Shown here: positions 1-64,000 of the stretch, one piece after another
Numbering within the stretch: position 1 is the stretch's first letter
Layout of the letters: each line of letters begins with the position of its first letter
Notes under the pieces: generated by a model
The model's database searches: none
The model's input: the letters and a program-made list of their open reading frames with translations, nothing else
Told to the model about the DNA's origin: nothing
From: Calliopum simillimum
Lineage: Eukaryota; Arthropoda; Insecta; Diptera; Lauxaniidae
Length of the DNA: 64,000 nt
Direction of reading: 5' to 3'
Assembly (NCBI GenBank): GCA_951812925.1
Contig: OX638368.1
Location: 120,241,309-120,305,308, forward strand
Translations under genes and position numbers: made by a program

Positions 1-26
1 GATATTACAAGTGCATATAAAGAATA

Positions 27-1350
27 TGTTACTCATACGTCATTTTAAATTAAACTCTAATAACATGAAATTAGTAGAGTTATCATCAGCGCCCACTTGT
101 GAAATATGGAAATAAAAAAATGTATCAAATGAACTATAAATATCAACCTTTACAAACTTTTCTGATGGCATCAGCAAATCAAATATCAAAGTTATAAGAA
201 CAATAATTCCCTAACTTTTCCTATTAAAGATGTATTGCATAATGCTACGAAGCTCTCTGAAATGATAGGGGAGGACTCTGATGGGGTCTAAAATGTTGCC
301 TTGAGGAGACTAAAACTGATTTTATAACTTGTTTTACAAAAAACAATTTCTTGGGTCATTCTAGCAATCTAGAGAAATTTTTTTATAGAAAGATTTTAGT
401 TAATTGTATGAGCTTTCTATAGAAGTATTTGATTTATAGGGCTTGAAAGAGTTTTGCAAAGTTCTGGAGCTTTAAAGTTGATTTTTTAAAGTTGATCTTT
501 TAAATTTTTTTATATTTTTTGAATTTGGCGGCCATTTTTGTACGAAAAAGATCCTATTAACACACCCTTCTATAATATTTTTTTAGAGTCCTCGTTAAAT
601 TTCCTTTCGATAGAGCATTTAACAAATCAATTTTTTAAATTGATGTCGGTAAAAATGTAACACAGAGTTTACTCGCATATGTTGCGCTGCATATGAACCT
701 CGCGCTGCTCTTTATCTACTGGAGTCTTCAAACGGGTTGTTCTTGAAAAGTACATATTTTTTCTGATCTCAAATTATAAAATTGGTGTAACAAATTTACT
801 ACCGAATTATAGAAAATTTAACGAAAATTGCAAAAAAATGGGAAAAAAATTTTAAATATAAAATTTAAAGGTCCAGATCTTTGCAAAATCCTTTTTAACC
901 CTATAAACGAAATTCATTGCACAGCACATACAATTAAAAAAAGTTTCCTATGAAAAAGTATTCGCTAAAACACTAGTGTGACCCAAGAATTTTTATATTT
1001 TTTTTATATTTTTTTAAATAAGTCAGAAAATCCGTTTAAACAATAAAACTTCACAGTGGTACACTTTAAACAACCCAGATGTAATTTTTTCTTAGTCCAG
1101 GTCTCCTCCAGCACCTCCCAGAAGCTTTGTTATCTTATGCAATGTTCCATATATGAGAAATGTAAAAGAATTATTGTTCTTAGAACTTTGATAGCTTGGG
1201 CCTGATGCAATGTATATTTGTTGTAATAACTAATACTTATAGTTCATTTTATAAAACTTTTTTATTTCTTTATTTCACAAGTGGCCGCTGATGATAACTC
1301 TAGTAATTCCTCTTTATTAGAATTTCATTTGACATGACGTATGAGTAACA
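27..1350. repeat. Foldback element with long inverted repeats upstream of the first visible exon
   Basis: The ends are inverted copies of each other: TGTTACTCATACGTCA at 27-42 and its complement at 1335-1350. Complementarity continues inward for several hundred bases, for example the AGAACAATAATTCC stretch near 200 and its complement near 1170. The AT-rich interior includes a block around 350-600 that recurs at 37985-38250 and, more weakly, at 33240-33360. No open frame is visible. It is a non-autonomous DNA element of unknown superfamily. An isolated related end lies near 21995-22010. Confidence 0.7.
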
Positions 1351-1524
1351 CAATTTTTTTCTGTATAACATGCGCAAAAGTATAATTTCAAAAGTAACAA
1401 CAATATTTATTTCCATTGTACAAGTAACGTAACATAATATCTCTATAATTTTCTTCACCTTTTTTTGTAATATTTATTCCGACCTCTTTTATTCTACTCT
1501 CATCTTGTTTAATTTACATTTCAG

Positions 1525-1682
1525 CAACGATGACATTTCCTTTATTTTACCCTGGTGGCGTCAAGTGTTGTGGAGTATCCTTTTCGGTGGCATGGTAATC
1601 GTGGCAACGGGCGGAAATTTAATTGTTGTATGGATTGTGCTGGCACACAAACGTATGCGTACTGTTACAAATTATTTTATCG
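1525..1682 (+). CDS. Takr99D: Tachykinin receptor (Takr99D-like), exon with TM1
   Basis: First visible coding exon of a rhodopsin-class neuropeptide receptor at the plasma membrane. It encodes the juxtamembrane stretch [14 protein letters not shown], then TM1 with the class A GN pair in [12 protein letters not shown], and ends in intracellular loop 1 ([10 protein letters not shown]). The acceptor AG is at 1523-1524 and the donor GTGAGT at 1683-1688. The exon starts on a third codon base and leaves one base (G) that joins TT of the next exon to make Val. The TTG-initiated frame at 1505 runs through the acceptor and is not the start. The N-terminal exon or exons must lie upstream of the window. 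The match to fly Takr99D is closer than to Takr86C (NKD). Confidence 0.93.
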
Positions 1683-3080
1683 GTGAGTTCTGTATTAAAT
1701 TGCACAATGTTTGAATTAAATCTTTTTACAAGTGGTCGGTATATAAAGTTTTTGGAACTTGTGATTATGCCTGTGCATAATAAATGTTGGTTTTGAAATA
1801 GCACACACATAGCACACATTTTAATTTTCTACAATTATAGCAGTTGAAATTCCATTTTGAAATTTAACTAAATACACTTTAGAGGCTTTTAATATTCTAT
1901 TCATAGTTTGCCTTTATAGAAATTAAATGGAAACTGCGAATTTTCATATATTGCTATTTGAAAGTTGTTGATTCGCACACGCGTGAAATGAAATGTAATT
2001 AAAATATTTATGAAATACATGTAAAATGATTAAAATTGCATTTTAAAATTGCATTCTCTTTTGCATCATAGGTGGTTTAAGTGCAAACATTTTTCTGACT
2101 CTTTGGTAAATTACGTCTTTGACGAAAATTTTTGAAAAATTTTTAAGTGTACAAATTATTCTTTTTATTATTTTTTTTTTTTTTTCTTGAGTGTAGGTTC
2201 GCATGGTTTTCAAAGCACATACTTTCTCTAACATTTTTTTGTAGCAATACTTTGTGTAGCTTTGTAGCATTTTAGCCTTTTTAAACTATTTAAGAAAAAG
2301 TTTATTTACAACAACCTCTTACTATGTAAGCCCGTAGCAAACAAAAATGCTTGATACAAACAAACTTAACAACATAAGTACATATATATTTTGTTATGAT
2401 GCCAATATCAAAGTTTCTCTATAATGGCAAAACAAAAAGTTTTTAAAAACATTAACTAAATAAAAACAGAAAAATATTTGTACAAACTCTTAGAGTTTAC
2501 GAACAAATTACGATAAGGAAAAGTTTAATACAACCATAATTAATGGGCTCATGCTGATAAATTCATAATGAAATAATACACTGGTATGACTTATGTATTT
2601 AGAAACTGTTGATTAAATTGGGTTTCTCGAAAATAATTTTCACTTTAATGACTTTCTTTCATTCAAACAAGATACAACATAAAAACAAAACTTCGCTAAT
2701 TTTCTATTTGCTTCACCTTTAAACTCCTACCTCTTCTGATGTAACAAACCGAAAAACCAGAAAAAACTTATTTAGTTTGCTTTCCAGCATAATTAACAAT
2801 AGGTACATCGGCTGAGTATATCTTACAGCAGGGGAACCCAAAGCCTAAAGTCGAGTGCAAAATCTTTTTCGTTGACATGATTTTGACCTATTACTTTAAT
2901 TGGAATTACTTTCTCCAGTCCCAACCACTTAGATGAAAGTGGAAAGACTAAAACCTTGTGTTGAATTATATTGTCTTGTCTACGATTCAATCAGTTTGAA
3001 TTTATCAATATAAGTTTCTTGTGCATTTTTATCTTCCGGGTTGAAATTCTAACAGAGCATCTCATGCCTAGCATAACAAA
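1683..3080. other. Intron 1, AT-rich stretch without recognisable genes
   Basis: Non-coding intron sequence between the TM1 exon and the first large palindrome. Short open frames here are low-complexity AT-rich noise. No repeat partner elsewhere in the window was recognised. Confidence 0.6.
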
Positions 3081-4468
3081 CACGGTGTGCCTTAACCCGT
3101 TCTAAATCGGACGTCGTAGCACATCAAATTTTTTTCCAGATTCTGTTTGCTTATCGTTCAAATGATGTATAAAAAAATTTTCACTCGTGACTCTTCGACT
3201 AAATTTTGAGATAATCGCTTTTCCAATTGGGGCATTTTCCCATACAAAAAGAAAAAAATTATTTTTTTAACTACATTAAACAAAAATTAAAATAATCACA
3301 ATCGATGTGTTTTGCGATGCTTAACGCGAATCCAACCTTAGATTTGCTCTATCGTGTATAGTTTATGAGATATTGTAACCTAAAGACAAAAAAAAGTCGT
3401 TTTTTGCCATTTTTTGAAGCTATATAGCTATGTAAAATATCATTTATTCGTCAAATGTGGCTTAAACACTTGAAAGCCCCAATCATTTCCTTTAAAACCT
3501 GATTTAAATTATATTTATATCTTCATACTTCTAAGAGATATCGTATACCAAAATATTGTCAAAACGGGTTTTTTGCACTTTTGTGTCTTTTTAGGTTAGA
3601 AAATCTCTGAGGAAAAAAAAGATATCAACATAATTTAAATTAGGTTTTAAAGGCAAAGACTAGGACTTTAAAATTACTTACCAGATTAAACGAAATTAAA
3701 ATTTCTTTCAGATTTTAAACATGTTCAACGAACCGACCATTTCAAAATTCAGCCGTATGCCATACACGTAACAACAACACTCGGGGTGTCAAAGGGCTGA
3801 ATTTAGAAGTAGTCGGTTCGTTGAACATGTTTAAAATGTGAAAGAAATTTTAATTTCGTTTAATCTGGTAAGCAACTTTAAAGTCCTAGTCTTTGCCTTT
3901 AAAACCTAATTTAAATTATGTTGATATCTTTTTCTGCCTTAAAGATATCCTAACCTAAAAAGACACAAAATTGCAAAAACCCCGTTTTGGCAATATTTCG
4001 GTATACGATATCTCTTAGAAGCATGAAGATATAAATATAACTTAAATTAGGTTTTAAAGGAAAAGACTGGGGCTTTCAAGTATTTAAGCCACATTTGACG
4101 AATAAATGATATGTTACATAGTTATATAGCTTCAAAAAATGGCAAAAAACGACTTTTTTTGGTCTTTAGGTTACAATATCTCATAAACTATACACGATAG
4201 AGCAATTCTAAGGTTGGACTCGCGTTAAACATCGCAAAACACATCGATTGTGATTATTTTAATTTTTGTTTAATGTAGTTAAAAAAATTTTTTTTTTCTT
4301 TTTGTATAGGAAAATGCCCCAATTGGAAAAGCGATTATCTCAAAATTTAGTCGAAGAGTCACGAGTGAAAATTTTTTTATACATCATTTGAACGATAAGC
4401 AAACAGAATCTGGAAAAAAATTTGATGTGCTACGACGTCCAATTTCGAACGGGTTAAGGCACACCGTG
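3081..4468. repeat. 1.39-kb near-perfect palindrome with CACGG ends and CAAA duplication
   Basis: Two arms of about 670 bp face each other: CACGGTGTGCCTTAACCCG at 3081 onward is complemented at 4450-4468, and the complementarity continues to a loop near 3757-3796. The element is bordered on both sides by CAAA (3077-3080 and 4469-4472), a plausible 4-bp target duplication. CACNG termini with a 4-bp duplication recall Chapaev-type CMC transposons; that assignment is inference. It has no coding capacity and would form a long hairpin in the receptor pre-mRNA. Confidence 0.75.
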
Positions 4469-4639
4469 CAAAACTATAGAAATGGCAACAAAAAATTTTT
4501 ACTATTTTTTTTTCGTGAATGGAGATTGAAAAATTAATAAATCGCAAAATACACTGGCTTCACAGAAAATAAAAATAGTCTAAAAATTGTACAAGTTACT
4601 TATAAACAATTTAGTGAATCATCATCGGTATATTCGATC

Positions 4640-5150
4640 ATTTTTTTTTTTCGTTTTTTTTTTTTTATTCTGAGAAAAACCAATGGAGCATTTTTGATTC
4701 TATTGAAGGCCTATTTTGGCTAAAAGAACATGTTTTTTGGTCATAACTTTTTGTTTTCATTAGAAAATGAATACCCAAGAGTGTGTATTCTCCTTTATCT
4801 CCTAGGAGGAGCATAGGGCCAACCCAAAAGTGCTTTAGATAAAAAGATTATATTCTTACAAAAATTTTGCCATTTTTTTTTTTTTTTTTGATAGATAATA
4901 TTCGGCACCAAAAATCGATTTTTTTAGGTTTTTCCATAACGAGGTCGTAAAAAAGATTTTTTACTCTCAAGCAAGGCATCTAACGAAAACAGCGTACAAG
5001 GCAAAAATGCTTAGAATTATCCAAAAAATACGTGTGAATTTTTTCAGAGTTTTTTGAGACATATTATAATTTTTAAAACTTGGTCAAAAAAATACAAAAT
5101 AAAAAAAAAATTCCAAAAATTCTGAAAAAGTTCACACCAATCACGCCACT
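4640..5150. repeat. Dispersed AT-rich repeat, several copies in window
   Basis: The stretch with CTGAGAAAAACCAATGGAGC near 4672 recurs in the same orientation near 22132, and its downstream part (CAAGGCATCTAACG, near 4972) recurs in related form near 25558 and 25960 and, in inverted context, near 7205. The copies share GTGTGAATTTTTTCAGA-type hairpin-prone blocks. No coding sequence is visible. It could be a decayed long non-autonomous element into which other repeats have inserted. Confidence 0.55.
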
Positions 5151-5336
5151 CCCCACGTGTTTTAAATAAAAAGTGCTTGCACCCAAAATGTTTTTTCGGG
5201 AAAATGTGTAGAATGAATCTTAGATGAAGCATATAGCCCTTTTTTCAAAGTGAATGGCACTTTTTCAAATCAGGGCCGAAAAACCCATTTTTTAGCACGG
5301 GACTCTGTACTAAAACCAAAAAAAAAGTTTGACTAG

Positions 5337-5865
5337 TTATGAAGTTAGTTTATTGACTGTTTTTTATTGCTTGTATAGTACTAATGAAAGTACCAACGCG
5401 CTTTTTCTAAATTGAAGTATGATAATTTTATATTGAACTAATTAAACAGTCATTTTTGCAATTTTTCAACAACAGACGAAAGCAAGTGTTAACATGGAAA
5501 TTGATTACATATGTTTCGGCTACTTCCACATACATATTTATATATTTTCATATATAAACATGTATATAGCCTCATCAGATCAGTTTTAGTTAAATCTTGC
5601 CAGAAACCGTACTCGAACCCGTGACTCCGGTTTTCTAATGAAAGAGAACGCGGTGCTTAAGCGATTGTGCTATAGGTCACGAGTAAACTCTCTGAGCAGG
5701 ATCGCCATTATGCATAAATCATAAGGCTCACTAGCGCCGTCTGTTGTGAAAAATTGCCAAATTGTTAGTTGGTAACACACTCTGGTTTTGAGACATGCTA
5801 CGCTAGCTACAATTAAAACCTACAAGGGCGGATTTGTTTTCCACATACAATGCAGGTTTGACTAG
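5337..5865 (-). mobile_element. SINE-like retroelement with tRNA-like head and hammerhead ribozyme
   Basis: The insertion is flanked by a 10-bp direct repeat GTTTGACTAG (5327-5336 and 5856-5865; the second copy is the end of this span) and is absent from the opposite arm of the palindrome, so its borders are well defined. Read on the minus strand it has a tRNA-like segment (about 5681-5600) with a B box GGGTTCGAGTAC (complement of 5609-5620) and a weak A box near 5674-5662, followed about 15 bp later by a hammerhead ribozyme. A pol III-type head with a target duplication indicates retroposition by LINE machinery. The ribozyme-bearing 3' part is unusual for an insect SINE. Confidence 0.72.
5498..5587 (-). 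ncRNA. Hammerhead ribozyme, long stem II
   Basis: On the minus strand the conserved core CTGATGA is followed by stem II (GGCTA with TAGCC, closing a long AT-rich, self-complementary loop) and then GAAA. Stem III is the minimal ACATATGT type, three pairs with a two-base loop. The cleavage nucleotide is A (GTA instead of the usual GTC, which the NUH rule allows), predicting a cut between 5506 and 5505. Stem I pairs TGAT with ATCA plus three more pairs after one mismatch. All core positions are present; activity is unproven. Confidence 0.72.
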
Positions 5866-7739
5866 ATTGGATACAAAAAATTAGTACGCAGAAAATTGTC
5901 TGCCTATTTGTAGATTAAAAAACTGTAAGCTGAAAAATTCTATCTAATATCGCTTAATATTGCATTTTAACAAAATTTTTTGACTTTCTATTAAAAAATT
6001 TAATTTTTGCGTACAAAAAAAATAATGATCAATATATAGAAACAACAATAGTCAGTTCTAATGTACTTTTTGATGCTTAATCAGAATCTGGTCTTAAAAT
6101 TGCTCTATCGTTTCTGAATTTAGAGATATTCTAACCTGAAATTTTGGCATGTACGGTTTTTTCACCACATTTGGGGTTATATAACAGGACCAGGTAATTG
6201 TTCATCATAAAACTCGATATTGTTTTTGAAAGCACTTTTCTTTTTCTTCAAAACGCACTTTAACTTATAGTGATATCTTTATTTTTCTCCGAAATATCGT
6301 AACCTAAAAAAAGTTCAAAAAATGCACGAAAGGCGCTATTGGCAACATTGGTTGATTTAAATAAAAAGTTGTTAAAAATGATTATGATGTTTAAAAAAGG
6401 TTTCCGTAAAAAGTAATTATTATCACTTGTAATTTACCATAATCATTTTAATAACTTTTTATATAAATCAACCAATGTTGCCAATGGCGTCTTTCGTGCA
6501 TTTTTTGAACTTTTTATAGGTTACGCTAATTCGGAGAAAAATAAAGATATCACTATAAGTTAAAGTGCGTTTTGAAGAAAAGGAAAAGTGCTTTCAAAAT
6601 CAATATCGAGTTTTATGATGTACAATTACCTGGCCCTGTCATATAACGTGAAAAGTGGTGAAAAAACCGTACATGCCAAAATTTCAGGTTAGAATATCTC
6701 AAAATTTAGAAGTGATAGAGCAATTTCAAGACCAGATTCGGATTAAGCTTAAAAAATTCATTAGAACTGACTATTTTTGTTTCTATAAATTGATCATTTT
6801 TTTTTTTTAATTTGCAAAAACTAAATTTTTTAATGGAAAGTCAAAAAATTAAGTAGAAATGCAATATCTCGTAAACGATATTAGATAGAATTTTTCAGCT
6901 TACAGTTTTTTAATCTACAAATAAGCAGACAATTTTCTGCATACCAATTTTTTGTATCCAATTTAGTCAAACTTTTTTTTGGTTTTAGTACAGAGCCCCG
7001 GGCTAAATAATGGGTCTTTCGGCCCTGGTTTGAAAAAATACCGTTCACTTTGAAAAAAGAGATATATATGTTTCACCATAGAGTCATTCTACACATTTTC
7101 CCGAAAAAACATTTTGGGTGAAAGCACTTTTTATTTAAAACACGTGGGGAGATGTGTGCAATTCTTTGAAGGATTCTAAACATTTAATGTCATTTGAAAT
7201 TTTTTCGTAGATGCCTTGGTTTTAAGAAAGCCTAGCATTTTGCAGACAAACGTGAGCTTAACAGCTGAAAACTCAATTTTCATAATTTTGAATTAAAAAT
7301 GTCAGAATCATGATCAAAATTAATTTTAGGTTATACGGGAGGTGGGAGGTGTTCGTCGATCAAATTCGTCCAAATTTACACATATAGTTAAGAAATATTT
7401 AGAAATCATGTCTGCTTGGTTTGAGAATTCAAGGTTTAGTTTTTCGACTTATAACCAGAATTAATCAAAATTTTGCCAAAATGTCAAACGCCATATTGTA
7501 TTCGCCATCTGTGACTTAGGAATTCTCAAATTCTGACTTCATATTCGTAATCAGCGACCCATAAAACCCCCGAGTAATAAAATTTACGCCAAAATATTGA
7601 AAATAAAAAATTATTTTACGCCCCCTTTCGAGCCGTGTTACAACGTCGTCCTATTGAAATTTTTAAAAACGTCACTTGTCCTTGGAAAGCTTTTAAGAAA
7701 ATAAAAATTTTGATATCCAAAACTTTATTTTCCGGCCAT

Positions 7740-8530
7740 ACCTATTATGGCGACGGAGGTGGTCCGGTTGACGTGAAAAGTCCCATATACATAAAAATTA
7801 ATGTTTGTATGTCTGTCTGTATGTTCATTATAGACTCCCAAACGGCTGGACCGATCACCGTGAAATTTCATATTTATTGGTTTTTGGGTACCGCGCGTGT
7901 TTCTGCATCATTTGTTTTTTCGGTTTTTTTTTTTTCACCCAAGCGTCCTTCCTAGGATGTCGGAACCAACAATTTTTTTTTTTTTCGTTTTTTCGTGTTT
8001 TCTACGCTTTTTATCATGACCTTTAACAACATTTTAGTGGAAACAAAATTTTTTCAACAAACGGTCCCCCTTAGATGGCGGAACCAAAAATTTAATTTTT
8101 TTTTTTTTCTTATTTTCGGTTTTTTCGTGTTTTCTACGCGTTTCATGACTTTTTAGGACATTTTAGAGGAAAAAATATTTTTGCACCAATAGTCTAGGAT
8201 ATCGGAAACAAAAATTTATAAAATTTTTTTTTTCTTTTTTTCGTGTATCAAAAAAAAAAATAATATGAAAAATATTTAACGGACATGGATGAGATTTGGT
8301 ATATGTATAAAGAGTTTCGGCACAAATAATGTCCAAGGGAAAATGGGCAGTCCACGTCCTTAAAAAACATCATATCTCTGAAACTATTTAACGCAGAAAG
8401 ATGATATTCAATACGTAAATAAATTGAATTGGGAAAATTTACATTATTTGATTTAATTTAATTGGAAATGCCCTTTATCTGTACAAGAGAAGGTGTACCG
8501 ACGCACACCGGGAAATGCTAGTTAACTATA
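7740..8530 (+). repeat. Dispersed repeat, possibly Helitron-like
   Basis: AT-rich stretch with the phrase AACGGCTGGACCGATCACCG near 7841 and a terminal block CACACCGGGAAATGCTAGT near 8505-8523, both typical of a widespread insect repeat type often classed with Helitrons. Three runs around 7950-8230 repeat the theme CGTGTTTTCTACGC followed by ATGACTTT and a poly-T. Open frames here are low-complexity. I cannot define the left end. Confidence 0.35.
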
Positions 8531-10164
8531 AAATACTAAAAAATCTTGACGTTTATCGCGATGAAGACCAAAGCGGTGTGGATCTTGGTCTTGCAAAGAT
8601 ATCAGCGTCTTGGTCTCAAGACTCAAGACCAAGACTAATTTTGCTCATCACTAATTTTTTTCAACAAAAAAAAAAAAATCCCTTGTCTAAACACATACAG
8701 TTTTTTTTTCTTGAAAAGTCCAATTTGAATCTAGCCAACCTGACTCCAATCGCTAAAAAAAGCTTTTTCTTCAACATGGAAATATTGCAGTCGCACTTTA
8801 AAAAAAACTAACGATAAAACAGAAATTTGAAATTGCAATGCAAACTTCATGAAAGCAGCACCAACAAATGCGCTAAGCGTTTAGTGTTAAAATCCCTTAA
8901 CAAGTGAACAATTTACATTGCATTAATTAAAAGAAAACAAAAGTTTATTTTCATAAAAACTTTTCTGAACAATAAAAATGCAAGTGCTACATTTTACATA
9001 TGTAACATACGGACTTACAAAAACTTTCCTTGGAAATTTTTAATTGAATTCGCGTATTGTAAAATTCTAAAATAATATGACTTGAAAAATAGCAATTCTA
9101 TAGCGGGATTATATAAATAACATTTCATTTCTTTAGCAAAAACAAAGAGACAGTGTATTATCCCTCGCACGCTTAGCGCAGTAGAAATCTCAGTGTCGAA
9201 CATTAAATTAAATGACTCATCATTAAAATAACAATGCGAGTTCTCCATTGTTTTTGTACAGCAACCATAGAAACAGAACATACAGCATTGGCCTTGAAAA
9301 GCAAAAAAGCTTATTTTGACGAGGTGTGGGTCAAGGTCATTTGAATTTTGCTGCAAGTACAAATCGCATATATGAGGGGTTTTTTGCTTTTGCAGTGTGT
9401 ATCGTCGTCATACAAGCAATGACCTCAGAATTTTGCCAACTTCAACAAAGTTATGCAAGCTCATGCTGGAACAGAGACAGATATTTTTGCATAAATAAAA
9501 TTTATTTTTAGAAAAATGTTCATGTTCTCTAATTTGTGTTTTGGGTCAGAAAAATAGAAAAGGAAAAACAGACATAAATATTTTAAAAGTTGAAGGAGGT
9601 TGTTATACACAATTAGCATTCCCTATAAATTACGCTGATATTAGCAGAAAAATGCTTCTAGTAAAATAGCGGTTGTCAAACTTTTTTGTCAATGGAACCC
9701 TTAAAGAACGAAAAAAAAAAATGATACACTACATAACAATGTAATGCAACTTATCAACTGTTCTTATGGTATTCTATCTGTTTTAGTCTGTTATTTGACT
9801 TAATTTTGCGTTAGTTTGAGTTTTTCAATTGCGGAATCTATCGTGGCTTTATTACTTATAAGTTTTTAGTCTCATAAATTCCAGTGAAGTGTTCCTAACC
9901 TCATAGTCCTTTGCACAATGCCGGATTTTTCAATACATTTGTTGGAAAGAAATGCTCCTACGACAATGATATTTTGCATGATTGATAAGTTCTCTGTATG
10001 CCCGGCGGAGACAATTGTCTCAATAGTTCCATCTTTGGTCTAGTTATTTTGTATCACTTGTATCAAAAATGGTCCGAATACAATGCGTAACCTGTCCGTG
10101 ATCCAATTGTGTATCGATTGTGTCAGTGAAATTATAACGTTACTGTCTACGTACGTACAGTTTA

Positions 10165-10365
10165 GAAGTTCGTTGACTGTGAAGAAGAGCAAACGATAGT
10201 GTATCGGTCTAATGACTCACCCTGCATGCAGAGACCCGGGTTCAAATCCTTCACTCGTTGATTTTTCAATTCCAATTTATAAATTTCCATTTATTTGTAC
10301 ACAATTTTCTGAAGAGTCTTCGGAGCGGAAAATGAAACATGTGTCCAATATAGCCGACGTATAAA
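10165..10365 (+). mobile_element. Degenerate tRNA-headed SINE-like element with hammerhead relic
   Basis: A tRNA-like segment (about 10186-10260) contains a B box GGGTTCAAATCC at 10238-10249 and an A-box-like TAGTGTATCGG at 10197-10207. It is followed 60 bp later by a hammerhead-like core at 10309-10345. The order matches the elements at 5337-5865 and 18584-19628, although the sequences are strongly diverged. No clear target duplication was found. Confidence 0.5.
10303..10351 (+). ncRNA. Hammerhead-like motif, probably decayed
   Basis: Core CTGAAGA (10309-10315) fits CUGANGA. Stem II pairs GTCTTC with GGAAAAT with one wobble and one mismatch, then GAAA (10334-10337), then the minimal stem III ACATGTGT and cleavage base C (10345). 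Stem I is poor: the bases next to the core do not pair properly. Probably inactive. Confidence 0.45.
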
Positions 10366-10563
10366 ATAAAAAAATTAAATTAATAAAAAAAAAAATTTCA
10401 CCCGTACTGAGGTTTGAAGTTTTTCTCACATTTTTTATCTTGGTGAAAGATTTTAATCTTCACATTTTACATAAGTGCAACTAAAATTTTAATGATGCAG
10501 AGTTTTGTAATGTATAAAACAATTCTGTTCACGTTTTATGATATGCCAGGTTAAATTTTTTTG

Positions 10564-10914
10564 CGGCAAAGAGTATAGCAACAAAACAATCTACGAAAAA
10601 TTCCAAGAAAATTTGCCCAAGAAACCATGGGCCTAAAATCAATGTCGAGCCGCCGTAAATTGCGTTGAAGTTTTGTATGAAGTACTTTAAAATTCAATAA
10701 AAAAAACAAAACATTCAAATACTTTGAATAATTTTATATGAAACAAGTAAAAAAAAAATTTGAATTTTTTATTTTTCTTATTGTATTTTAAAGTACTACA
10801 TACAAAACTTCAACGCAATTTACGGCGGCTCGATATTGATTTTAGACCCATGGTTTCATGGGCAAAGTTTCTTGGAATTTTTCGTAGATTATTTTGTTGC
10901 TATACTCTTTGCCA
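10564..10914. repeat. 350-bp hairpin element
   Basis: GGCAAAGAGTATAGCAACAA near 10565 is complemented by the sequence ending at about 10914, with arms of roughly 150 bp that include the GC-richer GTCGAGCCGCCGTAAATTGC and its complement near 10815-10840. The spacer is AT-rich. It is a miniature inverted-repeat element in intron 1, with no coding sequence. Confidence 0.65.
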
Positions 10915-11028
10915 ATTTTTTGCCTCCCGAACAAATTGACCCGGCCTAGTGAACACATATTTAAAAACATTCGACTCTATGGGTATAAATACAATAAAAA
11001 TTTTTTCCAATATTTTTCACTTTTGCAG

Positions 11029-11203
11029 TTAATCTTTCAATTGCTGATGCCATGGTATCCAGTCTGAATGTTACCTTTAATTACATCTATATGTTGGACA
11101 ACGATTGGCCATTTGGTGAAGTTTACTGCAAAATCTCACAATTTATAGCCACACTCAGCATATGCGCATCGGTGTTTACACTCATGGCCATATCGATAGA
11201 TCG
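11029..11203 (+). CDS. Takr99D: Tachykinin receptor, exon with TM2 and TM3
   Basis: Encodes VNLSIADAM (TM2 with the conserved sodium-site Asp), extracellular loop 1 with the Trp of DNDWPFGEVYC, the Cys that forms the loop 1 to loop 2 disulfide, and TM3 up to MAISIDR. The acceptor is TTTTGCAG at 11021-11028 and the donor GTAAGT at 11204. The last two bases CG join T of the next exon, giving the Arg of the DRY motif across the splice junction. Splice phases match at both ends. Confidence 0.95.
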
Positions 11204-11380
11204 GTAAGTTACTTAAATAAGTACCTACGAGTATTTATAAGTTACATGCAAACAAATATATATGTAACAGAAGAAAAAGTTAATTATTTCTGACATGCAT
11301 TTAAACGAAAGCACTATCTGCACGACCGATGTACATAAGGGTGTCCGTTAAAATGGATGTTTTTTGAAATCGAAATCTTT

Positions 11381-13380
11381 GAATCAATGAATCAATGAAT
11401 CAATGAATCAATAAATCAATGAATCAATGAATCAATGAATCAATGAATCAATGAATCAATGAATCAATGAATCAATGAATCAATGAATCAAAAATCGATG
11501 AATCAATGAATCAATGAAGCAATGAATCAATGAATCAATGAATCAATGAATCAATGAATCAATGAATCAATGAATCAATGAATCAATGAATCAATGAATC
11601 AATGAATCAATGAATCAATGAATCAATGAATCAATGAATCAATGAATCAATGAATCAATGAATCAATGAATCAATGAATCAATGAATCAATGAATCAATG
11701 AATCAATGAATCAATGAATCAATGAATCAATGAATCAATGAATCAATGAATCAATGAATAATTGAATAAATGAATAAATGAATAAATGAATAAATGAATA
11801 AATGAATAAATGAATAAATGAATAAATGAATAAATGAATAAATGAATAAATGAATAAATGAATAAATGAATAAACGAATAAATGAATAAATGAATAAATG
11901 AATAAATGAATAAATGAATAAATTAATAAATGAATAAATGAATAAATGAATAAATGAATAAGCGAATAAATGAATAAATGAACAAATGAATAAATGAATA
12001 AATGAATAAATGAATAAATGAATAAAGGAATAAATAAATAAATGAATAAATGAATAAATGAATAAATGAATAAATGAATAAATGAATAAATGAATAAATG
12101 AATAAATGAATAAATGAATAAATGAATAAATGAATAAATGAATAAATTAATAAATGAATAAATGAATAAATGAATAAATGAATAAACGAATAAATGAATA
12201 AATGAACAAATGAATAAATGAATAAATGAATAAATGAATAAACGAATAAATGAATAAATGAACAAATGAATAAATGAATAAATGAATAAATGAATAAATG
12301 AATAAAGGAATAAATAAATAAATGAATAAATGAATAAATGAATAAATGAATAAATGAATAAATGAATAAATGAATAAATGAATAAATGAATAAATGAATA
12401 AATGAATAAATGAATAAATGAATAAATGAATAAATGAATAAATGAATAAATGAATAAATGAATAAATGAATAAATGAATAAATGAATAAATGAATAAATG
12501 AATAAATGAATAAATGAATAAATGAATAAATGAATAAATGAATAAATGAATAAATGAATAAATGAATAAATGAATAAATGAATAAATGAATAAATGAATA
12601 AATGAATAAATGAATAAATGAATAAATGAATAAATGAATGAATGAATAAATGAATAAATGAATAAATGAATAAATGAATAAATGAATAAATGAATAAATG
12701 AATAAATGAATAAATGAATAAATGAATAAATGAATAAATGAATAAATGAATAAATGAATAAACGAATAAATGAATAAATGAATAAATGAATAAATGAATA
12801 AATGAATAAATGAATAAATGAATAAATGAATAAATGAATAAATGAATAAATGAATAAATGAATAAATGAATAAATGAATAAATGAATAAATGAATAAAGG
12901 AATAAATGAATAAATGAATAAATGAATAAATGAATAAATGAATAAATGAATAAATGAATAAATGAATAAATGAATAAATGAATAAATGAATAAATGAATA
13001 AACGAATAAACGAATAAATGAATAAATGAATAAATGAATAAATGAATAAATGAATAAATGAATAAAGGAATAAATAAATAAATGAATAAATGAATAAATG
13101 AATAAATGAATAAATGAATAAATGAATAAATGAATAAATGAATAAATGAATAAATGAATAAATGAATAAACGAATAAATGAATAAATGAATAAATGAATA
13201 AATGAATAAATGAATAAATGAATAAATGAATAAATGAATAAATGAATAAATGAATAAATGAATAAATGAATAAATGAATAAATGAATAAATGAATAAATG
13301 AATAAATGAATAAATGAATAAATGAACAAATGAATAAATTAATAAATGAAAAAATGAATAAATAAATAAATGAATGAATG
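11381..13380. repeat. 2-kb array of an 8-bp repeat in two homogenised blocks
   Basis: About 47 copies of GAATCAAT (11381-11757) switch abruptly to about 200 copies of GAATAAAT (11758-13380). Single-base variants (GAATAAAC, GAACAAAT, GAATAAAG followed by GAATAAATAAAT) recur at intervals that are multiples of eight, for example the AATAAAGGAATAAATAAA variant at 12021, 12301 and 13061. This suggests duplications of longer segments as well as slippage. Because neither unit contains a stop on the minus strand and 8 is not a multiple of 3, all minus frames are open and read as an 8-residue repeat (FIHLFIYS). That is an artefact, not a protein. It lies in intron 2. Confidence 0.97.
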
Positions 13381-13538
13381 ATCATTTTAAGATGAAATCG
13401 TTAAATTCAAATTTGGAGTGATTAACAATATAGCAACGTTCAACAAATTGAAGGGAAACAAATCTGAATTTTATCTCGGTAACATTTTTTGACTAATCAA
13501 AGGTCGCTGATTTCGAATCTAGAATCCTAATCCTATCG

Positions 13539-13740
13539 TATCACGTCTGAGGTCCAAATTATCTTTCTTTTATAGTGAAGAAAACGCTATTTTCAGACAT
13601 ATGGCGTACATCCAGGAAGTTGTGTAGTTTACTTTTGTCCGCTCAAAACTGAACTACACTACTTGCTGGACGTATGCCATTTATCTGAAAATTGCGTTTT
13701 CTGCATTGTAAATCAAAGATAACTCGGACCACAGACGTGA
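13539..13740. repeat. 200-bp hairpin MITE-like element
   Basis: CACGTCTGAGGTCC near 13543 is complemented near 13725-13738, and AACGC..TTTTCAGA..ATGGCGTAC near 13585-13612 is complemented near 13671-13700. This gives an imperfect hairpin in intron 2 just downstream of the repeat array. No coding sequence. Confidence 0.5.
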
Positions 13741-14141
13741 AAGGAAAACACTGTTGCCAGATGCGGAATAAGAAACCCTGAAATATTCAAAAAAAGTTAT
13801 CGTGATCAAACTCAAATTTTTATGTTGCACATAGTTATTTTTAACGAATATATTTTTCAAAGAGGTTGCTTGGAATTTGAACGGACACCTCAATGCACAA
13901 ATATGCGAATGTAGTTGGTTTCCTTGCCCACATATGCAGATTTTATTCAGTTGCAACTTTACGAAAGATTGCAGCAAAAATAAAAGTAATAAAATTTAAG
14001 AACTTATTAAAGCTTTCAATTTCCTTTATGAGTCTTTATTTTAATAAATATTACTTTCTTTGTTTGAAACTCAATAAATTACTTGAATTTCAATTTAAAT
14101 TTATAATTGAAATTCATTTTCTTTTATACATATTTTCTCAG

Positions 14142-14354
14142 TTATGTTGCCATAATTAAACCGCTACAGCCACGCATGGGAAAACGTAGCACTTTAACAG
14201 TGGCCGCTGCCATATGGGCCTGTTCAATCATATTATCCTGCCCTATGCTGTTGTTCTTTACAACCGATCAAATTTCATCAAAGGATGGCATACGCACCGT
14301 ATGCTATGCAGAATGGCCAGATGGTTCAACAAATCATTCCGATCAGGAGTATAG
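14142..14354 (+). CDS. Takr99D: Tachykinin receptor, exon with DRY, TM4 and extracellular loop 2
   Basis: Completes the DRY motif (YVAIIKPLQPRM), then intracellular loop 2, TM4 (AAAIWACSIILSCPMLLF) and extracellular loop 2 with VCYAEWPDG, which holds the loop 2 Cys of the conserved disulfide and the WPDG typical of insect tachykinin receptors. The acceptor is TTTTCTCAG ending at 14141 and the donor GTAAGT at 14355. The trailing AG joins C of the next exon to make Ser. An NHS sequon is present in the loop. Confidence 0.95.
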
Positions 14355-15764
14355 GTAAGTAAATTAGAGCGAGTAAGCTATAAATGTAACTAAATCATTC
14401 CAAAAATATGTATGCAATATATTACATTTATGGTAGCAATACCTATGCATATTTTCTCAAAACATTCAGAAAGTATGCCGACAAAAGAACATATTTTGCA
14501 ATGGCCCAACGCTAGAGACATAAACTACTTATTTATACCAAAAGGAACTCTGTCCGGCCTTAACGGACAAAGTGTGAAATAGTAGTAAATATTTAATGCC
14601 TTTTTTTTGTGCTCTCAGAGCAGTAAAAATAAAAATGTCATAAAAATTGCTACTGTGATTTCATATTCATGTAAGTGCTGGAACATAAATACAACAAAAA
14701 TAGCCCCAGCATTTCAATGACGATGATGTTGATGAGCCGAACAAAGGCAGGAAGTCAAAAAATGCGAGTATTTCGTACATAACGATTGTATGAATGAATG
14801 AAGAGAAAGAGTACTAGAGAACATACTCGTAAAATTGTCAGATTAAGTATTTTATCCATACTACAACAAGGACTACTCAAGTTGCTTGTGTACGCAAAAA
14901 AAAATGTTTTATTGCCAAAATCAGTTTTATTTCAATGCTCTGATAAAGGTCAATGATGTTTGAGATTGAGAATTTCTTGCAAATTTCTTTTGAAGTTGTT
15001 GTTTCTAATCTAATCGAAAATGATTTGTTAACCACAAGGGATGTAGTTTTCTTTTAAAATGTATCAAAATACCTTTAAAGGGGTAGAATTTCATTGTCGA
15101 TAAAAATTTTTCATTTCATTTAAACTTACGCAGAAGTTGTCTTTAATTTAAGTCCTTTAAAAGAGAGCGTATGAGGAAATTTTTTGTTTAACTAGAAAGT
15201 AATAAATTTACTTAATATAAAGTAAGGCAAAAGTAATATCATTGTGTTTTAACATTTATATTTTATAAAGAAAAAGAATTAGGTAACACTAACCCAACAA
15301 TTCATGATAGATGTTTTGCGAACAATAAAGCGAGCACGAGTGTGCATAAACTCATAATTAATTTAACTCCTTTAAGACTTTTAGGACCAAGGATAATATA
15401 TCTTAATTAAATTTTTCACTGTCAGACCCACATTTATCCATTGGATGCACATCGATAGAGAATTGATATTTTTTCAATTATGTTAGACAATCAGAGTTTG
15501 ATAACCTCAGAAGCTTACAAAGTCATTCCAAAGCCAAAATATTGTGATTTCTTATAACTATTTTTCAGGAGATTTTATCTCGAATGCTGTTACACAAACG
15601 ATATGAAGTGTCTTTGTAGGAAGCGTAACAGACCATCATGTTTTTAGAAATGTCAAGATATTTTGCGTTTCAACGTTGTACTCTTTCACAGGGTGCATAG
15701 ATAAAATGGGCACCCATTGGTCCTCAAATGTAAAAATTCTTTAGTTTTTTTTTTTTGTTAATAT

Positions 15765-16680
15765 TTTTATACCCTACACCCAGGGTATATTCACTTTGTC
15801 CTTCCGTTTGTAACGCAGAGAAGGAGGCGTAGCAGATATAGAAAAGTATATATATTTTTGATCAGCTTCATCTCCTGAGTCGATATAGCCATGTCCGTCT
15901 GTCTGGCTGGGTGGCTGGCTGGCTGTGTGTTGAAATACACTTTTTGGGAAAACTGATCAAGATAATTCAATGCAATTTGGTACACTACCTCCGTCGTCAA
16001 AGATAGCTCGGGGGATTGAAAATGAGCGAAATCGGTCAACGGACAAGCCTACCGCCCATACGAAAAATATATTCAAAATGCAATTTTAGGAGTATTTTTC
16101 ACGACAATGCAACCAAAATACGCATAAATACTAAGAATTATAAGCGCAAGCTCTGAAAAAGAACTGAATGAATTCAGACAGGAGGGCGTGGCACCTCCTA
16201 TATAAGCAAAAGCTTCAAAACGCTATACCGAAAGCGTTTTTTGAGATATTCGAACCAAATTCGACTTAAACACTAAGTATCATAAATAAAAGCTCTCAAC
16301 AAAAATTGGGTGAAATCAGACAAGGGGGCGTGGCACATCCAATATAAGCAAAAGTTTCAAAATGCTATACTGAAAGAGTTTTTTGAGATAATCCAACCAA
16401 ACTTCACTCAAATACTAAAGACTATAAATGCACACTCTAAGCTTAAACTAGACGAACTCTGACAAAAGGGCGTGGCACCTCCTATATAAGCAAAAGCTTC
16501 AAAACGCTATACTGAAAACGTTTTTCACTCAGACACTAAAAACTATAAATCCAAGCTCTGGACAAAAACTGGGTGAACTCGGACAAGAGAGCGTAGCACC
16601 TCCCATATGAGCAAAATTTTAAAAATACTGCAGTGTAGGGTATTTAATGATTGGCCAGGCCAAATTTTACACCCTTACTA
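15765..16680 (+). repeat. Dispersed repeat with internal tandem GGGCGTGGCACCTCC units
   Basis: Starts with TATACCCTACACCCAGGGTA and the CGTTTGTAACGCAGAGAAGG block, followed by CTGTCTGGCTGG simple sequence. It then has four decayed direct repeats of roughly 110-150 bp, each with GGGCGTGGCACCTCCTATAT and a following AAGCGTTTTTTGAGAT-type segment. A second copy is at 41510-42310, parts at 29455-29760, and an inverted 5' fragment at 55590-55690. This repeat type is common in fly genomes; I do not assign a class. Confidence 0.7.
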
Positions 16681-17149
16681 GTTGTAATTGGATTTGGATA
16701 AAAACCAACACTTTAGATTTATGCGTTTTTCCCTTTTTTTCTCTTGATCAACCATGAAGCCCTCAAGAACCGATAAATTCTATAAAACTGTTTTAAAATA
16801 TGTACTTAAAAATGGAAGGTAGCGTAGGTTACATAGGTGGTTTTCCGTGTAATTGCATCTGATTATGATGTAGGAAAACGGAAAAACTCAAAATGGCGCC
16901 AGAAAATTGAAGTCTGGAAAGAATTAAGTTAGCTTTTCGTGAAACCAAAATCTAATTTCAATCACTTCATGCTAAATAACGGCCAATTCACATTAAAACA
17001 TTATTTTCTCTGCACAAGATATCTTGTTGGAGTTTTAAGACATTTCCTTTCAAGATAATTATGTCTTGTAGTCACTTTTTCTTTATCAAATACTTCAGTT
17101 CCGAGTCGCGTGCAAATGTCTTGAAAGTGTTTGGATATGAACGAAGAAA

Positions 17150-17545
17150 AAACAAATACCTGTCTCTTTAGATTCAGCCCACTTCAGTTTAGTGCATACA
17201 CTGTACTTGAAGTGACACTACAAAATGCCACTTTATTGAGAAAAGTAGTTTTTTGCTCTCTTATTATTCCTCTTTTTTGTCTACGCTCTCTCTCGCGAAA
17301 ATGCATGAAAGCTTCTACAGTACCGGGTTACCAATGTATTGCAACTGCCAAGTGTAACCATATCATAAATTTTATTGTAGTCTTGTTCTCGCACGTTTTA
17401 CACTGACCTGAAGTATTTCTTTGTATAAAATACAGAACTCTTGATTATCTGTAAGAATGAGGATTTTTTGACAATAACAAATCAAAACAGTACACTTCAG
17501 TGTCATATATTCACACATGCAATATTGCTTGTTTCTTTTTGAAAA
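17150..17545 (+). repeat. MITE-like repeat, copy 1
   Basis: Bounded by CACTTCAGT-type ends (near 17180 and 17494-17503). It shares CTCTCTCGCGAAAATG, ACCGGGTTACCAATG and TTGCAACTG with an inverted copy at 27290-27700. The short open frame across it is not a gene. Confidence 0.55.
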
Positions 17546-18583
17546 AATAATACTCTGTGCAAAAAATTAGTTCAAGAAAAAAAATATTTTGAGGTCGCAT
17601 ATCTCAAAAAAAATGATTTTTTGGCCGATTTTTTTGCCTTTTTTTTGAACTTTTTGGTAAAATAGTAGATGCAAAATATGGCTTTAAACCTTTTTCTGAG
17701 CAGAAATAATATTTTGGAAAAAAAAAATTTTTCGGATCAAAAAATTTATTTTCAATACATTGCCAAATTGCCTGACAACATGGGTTCGAACAATGCGAAA
17801 AAGATCCTCCTTCTAACTGTGTAATCGTTATAGACGGAGAGCCAGCGCTTGGCTGACCCATCTTATAGTATAAAAACTAAATTTTTTTGTGGGTGTTCGT
17901 TCAATAGTTGATATGAACTTTTCTTCACGTGAAATCCTAAAAAGTGGTGCCTTCGTGAGATATCGAGTGCAAAAGGTCTATAATATATATATATATATAT
18001 CTATAATATATATATCTATAACACAAAAAAATTTAGTTCCACAATTTTGTAGCTCAGCAAATTTTATATCGAAAAAATGGTGCAAATTGTTTTCATACGC
18101 CTTATAGTTTAGGAGATATGGTCCAGTGAAATTGGACTTTCCGATCAAACACATAAAATCCATAATTTTTTTTCTTTATGTCGGTTTATTTTGTAGTTTT
18201 AAAGTATGCGCAATAATTCGAGACCGATTTCACTGTCATACAAAAAGTTATTCTGGCGCAAAGGTCGATTTCTACAAAAAAATGGTTTTCCACTATTTTG
18301 TAGCTCAGAAAATTTCATATCGAAAAATGGTGCAAATTATTTTCTTACGACCCACAGTTTAGGAGATATCCTATTTTAAGGTATTTTCAGCATACAAGTG
18401 TTCACATTAATATGAATGAATTTTTTAAGTGTGTTACTTAATGACATTTTATATTGAAAATTGATTTTATTTAATTGAACTTTTAGTCATATATTTGCAA
18501 AGATCGATTTACATATAAATCTATCAATGCATTTTTCTAACACATAATTATGACAAATCAAGGAACGGATTAAAAACACGGCT

Positions 18584-18630
18584 ATAGTGACATATGTTTC
18601 GTCTTTCGCCACAAAGACTCATCAGACTAT
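18584..18630 (-). ncRNA. Hammerhead ribozyme (left, minus strand)
   Basis: Same sequence as the copy at 19582-19628 on the opposite strand. Stem I pairs ATAGT with ACTAT, the core is CTGATGA, stem II pairs GTCTTT with AAAGAC around GTGGCG, then GAAA, a minimal stem III ACATATGT and cleavage base C. The predicted cut is between 18589 and 18588. Every conserved core base is present. Confidence 0.85.
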
Positions 18631-18712
18631 TTTTGTTGTAATTATAATTATATTTATTTTACTAAATTAATTATAATTGAAAAATTGCAAGTTTGAAAAC
18701 TTTTTGTGTTTT

Positions 18713-18786
18713 TGGTCTGGGCGGGAGACGAACCAAGGATCTCCAGGTTGGTAGCAGAAGTCGTTACCACTGCACCAGCCTTGCCC
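18713..18786 (-). other. tRNA-like SINE head (left copy)
   Basis: Reverse complement of the head at 19426-19498. The B box GGTTCGTCTCC is the complement of 18724-18734, and the A box TGGTGCAGTGGT the complement of 18766-18777. It is not a functional tRNA gene: no clean cloverleaf is evident and the copy is embedded in the repeat. Confidence 0.7.
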
Positions 18787-18844
18787 GGCTGCGAAGCCGA
18801 CTTTTTGCCAGTTTTATTTGTGTGTTAATACGTATTGATATCGA

Positions 18845-19110
18845 TACGTCCAACGTAAAAGTTGGTAACTCGAAAATCGTAGTTATGAGTAATGAGCATT
18901 TTTGTATTTTAACTTTTTTTTTTTTTTGTATGAAAACCTATATAAAATAAATTTAGGTTGTGACTTCAAAAATAGCTCCCAGGCCTTCAAATGTCAAGCT
19001 AGAGGTACCAAAATTTGACACAAGATGGAACCAAATGTGCAGATTTCGAAAAATACTGTCCCGTAAAAAGTTGGTAACTCAAGTTACCAACTTTTACGTT
19101 GGAGGTATCG
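18845..19110. repeat. Nested 266-bp inverted-repeat element between the SINE-like units
   Basis: TCCAACGTAAAAGTTGGTAA near 18849 is complemented by TTACCAACTTTTACGTTGGA near 19084-19103. The flanking CGATA is also inverted. It is a MITE-like insertion at the centre of the larger palindrome. Confidence 0.6.
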
Positions 19111-19425
19111 ATATATCATAATTGTTGTTTTTGTGTTATTTATTGATATTTGGTATAGTTGTTCCTTTGGAACAAATTCAATACCGATTGCAGGTGTTTC
19201 CACCTTATCAGGGCGTGTTCTCCCAAATAACTTTAAGAATTTTTTAAGTGTGTTACTTAATGACATTTTATATTGAAAATTGATTTTATTTAATTGAACT
19301 TTTAGTCATATATTCCAAAGGAACAACTATACCAAATATCAATAAATAACACAAAAACAACAATTATGATATATCAATACGTATTAACACACACATAAAA
19401 CTGGCAAAAAGTCGGCTTCGCAGCC

Positions 19426-19498
19426 GGGCAAGGCTGGTGCAGTGGTAACGACTTCTGCTACCAACCTGGGGATCCTTGGTTCGTCTCCCGCCCAGACC
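19426..19498 (+). other. tRNA-like SINE head (right copy)
   Basis: Contains an internal pol III promoter: A box TGGTGCAGTGGT (19435-19446) and B box GGTTCGTCTCC (19478-19488), 31 bp apart, as in tRNA-derived SINEs. The body downstream is AT-rich, and the hammerhead ribozyme begins about 84 bp after the head. Confidence 0.75.
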
Positions 19499-19581
19499 AA
19501 AAACACAAAAAGTTTTCAAACTTGCAATTTTTCAGTTATAATTAATTTAGTAAAATAAATATAATTATAATTACAACAAAA

Positions 19582-19628
19582 ATAGTCTGATGAGTCTTTG
19601 TGGCGAAAGACGAAACATATGTCACTAT
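19582..19628 (+). ncRNA. Hammerhead ribozyme (right, plus strand)
   Basis: Stem I is ATAGT (19582-19586) with ACTAT (19624-19628). The core is CTGATGA (19587-19593). Stem II is GTCTTT (19594-19599) with AAAGAC (19606-19611), six pairs around GTGGCG. GAAA is at 19612-19615, where the last A pairs with T19622 in the three-pair stem III ACATATGT. The cleavage base is C19623 (GTC), so the cut is predicted between 19623 and 19624. The minimal stem III is the form seen in retroelement-associated hammerheads such as those of schistosome SINEs and Penelope-like elements. Confidence 0.87.
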
Positions 19629-20413
19629 AGCCGTGTTTTTAATCCGTTCCTTGATTTGTCATAATTATGTCTTAGAAAAATGCATTGATAGATTTATATG
19701 TAAATCGATCTTTGCAAATATATGACTAAAAGTTCAATTAAATAAAATCAATTAATATGAATGTTGATTTTCAAATTAATATAACTATGCCTACGTCATA
19801 GTATCAAGGCTGAATTTTTTTGTGGGTATTTTACCAATAGTGGGTACTAACCTTCGTTTTAGTCAAACTGTGAAAGGTGGTGCCTTCGTGAGATATCGGG
19901 TGCAAAAGGTCGAAATATTTTACAATACTTGAAAAAAATAATTCAAAACAAGCGGAGAAAAACGTAAAAATCGGTTGATACTGCAATTAATAGCTCAAAT
20001 ATTTTGCTTACAAAACAGACAGCACCTTTTTCTAAAATATATTAGTCTTTAAAAAAAAAAAACAGGCAGAAACCCGTTTTTTGGCTACTTCTGAGATTAT
20101 ATACAGAATGCAATAGTTTGCTCTTTTCTACCAACTAAATTATTTATAACTCTTTGTCATCTTCAAAATGAGCAAAAGGTGTAGTCCTCTGTAATTTTTT
20201 GCTTACAAACTTATTACCATTTTAAGATGACATCATGAAATATTTATTAAAGAGCAAAAATATTCCCAAATCGATTAACATTTTCTTTTAGTGTCAAATA
20301 CATGCTCAAGCATTTCTCAACTGTCTCATTAAAACATACGTATTTAGCCCGGAAAAAAAAAAACGAAAACACATTTTTCATCATCTTTACACCATGTCCT
20401 TTATTCATTACAG

Positions 20414-20564
20414 CTACAACATCCTTTTTATGATATTGACTTATTTTCTACCGATTATATCGATGACGGTAACCTACTCAAGAGTTGGCATTGAACTTTG
20501 GGGCTCAAAAGCCATTGGAGAGTATACACCGCGTCAAGTGGAGAACGTGAAGAGTAAACGAAGG
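20414..20564 (+). CDS. Takr99D: Tachykinin receptor, exon with TM5 and loop 3
   Basis: Encodes YNILFMILTYFLPIISM (TM5 with its conserved Pro), TVTYSRVGIELWGSKAIGE and the start of intracellular loop 3 (TPRQVENVKSKRR), a basic stretch that contacts G proteins in this class. The acceptor is ATTACAG ending at 20413 and the donor GTAAGT at 20565; the exon ends on a codon boundary. The short 608-bp intron that follows separates it from TM6, a position that also has an intron in related receptors. Confidence 0.95.
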
Positions 20565-21172
20565 GTAAGTTATCGATGAAGAGTCAAAGTATCAAAAGTA
20601 TTTGGCGCGTGAATTTTTTTTTTTCCTTTGGATTCTTTATGCACCTTCGCTCGTAATTTGTTACAGAAAAGCGTCAATTTTGCTAAATTGCTATACAAAA
20701 CGAACGCTATTTTTTCGTAAATCATTTTTTCTTTTTTAAAGGAACATTTGATTTACGAGCGCATAGAGAGGGATATATAAATTAAAAAGAAGAAAATCGC
20801 AACTTTAGAATAAAGCAAAAATGAATTCATGAACATTTTTGTATAGATTGAAGTAGAATCGTTAAAAGTAAACGTTGGCGCTTTTCTTTCTTGATTTTTT
20901 TTTTTTTAATATCCCCTATTAAAATTTTTCGCAAATATGAAAATTTTGTGCGATTTGCTCGTTGCGTAAAAAATTAAATGAATTTTCATATTAAAGCGCC
21001 AACGCCATTTATTTACATACCAATTTTTTTTTTTTGTATTTTTTTTTTTCACATTTTTTCATCTTTGTTTCTTCTACGACTTTAACTTGGCATCGCCACA
21101 TTTCACATTTTTCCAGCTGCATAGGTACTATATACCATATACCATGATATTAACGACTTCATCCATTTTCAG
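20565..21172. other. Intron 4, repeat-poor
   Basis: AT-rich intron with poly-T runs. GTAAACGTTGGCGC near 20870 is roughly inverted near 20995-21007, suggesting a small hairpin element. No other feature seen. Confidence 0.5.
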
Positions 21173-21369
21173 GTTGTAAAAATGATGATGGTCGTGGTGC
21201 TCATATTTGCCGTCTGTTGGCTGCCATTTCAGATTTATTTCATTGTGACTTCGTGCTACCCGTCGATCACTGAGATGCCATTCATACAGGAGGTATATTT
21301 GGCCATTTACTGGCTGGCAATGAGCAACTCTATGTATAATCCAATTATTTATTGCTGGATGAATTCAAG
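21173..21369 (+). CDS. Takr99D: Tachykinin receptor, exon with TM6 and TM7
   Basis: Encodes VVKMMMVVVLIFAVCWLPF (TM6 with the CWLP toggle motif), extracellular loop 3 (TSCYPSITEMPFIQE) and TM7 ending NPIIYCWMNSR, the class A NPxxY. The acceptor is CATTTTCAG ending at 21172. The donor is at 21370 (GTTGGT, weaker than the others). The trailing AG joins A of the next exon to complete Arg. Reading past the donor gives a stop after about 30 residues of AT-rich sequence, so the exon end is firm. Confidence 0.94.
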
Positions 21370-22109
21370 GTTGGTAGCAAAGCAAAAAATTATAACAACA
21401 AAAAAAAAATACGAAAAATCTGTGTACTTATTAATGATTTTCATTTGTACCAATTAATTCATGCGTTTGTTTATTTATCACAATCATTTATTTATTTTAT
21501 TTTAGCGTCATTCTCTATAAACAGTTCTCTGCTCATAATTTCACCGAAATTAATATTTTTATTTTCAATGTTGAGCTCATATTGTATTGTTTCCGGTAAA
21601 ATGAGATTCATTTCATTTATATTAATATAATAATTTATTTAAATAAAGCTCTTTTAAAGGTATTAAAATTTATATATAAATTTTTCAAGAAGTAATTGGG
21701 ATCAGCGTATTCCAATAATCAGAAATATCGTGCAGCAATTATAGTCTTTTTTATGGATCAACTCTGGGTTTCGAGATGTTCGAGTTTAAAAATAATTTTA
21801 CTACAAATTTGTTCCATTTCACGAAGACCTTTACTATATAGTGATGCAAGCAAATTAGGTATCATTACAACTATGTAAAATAAAGCATAAAGTTTCACAT
21901 CGAATCTGGTAAAAAACTATTCAGTTTATCGTAATATTGTATTTGCAAAAGTTATAGCCATTTCAAAATTATTTCTTTCCAATAGATTTCGACATGTGGT
22001 ATGAGTAACATTTGATTTATGTACATTAGACCGGGTCGAAATTTAGATTTATCCCAAAACCGACTCAAAAGTTAGAGGGACTCTTAAAAACGATATTTGC
22101 ATAATTTTT

Positions 22110-22330
22110 TTTTTTTTTTTTGTTTTTCACTCTGAGAAAAACCAATGGAGCACTTTTGATTCTACTGAAGGCCTATTATGGCTAAATAAATCATGTTTTT
22201 TGGTCATAACTTCTTTTTTTTCATTAGAAAATGGATACCCAAGAGTGTTTTTGAAATCAAGATTACCTATATTCTTACAAAAATTTTGGCGTTTAAAAAT
22301 TCTAAATTTTTTTGGGATATACACCCAAGG
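22110..22330. repeat. Dispersed AT-rich repeat, further copy of the 4640-5150 family
   Basis: GAGAAAAACCAATGGAGCAC near 22134 and AATGGATACCCAAGAGTGT near 22229 match the segment near 4672-4780 in the same orientation. No coding sequence. Confidence 0.6.
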
Positions 22331-22489
22331 TCAAAAAAAAAAGCCGACAAGGATTTTTTGCTAAAATAGTTGGTTCTTCACCCATACACGCAGCAAAATT
22401 TAAGGAATGTGTATATATCGCATAAAATTTGATATGATAAGTCCTGTGTATGACAATTTTGAAAAGTTTTTTGGAAACATAATTTATTG

Positions 22490-23290
22490 CGTCGCACTGG
22501 AAGAGGCCATCCAAGAAAAACATCTGAGAGGGTAGACAGAGGTGTAGTAAAAATAACCCTGCGCGATCGGCTTAAGACTGGCTCCAAAATTGCTGCGGAG
22601 GTGAAGGATAAACAAAATATAAAGTTAACACTTCAACTGTACAGCGCCGCTTGAGAGAAAATAACTTTTTTGCCCGCAGTACTACGAAAAAACCGATTTT
22701 CACACACAAAATGCGGTCTTTCTCATTAAACTGGTGTAAAGAAAAAAAGAATTTGTTGTATAACGATTGAGCTGAAGTCATATTCTATGATGGGAGCAAA
22801 ACAAATCTCATCAGTTCCAATTTGGGATGTACGGTACGCCGCAAAAAAATGAAAAATATAGCTTTCAATGTGTACAAAGCACTCCATATGTGATGGTCAA
22901 GAGGGTAATAACAAGCCAATGGGTTAGAGAGATTACTCTCCTGGAAGGTTATATTAACTCCGAAGTTAATATTGACATCATTCAAATCGTCATTATACAT
23001 ACAATAGCATCGACCCACTAAGCGAGCACTTAGCAAAAGTCATATTTCAAGATGATTCTGCATTCTTGTCATCGTTAGAAATTGCCTTATGTCCCACTCA
23101 CCTTTATATTTTGATTTATTTTTCGATAAATTAACAATATCGGGCCATTTATTTTTGCATTGGCAAATAAATATGATGATCTTTTGGCAATTAAGTCAAG
23201 CGAATGGCCGGGCAAAAGCCCTAACCTCAATTCGATTGAAAATGTTTAGGCAATTTTAAAACGAAATGTGTGCAGGAAAAAACCCAAATA
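22490..23290 (+). pseudogene. Tc1-like transposase pseudogene
   Basis: Conceptual reading with several frame changes shows the Tc1-type linker after the paired DNA-binding domain (GRGHPRKTSERVDRGVVK, near 22497). Further on come RLKTGSKIAAEVKD, an LRKNRF-like stretch near 22681, and near 23206 WPGKSPNLNSIEN followed by a stop and ILKRNV, the segment that normally carries the last catalytic acidic residue. Several stops and frameshifts are present, and the central catalytic part (near 22980-23180) is badly decayed. Short open frames on the opposite strand here are shadows. Confidence 0.75.
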
Positions 23291-23614
23291 TAATTAATAA
23301 TATTAAACTTAATAATGTTAAACTTAATAATATTCAACTAAGGGCAGTTAAATCAGGGTAAATATTGATTTACGCAACAATTTTAAAATATCTTACAAAA
23401 TTAAAATCGGCTTTTTTTTACCGTGAGTGTAGCTAATATACGTAGGCTGCTATATATATTTCTGGCCTAGGCAACACTACTGTCAAAAGCTTAAATCTGG
23501 CAACACCATAATAAAGTTTGAAATTTTTTAGCTTAAACGTACTCAGAACTTTTTGACGTACGACCAGTATTTGTGTTGTTTACAGTGACTTGAAAAAATC
23601 AATTTGGCAAAAAA

Positions 23615-23770
23615 ATGGAATTAACTCGTGAACATTTTCGTGCGATCATCACGACAAGAGTGCATCGATGAACTTAAACCTTTGCATGGCGATGAAGCAC
23701 CATCCCATTGGCGACCAAAAATGAATCGAGCCAATTTTCGATATCTTGAACTTAAGTGAAGCGTATTCCT
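23615..23770 (+). pseudogene. Mariner transposase N-terminal fragment
   Basis: Begins ATGGAATTAACTCG, reading MELTREHFRAII, the usual start of a mariner transposase close to the inner edge of the left inverted end. A deletion and frameshift follow, then a short stretch resembling the ECIDEL..DEAPS helix-turn-helix region in broken frames. No catalytic residues remain. Confidence 0.6.
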
Positions 23771-23827
23771 GATCGGGCATTCTGCATCGATCAGAACAAA
23801 TGGTAGTCTGATGGTGCAAGGTCTGGG

Positions 23828-24250
23828 CTATAAAGCGGGTGAGGCAAAATTTCCCATCCGTTGTTTTCCGTTGTTTTCCAGGTAATTTTTGACTGGGGCA
23901 GCAATATGTGGCCGAGCGTTATCGTGGTGAAAAATGATTGACTCATGTCTGGTCGCATACGTTGGCCGCTCTGCCTGGATTTTCTGCTTCAATTGGATCA
24001 ATTGTTGACGATAGAATTGAGCATTAATGATTTGGCCACCTGGCAACAGCTCATAATGGATCACACCTAGCTGGTCCTGACCAGGACGTTCTTTGTCTTC
24101 GACATCAAAATAACCACTTTTAAACCACTCACGACAGCTTGATTCAGTTGGAGCATAGTCCCCATAAACTTCTACAAGAATGCGATTACTTTCGGCAGCT
24201 GTTTTCTTTGACCCACTAGAACCCCCCGCAAATGCTGTCTTTTTCTCCAA
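23828..24250 (-). pseudogene. Mariner transposase fragment with internal deletion
   Basis: An open frame of about 140 codons. The N-terminal part (YGDYAPTESSCREWFKSGYF, then DVEDKERPGQ) is the mariner linker. It runs directly into DQLGVIHYELLPGGQ and, near residues 105-115, FHHDNARPH, which holds the second catalytic Asp of the DD34D triad. The first catalytic Asp segment and its surroundings are deleted between PGQ and DQLG. The third Asp region is missing at the 3' end. It belongs to a different mariner lineage from the plus-strand fragment beside it. Confidence 0.8.
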
Positions 24251-24875
24251 TTTTTGAAGTTATTCATCGTGAAAAATAATAATGATGACAAGATAAAATT
24301 GTTTTGTTGACTGATTTTGACAGCTGTCAAATGTACCTTCAAAATGACATATAAAGTTTGAGCTTTCACGATATTTGTTAGTACGGACATCCACCGTCAA
24401 ATTCCGGTTTTTAAGTTGTACACCCAATATTAAATAACAAATATGGCAACGGTTCAATTTAAAATTGAAAATTTATAGAGAAATTTTCTTCGAATGCATT
24501 TATAAAAATATGTGTAAAGTAGAGTTGCCGAGTACTTACTGTGATTGCTACATTTTAGCCCAAATTGGTGAGGTTAGACAACTGAAACAGCGGTTATAAG
24601 CTAAATTAAGTGAGTATTTAGTTTTGACGATTAACGCAAAACAAAGTAATATGAATTTGGGTGAAATTTATTATTACAATTTTTTACAATTTTCTGAAGT
24701 TATTACTGCAAATTTGAAGTTATTACTGCAGAAATAGGGTATTATTACAGCTTATTTCAATGCCTGCCTTGGGCATTAGATCCACTCCAATACATTTGAT
24801 TTTGCATGAACACTTAGTTGCAAAAAACGTTTGTTTTCGTTGGAAACCACATAATTTATCAATCGCTTAAATTAC

Positions 24876-25305
24876 ACAGGTGTACACAAAAAAATGTCAT
24901 GGCGTTTTGAATACACTATGTGTTTCCTAGTGACTTTGACGCCCTGAATCCAAGTCCGGGGTAAATTTTTTTCAGAACGTCTGAGAAAAAAAATTTTAAG
25001 GTCATATGGAGGTTAAAATGGGGTTCATGTGTCGTTTAGTGATAAATTTGCAAAAATTCTGAAACTAATTTTTTATCATTGAATTTTTAGTCCTTAAAAA
25101 GAATATGTGATCAAAAAAGGTATCTCGGACCTAGTTTCGGAGACATAGCCATCGGAAGATCTGGATAAATCTTCTATGAAAACCGCTATAAGTTGGGAAC
25201 CCCTGGATAGATTTAAAAAATATTGGTGTCATATGAAAGGAACCTAGGAAACACATAGTCTGGTCAAAACGCCATGACATTTTTTTTTTTTTTTTGTAAA
25301 CCTGT
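24876..25305. repeat. 430-bp MITE nested in the mariner composite
   Basis: Starts ACAGGTGTACACAAAA and ends with TTTTGTAAACCTGT. Next to these, ATGTCATGGCGTTTTGA near 24895 is complemented by TCAAAACGCCATGACAT at 25264-25280, and CTATGTGTTTCCTAG is also inverted. No open frame of note. Confidence 0.7.
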
Positions 25306-25489
25306 TTTATCAATGAAAAAATTAATTTTCTTAACTCACTGTAAACAAAACAAATAGCATTTGTAAATCAAAACGTTGTGAGTACGTTTATGCTAAAAAA
25401 TGTCAAACTTTATTATGGTATTGCCAGATTTTAGCTATTGACTTTAGTGTTGTCTAGGCCAGATATATGTATAGCAGCCCACGTATATT

Positions 25490-26100
25490 CGCATTCCAAA
25501 ATCGATTTTTTTACGTTTTCAATTACGCTGTCGAAAAAACGTTTTTTTAATCAAATGCAAGGCATCTAAGGAAAAAAGTGTTTTAGAAAAAAATGCTTGG
25601 ATTTGACCAAAAACTACGTGTGAATTTTTTCAGAATTTTTTGAAATGTTTTATACCTATAGTTTTTCAAAATTTATCAAATTGAAAACTTTCAGCTGTTA
25701 AGTTTACGTTCGTCAGCAAAATGCTAGGTTTACTCAAAACGAAGTTATCTACAAAAAAATTTCATTAGACGTAAAACGCTTAAAATCTTTTAAAGAAACG
25801 GTGTGCATTTTTTCAGAATTTTTTTTAATTTTTTTTTAATTTTATTTTTTTGACCAAGTTTTGGAAAATTATAAAATATCTCAAAAAATTCTGAAAAAAT
25901 TCACACGTATTTCTTGGACAATTCTAAGCATTTTTTGCCGTATACACTTTTTTCGTTAGACGCCTTGCTTTTGAGTAAAAAATCATTTTTCCAACCGCGT
26001 AATTGAAAAACGTGAAAAAATCGTTTTTGGGACGCGAATATTATGTATACCCCCAAAACAAATTTATAACTTTCAAACGCCAAAATTTTTGTAAGAACAT
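25490..26100. repeat. Dispersed AT-rich repeat with internal hairpins
   Basis: Related to 4880-5070: CCAAAATCGATTTTTT, GCAAGGCATCTAAGGAAAA and GTGTGAATTTTTTCAGAA occur here, and inverted forms of the same phrases occur at 25880-26040, so the block is itself a partial palindrome. No coding sequence. Confidence 0.55.
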
Positions 26101-26439
26101 AGTCTTTATTTTTAAATACCTTCAGCTATCTATTTGGTAAAGAAAAAAATGACAAATGTTAAGCGCGTGTTATGACAGCACGAAGTTTTTGTGCATATAC
26201 CGGAGCAAACAGACGCATTTGCTTTGTGCTAAGAAGAAAATAATATTTGAAAAGTCAACACAAAAGTTTTTTTCAATCATTTTCCAAGTGCGATAAATCG
26301 CAGTGAAGCCATCGAAAAGCTGAATGCAGTCTATATTAATGCATTAAATTCATTGTATTTTGTGATTCAAAACCGAATGCAACCAAAATGTTCACACAAT
26401 ACAATCTGCTTATTACTTTTCAAAGTGGCTGTCAAATTT

Positions 26440-27110
26440 AAGTGTGGGCACCGAATTGGCACGGGTGTGGGCACCCCTCTTTTTTTGCTTTAAAGCGTGT
26501 GTTTTACTGAAATATCGTCGTGGATTCCAGCATTACTAATTAAAACGGTGTTTTTATGCCATTTTACGCTTTTTAAGTGGATGGGAAATAATCAATAGGC
26601 CCTTTAAAGATATCGCATTTTCATTAAGTGTGACATGCTACTTTTCAAAAAATCTTGGACCGAGTAGCAGATGGCGGGCAAAGATTGGTATAAAAAATTC
26701 ATGCTTGGCAAAAGAGACATTGCTCAAGGGCTTGAAATGGCATTATGCCATTCGATCCAGACATTTTCAGTGACGCTGATTTTGTTGAAGCAGTTGACCA
26801 GAATTCGTTGAATTTGCGTGAGTCAATGTTTCGAAAATAAATTAATTTTGCTTTCTTCTCCATTTGATATTTTCCTATTTTTAGCCGATTTTCTAAGGGT
26901 GCCCACAACCGAACCAAACATTTTTTTTTTTTGTCAAAAATGATTACTGCACTATTTTTTTGATATAATTTTTTCAACTGACGAAATCAATTTACCTACT
27001 TCACTAGTAATAAGTTTAGGTTTCTAGCTTTCCATTGATACTTATATGTCTGCATAATACACATTTGGTCAAAAGTTATGAGTCGAAAACATAAAAGTGC
27101 CCACACTTCC
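26440..27110 (+). mobile_element. Pogo-like non-autonomous element
   Basis: AAGTGTGGGCACC near 26438 is inverted as GTGCCCACACTT near 27093-27105, and GTGGGCACCC is repeated inside the left end and inverted near 26896. The interior carries two pogo transposase remnants. It is an internal deletion derivative of an autonomous Tc1/mariner-superfamily (pogo) element in intron 5. Confidence 0.65.
26671..26842 (+). pseudogene. Pogo transposase, N- and C-terminal remnants fused
   Basis: MAGKDWYKKFMLGKRDIAQ is the typical CENP-B-type DNA-binding segment of pogo transposases. After a large deletion and a frame change comes GIMPFDPDIFSDADFVEA, the typical C-terminal phrase, followed by VDQNSLNLRESMFRK and a stop. 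The whole DDE domain is missing. Confidence 0.75.
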
Positions 27111-27289
27111 ACTACATATAAAAATGTATTTTCTTATCAACACCTTTTAGCACTTTCTGAGGTCTTGATATCTTTTGAGTTTAAAAATTGAGAAATATTT
27201 AATGAAACGAAGATATTTTATCGAACTGAATAGGAATAAACTATTAAAATAGATAGCCTTGAAATATAGTCCTCTTTTTTTACATGCAT

Positions 27290-27700
27290 ATTTTACACTG
27301 AACTGAAGTATTTAATCCAATAAACTCAAAATTCAAATCTTCACTGTACACTGAAATCATTTGACACTGTAGTACAAACACTGTTTTGTTTTATCAGTGT
27401 AAAAAAACAAGACTCTAACAAAAACTTCAGTGTACTGTATTTTATGCAAACAAATACTTGCGAGTAGACAACTGAAATAAAATGTATTATATAGTAAAGC
27501 TTACAGGTTGCAACGCATTGGTAACCCAGGATTATAGTAGCTTTGATACATTTTCGCGAGGGAGTGAAAGTGAGCGTAAATGAAAAAGAGGCATGAGAAG
27601 AGAGTGAAAAACTAATTTTGTCACTAAAGTAGCATTATGATGTGTACGCTAAAACTGTAGTATACTTATGCACTGAACTGAAGTAAGGCAAAAATTTGAG
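27290..27700 (-). repeat. MITE-like repeat, copy 2 (inverted)
   Basis: Reverse-complement relative of 17150-17545: TTGCAACGCATTGGTAACCC near 27508 and CATTTTCGCGAGGGAG near 27551 are the complements of segments there, and CACTGAACTGAAGTA ends occur at both sides. Confidence 0.55.
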
Positions 27701-28529
27701 GTATTCAAACCTGAAGTGCTATAAGTCGCAATTTACGTTTTCATCATAAAAGTTTTAACTAAAAGCATTAACTGCATACAGTTATTTTAAATGAATTCTT
27801 AATTAGATGACATTTTAATCACTAAATAATACAGTTTTGTTTTTAATTTCCCTTACGTGACCATGTATGTAATCACCATAAAGTTTAACAACTCTAACTG
27901 ATGTCGTCACAACTGTCACCACCCATCCGTTGTCAAACATATGCAACACATGGCGGGCGTATAATCCTTAACAGAATCATTCATTAGCGTCACTTTAATC
28001 CCCGACAATAACTTTGCTTTCTCATTAATGACCAGTGCAACAACAGTAGTAGGTAGTAGTCAGTGGTGAACAACGGAAGCTTTTTACGACAACACCAAAA
28101 CACATGAATGACAGGAAGCATTTTGTTGTCATTAACAACCACACGATGCTCTCATATCTGGTAGCCCTTGTTTGTTATTTGCTTTTTCGCTAACACATAC
28201 ATATGTACATATATACAGGCAAAAACATATTAACATGCATACTGGTCATAAGTTGTCCATCATCAGGCTTCAATGTGGTTCCTTTTAACAGAAGTTGTTC
28301 ATAGTTTGTTTGGTCGTATGCAATATAAGCAACCCAGGCGGGTATATCATAAATTTAAAAAAAAATATATTATGACGAACGTTTTTTGGTTTTTAAACCA
28401 AATGTCATTGCAGTAAAGGTCAAGCTATTCAAATAGTTGTGGATAGAACAAAACTATCTGGAAAGCACCCAATAAAGTTTGCCGATAAGCCCTAGAGTGG
28501 CAGTATACTTGAGTAAATAGTATCCAATA

Positions 28530-29770
28530 AAAAAATGGGCAGTGCCACGCCCCTTCCAACTGAAATTTATCGTATCAAATATTTTCAGAGATACGCACAT
28601 TTCGGTTGGAGGGGGCGTGGCACTGTCCATTTTTTTATTGGATACTATTTACTCAAGTATTGATCATAAATGTACTATATCTCATCCTCCTATGTCAAAT
28701 ATTTTCAAAGATAGGATTGATTGTTTCCTTATTTTCATATAAATAGCGTTTTTCCAACCTTTAACGGCCTGCGGGCACGGTCAAATATATTCCGATCTTG
28801 ACCAAATTTCTTTTGATTGGTGTCTATACCTAGGAGATCAAAATAACTAAGTACCTTAAATTGGTTTAACATTTTTACAGTGCCATATCCTGTTCGCTTC
28901 ACTTCACCTGAAATCAAATCTTATTCATATGTGTCAAATAGTTTCAGAGATATGACAAATTTGATTTTTTTAGAGGGAGGGGGCGTGGCCCCGCCCATTT
29001 TTTTACAAAATAAATTTTTCCCAGTGCCAATTACAAATGTACCGAATCTCATTCCCCTGAGTCCAATATTTTCGGAGATACAAGAATTTCGAGTCGAGGG
29101 GGAGTGGCATCGACCATTTTTTTATTGGATGCAATTTACTCAAGTATTGTTTATATACACACCAAATCTCATTCACTTATGTCAAATAGTTTCAAAGGTA
29201 GGACTGATTCTTGCGATTAAAGCACCATTTTTCCATATAAATAGCGTTTTTCCGACCTTCAATGGCCTTGCGGCACGGTCAAATATTTTCCGATCGGGAC
29301 CAAAATTTTTATGCTTAATACTTACACCAATAGAAAACTTTTTAGCCCCTGGGAGCAAGGTTTTTTTACATTTTTGATTTTAACGGTAGGTCTATTACAC
29401 ATACATACGTTTATATACTTAAGATGGTTACTTAAACAAAATCTGGCCGAATTTGAAAAGAGGGCGTGGCACCTCCCATACAACCAAAATCTTAAGAACT
29501 CGATAGTGACAGCGCTGTTTGAGACAATAGAATTAAATTTCTAGGAATAGTATAGGTCAGCTGTGGTAGGAAAATGAGCGAACTCGGGCAAGAAAACATG
29601 ACACCCCCATATGAACCCCATATTTTAAAATCACAACTAAGGGTGCTATTTGAGTTAATTTAACTAAATTTCGTACAAATGGAGGTAGAAGTATTATACA
29701 GGTCAAGTGAAAACTGAGCAAATTCAGGCAAGAGGTAACGTATAAAAAAACTTTTAACCTTACACTGTAA
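28530..29770. repeat. Tandem-like dispersed repeats rich in GGGGGCGTGG
   Basis: Related blocks of 100-400 bp carry GGAGGGGGCGTGGC, TTTTTTTATTGGAT, TTTACTCAAGTAT, CTCATTCACTTATGTCAAAT and TTTTTCCGACCTTCAATGG, at 28610, 28975, 29095 and 29240. A short inverted pair surrounds 28530-28650. From 29455 the sequence resembles the repeat family at 15765-16680. An open frame of 165 codons at 28880-29377 follows the repeat composition and is not a gene. Confidence 0.6.
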
Positions 29771-30845
29771 AGTTTCAAGCAACAACAGTTGTTTTAAAAA
29801 CAAAGCAATATTTGAAGAATGTGCAAAAATGAGCAAAATATTCCACAGCAAAAATTTATGGTGGATTCGGGAGGAATTCACAAAAATTATGTCCATTCTA
29901 TGTGGTTTTAATTAAAATTTTACTATTGTTGAGAAAGTATGAATTTTCTCTAAGTGTAAGAATTTTTATTTAAATAAATTATAAAACGCAATATTCCTCT
30001 AACTTCATAGTATCGATGCCACTATTACGAAATATTCAAATCGGAACAAAATTGCAATGAAATCGAAATTTAATTTTTCACCCTGCCCACAGCCAATTTT
30101 ATCTGAGATGGTATAAGCAAGTAGGAGGCACAAGGAAATCCAATTATACAAAATTTGATACAGTTTTTAATATATGAGCCGTTTATTTTAGAAATTGGGT
30201 AAGTCCAAAACGATGCAGAAGTAATGTCATAATATGAATTGGCTGACATTTTGTAAAAATGAATAAGGTTCACTTTAAAGTGTAAGTTAAAGATAACCGA
30301 TTAAGTGTTATGGCACATAATGTGTATGACATTACTTTTCATATGATTTTTTGGAGAATTTTTAATTTTTTGGATATAAAATCTTCAGAATCGTATCGCG
30401 CAATTGCATTTTCTATTCAACTTTGGCATATCCCTGACAAGATATTCCTACTGGCATACATTTCTGTCATAAAAAGAATGCCATACTGAAAAAGTGTTTG
30501 TGTGAACTTCCGTTTAGTATTTTCATATGTGTTTTTTTTTTACCTACATACGTACATATGTACATATCTTCACTTCCTGTGACATGAATAATTTATGAGC
30601 AGAAATTCTTGCATTAAATTAAATTGTTTTTTTTATTTATTAGAAAAAATTATACTTTATGTATATAGCAAATAAAAACATCACGCTTGCAAAATATATC
30701 ATTCGAAATTAGCACTTTAGCAATCTCATTATCATTGATTTTATAAATTCATCAACGTTGTAAAATTTTATCTATTTCTTTTCAAAATGAAGATAATTTA
30801 ATAGTCTCATATTAAATTAGCAATTCCAAATTGATTTATTTCTAG

Positions 30846-30985
30846 ATTTCGACGTGGCTTTAAGCAATTTTTCCGTTGGTGTCCATTTGTACATTTGGGT
30901 GCTGAGACATTAAATCGACGCGATAATATGACATCACGCTATTCATGTTCGGGTTCACCAGATCATCATCGAATCATTCGAAACG
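30846..30985 (+). CDS. Takr99D: Tachykinin receptor, exon with helix 8 and proximal tail
   Basis: Encodes FRRGFKQFFRWCPFVHLG (helix 8 with a Cys that could be palmitoylated), then ETLNRRDNMTSRYSCSGSPDHHRIIRN. The phrase SRYSCSGSPDH is characteristic of fly Takr99D tails. The acceptor is TTTCTAG ending at 30845 and the donor GTAAAT at 30986. One trailing G joins AT of the next exon to make Asp. Ser and Thr are abundant, as expected for receptor-kinase sites. Confidence 0.93.
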
Positions 30986-31148
30986 GTAAATGTAATGTAC
31001 CGAAAAATTTAAGATTTTATATAATGAATTTTATAAAATTTTTTATTTTCGAAGCATGAACATTTTTAGTTTATTATTTTCAAATATATTAATGAAATAA
31101 CTTCTAATACAATCTATAATTTTTTTTTTTTTTTTTTTTTTCTTACAG

Positions 31149-31214
31149 ATACAGAACGCTCCATTTTATATACATGTCCAGGTTCTCCGAAAAGTAGGCG
31201 TGTGTCTCATTGTG
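31149..31214 (+). CDS. Takr99D: Tachykinin receptor, 66-bp tail exon
   Basis: Encodes TERSILYTCPGSPKSRRVSHC in the frame set by the previous exon. The acceptor is a long poly-T tract then CTTACAG ending at 31148, and the donor GTAAGT is at 31215. It is too short to be noticed as an open frame, but both splice phases fit and the ILYTCP..SPKS phrase matches the fly orthologue. Confidence 0.92.
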
Positions 31215-31638
31215 GTAAGTATAGTTTAATATTGTATAAAAAATTAAAGAATGGAAATATTCAATATATCAGACTAATATATCGAAAACCGGAAAGATTT
31301 TTCAAATTTATATACAATAATTTTATTCAGTGTTCATTAAACCGCAAACTTTAAACTCCTTTACAGCAATTTTTTTTTTTTTCAAGAAAAATGTGTGGAA
31401 CACTACTTTCAAGATAATACCTGCACCATGGAAGAAAATTTTCTTTTATACACGTCACAAAAAACTCCTTTTATTTTTCCAAGTTAATTTTCAAATATGT
31501 GGTGACATTATCAAAAGAATAACCCTAGATATGCCCGTAAATAATCATTCCTCAGGTCGAAGTTCGTGAATTTTGTCTACGCCTTTTCATAAAGATGTAT
31601 ACTAGCTGTATGGACATTTTTTAAAAATTAACTTTTTC

Positions 31639-33092
31639 TACCTTGCGGTGGTTTTTTATGTGAGTTTCGACGAAAAAGTGAGTGAGCTGAAATTTGGAGG
31701 GGGTGGGGTGGGTCCAACCCTTGCCAGATTTGAGTCAAAGTTCGAGTTTTGGGGGTAAGAACTCGAAAGAAAGATCCTAGCTGCCAATCAGTTGCACTTA
31801 CAGACATAAAATGTATGACCAACCCCCATTAGAATTTTTACCCCAATATTTTCACCAAATATACTTACCCCCTATCTCCACCCCCAAGGGTTGCTCCCAT
31901 ATAAGCCTTCATTTTCATGGCATTTTTATAAAATTTGCCTCTTTTACCCCCAGGCTGCCCATACATTGTTCAAATGTATGACTTACCCCCATTATTTTTT
32001 CCATCCCATAATTTTCACGAAACATACTTACACCCTTCCTCCACCCCCTAGGGGTGCTCCCATACAAAAATACTCATATTTATGTTAATTAACAAACATT
32101 TTGACTTTTATCACCCCTACTGTCCCCATAGTGCCACTTAGGGAAGTAAAATGTATGGCTGACTCCTATTAGTTTTTCCAGCCCGACAAATTTTACTAAA
32201 CATACTTGCCCTCTTTCTCCGTCCTCTAGGGGTGCTCTCATAAAAAAGTAATCCGGGATGTGACTTTGTTTTTTTTTTGTTGCAAATTAAATATCATTTT
32301 AATTAATAATCTATTTTCGCCTCGAAAACTACTTTCAATTGCAGTTCATAGATATGGTATCTGCATGCCATATATAAAACATCGCGTTTCAGCAGCTTCT
32401 CGGGCAACAGAGACGCAACCTGAAATGCACCAGTGTTAGTGGACGTTGTGTCGAACGTTATGGCTTGAATACGATCAGTGATTTTCCAATCAACCAATAG
32501 CTGGGCTGTCAATTCATTTTTTGTAAGAGAACCAATATTAGAACACCAGTATAAAGTTGCATCCTGGAGTGCTTTTGTATGAGAGCACCCCTAGTAGCAC
32601 TATGAGGGCAGTAGGGGTGATGAAAGCAAAAATGTTTGTTAGTTAACATACATATGAGTATTTTTGTATGGGAGCACCCCTAAGGGGTGGTGATAGGCGA
32701 TATGTATCTTTCGTGAAAATGATGGGTTGGAAAAAATAATGGGGGTAGGTCATACATTTGAACAATTTAGGGGCAGCCTGGGGGTGGTCAAGGTCGATTT
32801 TATAAAAATGTCATGAAAATGAAGGCTTATATGGGAGCGACCCTAGGGGGTGAAGACAGAGGATAAGTATGTTTGATGAAAATGTTGGGTTGGAAAATAT
32901 AATCTGGGTTGGTCATACATTTTATGCCTATAGGTGCAACTGATTGGCAGCTATGAGCTTTTTATCGAGTTCTTACCCCCGAAACTCGAACTTTGACGCA
33001 AATCTGGCAAGGGTTAGACCCACCGCACCCCCTCCAAATTTCGGCTCACTCACTTTTTCATCGAACCTCACATAAAATACCTCCGCAGGGTA
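31639..33092. mobile_element. 1.45-kb element with long inverted arms and a transposase remnant
   Basis: Arms of about 570-630 bp are imperfect reverse complements: ACCTTGCGGTGG..TATGTGAG at the left and CTCACATAAAATACC..GCAGGG at the right, continuing through GTGAGTGAGC, the GGTGGGTCC..CCAGATTTG block and GGGGTGCTCCCATA. The arms are unusually C- or G-rich for this locus (repeated CACCCCC and TACCCCC). The centre (32210-32590) holds a transposase remnant on the minus strand. It is an internally deleted DNA transposon in intron 7. Confidence 0.75.
32303..32512 (-). pseudogene. Transposase remnant (FDTTSTNTG type)
   Basis: The 69-codon frame reads LLVDWKITDRIQAITFDTTS, TNTGAFQVASLLPEKL and MACRYHIYELQLKVVF. 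This resembles a multicopy transposase-like protein of arthropods with the pattern FDTT.SNTG..G followed by CRHHI.EL; superfamily unknown to me. Both ends are missing. It sits centrally between the long inverted arms. Confidence 0.55.
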
Positions 33093-33394
33093 TAGAAATC
33101 GAAAAATCGTTATTAAGCCCGTAGCTAATGTACACGTTAAGATTATGAAGCTTCTGGAAGGTGATAAAGTAGGCTAAGACCAACTAAATATTATGTGTGA
33201 GGGTGGGATCTAAAATGTACGCCTTAGGAGTTATATGGAAAAATCTAACTTTGTTTTGTCTTTTGTCTTTGTTTTTTTTACCCTTACGTTTTTGAGAAAA
33301 CTTTTCTAAAAGAATCTCTCAGCTAATTGTATGAGCTTTCCGCAAACCATGGAAGCTATTTTGACGAAATTTTGTAAGTAGGTGTAGAACGTGA

Positions 33395-34045
33395 ATACCA
33401 TTGATTGACAGTTTTCTGGGACACCCGAAGGCTCTAGAAAGTTACCAGAGAGAAAACAACTATCAGTACTATCAACTAACCTTAAATGATAGTTTTCTGG
33501 AACACCCAAAGGTTCCCGAAGATCACCCATAGTCAAGACGAAGAATATCTAGATATACAAGAGGGAAAAAATCTATCAAGAAGCTTAAAGTGATTCATTA
33601 TCTGGAACACCCGAAGGTTTCCAAAGGTCACCCGTGGGCTTCATAGTCAAAACGAAGAATATCAAGATATACGAGAGGGAAACATTTTATGGGGCACTAT
33701 CAACAAGTTTTAAATGATTCATTTCCTGGGACAACCGAAGGTTTCCAACGGTCACCCGAAGGCTTCACAGTCAAAACGAAGAATATCTAGATATACCAGA
33801 CGGAAAAATTATAAGACGCTCTATCAACAAACTTTAAATGATTCATTTCCTAGGAAAATTTAAGGTTTCCGAGGGTGACCCAAAGGCTTTACAGTCAAAA
33901 CGAAGAATATTTAGATATACAAGAGGGAAAAATTGTATGGCGCACTATCAAAAAGTCTTAAGTGATTCATTCCCCGGGGCATTCGAAGGTTTCTGAAGGT
34001 CACCCGAAGGCTTCATAGTCGAAACGAAACATATCTAGATATTCA
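33395..34045. repeat. Tandem repeat, about five units of about 122 bp
   Basis: Each unit has AAATGATTCATTTCCTGGGA, CCGAAGGTTTCC, CACCCGAAGGCTTC, then GTCAAAACGAAGAATATCTA and GATATAC. The GTCAAAACGAAG anchor occurs near 33533, 33645, 33771, 33894 and 34018, spaced 112-126 bp. It lies inside a decayed copy of the foldback family also seen at 27-1350 and 37985-38800. Confidence 0.85.
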
Positions 34046-34364
34046 ATTGATATTCCTTTTCCACCACGTATACCGAGTTGCACGATAGTTTTTTTTTTAC
34101 CTATTTTTGATTTTAGCGGCCATTTTATTAAGAAACTATACATATACTTGGGGTTCTACCTTTAAGAAAAATCTGAGCTCCGTTTTTGGTACTCATGTTT
34201 TGCATAGTCAAGTCCGTCTGGTGCCTGCTCTAACTCTTAAGAAGCGTAAATGACAATCTGAAGATTTTATTTCGCAACAATATACGAGTACCTACTTATA
34301 TGTACTTTGTTAAATAAAAGTGCAATTATTTGACAATACGAGTAACTTCACCATTAAACATAAA

Positions 34365-34522
34365 CGTATCTGTCTGTATATTTTCTGATAAAACATAAAC
34401 TTTTTTGATAACAAATGATTTCAAATGGTTTACCCCTTCACAAACACACATAAATTCGTACAAACACCACATATTCAACCGTAAAAGTTCAACAAACGCA
34501 AAAAATACATTGGTTCTGTACG
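34365..34522. repeat. 158-bp direct repeat, left copy
   Basis: Begins CGTATCTGTCTGTATATT and ends GGTTCTGTACG. It is almost identical to 36605-36762, with one mismatch noted (CAAACACC against CAATCACC). It directly abuts the left terminus of the element at 34523. Confidence 0.93.
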
Positions 34523-36604
34523 TATATGGGTGATTCTCAGATAACTGTACTTTTTGTGTCCTCTGGCGATTTCACTTATACAGTAGGCTTTTTTTTCACA
34601 AAAAATGACGCTATAAGTTAGAAACTATGTTTTTCTAATAGAGCGGATCAATTTTACCACCAAATAATTATTGGTCTACTGTGAAAGTTTGCAAATATAC
34701 CCCAAATGTCACAAACGTGGCATGTCCTACCCCTACTTTTTATACACAAAACGATGAAAAACGACCAAAAAACGGAAATGAAACAGAAAACAAGTTACTA
34801 CACATATTAAGTAAATACTTAAGGCTACAATATTCTGAGCTCATCTACAGTTTTAAACAATTTTTAGAGGGCACAATTTCGAATTGAAAACTGTCCCCTA
34901 GTTTTGGAAAAAAAAAATTTCTTAAAAGTATTATGCTACTACTGCATGGTACTACTGTTTCAGTCAATAGATTGCAATACATATGCATTAATTCTGATCA
35001 CTATCCATCACCCAAACGTCATCATGTCCGAACGCGTCCAAAAAGAAATCTGTTTGCGTTTTATAGGGCATTTCATAAACAAAAACCGTTTTTTCTAAAA
35101 ATTATGGTCACAAACGTGGCACTCGGCACTCCCAGGTGGGACATTTTATTTTCTGCATGAAACAATTTTTTTGTAGGATTTGCATACATGACACCAAATT
35201 CTTTCGGAAAAATCTTGAACTCAAAAGCGTGCTTTACAATGAGCGATAAACTGCAAAAATGTCACAAACGTGGCGCATCAAAAATGTCACAAACGTGGCA
35301 CTTTTTATCAGTCAGCAAAAAAACATATTTTGATATAAAGTTTGAGTATACAGATGTTAAGTTGAAGGCTATTAATTATGTTTTTAATACAAAAATATTT
35401 CTACACCATCAGAATCCTGAGTTATCCTTGCTCAAATGTGAAAAAATCACTGTTTTGACATCTACTTAAAGCTATAGAACAAAAACAACAACAAGTAAAA
35501 TTAATTTTTGTCAATGGATTCAGACAGCCAAATTCATTGTCAACAAGACATAATTTACCGTTTTTCAATTGGATTCTTAGCTTCCGAGTTATAAGCGTTT
35601 AAATTAAGGACATCTTTCGATAACATACAAAGGATTTTTCGAGACCGAAAAGTTACAAAAAATCAAGTTTTATTATTTTTATCAATAACATATTTAATTA
35701 CAAAAATTTCATGACTTTGCAGACCATAATCGCATGAAAAATGACAGCTCTATTCTAGATTTAGTGACTAAGCCTACTAAACTACTACTTTGCAAATTCA
35801 CAGAATCAAAATTTCATCTGTTCATTCACAAAATCTACAATAGAGCCTTATTTTTTCATCCGATTTTAGTCTGCAAGGACTTAAAATTTTCGTGATAAAA
35901 TATATTTCTGGTAAAAATAATAAAACTTACCATTTTTGTTAATTTTTCGGTCCTTTGTGTGTTATTGAGAGGTATCCTTTTTTTAATCCAATTCAAAAAC
36001 GGTAAATTATGTCTTGTTGATAATAAATTCGGCTGTCTGAATCCATTGAAAAAAATTAATTTTACTTATTGCTGTTATAGTTAAGTAGATGTCAAAACTG
36101 TGATTTTTTCACTTTTGAGCAAGGATAACTAAGGATACTGATGTAATAGAAAAAAATCAAGATCAGATTCGTAATTAGGAGATCCTAATCCATCATAAAC
36201 GGCTATTAAAACAGAGGACAGGGAACCATAGTTGATCTTTAGGGCCGTAGGGTATAAAAAAAATGGACCACCGGAGACATGACACTGTTGCAAAATTAGT
36301 CTTGAAGTGTAAATTTGTCATTATATGCAATATATCTCTCATCAAAACGCTTCAAAACCATAATTTTTCCATACTGTGGCTAAAATGTCACAAACGTGGC
36401 AATTTGGTCACAAACGTGGCAGCAAAATTTCTTAATTTCGACCTCAAAGCCGTAAATTCACACTTGTTGTTGATCTACTTAAAAGGTGAGTTTTAAGAGT
36501 GTGTTTACATAAGATAGCATGAAGAAACTTGCAAAAATCCAAAAAAAAATATCTGCCAATTTTACAACTCGAAAAAGCACAGTTATCTAAGAATCACCCA
36601 TATA
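34523..36604. mobile_element. 2.08-kb TIR element with repeated GTCACAAACGTGGCA motifs
   Basis: The termini are inverted: TATATGGGTGATTCTCAGAT at 34523 and its near complement ending at 36604. AACTGTAC..and..CACAGTT extend them. The interior includes an inverted pair (about 35414-35580 and 36000-36130) and six copies of a 15-mer GTCACAAACGTGGCA or a one-base variant: 34708, 35107, 35261, 35286, 36387 and 36407. No transposase is recognisable; the open frames (up to 93 codons) contain the 15-mer and look incidental. Confidence 0.75.
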
Positions 36605-36762
36605 CGTATCTGTCTGTATATTTTCTGATAAAACATAAACTTTTTTGATAACAAATGATTTCAAATGGTTTACCCCTTCACAAACACACATAAATTCGTA
36701 CAATCACCACATATTCAACCGTAAAAGTTCAACAAACGCAAAAAATACATTGGTTCTGTACG
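36605..36762. repeat. 158-bp direct repeat, right copy
   Basis: Copy of 34365-34522, starting directly after the right terminus of the element. Sequence beyond it (ACTTATATATTC) is unique. Confidence 0.93.
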
Positions 36763-37580
36763 TACTTATATATTCATTTCTCCTTCCTTGGTATCTATAC
36801 AATTTAATAATTTAGGTATTTATGATTATTATGTAAATGCCAAAGACATCCAATAAAAGGATGTATTGAAGTTGAAAAATTTACATTTTTTGCCAAGTTG
36901 TATATCATATCAGAACATTTCTAACTGACTGCATTTTGAAGATTTATCTCTGTCTAATATGTAACGTATGTATTTATAATCTAAGATATTTCAATATCTG
37001 AATGGTTTTTTTGTTTTTTTAACATTCTAGAACATATTATGATATCATTGTTGAACCGCAAAAAAACACAATATTTGGCATTCTATCGATAAGGTTGTCC
37101 TTTGTGTAGGCTACTTTTAAGATTTTGTGTGGTAACCTAAATTTCTTTTTTACCCGCATAGTTTTTAGTATTTTCTTATCGATTTATATGAAAGCAGATT
37201 AGTTGGTTTTTTGTTAGGGGCATTTTCTTTTATTATTGTATTTTTCTTTTTCTTTTTCAATGATTTGATTTATTTGTTTAAATATTTGAAAGCCCTTAAA
37301 TGTTTAATTTTCTTTGGATTTAATGAAGCAAAAAGTTTATTGCTATGATATTATTTAAATAATAGAATTTTTGATTTATATTACTTTGTCGAGCATATTG
37401 ACTTTAAGTTATTTGCTGTGTAATTGAATTGAAGCATTTCAGTTGATGTATATTTTTTATAGTTTTGATGTGATATAGGATGTGCTTATGAGGTCTACTC
37501 AAACTATTGATACATTTACTGCATCGGGTGACGGATGTACATACTTATGTACTTATATTTGAATGAAAATCAAACTGTCT
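36763..37580. other. Intron 7, AT-rich unassigned stretch
   Basis: Low-GC intron sequence with no repeat partner noticed and no coding potential. Confidence 0.5.
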
Positions 37581-37962
37581 GGCCTGTTCCGTAATCCGTG
37601 TGGTTTCAATTACTTTTCATTTAGGTAGTTTTTTCGATAAAAATGGTTAATCACACGATAAAAAGTATTACAATCTTTTTTGTGGGGAATCATAGGCTCT
37701 ACAAATAACATTGACTTACATTAGCGAAAATGTAACAGTTTGGGAAATATTTTTAAAAAACCGCAAATAGTGGAAAAACTCGACTTTATCGAATATTTCC
37801 GAAACAGTAACTTTTTCGTAAATAGAAATCAATATTACTTGTAGAACCTGTAATTCTCCACAAAAAAGATTCTAATACTTTTTATCATATGACTCACCAT
37901 TTTCATCAAAAAGTATCCTTAGTGAAAAGTAATTGAAACCACTTGGATTACGGAACAGACCT
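37581..37962. repeat. 380-bp hairpin MITE
   Basis: GGCCTGTTCCGTAATCC at the left is complemented by GGATTACGGAACAGACC ending near 37961. The arms continue with GTGGTTTCAATTACTTTTCA and its complement near 37925-37944, and with AAAAAGTATTA. The loop is AT-rich. No coding sequence. Confidence 0.8.
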
Positions 37963-37984
37963 GTATATAATATATAACTGATTT

Positions 37985-38800
37985 TTTACTTTTTAAAAAA
38001 AAAAATTTCTTGGATCACTCTACCGTTTTAGAGGACATTTTTTTATAAAAACTATTAGCTCATTGTATGAGCTTTCTAAAACTGTATTTGGTTTATAGGG
38101 CTTAAAAGAATTTCGCAAAGATCTGTACCTCTAAAATTTGATTTTTAAAAATTTAATTTTTTTCTAATTTTTGACAATGTCCGCCATTTTAGTATAAAAA
38201 ATGTCCCATTAGCACACTCTCTTATAATTTTTTTTGAAATTCAAGCTTGGTTTTCTTTAATTCGGTAGTATATTTGTCATACCAGTATTTAAAATTGAAG
38301 ACTCCAGTAAATAAGGGGCAACGCTCCACCGAATAAAAGGAAATTTTAAGAGGATTCCAAAAAAATACTAGGGCGATTCTTGAAAACGTGTAAAAGCCTC
38401 GAAAACCTCGAAAACTCGTAAAACTATCAAATTTCGTATTGATTTTGACAACTTTTACGAGCTTACGAGTTTTTTCAGGCTTTTACACGTTTTCAGGAAT
38501 CCCCTCGTTATAAAAGATATGATAATAGGATCTTTTTCATACTAAAATGGCCACCAAATTCAAAAAATTTAAAACATCAGCTTTAAATGTCCAAAACTTT
38601 TCGAAATTCTTTCAAGCCCTACACCCTTAAAAATTTCATAAAATTAACTAGCAATTTCTAATATTTTTCAATAAAATGCTAGGGTGATCCAAGAAAACTC
38701 CTCAGGGTTACATTTTAGACCCCTACCCCCCTCTGATGTAATTTTTTCTTAGTCCAGGCCTCTTCTATCATCCCAAAAGCTTCGTAACTTTATGTAAAAC
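37985..38800. repeat. Second copy of the 27-1350 foldback family
   Basis: CATTGTATGAGCTTTCTA, GGTTTATAGGGCTTAAAAGA and the GCCATTTTAGTATAAAAAATG block resemble 400-560, and the right side (CTGATGTAATTTTTTCTTAG, CCCAAAAGCTTCGTAA) resembles 1075-1140. Arms are inverted around about 38390-38470, where TCGTAAAACTATC and its complement flank the centre. Confidence 0.6.
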
Positions 38801-39057
38801 ACCTTGGGCTGCCAGATTCGGATTCTGCGAAAGTATGTAAATGACCAAAATGATCAAATAGCTGAATCTTCAAAATGAAAAATTACTTTATATACCATCG
38901 CTGGTGAATAAAATATGCATACTTCTATATCTTCTAATATGTGTCTGAACTTTCTCAATGGTTTTAATAGCTGCTTTACAAAACCAAGCGTATAAAGTTC
39001 TCAATATTTGACAAAACTTACGTAAATCAAAGCTACCTACTCTTCGTTTCCATTCAT

Positions 39058-39310
39058 TTCTACCACATGTTAAATTCACCTCATGCTGTTATGATTTGAA
39101 CAGTTGCTAAATTGAACTATGAAAAATTTACAAGTGACAAAGAAATATAACCGATAATTATGAAAATAATGTGTATGACATTAATTTTGCCTTCAAATAA
39201 ACTAAGCACCTTTTCTTATTAAGCCGACCATATGTGCTTAGATCCAAACCACTCGTCCTTTCCGGTCTTTTCTACCACATGAAAAATTCACCTCATGCTG
39301 TTGTGGTTTG
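39058..39310. repeat. Pair of 42-bp direct repeats upstream of the last exon
   Basis: TCTACCACATGTTAAATTCA..CTCATGCTGTTATG (39058-39099) recurs with a few changes at 39270-39311. The spacing is about 210 bp and the second copy ends 175 bp before the last exon. No function assigned. Confidence 0.6.
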
Positions 39311-39486
39311 AAATCTTGCTATTTCGTATTAAATTTCTTCGAAGCGCCAACATCTTGTACCAACTTATCCTTTATGTTTCAATATAATTTTTTTAATACC
39401 ACGATCTTAAGCATTATTTTTCAAGAGTTTTTCAATATTGTATTTATCTGTCAATTTCTTTTCTTTTTCTCTTTGTTAAATGACAG

Positions 39487-39926
39487 GTGTTGTGCGGAAT
39501 TCCAACGCAATGATTTCACATCGTGACCCAACACGTCACTCAACACCAGTTGGTTCACTCGCTGGCAACGCTGTTGGTTTTTGTGGTGCCGGAATACATA
39601 GCGCTAACAATTCTAATGCCAGTTATCATCAGCGACACAATGTCAACAATCATGAGTTATCCTCAATGACTCATCTAAGCAGCAGTAAAGACTACATGAA
39701 AGCAGCAACACACAATAACTCTGTGCAGCTGAGACAAAAATGGCCAACAGCGCTGGAAATGAATATTGCACCGCCTTCTTATGAGAGTGCAATAGAAGCA
39801 ACAACAACAGCAACAACAACAATGACAGTAGCGGCGGCGGCGACAGCGGTAATAGACAACAACATAACAGTGACAGCTGAAACGATTACACCACTCATGA
39901 CACAACGAATGACAGCGCTATCTTGA
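39487..39926 (+). CDS. Takr99D: Tachykinin receptor, last exon (cytoplasmic tail)
   Basis: The acceptor is GTTAAATGACAG ending at 39486. GT completes Gly with the G of the 66-bp exon, then VVRNSNAMISHRDPTRHSTP. The exon encodes about 146 tail residues rich in Ser, Thr, Asn and Ala, including ATTTATTTMTVAAAATAVI-like simple sequence from CAA and GCG triplet runs (39795-39850). It ends with TGA at 39924-39926. KWPTALEMNIAPPSYESAI carries a PPSY-type PY motif, a possible NEDD4-family WW-domain ligand (inference). The tail is poorly conserved; the end is supported only by the open frame. Confidence 0.85.
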
Positions 39927-40160
39927 CATAGTCAAAGCACGAGTAGTGGTAACAACAACAACAACGACTACGGTTTTAATAAATACGGAAACGGAAGTAT
40001 ACTTGTGAAGGGTGGTAGTAATCAAAAAAATGGAAAATCTGCAACACATGTGAATAGTAGTGGGGGCAGCAGCAGCAGCAATGGTAAATACGCACCAAAG
40101 ACAACAACATTTCAATTGTCACATGACGTATTCAGTGCTGTTGACAAAACTTGGTTGTAA
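39927..40160 (+). other. In-frame 77-codon extension after the TGA stop (candidate readthrough)
   Basis: Directly after the TGA the same frame stays open for 77 codons to a TAA at 40158-40160. The product would be Ser/Asn/Gly-rich (HSQSTSSGNNNNNDYGF, then SSGGSSSSNG) and end QLSHDVFSAVDKTWL. The base after the stop is C; TGA-C is the leakiest stop context and is over-represented among fly readthrough genes. The composition continues that of the preceding tail, and the AT-rich 3' region starts only after the TAA. Alternatives: chance open frame in GC-richer simple sequence, or a recently gained stop. Confidence 0.5.
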
Positions 40161-40283
40161 AGTTGACAAAATATTAGTTAAATTTAAAATATGTTATTTT
40201 ATTTAAAATTTAAGACATTTCAAGACGGAATTGCTGGTGTAAATAGAAATTTTGAATTTAACTACTCGTATAATGATACTACT

Positions 40284-40707
40284 GGTGGAATAATGACGTA
40301 ATTAGTGCATACAAAAATATTTGATAAGAGTCGAAGGTAGGCATTGTAAAGAAAATGAAATGGTTAATTCAGAACCACACAAAAAACAATATCGTTAACA
40401 ATAAATTTTTAATAAAGTTTACTACAAGCGTAATTAAACTAACAATGTTTTGTGTTAAACTAACAATGTTTAGTGTTAAACTAACAATGTTTAGTGTTAA
40501 ACTAACAATATTGAGTTGTTAGTTTGACATAGCATCCTTTGCTGATTCTGTTAAAATTTTTGATTAGTTTGACCAAACAGTCTCCAATGACTTAACCAAA
40601 AAACTTGTTAAATTTGTGTTTGATGAACATTTTTTTATTAAGTCTTTGTTAAAGGTATTCACTAAAGATCATATTTGCTGACTTTTTAATTACGTCATTG
40701 TTCCACC
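40284..40707. repeat. 424-bp inverted-repeat element in the 3' region, with 21-bp tandem repeats
   Basis: GGTGGAATAATGACGTAATT at the left is complemented by AATTACGTCATTGTTCCACC at the right. Inside, a 21-bp unit TAAACTAACAATGTTTAGTGT is repeated about 3.5 times (40435-40512). The AATAAA at 40411 lies within this element, so if it is the poly(A) signal of the receptor it was supplied by a transposon. Confidence 0.7.
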
Positions 40708-41114
40708 AAAGTGTTGATATTTAAATAATTAAGTATAATAACGAATATCTGTGAGTCTCTGTTTTTAAAGTTAATTGTATAATTGTAAAGAAAAGATTTA
40801 GTTATCAATATAAACCATTAGTGGATAATGTTAAGAAATTATGTTATAAATAAATGAGTTGTATAAATGTATGCTATATTTGATAGTTGAGTTCGAAGTC
40901 TAAGTAATATTACAAAAAAATTATTAGTAAGGTTTAATTAAGTTATATCATAGTGATAGTAAAAGATTTGTTCAACTTCATGTAAGTATTGTATTATAAC
41001 CAATCTAAATGTTCAGTGCTGAAACAACTTTATTGAGAATAATTTACATACAAAAAATAATGAACATTTACAAATGAACCATAAGGTGAATATTTCAGTT
41101 TCATTCAAAAAAAA

Positions 41115-42530
41115 AAAAACCAAGCCCCGGATCCAAAGTCATTAGTTAACTTATGACAAGGGTTTAACCAACAACATTTTATTTTCACAGTTATTAGCTT
41201 ACCATTAGTTAAACTACCTAATGTGATTGGTTAACCAATAGTTAAACCATTAAATGCTGATGCTAAAGAAATATAATCCGTAGAAAATGTACAGATATTG
41301 ACGAGATTTGAAATACTGTGATTGATCGTAATAAACAAATTTATAGAAATCACCCACGCTTTTTCCAAAACTACGACACCAATGAATTTCGTAACAGATT
41401 TCGATTGCAGACTTGCACTTTTTTTTACTATATTTTTGTGCCCTATGACTAATTTAATCAGAAAATTCGTTCTTCATCTTTCAAATTTGCTACGCATGTA
41501 TTCATTCACATTTTCCTTCGTTTGTAACACAGAGAAAGAGGCGTGGCAGTTATAGAAAAGTATATATATTCTTGATCAGCGTCCCTTCTTGAGTCGACGT
41601 AGCTATGTCCATTTGGCTGGCTGGCTGTGTGTCTCTGCGTGGAAATACATTTTGCGGAAAAACTGAGCAAGATAATTCAATGAAATTTAGTACACTGCCT
41701 TTGTCATCAAAGTTAGCTCGTGTTGTTGAAATTGAGCGAAATCGGTCTACGGACACGCCTACCGGCCACACAAAAAATATATTGTAAACGGAATATTAAA
41801 AGCATTATTCGTAAAACCGCAAGCAAAATATATATTCTAACTAAAAATACTTAGTACGTACAAATTCTGAGCAAAAACTAGGCGAATGCGTACGTGAGGG
41901 CGTGTTATCCCCCATATAAGTAAAACTTTCAAAATGCGATACTGAAAGCTTTTTTTGAGATTATCCAACCAAATATCACTCAAGCACTAAGAGCAGTAAA
42001 TGCAAGCTCTAAGCAAAAAATAAACTTACTCGGACAAGAAGGCGTGGTAGCTTCCATATATAAAAAAGTTTCAAAATACTGAAAGCGTTTTTTAAGATAA
42101 TACAACCAAATTTCACTCAGGCATTAAGAGCAGTAAATGAAAGCTCTGAGAAAAAACTAGATGAGTTTTCTATTCTATACTGAAAGCGTTTTCTTGAGAT
42201 AACCGATCAAATGCACATTAACTGCAAGCTTTAGAATCAGAAAATCTGAACAAAAACTAGTTGAATTCGGTAAAGAACACCTCTCGTATAAGAAAAATTT
42301 TCAAAATACTACAGTGTTGTTATTTTGTTTTCCCAACTACAAAAGACATTTGTTTTCACAAAACCCACCAACAAAATCCACAAAATTAGCCGTGCTGCCA
42401 TATTTTTTTCTGTTGTTCACTGCTTTAGTTAACCAAAACACTGTGAATATGAAACATTAGTTAAACTCTTGTCACAATTTTAGTCGACTGTTAGGTTAAT
42501 TAATGACTGTAAATCGGGACCTAAATTGAT
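41115..42530. repeat. Decayed inverted-repeat element interrupted by a dispersed repeat
   Basis: AGTCATTAGTTAAC..GACAAGGGTTTAAC near 41138-41168 is roughly inverted by GTTAAACTCTTGTCAC..GTTAATTAATGACT near 42460-42512. Between them lies a copy of the 15765-16680 repeat (41510-42310: CGTTTGTAACACAGAGAAAG, GGCTGGCTGGCTGTGTG, then GAGGGCGTG units). Open frames here are repeat-derived. Confidence 0.5.
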
Positions 42531-43049
42531 AACTTTAGTGGAGGTGGCTATAAAAATAAAACAATGCTTTCTTAAAACACTCTGTCGAACTACAAAACAA
42601 GTGAAAGAGGGGAACTGTGAGTAACACTTTGCTTTAGTTTAGGAAATGTGTTAGAGTTAGTATTCAGGATTTCAGAAAAATGGTCCTATGATTGCTTAAG
42701 CACATCTCTAGTAAACTTAAAAAGATTTCCTTTTTCTCTTTATTTGGACGGTACTCGTTCGGTGGCAGAAAAATAAGTGTTCCGACTATTGTAACATTAT
42801 CAAGAGTGTCACGTTGTCAAACTGGTTAGTACATACATAATTCAAATATCCAGTATATATAAAATTTTCACAATTTTCTTTCAAACGCGATCATCTACGT
42901 TATTACAAATATAATCTTTTCTTGTTAAAATGTCCAAAAAAAAACCAAAATGTCTTAAGTGTCTTTTTTATAAGAAAAAGTGTTGATCAGCGATTTAACT
43001 TGAAAAAAAAAATGTTGTGCCAACTAACGATTCGGTAAATTTGACATGT

Positions 43050-43200
43050 GGACCAATGTTCTTCAACCCTTTTACAAGTGCGGACCAGAGAAATAAAAAC
43101 GTGGACCTGCGTCAAACATTTTTGCGTGTTTCGCAGACCGGCAGCAAATCGCTGCGGACCGGTACCAATCCACAGACCACTGGTTGAAGAACACGGATCT
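43050..43200. repeat. Short hAT-like MITE
   Basis: GTTCTTCAACCCTTTT..GCGGACC at the left and GGACCGGTACCAATCC..CCACTGGTTGAAGAAC at the right form inverted ends of a roughly 145-bp element. The AGTGGTTCTTCAACC type of terminus is typical of hAT elements. A clean 8-bp target duplication was not found. Confidence 0.5.
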
Positions 43201-43234
43201 ACATAGAATATTCGCAATCCCACATATAGTCCAA

Positions 43235-44058
43235 GAGCCAGCGCTTAAAAACAACTTTGCGTTTCTAAAAGCTGGTTTTGTTACAGTTGGTTATAGTAAA
43301 TGTGTACATCAAAAATCTGTCGGTCAGTCAAGCGAACTGTAGAACAGGCGGCTGATATATGGTCTCAAACATGCATAATTTCGATTTTGATGAAATTTAT
43401 TTCTAAAGGCTGAAAATTGTTGTACAGATTGTATAATGCATATAAAAAAACAATTTTGTCGGTCAGTCAGTTAAACGTTAGAACAAGGCTGGTCAGCAGC
43501 CCCGTGAATGGCAAAACGCTTTTTTAACCGACGAGGGAGGCATCTTACGAAAAAAGTGCACACGGCATAAAATGCTTAGAATTGTTCAAGGAACAAGTGT
43601 GAATTTTTTTGGAATTTTTTTTTTTTTTTTTTTTGAAAACTTACCGTCATAAATTATTCAGAAGAAAAAAAAATAAAAATTCCAAAAAAATTCACACTTG
43701 TTCCTTGAACAATTCTAAGCATTTTATGCCATGTACACTTTTTTCGTAAGATGCCTCCCTCGTGGGTTAAAAAAGCGTTTTGCCTTTCACGGGGCTGCTG
43801 ACCAGCCTTGTTCTAACGTTTAACTGACTGACCGACAAAATTGTTTTTTATATGCATTATACAATCTGTACAACAATTTTCAGCCTTTAGAAATAAATTT
43901 CATCAAAATCGAAATTATGCATGTTTGAGACCATATATCAGCCGCCTGTTCTACAGTTCGCTTGACTGACCGACAGATTATTGATGTACACATTTACTAT
44001 AACCAACTGTAACAAAACCAGCTTTTAGAAACGCAAAGTTGTTTTTAGGCGCTGGCTC
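43235..44058. repeat. 824-bp near-perfect palindrome
   Basis: GAGCCAGCGCTTAAAAACAA at 43235 is complemented by the sequence ending at 44058. The arms of about 385 bp are almost identical, including GTCGGTCAGTCA..CGAACTGTAGAACAGG and its complement near 43945-43980, with a poly-T rich loop at about 43612-43680. A terminus-like GGAGAGCCAGCGCTTGGC also occurs near 17836. No coding sequence. Confidence 0.85.
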
Positions 44059-44085
44059 TCCGGCTAATAGTTCTCCGGCTAATAG

Positions 44086-45834
44086 CACTAGTTTACAGCC
44101 AAAATTCCCAGCGAATGCCGTTACCCATTTTATATGGAAAATGGGCTGCTGATTCCGAAAATCGCATTTTTTTTTTTTTATTTCGTGTCGTTTTCGAGAT
44201 ATCGGTCATTTTAGGTTTTTGGACCAAAAAAAAAAGATAGTTCCATTAAAATACAAATATCTCAAGAACCAATGTTAGTATTTAAACAAATAATATGTCA
44301 TATTAAAGGTAATTAAATTACCTACAAATGATATCCACATCACTTTTTGGTTGGTTCGTTAGTTTCGGTGAAATAAATTGATTTCTAAAAAAAAAATTTT
44401 TTTTTTCGAAAAAATTAAGAAAAAATCAAATTCAACTTCAAATTTACAAGAAGACATAACTTTTTTATAATATTTTTTTTTTTTTGTATCATAGACTATA
44501 TATTTGTGAAGAAAATAAGATATCATTTAAGAAAATCGATGGAAAAATGCAAAAGTTGTATACAATTCATTGATAAGTTACCAAAATGCGTTTTTCCCTA
44601 TTTTTCCGTTTTTTTGTAATAAACCGTTCGAAAATTTGAATTTTTTTGTAAAAGAAATTAAAAAATCCAAAAAATTCTTAAAGAAGGCATTAAAAGGAAA
44701 TACCCGTGCCTCGCCGTTTTTCTCTAGCACGTCAGATTTTTTTTTAATCGATTTTTGAAGTTTTTTAATCCACTGTACATGAAAAAACAGAAATAACGCA
44801 TTCTTGTGTTAAATCGATGAATTTAACTATATGATCCTTACATCTGAGGTGTATCATGTCTTCAGTAAACTTATGCAGGATACTGCGAGGAATATTTTTG
44901 TAGAAAATTTTAACCCTCTAAAACCCTCACATGTGGGTCATTTTGACCCCCACATGAAGGTCATTTTGACCTACATGTGGGGGTTTGAGAGGGTTAAAAT
45001 TGTCTACAAAAATATTCCGCGTAGTATCCTGCATAAGTTTGCTGAAGACATGATACACCTCAGATGTAAGGATCATATAGTTAAATTCATCGATTTAACA
45101 CAAGAATGCGTTATTTCTGTTTTTTCATGTACAGTGGATTAAAAAACTTCAAAAATCGATTAAAAAAAAATCTGACGTGCTAGAGAAAAACGGCGAGGCA
45201 CGGGTATTTCCTTTTAATGCCTTCTTTAAGAATTTTTTGGATTTTCTAATTTCTTTTACAAAAAGTTTCAAATTTTCGAACGGTTTATTACAAAAAAACG
45301 GAAAAATAGGGAAAAACGCATTTTGGTAACTTATCAATGAATTGTATACAACTTTTGCATTTTTCCATCGATTTTCTTAAATAGTATTTTATTTGCCTAA
45401 CAAATTTATAGACTATGATATAAAAATACAAAATGATTTTTAAAATTTTTTTTTTCTTGTAAAAATATGCAGTTGATTTAGACATTTTTGTAATTTTTTC
45501 GGAAAAATATACTCTTTTTTTCAGAAATCAATTTATTTCATCAAAACTAACGAACCAACCAAAAAGTGATGTGGATATCATTTGTAGGTAATTTAATTAC
45601 CTTTAATATGGCATATTATTTGTTTGAATATAAACATTGGTTCTTGAGATATTTGTATTTAAGTGGAACTATCTTTTTTTTTCGGTCCAAAAACCGAAAA
45701 TGACCGATATCTCGAAAACGACACGAAATAAAAAAAAAAAAAATGCGATTTTCGGAATCAGCAGCCCATTTTCCATATAAAATGAGTAACGGCATTCGCT
45801 GGGAAAAAAAATTTTAATCATTTGTAAACTAGTG
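44086..45834. repeat. 1.75-kb palindrome with CACTA ends and TAG duplication
   Basis: CACTAGTTTACA (44086-44097) and TGTAAACTAGTG (45823-45834) are the exact inverted ends. The arms of about 820 bp are nearly complementary throughout. TAG lies on both sides (44083-44085, 45835-45837), compatible with a 3-bp target duplication. CACTA termini with a 3-bp duplication are the hallmark of the CACTA (EnSpm) group; with no transposase visible this remains inference. A tiny TTAA-bounded element sits at the exact centre. Open frames in the arms are mirror images and not genes. Confidence 0.8.
44914..44993. repeat. 80-bp piggyBac-like miniature element
   Basis: Bounded by TTAA on both sides (44910-44913, 44994-44997), with ends CCCTCTAAAACCC and GGGTTTGAGAGGG. 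The interior is GTGGGTCATTTTGACCCCCA-like and self-complementary. TTAA plus a CCC terminus is the piggyBac signature. Confidence 0.6.
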
Positions 45835-45839
45835 TAGTT

Positions 45840-47760
45840 CTCCGTACTTTTAACTGGGCAGAATATTGTGTTTTATTTTATGTGACTCATAAACATTAAT
45901 ATTGGAATTCAGGTCACAAATGTTATTCCATATCAGTTTCATTATATTTAGGGTGTGTTCTGTAAGGTGATCCGAAAAAACGACTGTTATTTGTAGTTTA
46001 AATGGAAATAAAATAATTTATTATTATTTGAAACATTTTTGAGCTGCAGTTAGATATACGTATTAAGAGAAAAAATATAGTTGCTTATAGTATTAACTAT
46101 ACAAGAAAATGCATGATAATTTGATGAAAAAACTGAAATGTCAACGAATTTTAAACAAGAGAACCTGTTGTTAATTTACTGATATGTCTATGGGTGAAAT
46201 GTGAAGGCTACGTATTAGTATATTTTTATACTGTTTTTATTAAATTTTATGTAGGTAAAATTAATAATATTTTCTTTCAAAAGTTAAGTATGTACAAAAA
46301 TCAATATGCTATAATATGTATTTTACTTTTGTTATTTACTGCAAATTTCTTGTTAAAATAAATGGCCAGATTTATGTTTAAAAAATTTGTTTGATTTTTT
46401 ATTCTTTTTTTTTTTATTCTACAAAGACTAAAAACACATATGCCGTAAAATTTCCATTATATACGTACAACTAAATAAAAAAGAATGAATGTTTGTTTAA
46501 AGAAAATTGTTTTTGTTCCTCGCATAGACTTTTTTCCAACGTATCGTCGTGTGCCTCTAATGTTTTACCTTGGATTCGCACTCGCGCTCCTGCCATTTCA
46601 TTGAAAAAAAAAAAAATGTGGAAATTTGTATTGTTCTGTTTCATATTTGGTAATATGAACTACGATTTCAAAGCGCTGGAAATTAAAAAAGTTTTTCAAT
46701 AATTATTTGTTGCCATTGTTTCATGTTGTTGTTTCCTTTTTCGTTTTAGCGTTTTTCTTTCTTTCTTTTTGTCCCAAATGCATTTGAAAAGTTTTGCCCA
46801 TTCTTGCACAATTATCACTTAGCTACTTTGCAACAAAAAAGTTGTGAGTGCACACAGTAAAACGTGTTAATTAAGAACTTTTCGAAAAGTGGTCGTTGTT
46901 TTTTTTTTCTATTTTGTTTTTTTTTTTTCTTAAAACTTTTCAATTCTCTAAAGTTGAATTTTGTTTTGTGGTTTTTAATCAAATCAAAGGAATAAAATTT
47001 CTTTGGGACATAACGTGCGACTTTTGACCACATTTATTAAGTTGCCCAACTTTTGTTGGAGTTATTTACAACCCTTCATGATTTCAAGTTTAATGTTTTA
47101 TAATTTTTGGCGTTTCTATTTAGCTTTAAATTTTTATAAAAACATTTTGATATGTTTTTTAATGTTATAGAAGGAGTGACACAATGTGAAAGCAGAAAAT
47201 TTCGCTAGTGAAGAATGTTTAAAGAAAAAGGTAAAAGTTACAGATTTATATTTGCAAATCGTCGTCAAAGCAAATTTTAATATATTTTTTTGATTTTAAT
47301 TTTCTGCTTTTTGTTTGTGTTAATTTCAGAGTTACTCTTTCGTGTTTTAAATATAATTGCCAAAATTAACTGAACACCAAAGTTACTTAAGCCAACTCGT
47401 ATAACAGATAGGGCGGCAGATAAAAGTATTGACCATGGTATCTGTGATTAAATCATATCTGCATTTTTTCGAGAGTTGAAATCTCATGAAGTAAAAGAGT
47501 TTGCAGTCGCACAGTGGGGTATTAGATACCAAAACACGCTATTAATTCATCCAGACTATTGAGGGTTATAATAACTTATTTTTTTAGTTAATTTTGCATA
47601 AAAAAGTAGAAAACTTATGCAGTTGTACATTATGTAGTGAAATTTTTTTTAATAGCAATAAAAAACGGAAATTGGAAATTGTCATCATTATTCTAAAGTT
47701 TTAACCATTTCTGTCTTTGGTGAATCCTAGTGAAATTTTTTGGAAAGTATTTTTGTAGAA
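45840..47760. other. AT-rich intergenic stretch, nothing recognised
   Basis: No repeat partner, RNA or coding signal noticed apart from poly-A/T runs; open frames below 75 codons are compositional. Confidence 0.5.
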
Positions 47761-47768
47761 CATTTTAA

Positions 47769-47832
47769 CCCATTTTAACCAAGTTTTTGGAAAAAAGGGT
47801 CAAGAAGACCCATAAAAACAGGATATAATGGG
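47769..47832. repeat. 64-bp TTAA-flanked hairpin, piggyBac-like
   Basis: TTAA (47765-47768) then CCCATTTTAACC at the left; AATGGG then TTAA (47833-47836) at the right. The left flank TATTTTTGTAGAACATTTTA is close to the flank of the 44914 element (TATTTTTGTAGAAAATTTTA), so both may be parts of one larger repeat. Confidence 0.45.
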
Positions 47833-48422
47833 TTAAGATGCAATAGAAAATTGTTTCTTGGATGATTTTATGATAAACTTATGAAAAACAGTTTTTCCAA
47901 GATGTAGTTTAAGAGTTTTACAGCAGGCCAAAATATCGAAAATATATTTTCTTTAGGTTTTTTATCTAAAACAACAATATATGAATGATTTTAAATTCGA
48001 GATATAATGTTTTTTTATACCTTGACTCAAGACAAATAATTTGATATATCGGATGACTCATTCCGAGCGTTTCTTAAATCGTAATAAAATCAAAACTGTA
48101 CTAAGCCGAGATTTTGCATAAAACGGCGATGAGCGACCTCTTAATGACCTTCAAAAATTTTAAGAAACTCAGCGTACTTTATTGACACCCTCTGCAGATT
48201 TTTGGTGGTAATTATCTGTCTGTATTTAACTTCTTATTTATTTTTTGCTCCAATTTCATACATATTGGACATATCAGTTTGCCTTAAAAAAATTAAAATT
48301 TTTCACAGCCGCGTAAAAACCCGCAACCCTTTTTTTCATAAAAAGTAACTTAAATGTCTACTCTTTATTAAAATCAAAACATTTTTGTTTGAGCTCACTT
48401 TTGGAACGACTATATGTCTATG

Positions 48423-49210
48423 TATATGAGGAATTCACAAAAATTGTGGAATTCTACAGTTTTTGAGGCACATTCACCAAACTTGGTGGAGAGGTCACTT
48501 TTTTTATAAGAATCAAAAATTGTTTTTGGCTTTTAAACGCCCACAGCAGGCAAAACTCTTTGTTTACTCAAGAGGAAGGCATCTTACGAAAAAAGCGTTT
48601 AAAAGCCAAAAACTCTCATCCAACGACCGAATACCATCTTGAGTCACACATCATTTTAAAGCTTTTAAATTATGCTTTAATTTGAAGTACTTTTAAAAAA
48701 AATTTAAGGGGGGTTTTTTAAAAAAAAATTCAAAAGTATTTTTAAGTTTAAAATATTTCGGTGAAAAAAAATTTTTTTCACCATGTAATATTTTTTTATA
48801 AAAATAACATTTAAAAATGAATGGGATAAGTTACTTTACAAACTTTGGTGTAAGCTCTAAATTTTTTAAAAAACACCTTTTCATGAAAATAACTAAAAAC
48901 GCCAACTTCAACACCCTGTATTTTAACAATAAATGGTACTAGGACCAAATCCTCCCGGAATATTGTTTTTGTATATCAGGACTACTATATTGCCAAATTT
49001 GAGTGAAATCGGAGACAAACAAATTTTCAGCTGGTACACTTGACGTGTTTTGCTTCATATATGTATATATGCGTAACTTTTTTACTTTTTTTTTTTGACG
49101 TGCACCCTTCCAATTTTTGATTCTTATATAAAAAGTGACCTCTCCACCAAGTTTGGAGAATGTGCCTCAAAAACTGTAGAATTCCACAATTTTTGAGAAT
49201 TCCTCATATA
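48423..49210. repeat. 788-bp TIR element
   Basis: TATATGAGGAATTC at 48423 and GAATTCCTCATATA ending at 49210. Complementarity of about 95 bp continues through ACTGTAGAATTCC, GAGGCACATTC and AGAGGTCACTTTTT. The interior is AT-rich, with a GGAAGGCATCTTACGAAAAA phrase shared with 43528-43555. No open frame of note. Possible TA target duplication. Confidence 0.75.
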
Positions 49211-49914
49211 GACAAAGTGCACTTAATTTTAAACTAACGAACAAAAAAAAAAAATTTAAATATAACAAAACACTTTTGTATTACAAAAATACCTGAACTA
49301 ATAGGGTTCATAAAAATTTAAGAAGAAAAACAAAACAAAAGGAAAAAAAATCATTGCATTGTTGGTGGCTGCACTTGCTTCTTGTGATTATAGCGACTGG
49401 AGTTCTCTCACAAAGAGTTTAATAATTCCGATGGAGCAAAACATGGCACAACCAAATTTTTAACACTTATTATGGACAGTCTATAGTTAAAGAAAATCAT
49501 AACAAGATGAAAACATTGCACAATCTAAAATACTTTAACTCCACTTGAATAATAAAAAACCTTAATTTTTTAACACATATTTAATATATATAAAACAAAA
49601 TTTTTTAAACATTAACTCAAAAGAACTTTTATGTAGTAAGAACCACAATTACCTGAAGTTAAAGGTTCCATTAAAACTTTTTCCACAAAAGCTTTTTTTT
49701 TAATGAAAAAATTCAAATTTTTCACAGCACGCGAACGAAAGCAAAAAAAGTTGATCTTCAACCGCATATAACTTTTTTACTAGTAATGTTAGGTCAGCAA
49801 TTTTTATTGTTTGTGACGCAGAATTTAATAATCTTTAAAACGGTATCAAAAAAAGCCGGTACTAAATTTTTTTTTTTTCAATTAAATGCTTAAAAGCGCA
49901 TACAATACCCCTTT

Positions 49915-51840
49915 GTGAGTCGTCTGCGTCTTAGATAAAGAGGGGGCATTTGATATCACAGATAGATGTATCCGTGGCAAAGGCGTGAAAAACACGACGT
50001 ACTCATGGATTTTAAACACACTTAGATCAAGAATCATTAATACAGCCCTTTGTGATGTTGAACTGAAAGCTCAGACTTCAAGAGGCTGTCCTCAGGGTGG
50101 AGTATTATCTCCGCTCATTTGGTTCATTGTGGTTGATGTGCTTCTGCGCCTGCTCAGTTCAAACGGTTTAGAAGTGCAAGGAATATCCTTATTCGAGGTA
50201 AATATGAAGACATCATTTCGTCCAGATTACAAGAGGTACTTGACTTAGTAGCCGGATGATGTGTGTACTCTGTTCTGAAGGTTAATCCCCAAAAAACCAA
50301 TATTACCATATTCACCAAAAAAGGAAAAAATAACTCTTCCGGGAATTCGTTCTCAATGGAACAATAATATCATTTTCCAGTCACATTAAATATCTTGGTG
50401 TAGTTCTAGATGAAAAGCTCACTTGGAACCCTCATCTGGAAAACACAATCCGGAAGGCAAGAGCAGCACTGTACACCAGTAGAAGCCTCCTACGTAAAAA
50501 CTGGGGACTTAGTCCCAAACTTAGCCTCTAGATGTATATATCAATCGTCAGACCCATTATTACCTATGGAGCACCCATATGGTATACAAAGATGCAACAA
50601 AAATCGGCACAAGTCAAAGTTTGTAAACTACAAAGAATGGCTTGTGTTTCAGTTACAGGAGCGATGAAAACCACACCAACTGCTGCTTTAGAAATAGCGC
50701 TTGATCTACCACCTTTATATTTGGAGATAAGGAAGGAAGCGCTGAGGCTTGTAGCAAAACTTATGCTACTAGACAAAAGAAGCGCTGAAATTATCAAACA
50801 GTCTGCTCTAGGAAAGGAGCTGAACACCAACAATAGCTTAACCATCACTATCAGTGACTACTGCATACCAATATAAAACTTTCTTTGTAACTTCCAAATT
50901 ACATTCCCCAGCAGAAATGCCTGGGAAAAGGAGCGATCCAAGTTCGTTGGTGATTACCACCTGTGGTACACAGATGGCTCTAAAACGAATGAGGGAGTGG
51001 GAGCTGGTTTATATGGGGTAAGGCCGCATAGAAACATATTTGCATGCATGGGTCCATAAAACTCAGTGTTTCAGTACATGCAATCGAGCTTTGCCTGAGA
51101 AAATATGATAAAAGGTTTCCTTATGGAAAAAACATAAATATTCTATCAGACCGCAAAGCGGCACTATTAGCCTTAAACTCCTTCAGAATATCATCGTTGT
51201 TAGTCTGGAAGTGCCTTCAACTGCTCATAAGGCTCGCCCAACGATATAAGGTTCACCTCATTTGGGTACCTGGCCACACTGGAATTGAGGTAATGAAACA
51301 GCAAGAGTTATATTAAACTTAACCTAAACAATTGGCTGGACAAAAAAGTTCAAGAAGGCTGGGACAACACCCTTGGCTACAGGTTTCCAATCAAAGGACT
51401 AAACATTTATTTATGCTGAACAGGAAAGGTATACGGGCTGTTACAGGATTTCTCACGGGACAATGCCCAGTAACGAAGCACCTTTCCAACATGGGCTAAG
51501 TCCAGAATGAATTCTGTAGATCTGTAATGAAGAAGAGGAAAAAGCCGAACACATCCTATGTCACTGTCACACATACTTAGTTACTTATCTAACGCGTACC
51601 CCTCTACTTCTGAGGTAGGCGCATTACCCCCAAGGGACATGCTGGCATTCATTGGTGTCATACGCCATGGTTACCACAATAGGTCTTATAGGCCACGGTG
51701 ACATTTGACAACGGCATCCCAACCCTATACTAATTCTAGAATCACTATACTTCATTCCACTTAGTTAAGACACTTGACTTGAATGGCTGCAACTCGTATA
51801 CTATCCATCTTGCATATTTTAACAGTATTTTAGATTAGGT
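49915..51840 (+). pseudogene. 5'-truncated LINE with reverse transcriptase and RNase H remnants
   Basis: Frame-broken remnant of a Jockey/R1/LOA-type non-LTR retrotransposon ORF2. It opens with VCVLDKEGAFDITDR (RT block with the first catalytic Asp), then RGCPQGGVLSPLIWFIVVD (49985-50248 frame). The catalytic YxDD segment is deleted. LKVNPQKTNITIFTKKGK follows, then a thumb-like MYISIVRPIITYGAPIWY (50532-50876 frame), then the RNase H start WYTDGSKTNEGVGAG (near 50965) and end VHLIWVPGHTGIEV (51044-51316 frame). A zinc-knuckle-like EEEEKAEHILCHCHTY is near 51530. Many frameshifts and stops; inactive. Confidence 0.88.
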
Positions 51841-52064
51841 TTGAGCTAAAAACCCTTTTTTGAAATTCGCGAAAATCGAATTTATTGGAGGGACTTTGGA
51901 CGTCTAGGAAATACTACTATTGGTTCACTTTTACATCAAATAACTCCGTTGGTTTCGTAAATTTCGAAAAATGTCAAATGAGGAAGTTTTTCAGAATAGT
52001 CCTGTTTGCATCTAAGCAACTCCTACAGAAGGAGTTGAAATGAATACTTTTTTTTTTCAGCATG

Positions 52065-52483
52065 CTTGCCGATGGACCAGTGTATTATCTAATAAATGAG
52101 AGGTTTTTTTAACTGATGTCCCCATGGCCTGGAGCCCAAACGAGAGCAAGAACAAACTGACGCCTCAGTCAGACATATTTGTTCTTGCATTCTACTACAA
52201 CTTAATTTGGCCATTGTTATTGTTAAATTCTGGGCAAGCGAAACGATTGAGATAGTTTCAAATCTTCTGTAAAGGCTCTAACACCAACACCAAACTCCAT
52301 ATTGGAGCCATCTGTGTAAATGGTGGTTTCAAAGTTCAGACTGACAGTGCCATCTTCCAACTGAGCACTCTCGGGAAGCCATGCACGAAAGTTGTTATCA
52401 AAACTGAGTATGGGACATATGTAATTTGTTGAGCTGGGAAGTTTAGTTTGCAGATTATTAATGATGGATAAGTCTCCATACAA
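52065..52483 (-). pseudogene. Second LINE fragment, RNase H region
   Basis: On the minus strand NNFRAWLPESAQLEDG, then TTIYTDGSNMEFGVGVRAF (catalytic Asp of RNase H) and LSQSFRLPRI, followed after a deletion and frame changes by LALVWAPGHGDIS near 52140. It is a different LINE lineage from the one at 49915 and lies tail-to-tail with it. Confidence 0.75.
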
Positions 52484-52924
52484 AAAAAAGTTTCAAAAAA
52501 CCGCTCCTGGTTTGAAAGCTTACCATAAGAGTTTCTAGAAAACAAAAAAAAAATTTTTGGACCACTCGAAAACAACCAAAATGGTATTTTTTCTGGATAC
52601 GGCAGGTAATGCCCGATATTTAAAAATTAAATGGGCCTACATTTTCCGCTCATGTTCATTAGACCTCCGAGATCATATACGACTAGAACGACCTAGTTTC
52701 TCTGGATCGTATCCTACTAAATGCCATTTTTATTTATAAAATTAAAATATATTTACATTTTACCCAAAAAGTGTTACGTAATTAAGGCCAAATTAAGCAT
52801 TTTACAACTATATATAATTTTTAAACATCGGACATCATCTGCCGAAGTTATAGAAAAAAGATGATTTTGACTGTTTTTATATGGAGAATCTAGTTGCAGT
52901 TTTTATGACGAGTCTGATGGTAAT

Positions 52925-53110
52925 GATTTGGAATTCGTAAGCCCCTAAAGAAAGGTAGATGGCGAAAGGCATATACTGTAACACCCCTTAACACAGAAAA
53001 TGGCGAGGTTTGGGTTGAATGTTTAATCTGGCGTTCTTGGAGTCATGAAGAATGCGCCGAATGTGGAAGTGACATTTTTGACCTTCATTTTGAGTATTTT
53101 CAGTTCTTAT
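52925..53110 (+). pseudogene. Possible transposase C-terminal zinc-finger remnant
   Basis: One frame reads RKPLKKGRWRKAYTVTPLN, then GEVWVECLIWRSWSHEECAE and CGSDIF. The EWV.C..C..W.HEEC pattern resembles the cysteine/histidine-rich tail found behind some insect pogo- or piggyBac-type transposases. No catalytic domain is next to it. Weak call. Confidence 0.35.
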
Positions 53111-53521
53111 TTTTTCTTTTCTTTATTCTGATGCATCTAAAAGTGAATCAGAAAAAAGGTGAATTGTTTTCTTTAATGAATGAAATAAAATTAATTGTTT
53201 TGTTTTATGTATTTTGAGTTTTATTTAAAAAAGAAAGATTGGTGGTCCATATTTCTCTCCCTTACTCACCCTAAACATATTTCAGACAAAAATAAAGCCC
53301 CGGTACCTACTAGTTATTTCAATCCCGGGATTTTAGGATTACAAGGAAAATCGAGATACCAGGGAGGGGAAACGTATAAAAAATTAATAGAAGGATGACG
53401 CAGAGATCAGTTCATATTTGGCTCTTGAAAAGTAAAAGCAATAATTATTATGCAAAATTTATAAGAGGTTTCTAATGCGAACCACGAAAATGATGAAAAA
53501 TATTCTGTAGCTTATACTTAA

Positions 53522-53853
53522 CCCTTTCGACCCGGAAAAAAACTGTTGGGTACACAATATTTGTGATAGGTTAACCTTAGAAACTAAATTTAAGTAAAAT
53601 GTTTGACCGTCTCCAAATTTAAAATTTCACCGCCAGAGGCGCTTCCGGTCTATATTCCCAACAGATGTTTTTGATTTGAATTTTTGGGATACAATGTCCT
53701 CGGAGTGGTCATAAGAAAAAACAGTGGTTACTAAAAATTGCATTAATTTTTTTAAATTATTTAATTTAAGTGACGTTAATAACCGAGTTATATTATTCAA
53801 AAGTATTTATTCAAAAATTTTTGGGATATATTGTCCCAGCCGGTTCGAAAGGG
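53522..53853. repeat. 332-bp piggyBac-like MITE
   Basis: Flanked by TTAA (53518-53521 and 53854-53857), with inverted ends CCCTTTCGACCCGG and CCGGTTCGAAAGGG. A second inverted theme (TTGGGATACAATGTCC, TTGGGATATATTGTCC) lies inside. Size and termini fit a non-autonomous piggyBac element. Confidence 0.8.
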
Positions 53854-53859
53854 TTAAGG

Positions 53860-55585
53860 AATGCATATAGCAACATGATATGCTATTACTTTCATATAAA
53901 CATCGCGTAAACCATCAATATTATTTTAATAATACATATTCCTAAGCGCAAAACAGAGCAACAAGAAATACCTTTTAATGGTCAATTATCTGATCAAAGC
54001 CGCAATCTATTAATTCACAATTTAAAGGCAAAATGGAATTTGAAGCACAATTTAATGCCGCATAAATTGTCTACGGTTACACTTGGTTAACTACTATTTC
54101 TAGCATCCTTAATCTTCTCAGTCACCCTTTTACATGCATACATATGTGGCAATTGATTAATCCCACATATACATATGTACATACACCAATATACTCCTAC
54201 AAGTAGCTTACATCACCACCATATTTAGCAGAAGGCGACGGTAATTACAAGAAAGCTCTGGCTGAAATGGAATGCGTAATTTGAAGAGATGAGCAAACAG
54301 AGTAAGCACGGCACCAACACTCAACAGACGACAGCGAGTTAATTACGATGAAAAGCGCCAACATAATTAAATGAAATTTGATCGGAATACCGGAGTAAGT
54401 AAGTACTTTGTGTAGAGATTGTTGTGTAATGTAGACATGCAGGCAGACAGACAGCATTTCTGATGTGGTTGATTTGTGGAACTACATAGTCCTTTTCCGA
54501 TAGTATTATTTTTGCATTTTGGATAATCAGATTCCATAAATTTTCCATTTAAGTCATTTTAAAATAAGAATTCCAGAAATATGCTAAATTAATTCTAAGC
54601 CGATCAGTATTTGCTAAGGAAAATTTAATTTAAAATGCCCATAGCAATTTCTTCAGTGCTAAGAAGGATAAACAAGTCTTCAATGTGACAAACAAAAAAA
54701 AAAATCAAAAATCACTTCATTCTAGTGAAAAAGAATATCCCTTCAAAATTAAGTTTCAACCGTATTGACAATATTGGCAGCATATTTTGACAATAAGAAT
54801 AACAACAGTAGCATCAACAGCAACAACAACCAATATGTAAGGACCAAACTTTGAATGCTGCCATCAGCGCCAAAATTTATGCGAAACAGGAACTAATAAT
54901 TTTTATGTATCAAATAATAATTCAAAATTCACTGGTTTGCTTAAGCGAAAAAATGTTTTTAGGGTGTTTCAAAGGAAAAAAAAAAACATTATTATATTAC
55001 TGCTTTTCTCAAAGTTTTGTTTAATGAAAAAATTCAGTGAGTGTATTGCAAGTCTTGTCGCTTTTGACTGGGGGAAAATTCAGGCTAAAATGTTCACTTC
55101 GATCTTAATTGAAATCTTTTTATGCTAAGCGCGCTCGCTCAGGTTCGCGTCAAGCGTGTTCATTCCTATTATTTTGCAGCCACAATTCTTGACAATCCAT
55201 TCTGAAATTTTGAGGGTATCTGCAAAAGTGTTAAGAAAACATTTTCCCGCAAAAAAATCGAAAAAAAAACAGTACCAAATTTGAAAAAAATTAATTTGTT
55301 TTGGAAAATGTCATTTTTTTTTTATAAACAATTACTTGGATCGATTTGTAATATCCTTCATTCGAAAGCGGAGAAAAAAGCATACATTTCATTATGTTTT
55401 GATACATTGTTAACTAAATATTTCTTTTGCATATTAGCAAGTATAAAGAGGAACATTCTTTGAACTTGAAAAATTTAAAAATTCATAACTTGAGAAATGT
55501 GCATATCCTGACGAAAGGAAAAAATATGTGTCCTAAAAGACACGAAAAAAAAATAATTCGGGTCAAAAAAAGTTTTGAATGAAAA
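53860..55585. other. AT-rich intergenic stretch, nothing firm
   Basis: No gene recognised. The region 53880-54850 is less repetitive than its surroundings, with CATACATATGTACATA runs and AACAACAACAACC near 54815, which look like ordinary single-copy fly intergenic DNA. Confidence 0.45.
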
Positions 55586-55589
55586 TCCT

Positions 55590-55690
55590 CCATGGAACGA
55601 CCCATATACTTTTCTATATCTGCCACGCGTCCTTCTCTGCGTTACAAACGGAAGGACAAAGTGAATATACCCTGGGTGTAGGGTATACAA
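55590..55690 (-). repeat. 5' fragment of the 15765-16680 repeat family, inverted
   Basis: CTTCTCTGCGTTACAAACGG, then ATACCCTGGGTGTAGGGTAT, is the reverse complement of the start of the repeat at 15768-15840. Confidence 0.8.
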
Positions 55691-56698
55691 AGAGAAGTAA
55701 GCTGAAGGCCTACAGAGTTCAAAGAGGAGTGCAAAATTAGAAAAAAAAATAACAAAATTCCTCAAGCAGTATACGGTTTGACAAGCCATATACACCTTCA
55801 TTCTGAGAAGCAGTTTTTTTTTTTTTTTGTAACACCGGGCTTATTGAATTCGAGCATTTTTATTGACGAGTGTCTTTAAAACCGTTTTTTGTCATTAATT
55901 CGTAGACACGAAGGTACTGTAATATTCTAGTCTTATTTAGCCACCTCTCATTACTCTTAAGTAGTGTCCGACCGAAGGTCACTTTTTGGCCGAAGCCGAT
56001 AAATCGGTTTTTATATAACCTTCGGCCGTAGCCGAAAAGGGCGAATTCACTTAACTGCTCAGAGCTCCGACCCTTTAAGAAATATTGGGCTTTAATGAAA
56101 TTGGATCTTCGAAGGAGTAATAATGCAGCAAAAAAATTACAAGATATCAGAAATAAGTTCAGAAGGTCTTAAAATACCCGCGACGAAACAACTGGACAAA
56201 TTTTAATAAAGGAATTCAAAAACAAAGTACAATATATTATAGAAAATAGTTCTAAGGTTATTTATATTTGTTATGCTTCTCATTAATAAAAAAAAAAAAT
56301 AAAAAAACATTCATTGGGTATTTTTTATTGATGAAAAACAAAGTATCAAATTTTGTTGGGTCAGTCCTTAAATGAGTTCGAAAAACGGCACCTTTACAAA
56401 CAAAACATACAGTAAACCAACATCAAATCAGTCATTTTCGATGTATTTATTGATGCTGAATCTGAATTCAGTCTTGGATTTGCTCTATCACATATGGTTT
56501 TTAAGATATTCTAACCTAATTGTTCAAAAACACGATGTTTGAGGTTATGTAGAGGACACATAAAGTTGCTTTGCTCTTTTCTGCTAAATACATCTCTTAG
56601 TACCATTGTTCGTCTTCAAAATGAGTTATGAATACTTTGATAAAATTTTGTCAGTTTGTTGTATTTTTTTTTTTTTTTCAAAAATGAATCGTAATGAG

Positions 56699-57584
56699 TA
56701 GGGGAGATGTGTGTACCTTGGTCCGCTTTTCAGTTTTTTCAATGTGCTGGATTTTCCAAAAAAGTTTCTTTAGTTTTTTGATTAAGTTATATTTCTACAA
56801 TACTTGCAGCATCAAATGACGTGACAATGATATTTCTATGTCTTACCATTGAGTAGAAATATTACTTTTTCCGTTGCAATCTCAAACGGTCCAAGGTACA
56901 CCATGCAAGTGTACCTTGGACTATTAAAAATAAAAGAGGAAACATTGTATTTAGGTAATAAATTATGAAAGAACTATTTATTATGTAATCAAAAGTAACA
57001 TTTTTTTCAATAAAAAAAAAAAAATTCATAAACAAAAATTATAACACAAAAAAGAGCATTTAGTAAAAAACAATTAATTAAACAAAAATTATTGCAAATA
57101 AATACATTAATCACGTAAATAATAATAATACTATTATATTAAGAGGCGATTATGGCTTCCTTGTTGCTCGTCGAAAAAGGCTTCCTGGTCAATAAGCATA
57201 GGTCCAAGGTACACACAGACAGCATGTTTTAAAAACTGTCAACACCCATAACATATATTAATGAAAATATATCTAAAACACACTAAAAGCTTAAAACAAT
57301 AACTAAACTTCCTTCCTGATGTTATAAAACTGAAGTATTTCAAGTAAGTTTCTCACAAAATGTTTCGTAGTTTACTGCAAAAACAAATTTTTTTACACAA
57401 AAAACACCTTTTCCGTCGCTTTTTATACACGCATACAGCTTGACGGTCTGAAGTCAACTAATATGAGTTACCGGTATGAGTGGAAAATTCCATAGAAGAA
57501 CATTATCGTACACGTGCAGCTGTTAAGTGGCAAACGGCACTCGAACCGAGGTACACTTGGACCAAGGTACGCACATCTCCCCTA
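56699..57584. mobile_element. 886-bp TIR element with internal copies of its terminal motif
   Basis: TAGGGGAGATGTGTGTACCT at the left and its near complement ending CATCTCCCCTA at 57584 bound the element. The subterminal GGTCCAAGGTACAC motif recurs inside in both orientations: 56711-56724, 56888-56901, 56909-56921, 57201-57214 and twice in 57545-57574. No open frame. The interspersed copies could be transposase-binding sites. Confidence 0.7.
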
Positions 57585-57589
57585 ATTGA

Positions 57590-58980
57590 AAAAAAAAATT
57601 TTTATTTTTTTTGTTTTTCAGGAAAAAAAGTCTGGGAAAATGAGCGAAACTTTTGAAAACAAAACTTTAAAAAAAAAACCAAAATAAACTTTAAAAAATA
57701 AAAGTTTATTTGACTTTTGCTTTTAAGCTTTTTTAAACTTTTTGAAATACAAAATTTTGTTTATTGTGTAAAAAGTTTTGAGTCAACTTTTACTTTTTTT
57801 TTAAGATAAATTTTCTCAACACCCTTATATTAAAAAATAAATTTGATCCCTTTTCCACAGAAAATTTGCATTTTTAGTTTTTTTTTTCTGACAAAAAAAT
57901 GGTAAAATCTGTTTTGCAAGCAGCTTTTCAGAAAAAAAAAATGAAAGCAGCATGTGAACTTCTTTGAATTTGCTGCCCTATTTCGTTACTCGTCAGTCTG
58001 TCCTCAGATAAATCCTAAAGAAATCACTACTATAAAGAAGACAGCAATAACAACAACAAACAAAGCAAAACGGAATTGAACCCTCAGGCATTTTTCCGAC
58101 ATTACTACTACAGTGCAGATGATATGAAATCAATATTTTATAAGCAGCAATTTTTTGGGAAAATTTCATTTATTGGCGAGTTGTTGAATGAATTTTGCAA
58201 GACCCAGTAACTTATACTTTTTGCCACAATAAATCGTAACAGAATAACAATTGACTTAAGCCAAAAAAAAAATATGAAATCATGGGCATAACATAATATA
58301 TACAATATGTGTGAAGATGTGTGTGAATGTGTGACTGTGATCAAATTTCCTTAACAAAAAAAAAAAAAAAACGAAATCAGGTGGAAATTTGCTTTTATTG
58401 CAAGTTAAGCACCTTTTTGCATGTAGCATTTGAATGGAGTACAAAGTGGGTTGTGCTTTTCATCTTAGATTTTGAATTATAGTACAATCAAAGGAAAATT
58501 TCATGCTAAAAAAAAGAACTAGAGAGAATACATAATGAAATTTATGCAAAAATATTTGTTTACCATTTACTAAATATATCCCAAGTTTGGATACTCCACG
58601 TGAAATCTTAAGTTGTAATAACAAATGAAAATTAAAGTCCTTTCAAAACAGATACAGTTAAGAATGATGGAATGATTGAAGTGACATTGACCTCTCCTGC
58701 AAGTTAGCATAAAAAGGTGTTGCATGTAAAGTATGCGAGTTGCACAGGGTGGTTTATCAAATACTTGCGCAGCTATTTATTTCCCTAAATTCCCAACGAA
58801 AATCTGGTCTTGCTCATTTAAGTGTTTAATATATGGTCCTCTCAAGGTTCTGTGGAGTTTTCAGCCACCCTGTTCATACCGCACTTTGAACAACAATGAG
58901 TTTTTCTTCAGCGACTTTTCTGAAAATTTTAAATGGCCATAACATCGTGAATCTTTAAAGCACAAAAATAATTTTTGATA
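57590..58980. other. AT-rich intergenic stretch, nothing recognised
   Basis: Poly-A/T rich sequence with GT dinucleotide runs near 58305-58340; no gene or repeat partner seen. Confidence 0.45.
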
Positions 58981-59522
58981 TCTGAGATATAATAAGTAGC
59001 CTCTAGCTACTCAATGAGAGTGATCCGGTCAAGGATACGCCCAACTGCCATACAGCTTAAAATTTTAAATCGCCATAATTTCCGGAATATTTCAAGTACA
59101 ACAATAATATCACTGTACTAGTTGAAAATTTGGTCTTCCGTGAAATAGGTCATTCTTACCAAATTCAGGCATGGGGAATTCAGTGGTGTTAACCGTTTTA
59201 CTGGATTGGTTCATCACCCCATACAAAAAGTTCAAATCAAAATTTTTTCTAGAAAGATGTGTTTTTCATAAAAAATTTATTATTAACTTCTGATAAATCA
59301 ATGATTTCACATCGAAAATATATTTTTCAGTTCATAATGAATCATTCGACATTTGGGTTATTAAGTTTTAATGAATTTATTGGATATTTATTTACTAAAA
59401 CGTTTATTTTCACCGAATTTTGTAAAAAAAATTACATTTTCTTTTTTATTTGTTGAAATATTGTTCAGTTTTCAACTGAAAATTGTTTTTAACTCCTATA
59501 AGACAACGTGTTGAAAATTAAT

Positions 59523-60243
59523 CATACACAGAAAAAAAAACTGACGGTAAAATTAACTATAGATTTTGTATTCTATAGTTTTCAAATTTTCTATAGGAAA
59601 CAAAAACAAAAATTCAAAATTTCAGAATCAGCTTAACTTTTCTACAGTTGAATTCAACTGTACATTTTGTATTCCATAAATTTTTTTTTTTCATATGAAT
59701 AACATTTTGAATTGAGTTTTTAACAGTTTCATAAAATTCTCACATTGTTTAAGAATAAATCAACATAAGTTTGCTAGAGTTGTACTGATATTTTGCCATT
59801 TGAAATGGTGTCACCGTAGAAGTTGTTTCCTACAATTTCTACGAGTTTTTGGAAACGGCTAGTTACAGCCCTTCTGGGGTGCTAACTATTAAACCGTTCC
59901 AAAACAGTTTTAACTGTTTGGAACAATTTATATTGTTAGCTGACCTTTTAAGAAGGTTATTTTTACTGTAACTGCGATTGATAGTTTCTAAACCGAGTAA
60001 ACTGTAAATTTACAGAGTTCTACGGTCAAAATACAAAAACTCCGGGTTGGTGCAATTTCTATCAAAAATCTTGGTTGAATTAACTGTTTTCACAGTACCT
60101 AAACATTTTAACAGCAACTGTACAGTACTATTTTTACAGTAATTATACTGGACTGTACAGTCAATTTAACCTTTACTGCGGGTTGGTGCAATTTCTATCG
60201 TTGAAATCGGTTGGATTGACCGATATTTTTTTTTCTGTGTATG
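59523..60243. repeat. 721-bp MITE inserted in the long TIR
   Basis: Ends CATACACAGAAAAAAAAA and TTTTTTTTTCTGTGTATG. The interior is rich in short inverted phrases (GTTGAATTCAACTGTAC, AACAGTTTTAACTGTTT, ACTGTACAGT) and has a direct repeat GGGTTGGTGCAATTTCTATC at about 60045 and 60180. No open frame. Confidence 0.75.
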
Positions 60244-60346
60244 TTCATTAGTTCAAGACACATATATACATATATCCAGTATCTAATTTGACCAGTCTTA
60301 TTCATTGAAATTTTCTACACGAAAAAAAAAAACTACAAATACTTAT

Positions 60347-62024
60347 TTAGTTTTCATTGTCCTCTTCTTCATCATGATTCATTTTCAGGTTCCAGCACAA
60401 GTCCGCTAGTAATGAATTTAGTTTTTTGTCTATATACCAGTGCTCCAATTGTGCTGCAACCTGATGAAATCGTTCGCCATGCTCGTCAGATTCTGATGGC
60501 ATTTGGTTTCCTAATTGGTATTGGTGATGGTGTAGGAAGTGCACCTTGAGAGACATGTTGACGCCAATATTGTTGAAAGAATGAAGCATGTCTTCTATCA
60601 AGGATTGCCATTCGTCCACGCGATGAATACCTAAAACACCATTTATAACTCCTTTTAAATTTTCCCAAGCCAGACTTTCTTGCTCCATGAGGCTTTCTTT
60701 AAAAAGTTCGTCTTTTATTAATCGCCGAATATCTGGTCCGTTCAGTACACCTATTTAAATTCGAGCAAATCCCAATTATTTAAAGAGCCCAATGATATCA
60801 TGAGAAAAGACCTTCTTTGATTTTCATTTTGCTGAGACGGGGAAAAATATATTCCAAACGTTCGAAAGCCCGTTCATTATTTCGCGCAATCAGTGCCTTT
60901 ATAAAATTTTTAACTATGCCCAATTTTATATGCAATGGTGGGAGCAATACTTTGTTCATTGGAACCAACGGCACGTTGATAACATTATGGATCCCAACTC
61001 TGGAGGATTTTCGGACTGCCCAATCATGTTTTTCATACTGGTTTCCCGTGTATCTCGAGTCCCATTCGCATATATAGCACATGTTCTTTGTGTATCCAAG
61101 TTGTAGGCCACGCAGTAATGATATAACTTTCAAGTCAGCACATATTTTCCAGTTGTGTTCATTAAATCTGATGGCTTCGATTATATTTTTCATAGAGTCA
61201 TATGTCTCTTTTGTTTTTGTACTTAACGCAACTGGAACTGGGCTTCTTGAGTTATCAATATAAAGAAGCAATGCTTTCAAACTGCTTTTCGAAGAGTCTA
61301 TGAACAAACGCCATTCTTGTGAATTATATTGATGACCCATTGATTTCATCAAATCAGGAATATTTGTGCAAAATGCGAAAGTATTATCATCACTTCGATT
61401 GAAAAATTTTAAAAAATCGCGTTGGCGGCCAAAAGCATCGTAAATTCTAACTCCTGGTGCTAAAACATTAAGTGATTTGAGGTGTTGTGCAAGTGTTATT
61501 TGTCGGGCTTGCGACAATTTCAATTGACGTGACATCATATCCAAACGTTCTTGAGAACATTCTATATTCTATTCATTCTATATATGGGCTGCTTAACAAC
61601 AGATGGCTGATAAAGCGTATAAGCTGTTTCGGGTACACTTTCAATTGTAGATGGAGCATATTCTTCTGTCGGTTTCGGTTTCGGAATTGGAACATTTTCA
61701 GAATGTGGTAATGGCGTCTGAGCTGACCGAACACTTTTGTATATAAATTAGCGTGCTGTTCAATGTTCTTACTTTATTCGCGCAAGCATAGCAGTTTCCC
61801 GGAACATGATTGCCTGGATCGGACCACAACATTGGAATGCCAAATGGCATACTTTCGACGTTACCTTTTGCCCAATCGTGCAGTCTGTTCACGCATGATG
61901 AACAAACAAATGATGGTACCCACTTCACTCTCCGCGATTTCATTGCTAATTGTTTTCCGACTTTTCGCAATAGTAAATTTTCCGCAAATAAAGCAAAAGT
62001 AATCAAATTTGTAACCACAGCCAC
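60347..62024 (-). pseudogene. Broken gene of the multicopy SDEHGERFHQ arthropod family
   Basis: Function unknown. In order: CSSCVNRLHDWAKG..MPFGIPMLW (62024-61698 frame), a linker RSAQTPLPHSENVPIPKPKP in another frame, SQARQITLAQHLKSLNVLAP, FLKFFNRSDDNTFAFC, QEWRLFIDSSKSSLKALLLY, CYICEWDSRYTG and LLPPLHIKLGIVKNFIKAL (61544-60798), then NGPDIRRLIKDELF, MSLKVHFLHHHQ, SDEHGERFHQ and LLADLCWNLK (60688-60347). I recognise the same order in proteins present in many copies in arthropod genomes. At least two frame breaks (around 61770-61700 and at 61570) make it non-functional. A 61-nt GT..AG-bounded gap (60811-60751) restores KEG-VLNGPDIR and may be an intron. An acidic tail EEEDNEN ends it. Confidence 0.8.
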
Positions 62025-62779
62025 TCATTTCTGACCGAAAGTTAATGTAACTTAAAAAGACAATGTAACGGTATTTTGTTTTTTAATAGAATGTCAGAAT
62101 TGACAGATGCCAATAAAAAGCATGGCCGTAGGCCTGCTGGCCTATTGCAAAACAAATATTTGTAATATATAGCGCCGAAAATTTCAAAAACTTAAAAAGA
62201 GGTCGAATTAATGTTCGAACACTTGATAAATTTTCAACACGTTCTCTTATAGGAATTAAAAACAATTTTCAGTTGAAAACTGAACAATATTTCAACAAAT
62301 AAAAAAGAAAATGTAAATTTTTTTAGAAAATTCGGTGAAATTAAACGTTTTAGTAAATAAATATCCAATAAATTCATTAAAAACTTAGTAACCCAAATGC
62401 CGAATGATTCAATATGAAATAAAAAATATATTTTCGATGTGAAATCATTGATTTATCAGAAGTTAATAAGAGATTTTGTATGAAAAACACCTCTTTCTAG
62501 ATAAAATTTTGATTTGAACTTTTTGTATGGGGTGAAGAATCAATCCAGCAAAACGGTTAACACCACTGAATTCCTCATGCCCGAATTAGGTAAGAATGAC
62601 CTTTTTCGCGGAAGACCAAAAAAAAGGTCTCAAAAACTAGTACAGTGTATTTGGTATCTGAGGTATACTTAATTAGTAGCACATAGCTATTAGATAAAAT
62701 TATGAGTGATCAATTTCCATATAGTCCTAAAATATCTCTTTTTCGAAAATTTTTATCAAAAACTTGGAATCAGCAAGTA

Positions 62780-63170
62780 CAACACCTTTATACCCATAAG
62801 TTTGCCGCGATATAATCATTTTTTAAGAAAATTGTCTGCCTTTTTTTTCAAAAAATTTGATCCCGAATCAGCTACAGCAAAAACTTCTATAGCCAATATT
62901 TTGTCGTGAAATTATCTTTTTTGAGAAAATTTTCCGCCATTTTGTTTTTAAAAAAATGTGTGTGTTGAATTTATTATAAGCAGCCTCAAAAAATGTTCTA
63001 GCCACAATTTTGTTGTGATATAATCATTTTTTAAGGAAGTAGTCCGCTGTTTTGGATCCATCACATTATTTCTAAAAAAGTTGAGCCCGAATTTGGTATA
63101 AACGACCTCCAAAACCCATCTAGCCATAATTTTGTCGTGAAATATTGATTTTTTGAGAAAATAAAATCTC
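62780..63170. repeat. Degenerate tandem repeat, about 3.5 units of about 110-120 bp
   Basis: The phrase GATATAATCATTTTTTAAG or GTGAAATTATCTTTTTTGAG recurs near 62810, 62908, 63016 and 63138, each followed by AAAATTGTCTGCC- or AAAATTTTCCGCC-like text and each preceded by GCCA.AATTTTGTCGTGA. No coding meaning. Confidence 0.65.
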
Positions 63171-63295
63171 GTACTCTTTTTCATTTTAAATAGTCAGGAA
63201 ACACTTCTAACGGGCTAGAATGAGATTCTAGACCACTGTGCGGCGCATTATATAAGTAGAATTCAATATATTTATGGCAAAGAGGTTAATGCCCT

Positions 63296-63606
63296 AGACA
63301 GACCACAGCTTAAATCTGGATTATAGACGTAATAATGTGAATCTTTTTATGACATGATTTTAGGTATTTTTTAAACACATATTTCATAGGCATTGACTAA
63401 AAGAAAATTTCGAAATTCAAAAAAATTCTAGTTAGCTTTTCTTATGCTTAACTCACTATTACTCTTGTTTTTGATGTTTTAAAATATTTTGGCCCCTGAA
63501 TTGGGAAATTTTCTATGAAATATATATTTAAAAAATGCCTAAAATCATGCAATAAAAAAATTCACATTATTACGTTATAATCTAGATTCAAGCTGTCGTC
63601 TGTCTG
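63296..63606. repeat. 310-bp hairpin MITE
   Basis: AGACAGACCACAGCTTAAAT at the left is roughly complemented by ATTCAAGCTGTCGTCTGTCT at the right. The arms continue through TTATAGACGTAATAATGTGA and its near complement around 63562-63580 and CATGATTTTAGG and its complement. No coding sequence. Confidence 0.75.
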
Positions 63607-64000
63607 CGACATAAGCTAAAACTAAAGTCGACTTAAGAAAAATCGAATTAACCTCAATTTTCCAGTTGTTTTCGGTGAAATTACTCATTAGTTCTTAGAC
63701 ATTATTAAGTTCTAAATAAGAACTATCAAAAACGCCTAAAAGTGAATGTGTACTTTTATCCAGAACTAAAGAAAAACTTTTCTTTAATCAATTAAGGCTA
63801 TTTTTTTGCACAGATACATTGATGTGGAAATATATTGTTGTGTTTTCTCAGCAAAATAGTTGTCATATTAAAACTAATTGACAATGTTTATTAAGCCACA
63901 TAAAATCATCATATTATTATCACTCCTTTTAAGTTTAAGAACTTTTTGTCTTGCAAAGTTTAGTAATAAGTATTTGTATGTGTTTCAGACTTATGTTTGA

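What the first reader, a model, noticed from the sequence alone, without database searches (positions are those of the whole stretch)
18584..19628. Inverted pair of tRNA-headed SINE-like units, each with a canonical hammerhead ribozyme
Seen: both copies satisfy every hammerhead core position (CTGATGA, six-pair stem II, GAAA, minimal three-pair stem III, GTC cleavage site, five-pair stem I), and each is preceded on its own strand by a tRNA-like A box/B box head about 80 bp upstream. Known: minimal-stem-III hammerheads occur in schistosome SINEs, Penelope-like elements and metazoan retrozymes. Inference: this fly lineage has a ribozyme-bearing SINE or retrozyme-like family that could self-process pol III transcripts. 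I do not know of a described dipteran example.
Basis: partly seen in the sequence, partly recalled or inferred. Interest (0 to 1): 0.87.

Follow-up and report, generated by a model that had tools for sequence, protein, structure and literature searches.

The report
Ribozyme retroelements at fly chromosome ends
A small non-coding mobile element that carries a self-cutting RNA motif and tRNA-like promoter boxes is scattered through this insect genome with insertion marks like those of Penelope retrotransposons, and a close relative of it forms long, one-way repeat arrays at about half of the ends of the large contigs, which offers a testable idea of how chromosome ends might be kept without telomerase.

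Summary
In detail: both strands carry a complete hammerhead core behind A/B-box-like heads. The interpretation changes. The "inverted pair" is one insertion (18419-19750) with a 13-bp target duplication: two cDNAs of a 545-bp unit joined head to head, so both outer ends are RNA 3' ends. The genome holds 2063 exact cores (232 of a terminal type; control 0), many in head-to-tail arrays. In 17 of 17 insertions with both ends classed, one end stops at site A, the other at site B about 40 nt on: the one-sided "tail" of Penelope-like elements (PLEs). An intact PLE is present. I call it a PLE-mobilised hammerhead retrozyme with pol III-type boxes, not a LINE-driven SINE.

A diverged 385-410-bp subfamily forms arrays at 6 of 12 ends of contigs C1-C6, plus one decayed unit at a seventh; all seven point inward. 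The 100 listed of 232 exact copies all lie near ends; variants are private to an end; 43 units at C3 left are identical; five of six inner boundaries stop at site A. Position is shown; telomere function, cleavage and circular RNA are untested. T-runs between boxes and ribozyme speak against simple pol III self-processing.

The parts
18406..18418 (.). left target-site duplication ATTAATATGAATG
   Evidence: (D15)
18419..19750 (.). the whole insertion: two cDNAs of the 545-bp unit joined head to head, plus a nested element
18418..19314 (-). minus-strand cDNA: unit positions q94-545 then q1-171 (3' end at site B); interrupted by the nested element
   Evidence: L001 548-1444; window = L001 position + 17870
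18841..19111 (.). nested TA-flanked element with ~30-bp terminal inverted repeats (MITE-like, Tc1/mariner-type by its TA duplication; type recalled)
   Evidence: (I4), 35: unit sequence resumes on both sides
18584..18630 (-). hammerhead, left copy; predicted cleavage between 18589 and 18588
18724..18734 (-). B box-like GGTTCGTCTCC (1 mismatch), left copy
18767..18777 (-). A box-like TGGTGCAGTGG (0 mismatches), left copy
19314..19753 (+). plus-strand cDNA: unit positions q237-545 then q1-130 (3' end at site A)
19435..19445 (+). A box-like TGGTGCAGTGG (0 mismatches), right copy
19478..19488 (+). B box-like GGTTCGTCTCC (1 mismatch), right copy
19582..19628 (+). hammerhead, right copy (stem I, CTGATGA, stem II, GAAA, palindromic stem III, GTC, stem I); predicted cleavage between 19623 and 19624
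19751..19763 (.). right target-site duplication ATTAATATGAATG
10197..10356 (+). copy of a second, older family: A box TAGTGTATCGG (10197), B box GGTTCAAATCC (10239), hammerhead-derived and probably decayed core (10309)

Best explanation
The window holds one insertion of a non-autonomous hammerhead retrozyme: a ~545-nt non-coding unit with pol III-type A/B boxes and a type I hammerhead. Its RNA, probably a multimer or circle, is copied by the reverse transcriptase of a resident Penelope-like element. That enzyme primes on both strands of a staggered cut in AT-rich DNA: one strand starts at RNA site A, the other at site B about 40 nt further on, and the two cDNAs meet head to head, leaving an 8-19-bp duplication. 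Shown: unit, arrays, A/B rule, duplications, and an intact PLE ORF in the genome. Inferred: use of such a PLE, ribozyme cleavage, circularisation. A diverged subfamily (385-410-bp units) sits at ends of the large contigs in inward-pointing arrays and probably forms a telomeric or subtelomeric repeat of this presumably dipteran, hence telomerase-less, genome. Position and polarity are shown; the mode of growth (reverse transcription from a ribozyme RNA, or recombination) is inferred and open.
For: Genome copies: 2063 exact cores, control 0. Tandem 545-bp units with whole-insertion duplications: exact 8 nt or more in 18 of 23 loci tested against 33 of 506 cross-pairings; 11 nt or more in 11 of 23 against 0 of 506. 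Of 26 loci read, 19 are two-ended with both ends seen; both ends could be classed in 17, and all 17 are one A plus one B. PLE papers describe the same pattern: an inverted head-to-head pLTR with a 31-bp tail on one end and TSDs of 8-10 bp (passages of PMC3846280); tail = stretch between two RT start sites, both strands cut and extended (section of PMC11167929). PLE present: 51 GIY-YIG matches from 150 scored of 209 candidates, one 830-aa ORF with RVT_1 and GIY-YIG, an 89-bp direct repeat and a head-to-head inverted piece. A/B boxes at 42-44 nt spacing in three families, 0 of 2000 shuffles each. Ends: arrays at 6 of 12 contig ends plus one decayed unit at C6L, 7 of 7 polarity inward; of 232 exact terminal-type cores the 100 listed lie within 25 kb of ends of C1, C3, C4; end-private markers 25 of 25 at C5 left and 32 of 32 at C5 right; five of six boundaries seen stop at site A; 43 units with 0 differences in 17,114 bases.
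Against: No cleavage, RNA or circle data. The PLE copy read shares no clear sequence with the retrozyme (best E 0.016), its own ends were not mapped, and other PLE families were not read, so the partner is not identified. [quoted passage not shown] The A and B classes were set after seeing the ends. T5+ runs lie between B box and ribozyme in the 545-bp and terminal units. The ribozyme is not unusually stable alone (z 0.3 and -0.3). Terminal units lack the A-B tail region except at the inner boundary, and the five junctions share subtelomeric sequence, so one ancestral attachment plus recombination would also fit; C6L's unit stops before site A; C5-right marker units are spaced 391, 782 or more, so unit types alternate. 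5 of 12 ends lack the repeat. L030 and L049 each have one end that is neither A nor B. In the second family only 4 of 8 further copies keep CTGAAGA. The TERT search is uninformative (0 matches, control silent).
Confidence: 0.72

Rival explanations
1. A tRNA-derived SINE with a ribozyme in its body, mobilised by a LINE; the inversion comes from twin priming and the tandem copies from recombination.
For: A/B boxes in three families; the second family has an A-rich 3' region like a SINE tail; schistosome Sm-alpha is a published non-autonomous retrotransposon with type I hammerheads (figure legend in PMC6155905).
Against: Arrays of up to about 10 units inside one duplication (L032); both outer ends are 3' ends in 19 of 26 loci; two alternative 3' sites used one per side in 17 of 17 classed loci; no tRNA fold found.
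Confidence: 0.12
2. A fold-back or MITE-like DNA transposon with long inverted repeats that happens to contain a ribozyme-like motif.
For: 383-nt arms at 99%.
Against: Duplications vary from 8 to 19 bp; the head-to-head joining point differs between loci, and single-orientation and multimeric copies occur; the hammerhead core recurs in families with different flanks.
Confidence: 0.03
3. The terminal arrays are ordinary satellites at which the assembly stopped (subtelomeric or pericentromeric), spread by unequal exchange or break-induced replication; the ribozyme is a passenger from the element's past.
For: Perfect homogeneity within one end read whole and private variants at two ends; alternating unit types at C5 right; shared subtelomere sequence at five junctions; other satellites at C1R, C2R and C4L.
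Against: Both ends of C3 and C5, inward polarity in 7 of 7; no internal copies among the 100 of 232 listed, which by list order cover C1-C3 and C4 up to 119.48 Mb; hammerhead core kept at 6 of 7 ends while spacers differ.
Confidence: 0.35

Closest known systems
Metazoan non-LTR retrozymes (PMC7229834, passages; PMC7761336, passages)
   Same: Type I hammerhead in short non-coding AT-rich tandem repeats, dimers to large multimers; TSDs longer than 4 bp; PLEs proposed there as a strong candidate mobiliser.
   Different: PMC7761336 says retrozymes do not seem to harbour promoters; here A/B boxes recur. The dispersed unit is 545 bp (150-450 bp reported). The two-ended A/B rule and a chromosome-end subfamily are not described in the passages I saw.
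Penelope-like elements (PMC3846280, passages; PMC11167929, main-text section)
   Same: Partial tandems, head-to-head inverted ends, tail on one end only, variable TSDs, AT-rich targets, minimal hammerheads.
   Different: No ORF in the unit; units repeat up to about 10 times; A/B boxes; best sequence match to the one local PLE copy read is E 0.016.
Schistosome Sm-alpha with hammerhead (figure legend in PMC6155905; otherwise recalled)
   Same: Non-autonomous retrotransposon with type I hammerhead; pol III-type head (recalled).
   Different: Here two-ended insertions and multimers, and a terminal subfamily.
Terminons of bdelloid rotifers (PMC6431247, passages)
   Same: Hammerhead-bearing, PLE-related retroelements at chromosome ends.
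   Different: Terminons are giant, protein-coding and attach to G-rich telomeric repeats; here short non-coding tandem units, and TRF listed no TTAGG-type repeat at the 12 ends read.
Long complex terminal tandem repeats of Diptera and HeT-A/TART (PMC12051294, passages)
   Same: Long-unit terminal arrays in telomerase-less flies; inward polarity as for telomeric retrotransposons.
   Different: No ribozyme is mentioned for those repeats in the passages seen; here the unit is related to a dispersed retroelement.

Membership tests
Metazoan non-LTR retrozyme | Hammerhead in head-to-tail tandem repeats | tested here: met
   545-bp period; L032 has 10 full units in one orientation
Metazoan non-LTR retrozyme | Low G+C, non-coding | tested here: met
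   G+C 0.32-0.35; no ORF of 120 aa or more in the insertion
Metazoan non-LTR retrozyme | No LTR, PBS or PPT | not tested
   not searched for separately
Metazoan non-LTR retrozyme | Canonical type I ribozyme with loop I-loop II contacts | tested here: inconclusive
   core and stems present, Rfam below gathering, contacts not modelled
Metazoan non-LTR retrozyme | Accumulates as circular RNA | not testable with these tools
   no RNA data
Penelope-like element (autonomous) | ORF with RT and GIY-YIG | tested here: not met
   unit has no ORF of 120 aa or more; so at most a non-autonomous passenger
PLE-mobilised insertion | Head-to-head ends with tail on one side only | tested here: met
   17 of 17 classed two-ended loci are A+B; 2 further two-ended loci have one unclassed end; 5 of 26 loci have one orientation only, 2 could not be judged
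PLE-mobilised insertion | Variable target-site duplication in AT-rich DNA | tested here: met
PLE-mobilised insertion | Shared recognition sequence with a resident PLE | tested here: inconclusive
   one PLE copy read, its ends not mapped; best match E 0.016
SINE (LINE-mobilised, tRNA-derived) | A and B boxes at pol III spacing | tested here: met
SINE (LINE-mobilised, tRNA-derived) | Recognisable tRNA fold | tested here: not met
   ARAGORN 0
SINE (LINE-mobilised, tRNA-derived) | Single 3' end, monomeric, LINE tail or poly(A) | tested here: not met
   for the 545-bp family; the second family does have an A-rich 3' region
Dipteran terminal tandem repeat (LCTTR) | Long-unit array at chromosome ends only | tested here: met
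   arrays at 6 of 12 ends of C1-C6 and one decayed unit at a seventh; 132 of 232 exact cores were not listed individually and the 328 other contigs were not read
Dipteran terminal tandem repeat (LCTTR) | Physical telomere | not testable with these tools
   needs FISH, Bal31 or raw reads

The most novel reading that the evidence does not exclude
Chromosome ends in this insect are lengthened by reverse transcription of a self-cleaving, probably circular, hammerhead RNA by a Penelope-type enzyme (a cousin of telomerase): rolling round one ~400-nt RNA circle lays down uniform, end-private, inward-pointing arrays. The ribozyme retrozyme then plays the part of a giant telomerase RNA.
Probability: 0.3. 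Interest if true: 0.96.

Novelty: new variant of a known kind. Interest (0 to 1): 0.86.

Why it matters
How flies without telomerase keep chromosome ends built of long complex repeats is an old question. Here the terminal repeat is a close relative of a mobile ribozyme element, so a concrete RNA, cleavage site and enzyme can be tested. Separately, the one-A-one-B end rule gives direct genomic support for the published suggestion that animal retrozymes ride on Penelope-like elements, and suggests that the two target strands use different RNA start sites.

Tried and rejected
Rfam at gathering score found nothing; below it only weak hammerhead hits in the window. Single-molecule folding of the ribozyme is no better than shuffles. 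Two independent SINEs: rejected by the single outer duplication and the family-wide two-ended structure. Fold-back transposon: rejected by variable duplications and junctions. Full tRNA: not found. Conservation of the ribozyme among 545-bp copies (6 differences in 3336 bases against 242 in 41290 overall) is in the right direction but rests on the best-scoring copies only. A type III alternative fold in terminal units (upstream CATATGTA pairing with GAAACATATG; Rfam 37.8 bits, E 2.7e-6) is broken at C5 right (CATATATA) and absent from the 545-bp unit, so I do not rely on it. A covariance model was not built: the nine aligned cores vary too little. A guess at the C5-left boundary (C5:16000-16800) missed; the boundary was read. 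Second family: its consensus has a C-A mismatch in stem II and a bulge in stem I (read by eye), so it may no longer cut. Not done: RF00008 and RF00163 searches of the whole genome, naming the host, a TERT control.

Full report
Observation. The arms at 18459-18841 and 19371-19753 are 383 nt, 99% complementary. Each carries stem I (ATAGT/ACTAT), CTGATGA, a six-pair stem II, GAAA, a short stem III and GTC. The pattern of core and stem II is absent from 100 shuffles of the window. Stem III is the palindrome ACAUAUGU: as a hairpin only about two pairs are possible, while two molecules could pair over eight bases, the situation described for weak-stem-III hammerheads that work as dimers (passages of PMC7761336; PMC5785218 itself was not held).

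One insertion. ATTAATATGAATG stands at 18406-18418 and 19751-19763. Comparison with genome copies shows that the stretch between holds two cDNAs of one 545-bp unit, numbered from the cleavage site: on the minus strand q94-545 and q1-171, on the plus strand q237-545 and q1-130, joined head to head at 19314. A 271-bp TA-flanked inverted-repeat element sits inside the first (18841-19111).

Family. A 383-nt query found 48 matches from 40 scored of 1557 candidates; 41 of the 48 span the whole query. The stricter core pattern has 2063 exact matches with 0 for the reversed control; 232 of them are of the terminal type. I read 26 insertion loci (20, the window's own copy and five loci), all chosen because they hold a high-scoring 383-nt match. 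Many hold head-to-tail arrays at 545 bp, one with ten full units. Nineteen of 26 are two-ended with both outer ends seen, each an RNA 3' end; five have one orientation only (L018, L019, L033, L034, L043); two could not be judged (L036 cut off on the left, L042 runs on). In 17 of the 19 both ends fall at site A (q115-144) or site B (q168-182), and all 17 have one of each (two-sided binomial p 1.5e-5 for even odds). The bounds of the classes (110-150, 160-190) were set after seeing the ends; L030 and L049 each have one end elsewhere; the A end of L031 rests on an 88% match; L039 is counted as one insertion although about 1 kb of other sequence interrupts it. Exact duplications of 8 nt or more flank 18 of 23 tested loci, against 33 of 506 mismatched pairings (L036, L039 and L042 were left out of this test).

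What this resembles. PLE insertions are described as partial tandems with a head-to-head inverted terminal repeat, an optional 31-bp tail at one of the inverted ends and an 8-10-bp TSD (PMC3846280, passages). In the first PLE shown active in vitro the tail is the stretch between two internal RT start sites, and both target strands are cut and extended in AT-rich DNA (PMC11167929, main-text section). That study saw no difference in start site between strands and no need for ribozyme cleavage in insertion, so the strict A/B rule here is either family-specific or arises during joining. The genome holds GIY-YIG ORFs (51 matches from 150 scored of 209 candidates). One 830-aa ORF carries RVT_1 and GIY-YIG, with an 89-bp direct repeat and a 95-bp head-to-head piece and a hammerhead-like CTGATGA...GAAA stretch about 145 nt after the ORF (structure read by eye). 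It is not clearly similar in sequence to the retrozyme units (best E 0.016); its own insertion ends were not mapped and other PLE families were not read. Its best hits are unnamed (52-53% identity); the best named relatives are in Drosophila virilis (49%), Eurosta (49%), Musca (49%), Lucilia (56% over 80%) and Haematobia (51% over 85%) (120 of 897 shown). So the enzyme type is present, but the partner is inferred. The idea that PLEs move animal retrozymes is already in print as a suggestion (PMC7229834, discussion passage).

Promoter boxes. A and B boxes occur at 42-44 nt spacing in the 545-bp unit (0 and 1 mismatches), one terminal unit (C1L; 0 and 0) and the second family at window 10197-10249 (0 and 0); 0 of 2000 shuffles match in each case (the second family was tested with a looser A box). 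A review states that retrozymes do not seem to harbour promoters (PMC7761336 passage). Runs of five or more T lie between B box and ribozyme in the 545-bp unit, the C1L unit and the window copy of the second family; the other five intact terminal units have T5 there too, and 4 of 8 further copies of the second family do. An ordinary pol III transcript should stop at such runs unless read-through occurs; in AT-rich sequence they may also be chance. The claim that pol III RNA self-processes is therefore open.

Second family. The copy at 10185-10365 has 40 matches (39 besides itself, 88-92% identity) from 40 scored of 1909 candidates, all over at least 168 of 181 bases. Eight of the 39 were read: the ribozyme stretch is recognisable in all eight, but CTGAAGA is intact in only four, the others having one change. 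Its consensus has a stem II mismatch and a bulge in stem I, so this family may no longer cut.

Chromosome ends. The core pattern's first hits lay at the start of contig C1. I read the terminal 1.5-4 kb of all 12 ends of the six large contigs C1-C6, which by their lengths make up about 675 of 690 Mb; the other 328 contigs were not read. Six ends stop inside arrays related to the 545-bp unit: C1L 406 bp, C3L 398, C5L 402, C3R 385, C4R 410, C5R 391; a seventh, C6L, has one decayed unit (its GTC changed). All seven point inward. C1R, C2R and C4L have other satellites; C2L and C6R lack the repeat. An exact core of the terminal type has 98+134 matches genome-wide, control 0. The list shows the first 100: C1 0.4-2.7 kb (5), C3 0.2-17.4 kb (44), the last 7.3 kb of C3 (19) and C4 from 119.467 Mb (32). 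If the list runs in contig order, as it appears to, there are none elsewhere on C1, C2, C3 or earlier on C4. The other 132 are not listed. A C5-left marker occurs 25 times, all at C5 45-9727; a C5-right marker 32 times, all in the last 21.7 kb of C5, at spacings of 391, 782 or more. The C3-left array was read through: 43 units of exactly 398 bp, no difference in 17,114 bases, which an assembly might also over-smooth. Of six inner boundaries seen, five (C1L, C3L, C5L, C3R, C4R) stop at site A and pass into the same subtelomeric sequence; at C6L the decayed unit stops earlier, near q97; C5R's boundary was not read. The six intact ends share one hammerhead core while spacers differ; C4R gains four bases that would give stem III a normal loop.

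How it may work. Shown: position, polarity, homogeneity of one array, private variants at two ends, site A at five inner boundaries. Inferred: extension of a chromosome end by RT on a hammerhead RNA. For it: polarity as for telomeric retrotransposons that point to the centromere (PMC12051294 passage) and uniform arrays as expected from one circular template. Against it: the terminal units lack the A-B start region except at the inner boundary; the shared subtelomere suggests one old attachment copied by recombination; C5-right units alternate. I give reverse transcription 0.3 and recombinational upkeep somewhat more. Telomerase: a PF12009 search gave nothing, but its control also gave nothing, so absence rests on what is published for Diptera and on the host being a fly.

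Novelty. Ten paper searches gave no listed title or abstract beginning about hammerhead repeats at fly chromosome ends; most listed papers were not opened and the lists were capped. The nearest are Terminons of rotifers (PMC6431247 passages). The library lacks most subscription journals, so this is not proof. The parts are known kinds; the combination, the A/B rule and the terminal subfamily look new.

Noticed in passing
L051 (C1:1-4000) about 1226-1893 and 2708-3375: A ~670-bp element with CCCAAC-type inverted ends, apparently flanked by TA, is inserted in the terminal array and repeated with it as a 1482-bp higher-order unit; a similar sequence lies near the C4 right boundary.
   Followed up: partly
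L052, L055, L058 (ends C1R, C4L, C2R): Other terminal satellites: 326-bp, 376-bp and 227-bp tandem units; C2R and C4L look related by eye (GACAGAATGCAACGAAACAG-like motif).
   Followed up: no
terminal units, e.g. L051:338-407: Upstream CATATGTA could pair with GAAACATATG to make a type III hammerhead with a GUA site, an alternative fold of the same core; broken at C5 right.
   Followed up: partly
L075-L082, downstream of the ribozyme: Second family ends in an A-rich stretch followed in most copies by what looks like an antisense B box (CACTGAGATTTGAACC), so its full unit may be larger and inverted too.
   Followed up: no
window 10613-10864: Long inverted repeat (scores as plant MIR841 on both strands), probably a fold-back element.
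   Followed up: no
window 11735-13385, minus strand: Minisatellite with long open frames of the type (FIYSFIHL)n.
   Followed up: no
window 23828-24250, minus strand: 140-aa ORF that reads like a mariner transposase remnant (label recalled, not searched).
   Followed up: no
L071 (C183), L072 (C104): GIY-YIG ORFs of 612 and 622 aa on small contigs, possibly bacterial UvrC from a symbiont or contaminant (guess).
   Followed up: no
junctions L063, L064, L065, L051, L083: Shared subtelomeric block next to the terminal arrays at five ends; at C3L, C3R and C4R about 900 bp with inverted ends (TTTAGCATAGACTAGATGAGAATCACAAAAGC, by eye).
   Followed up: partly
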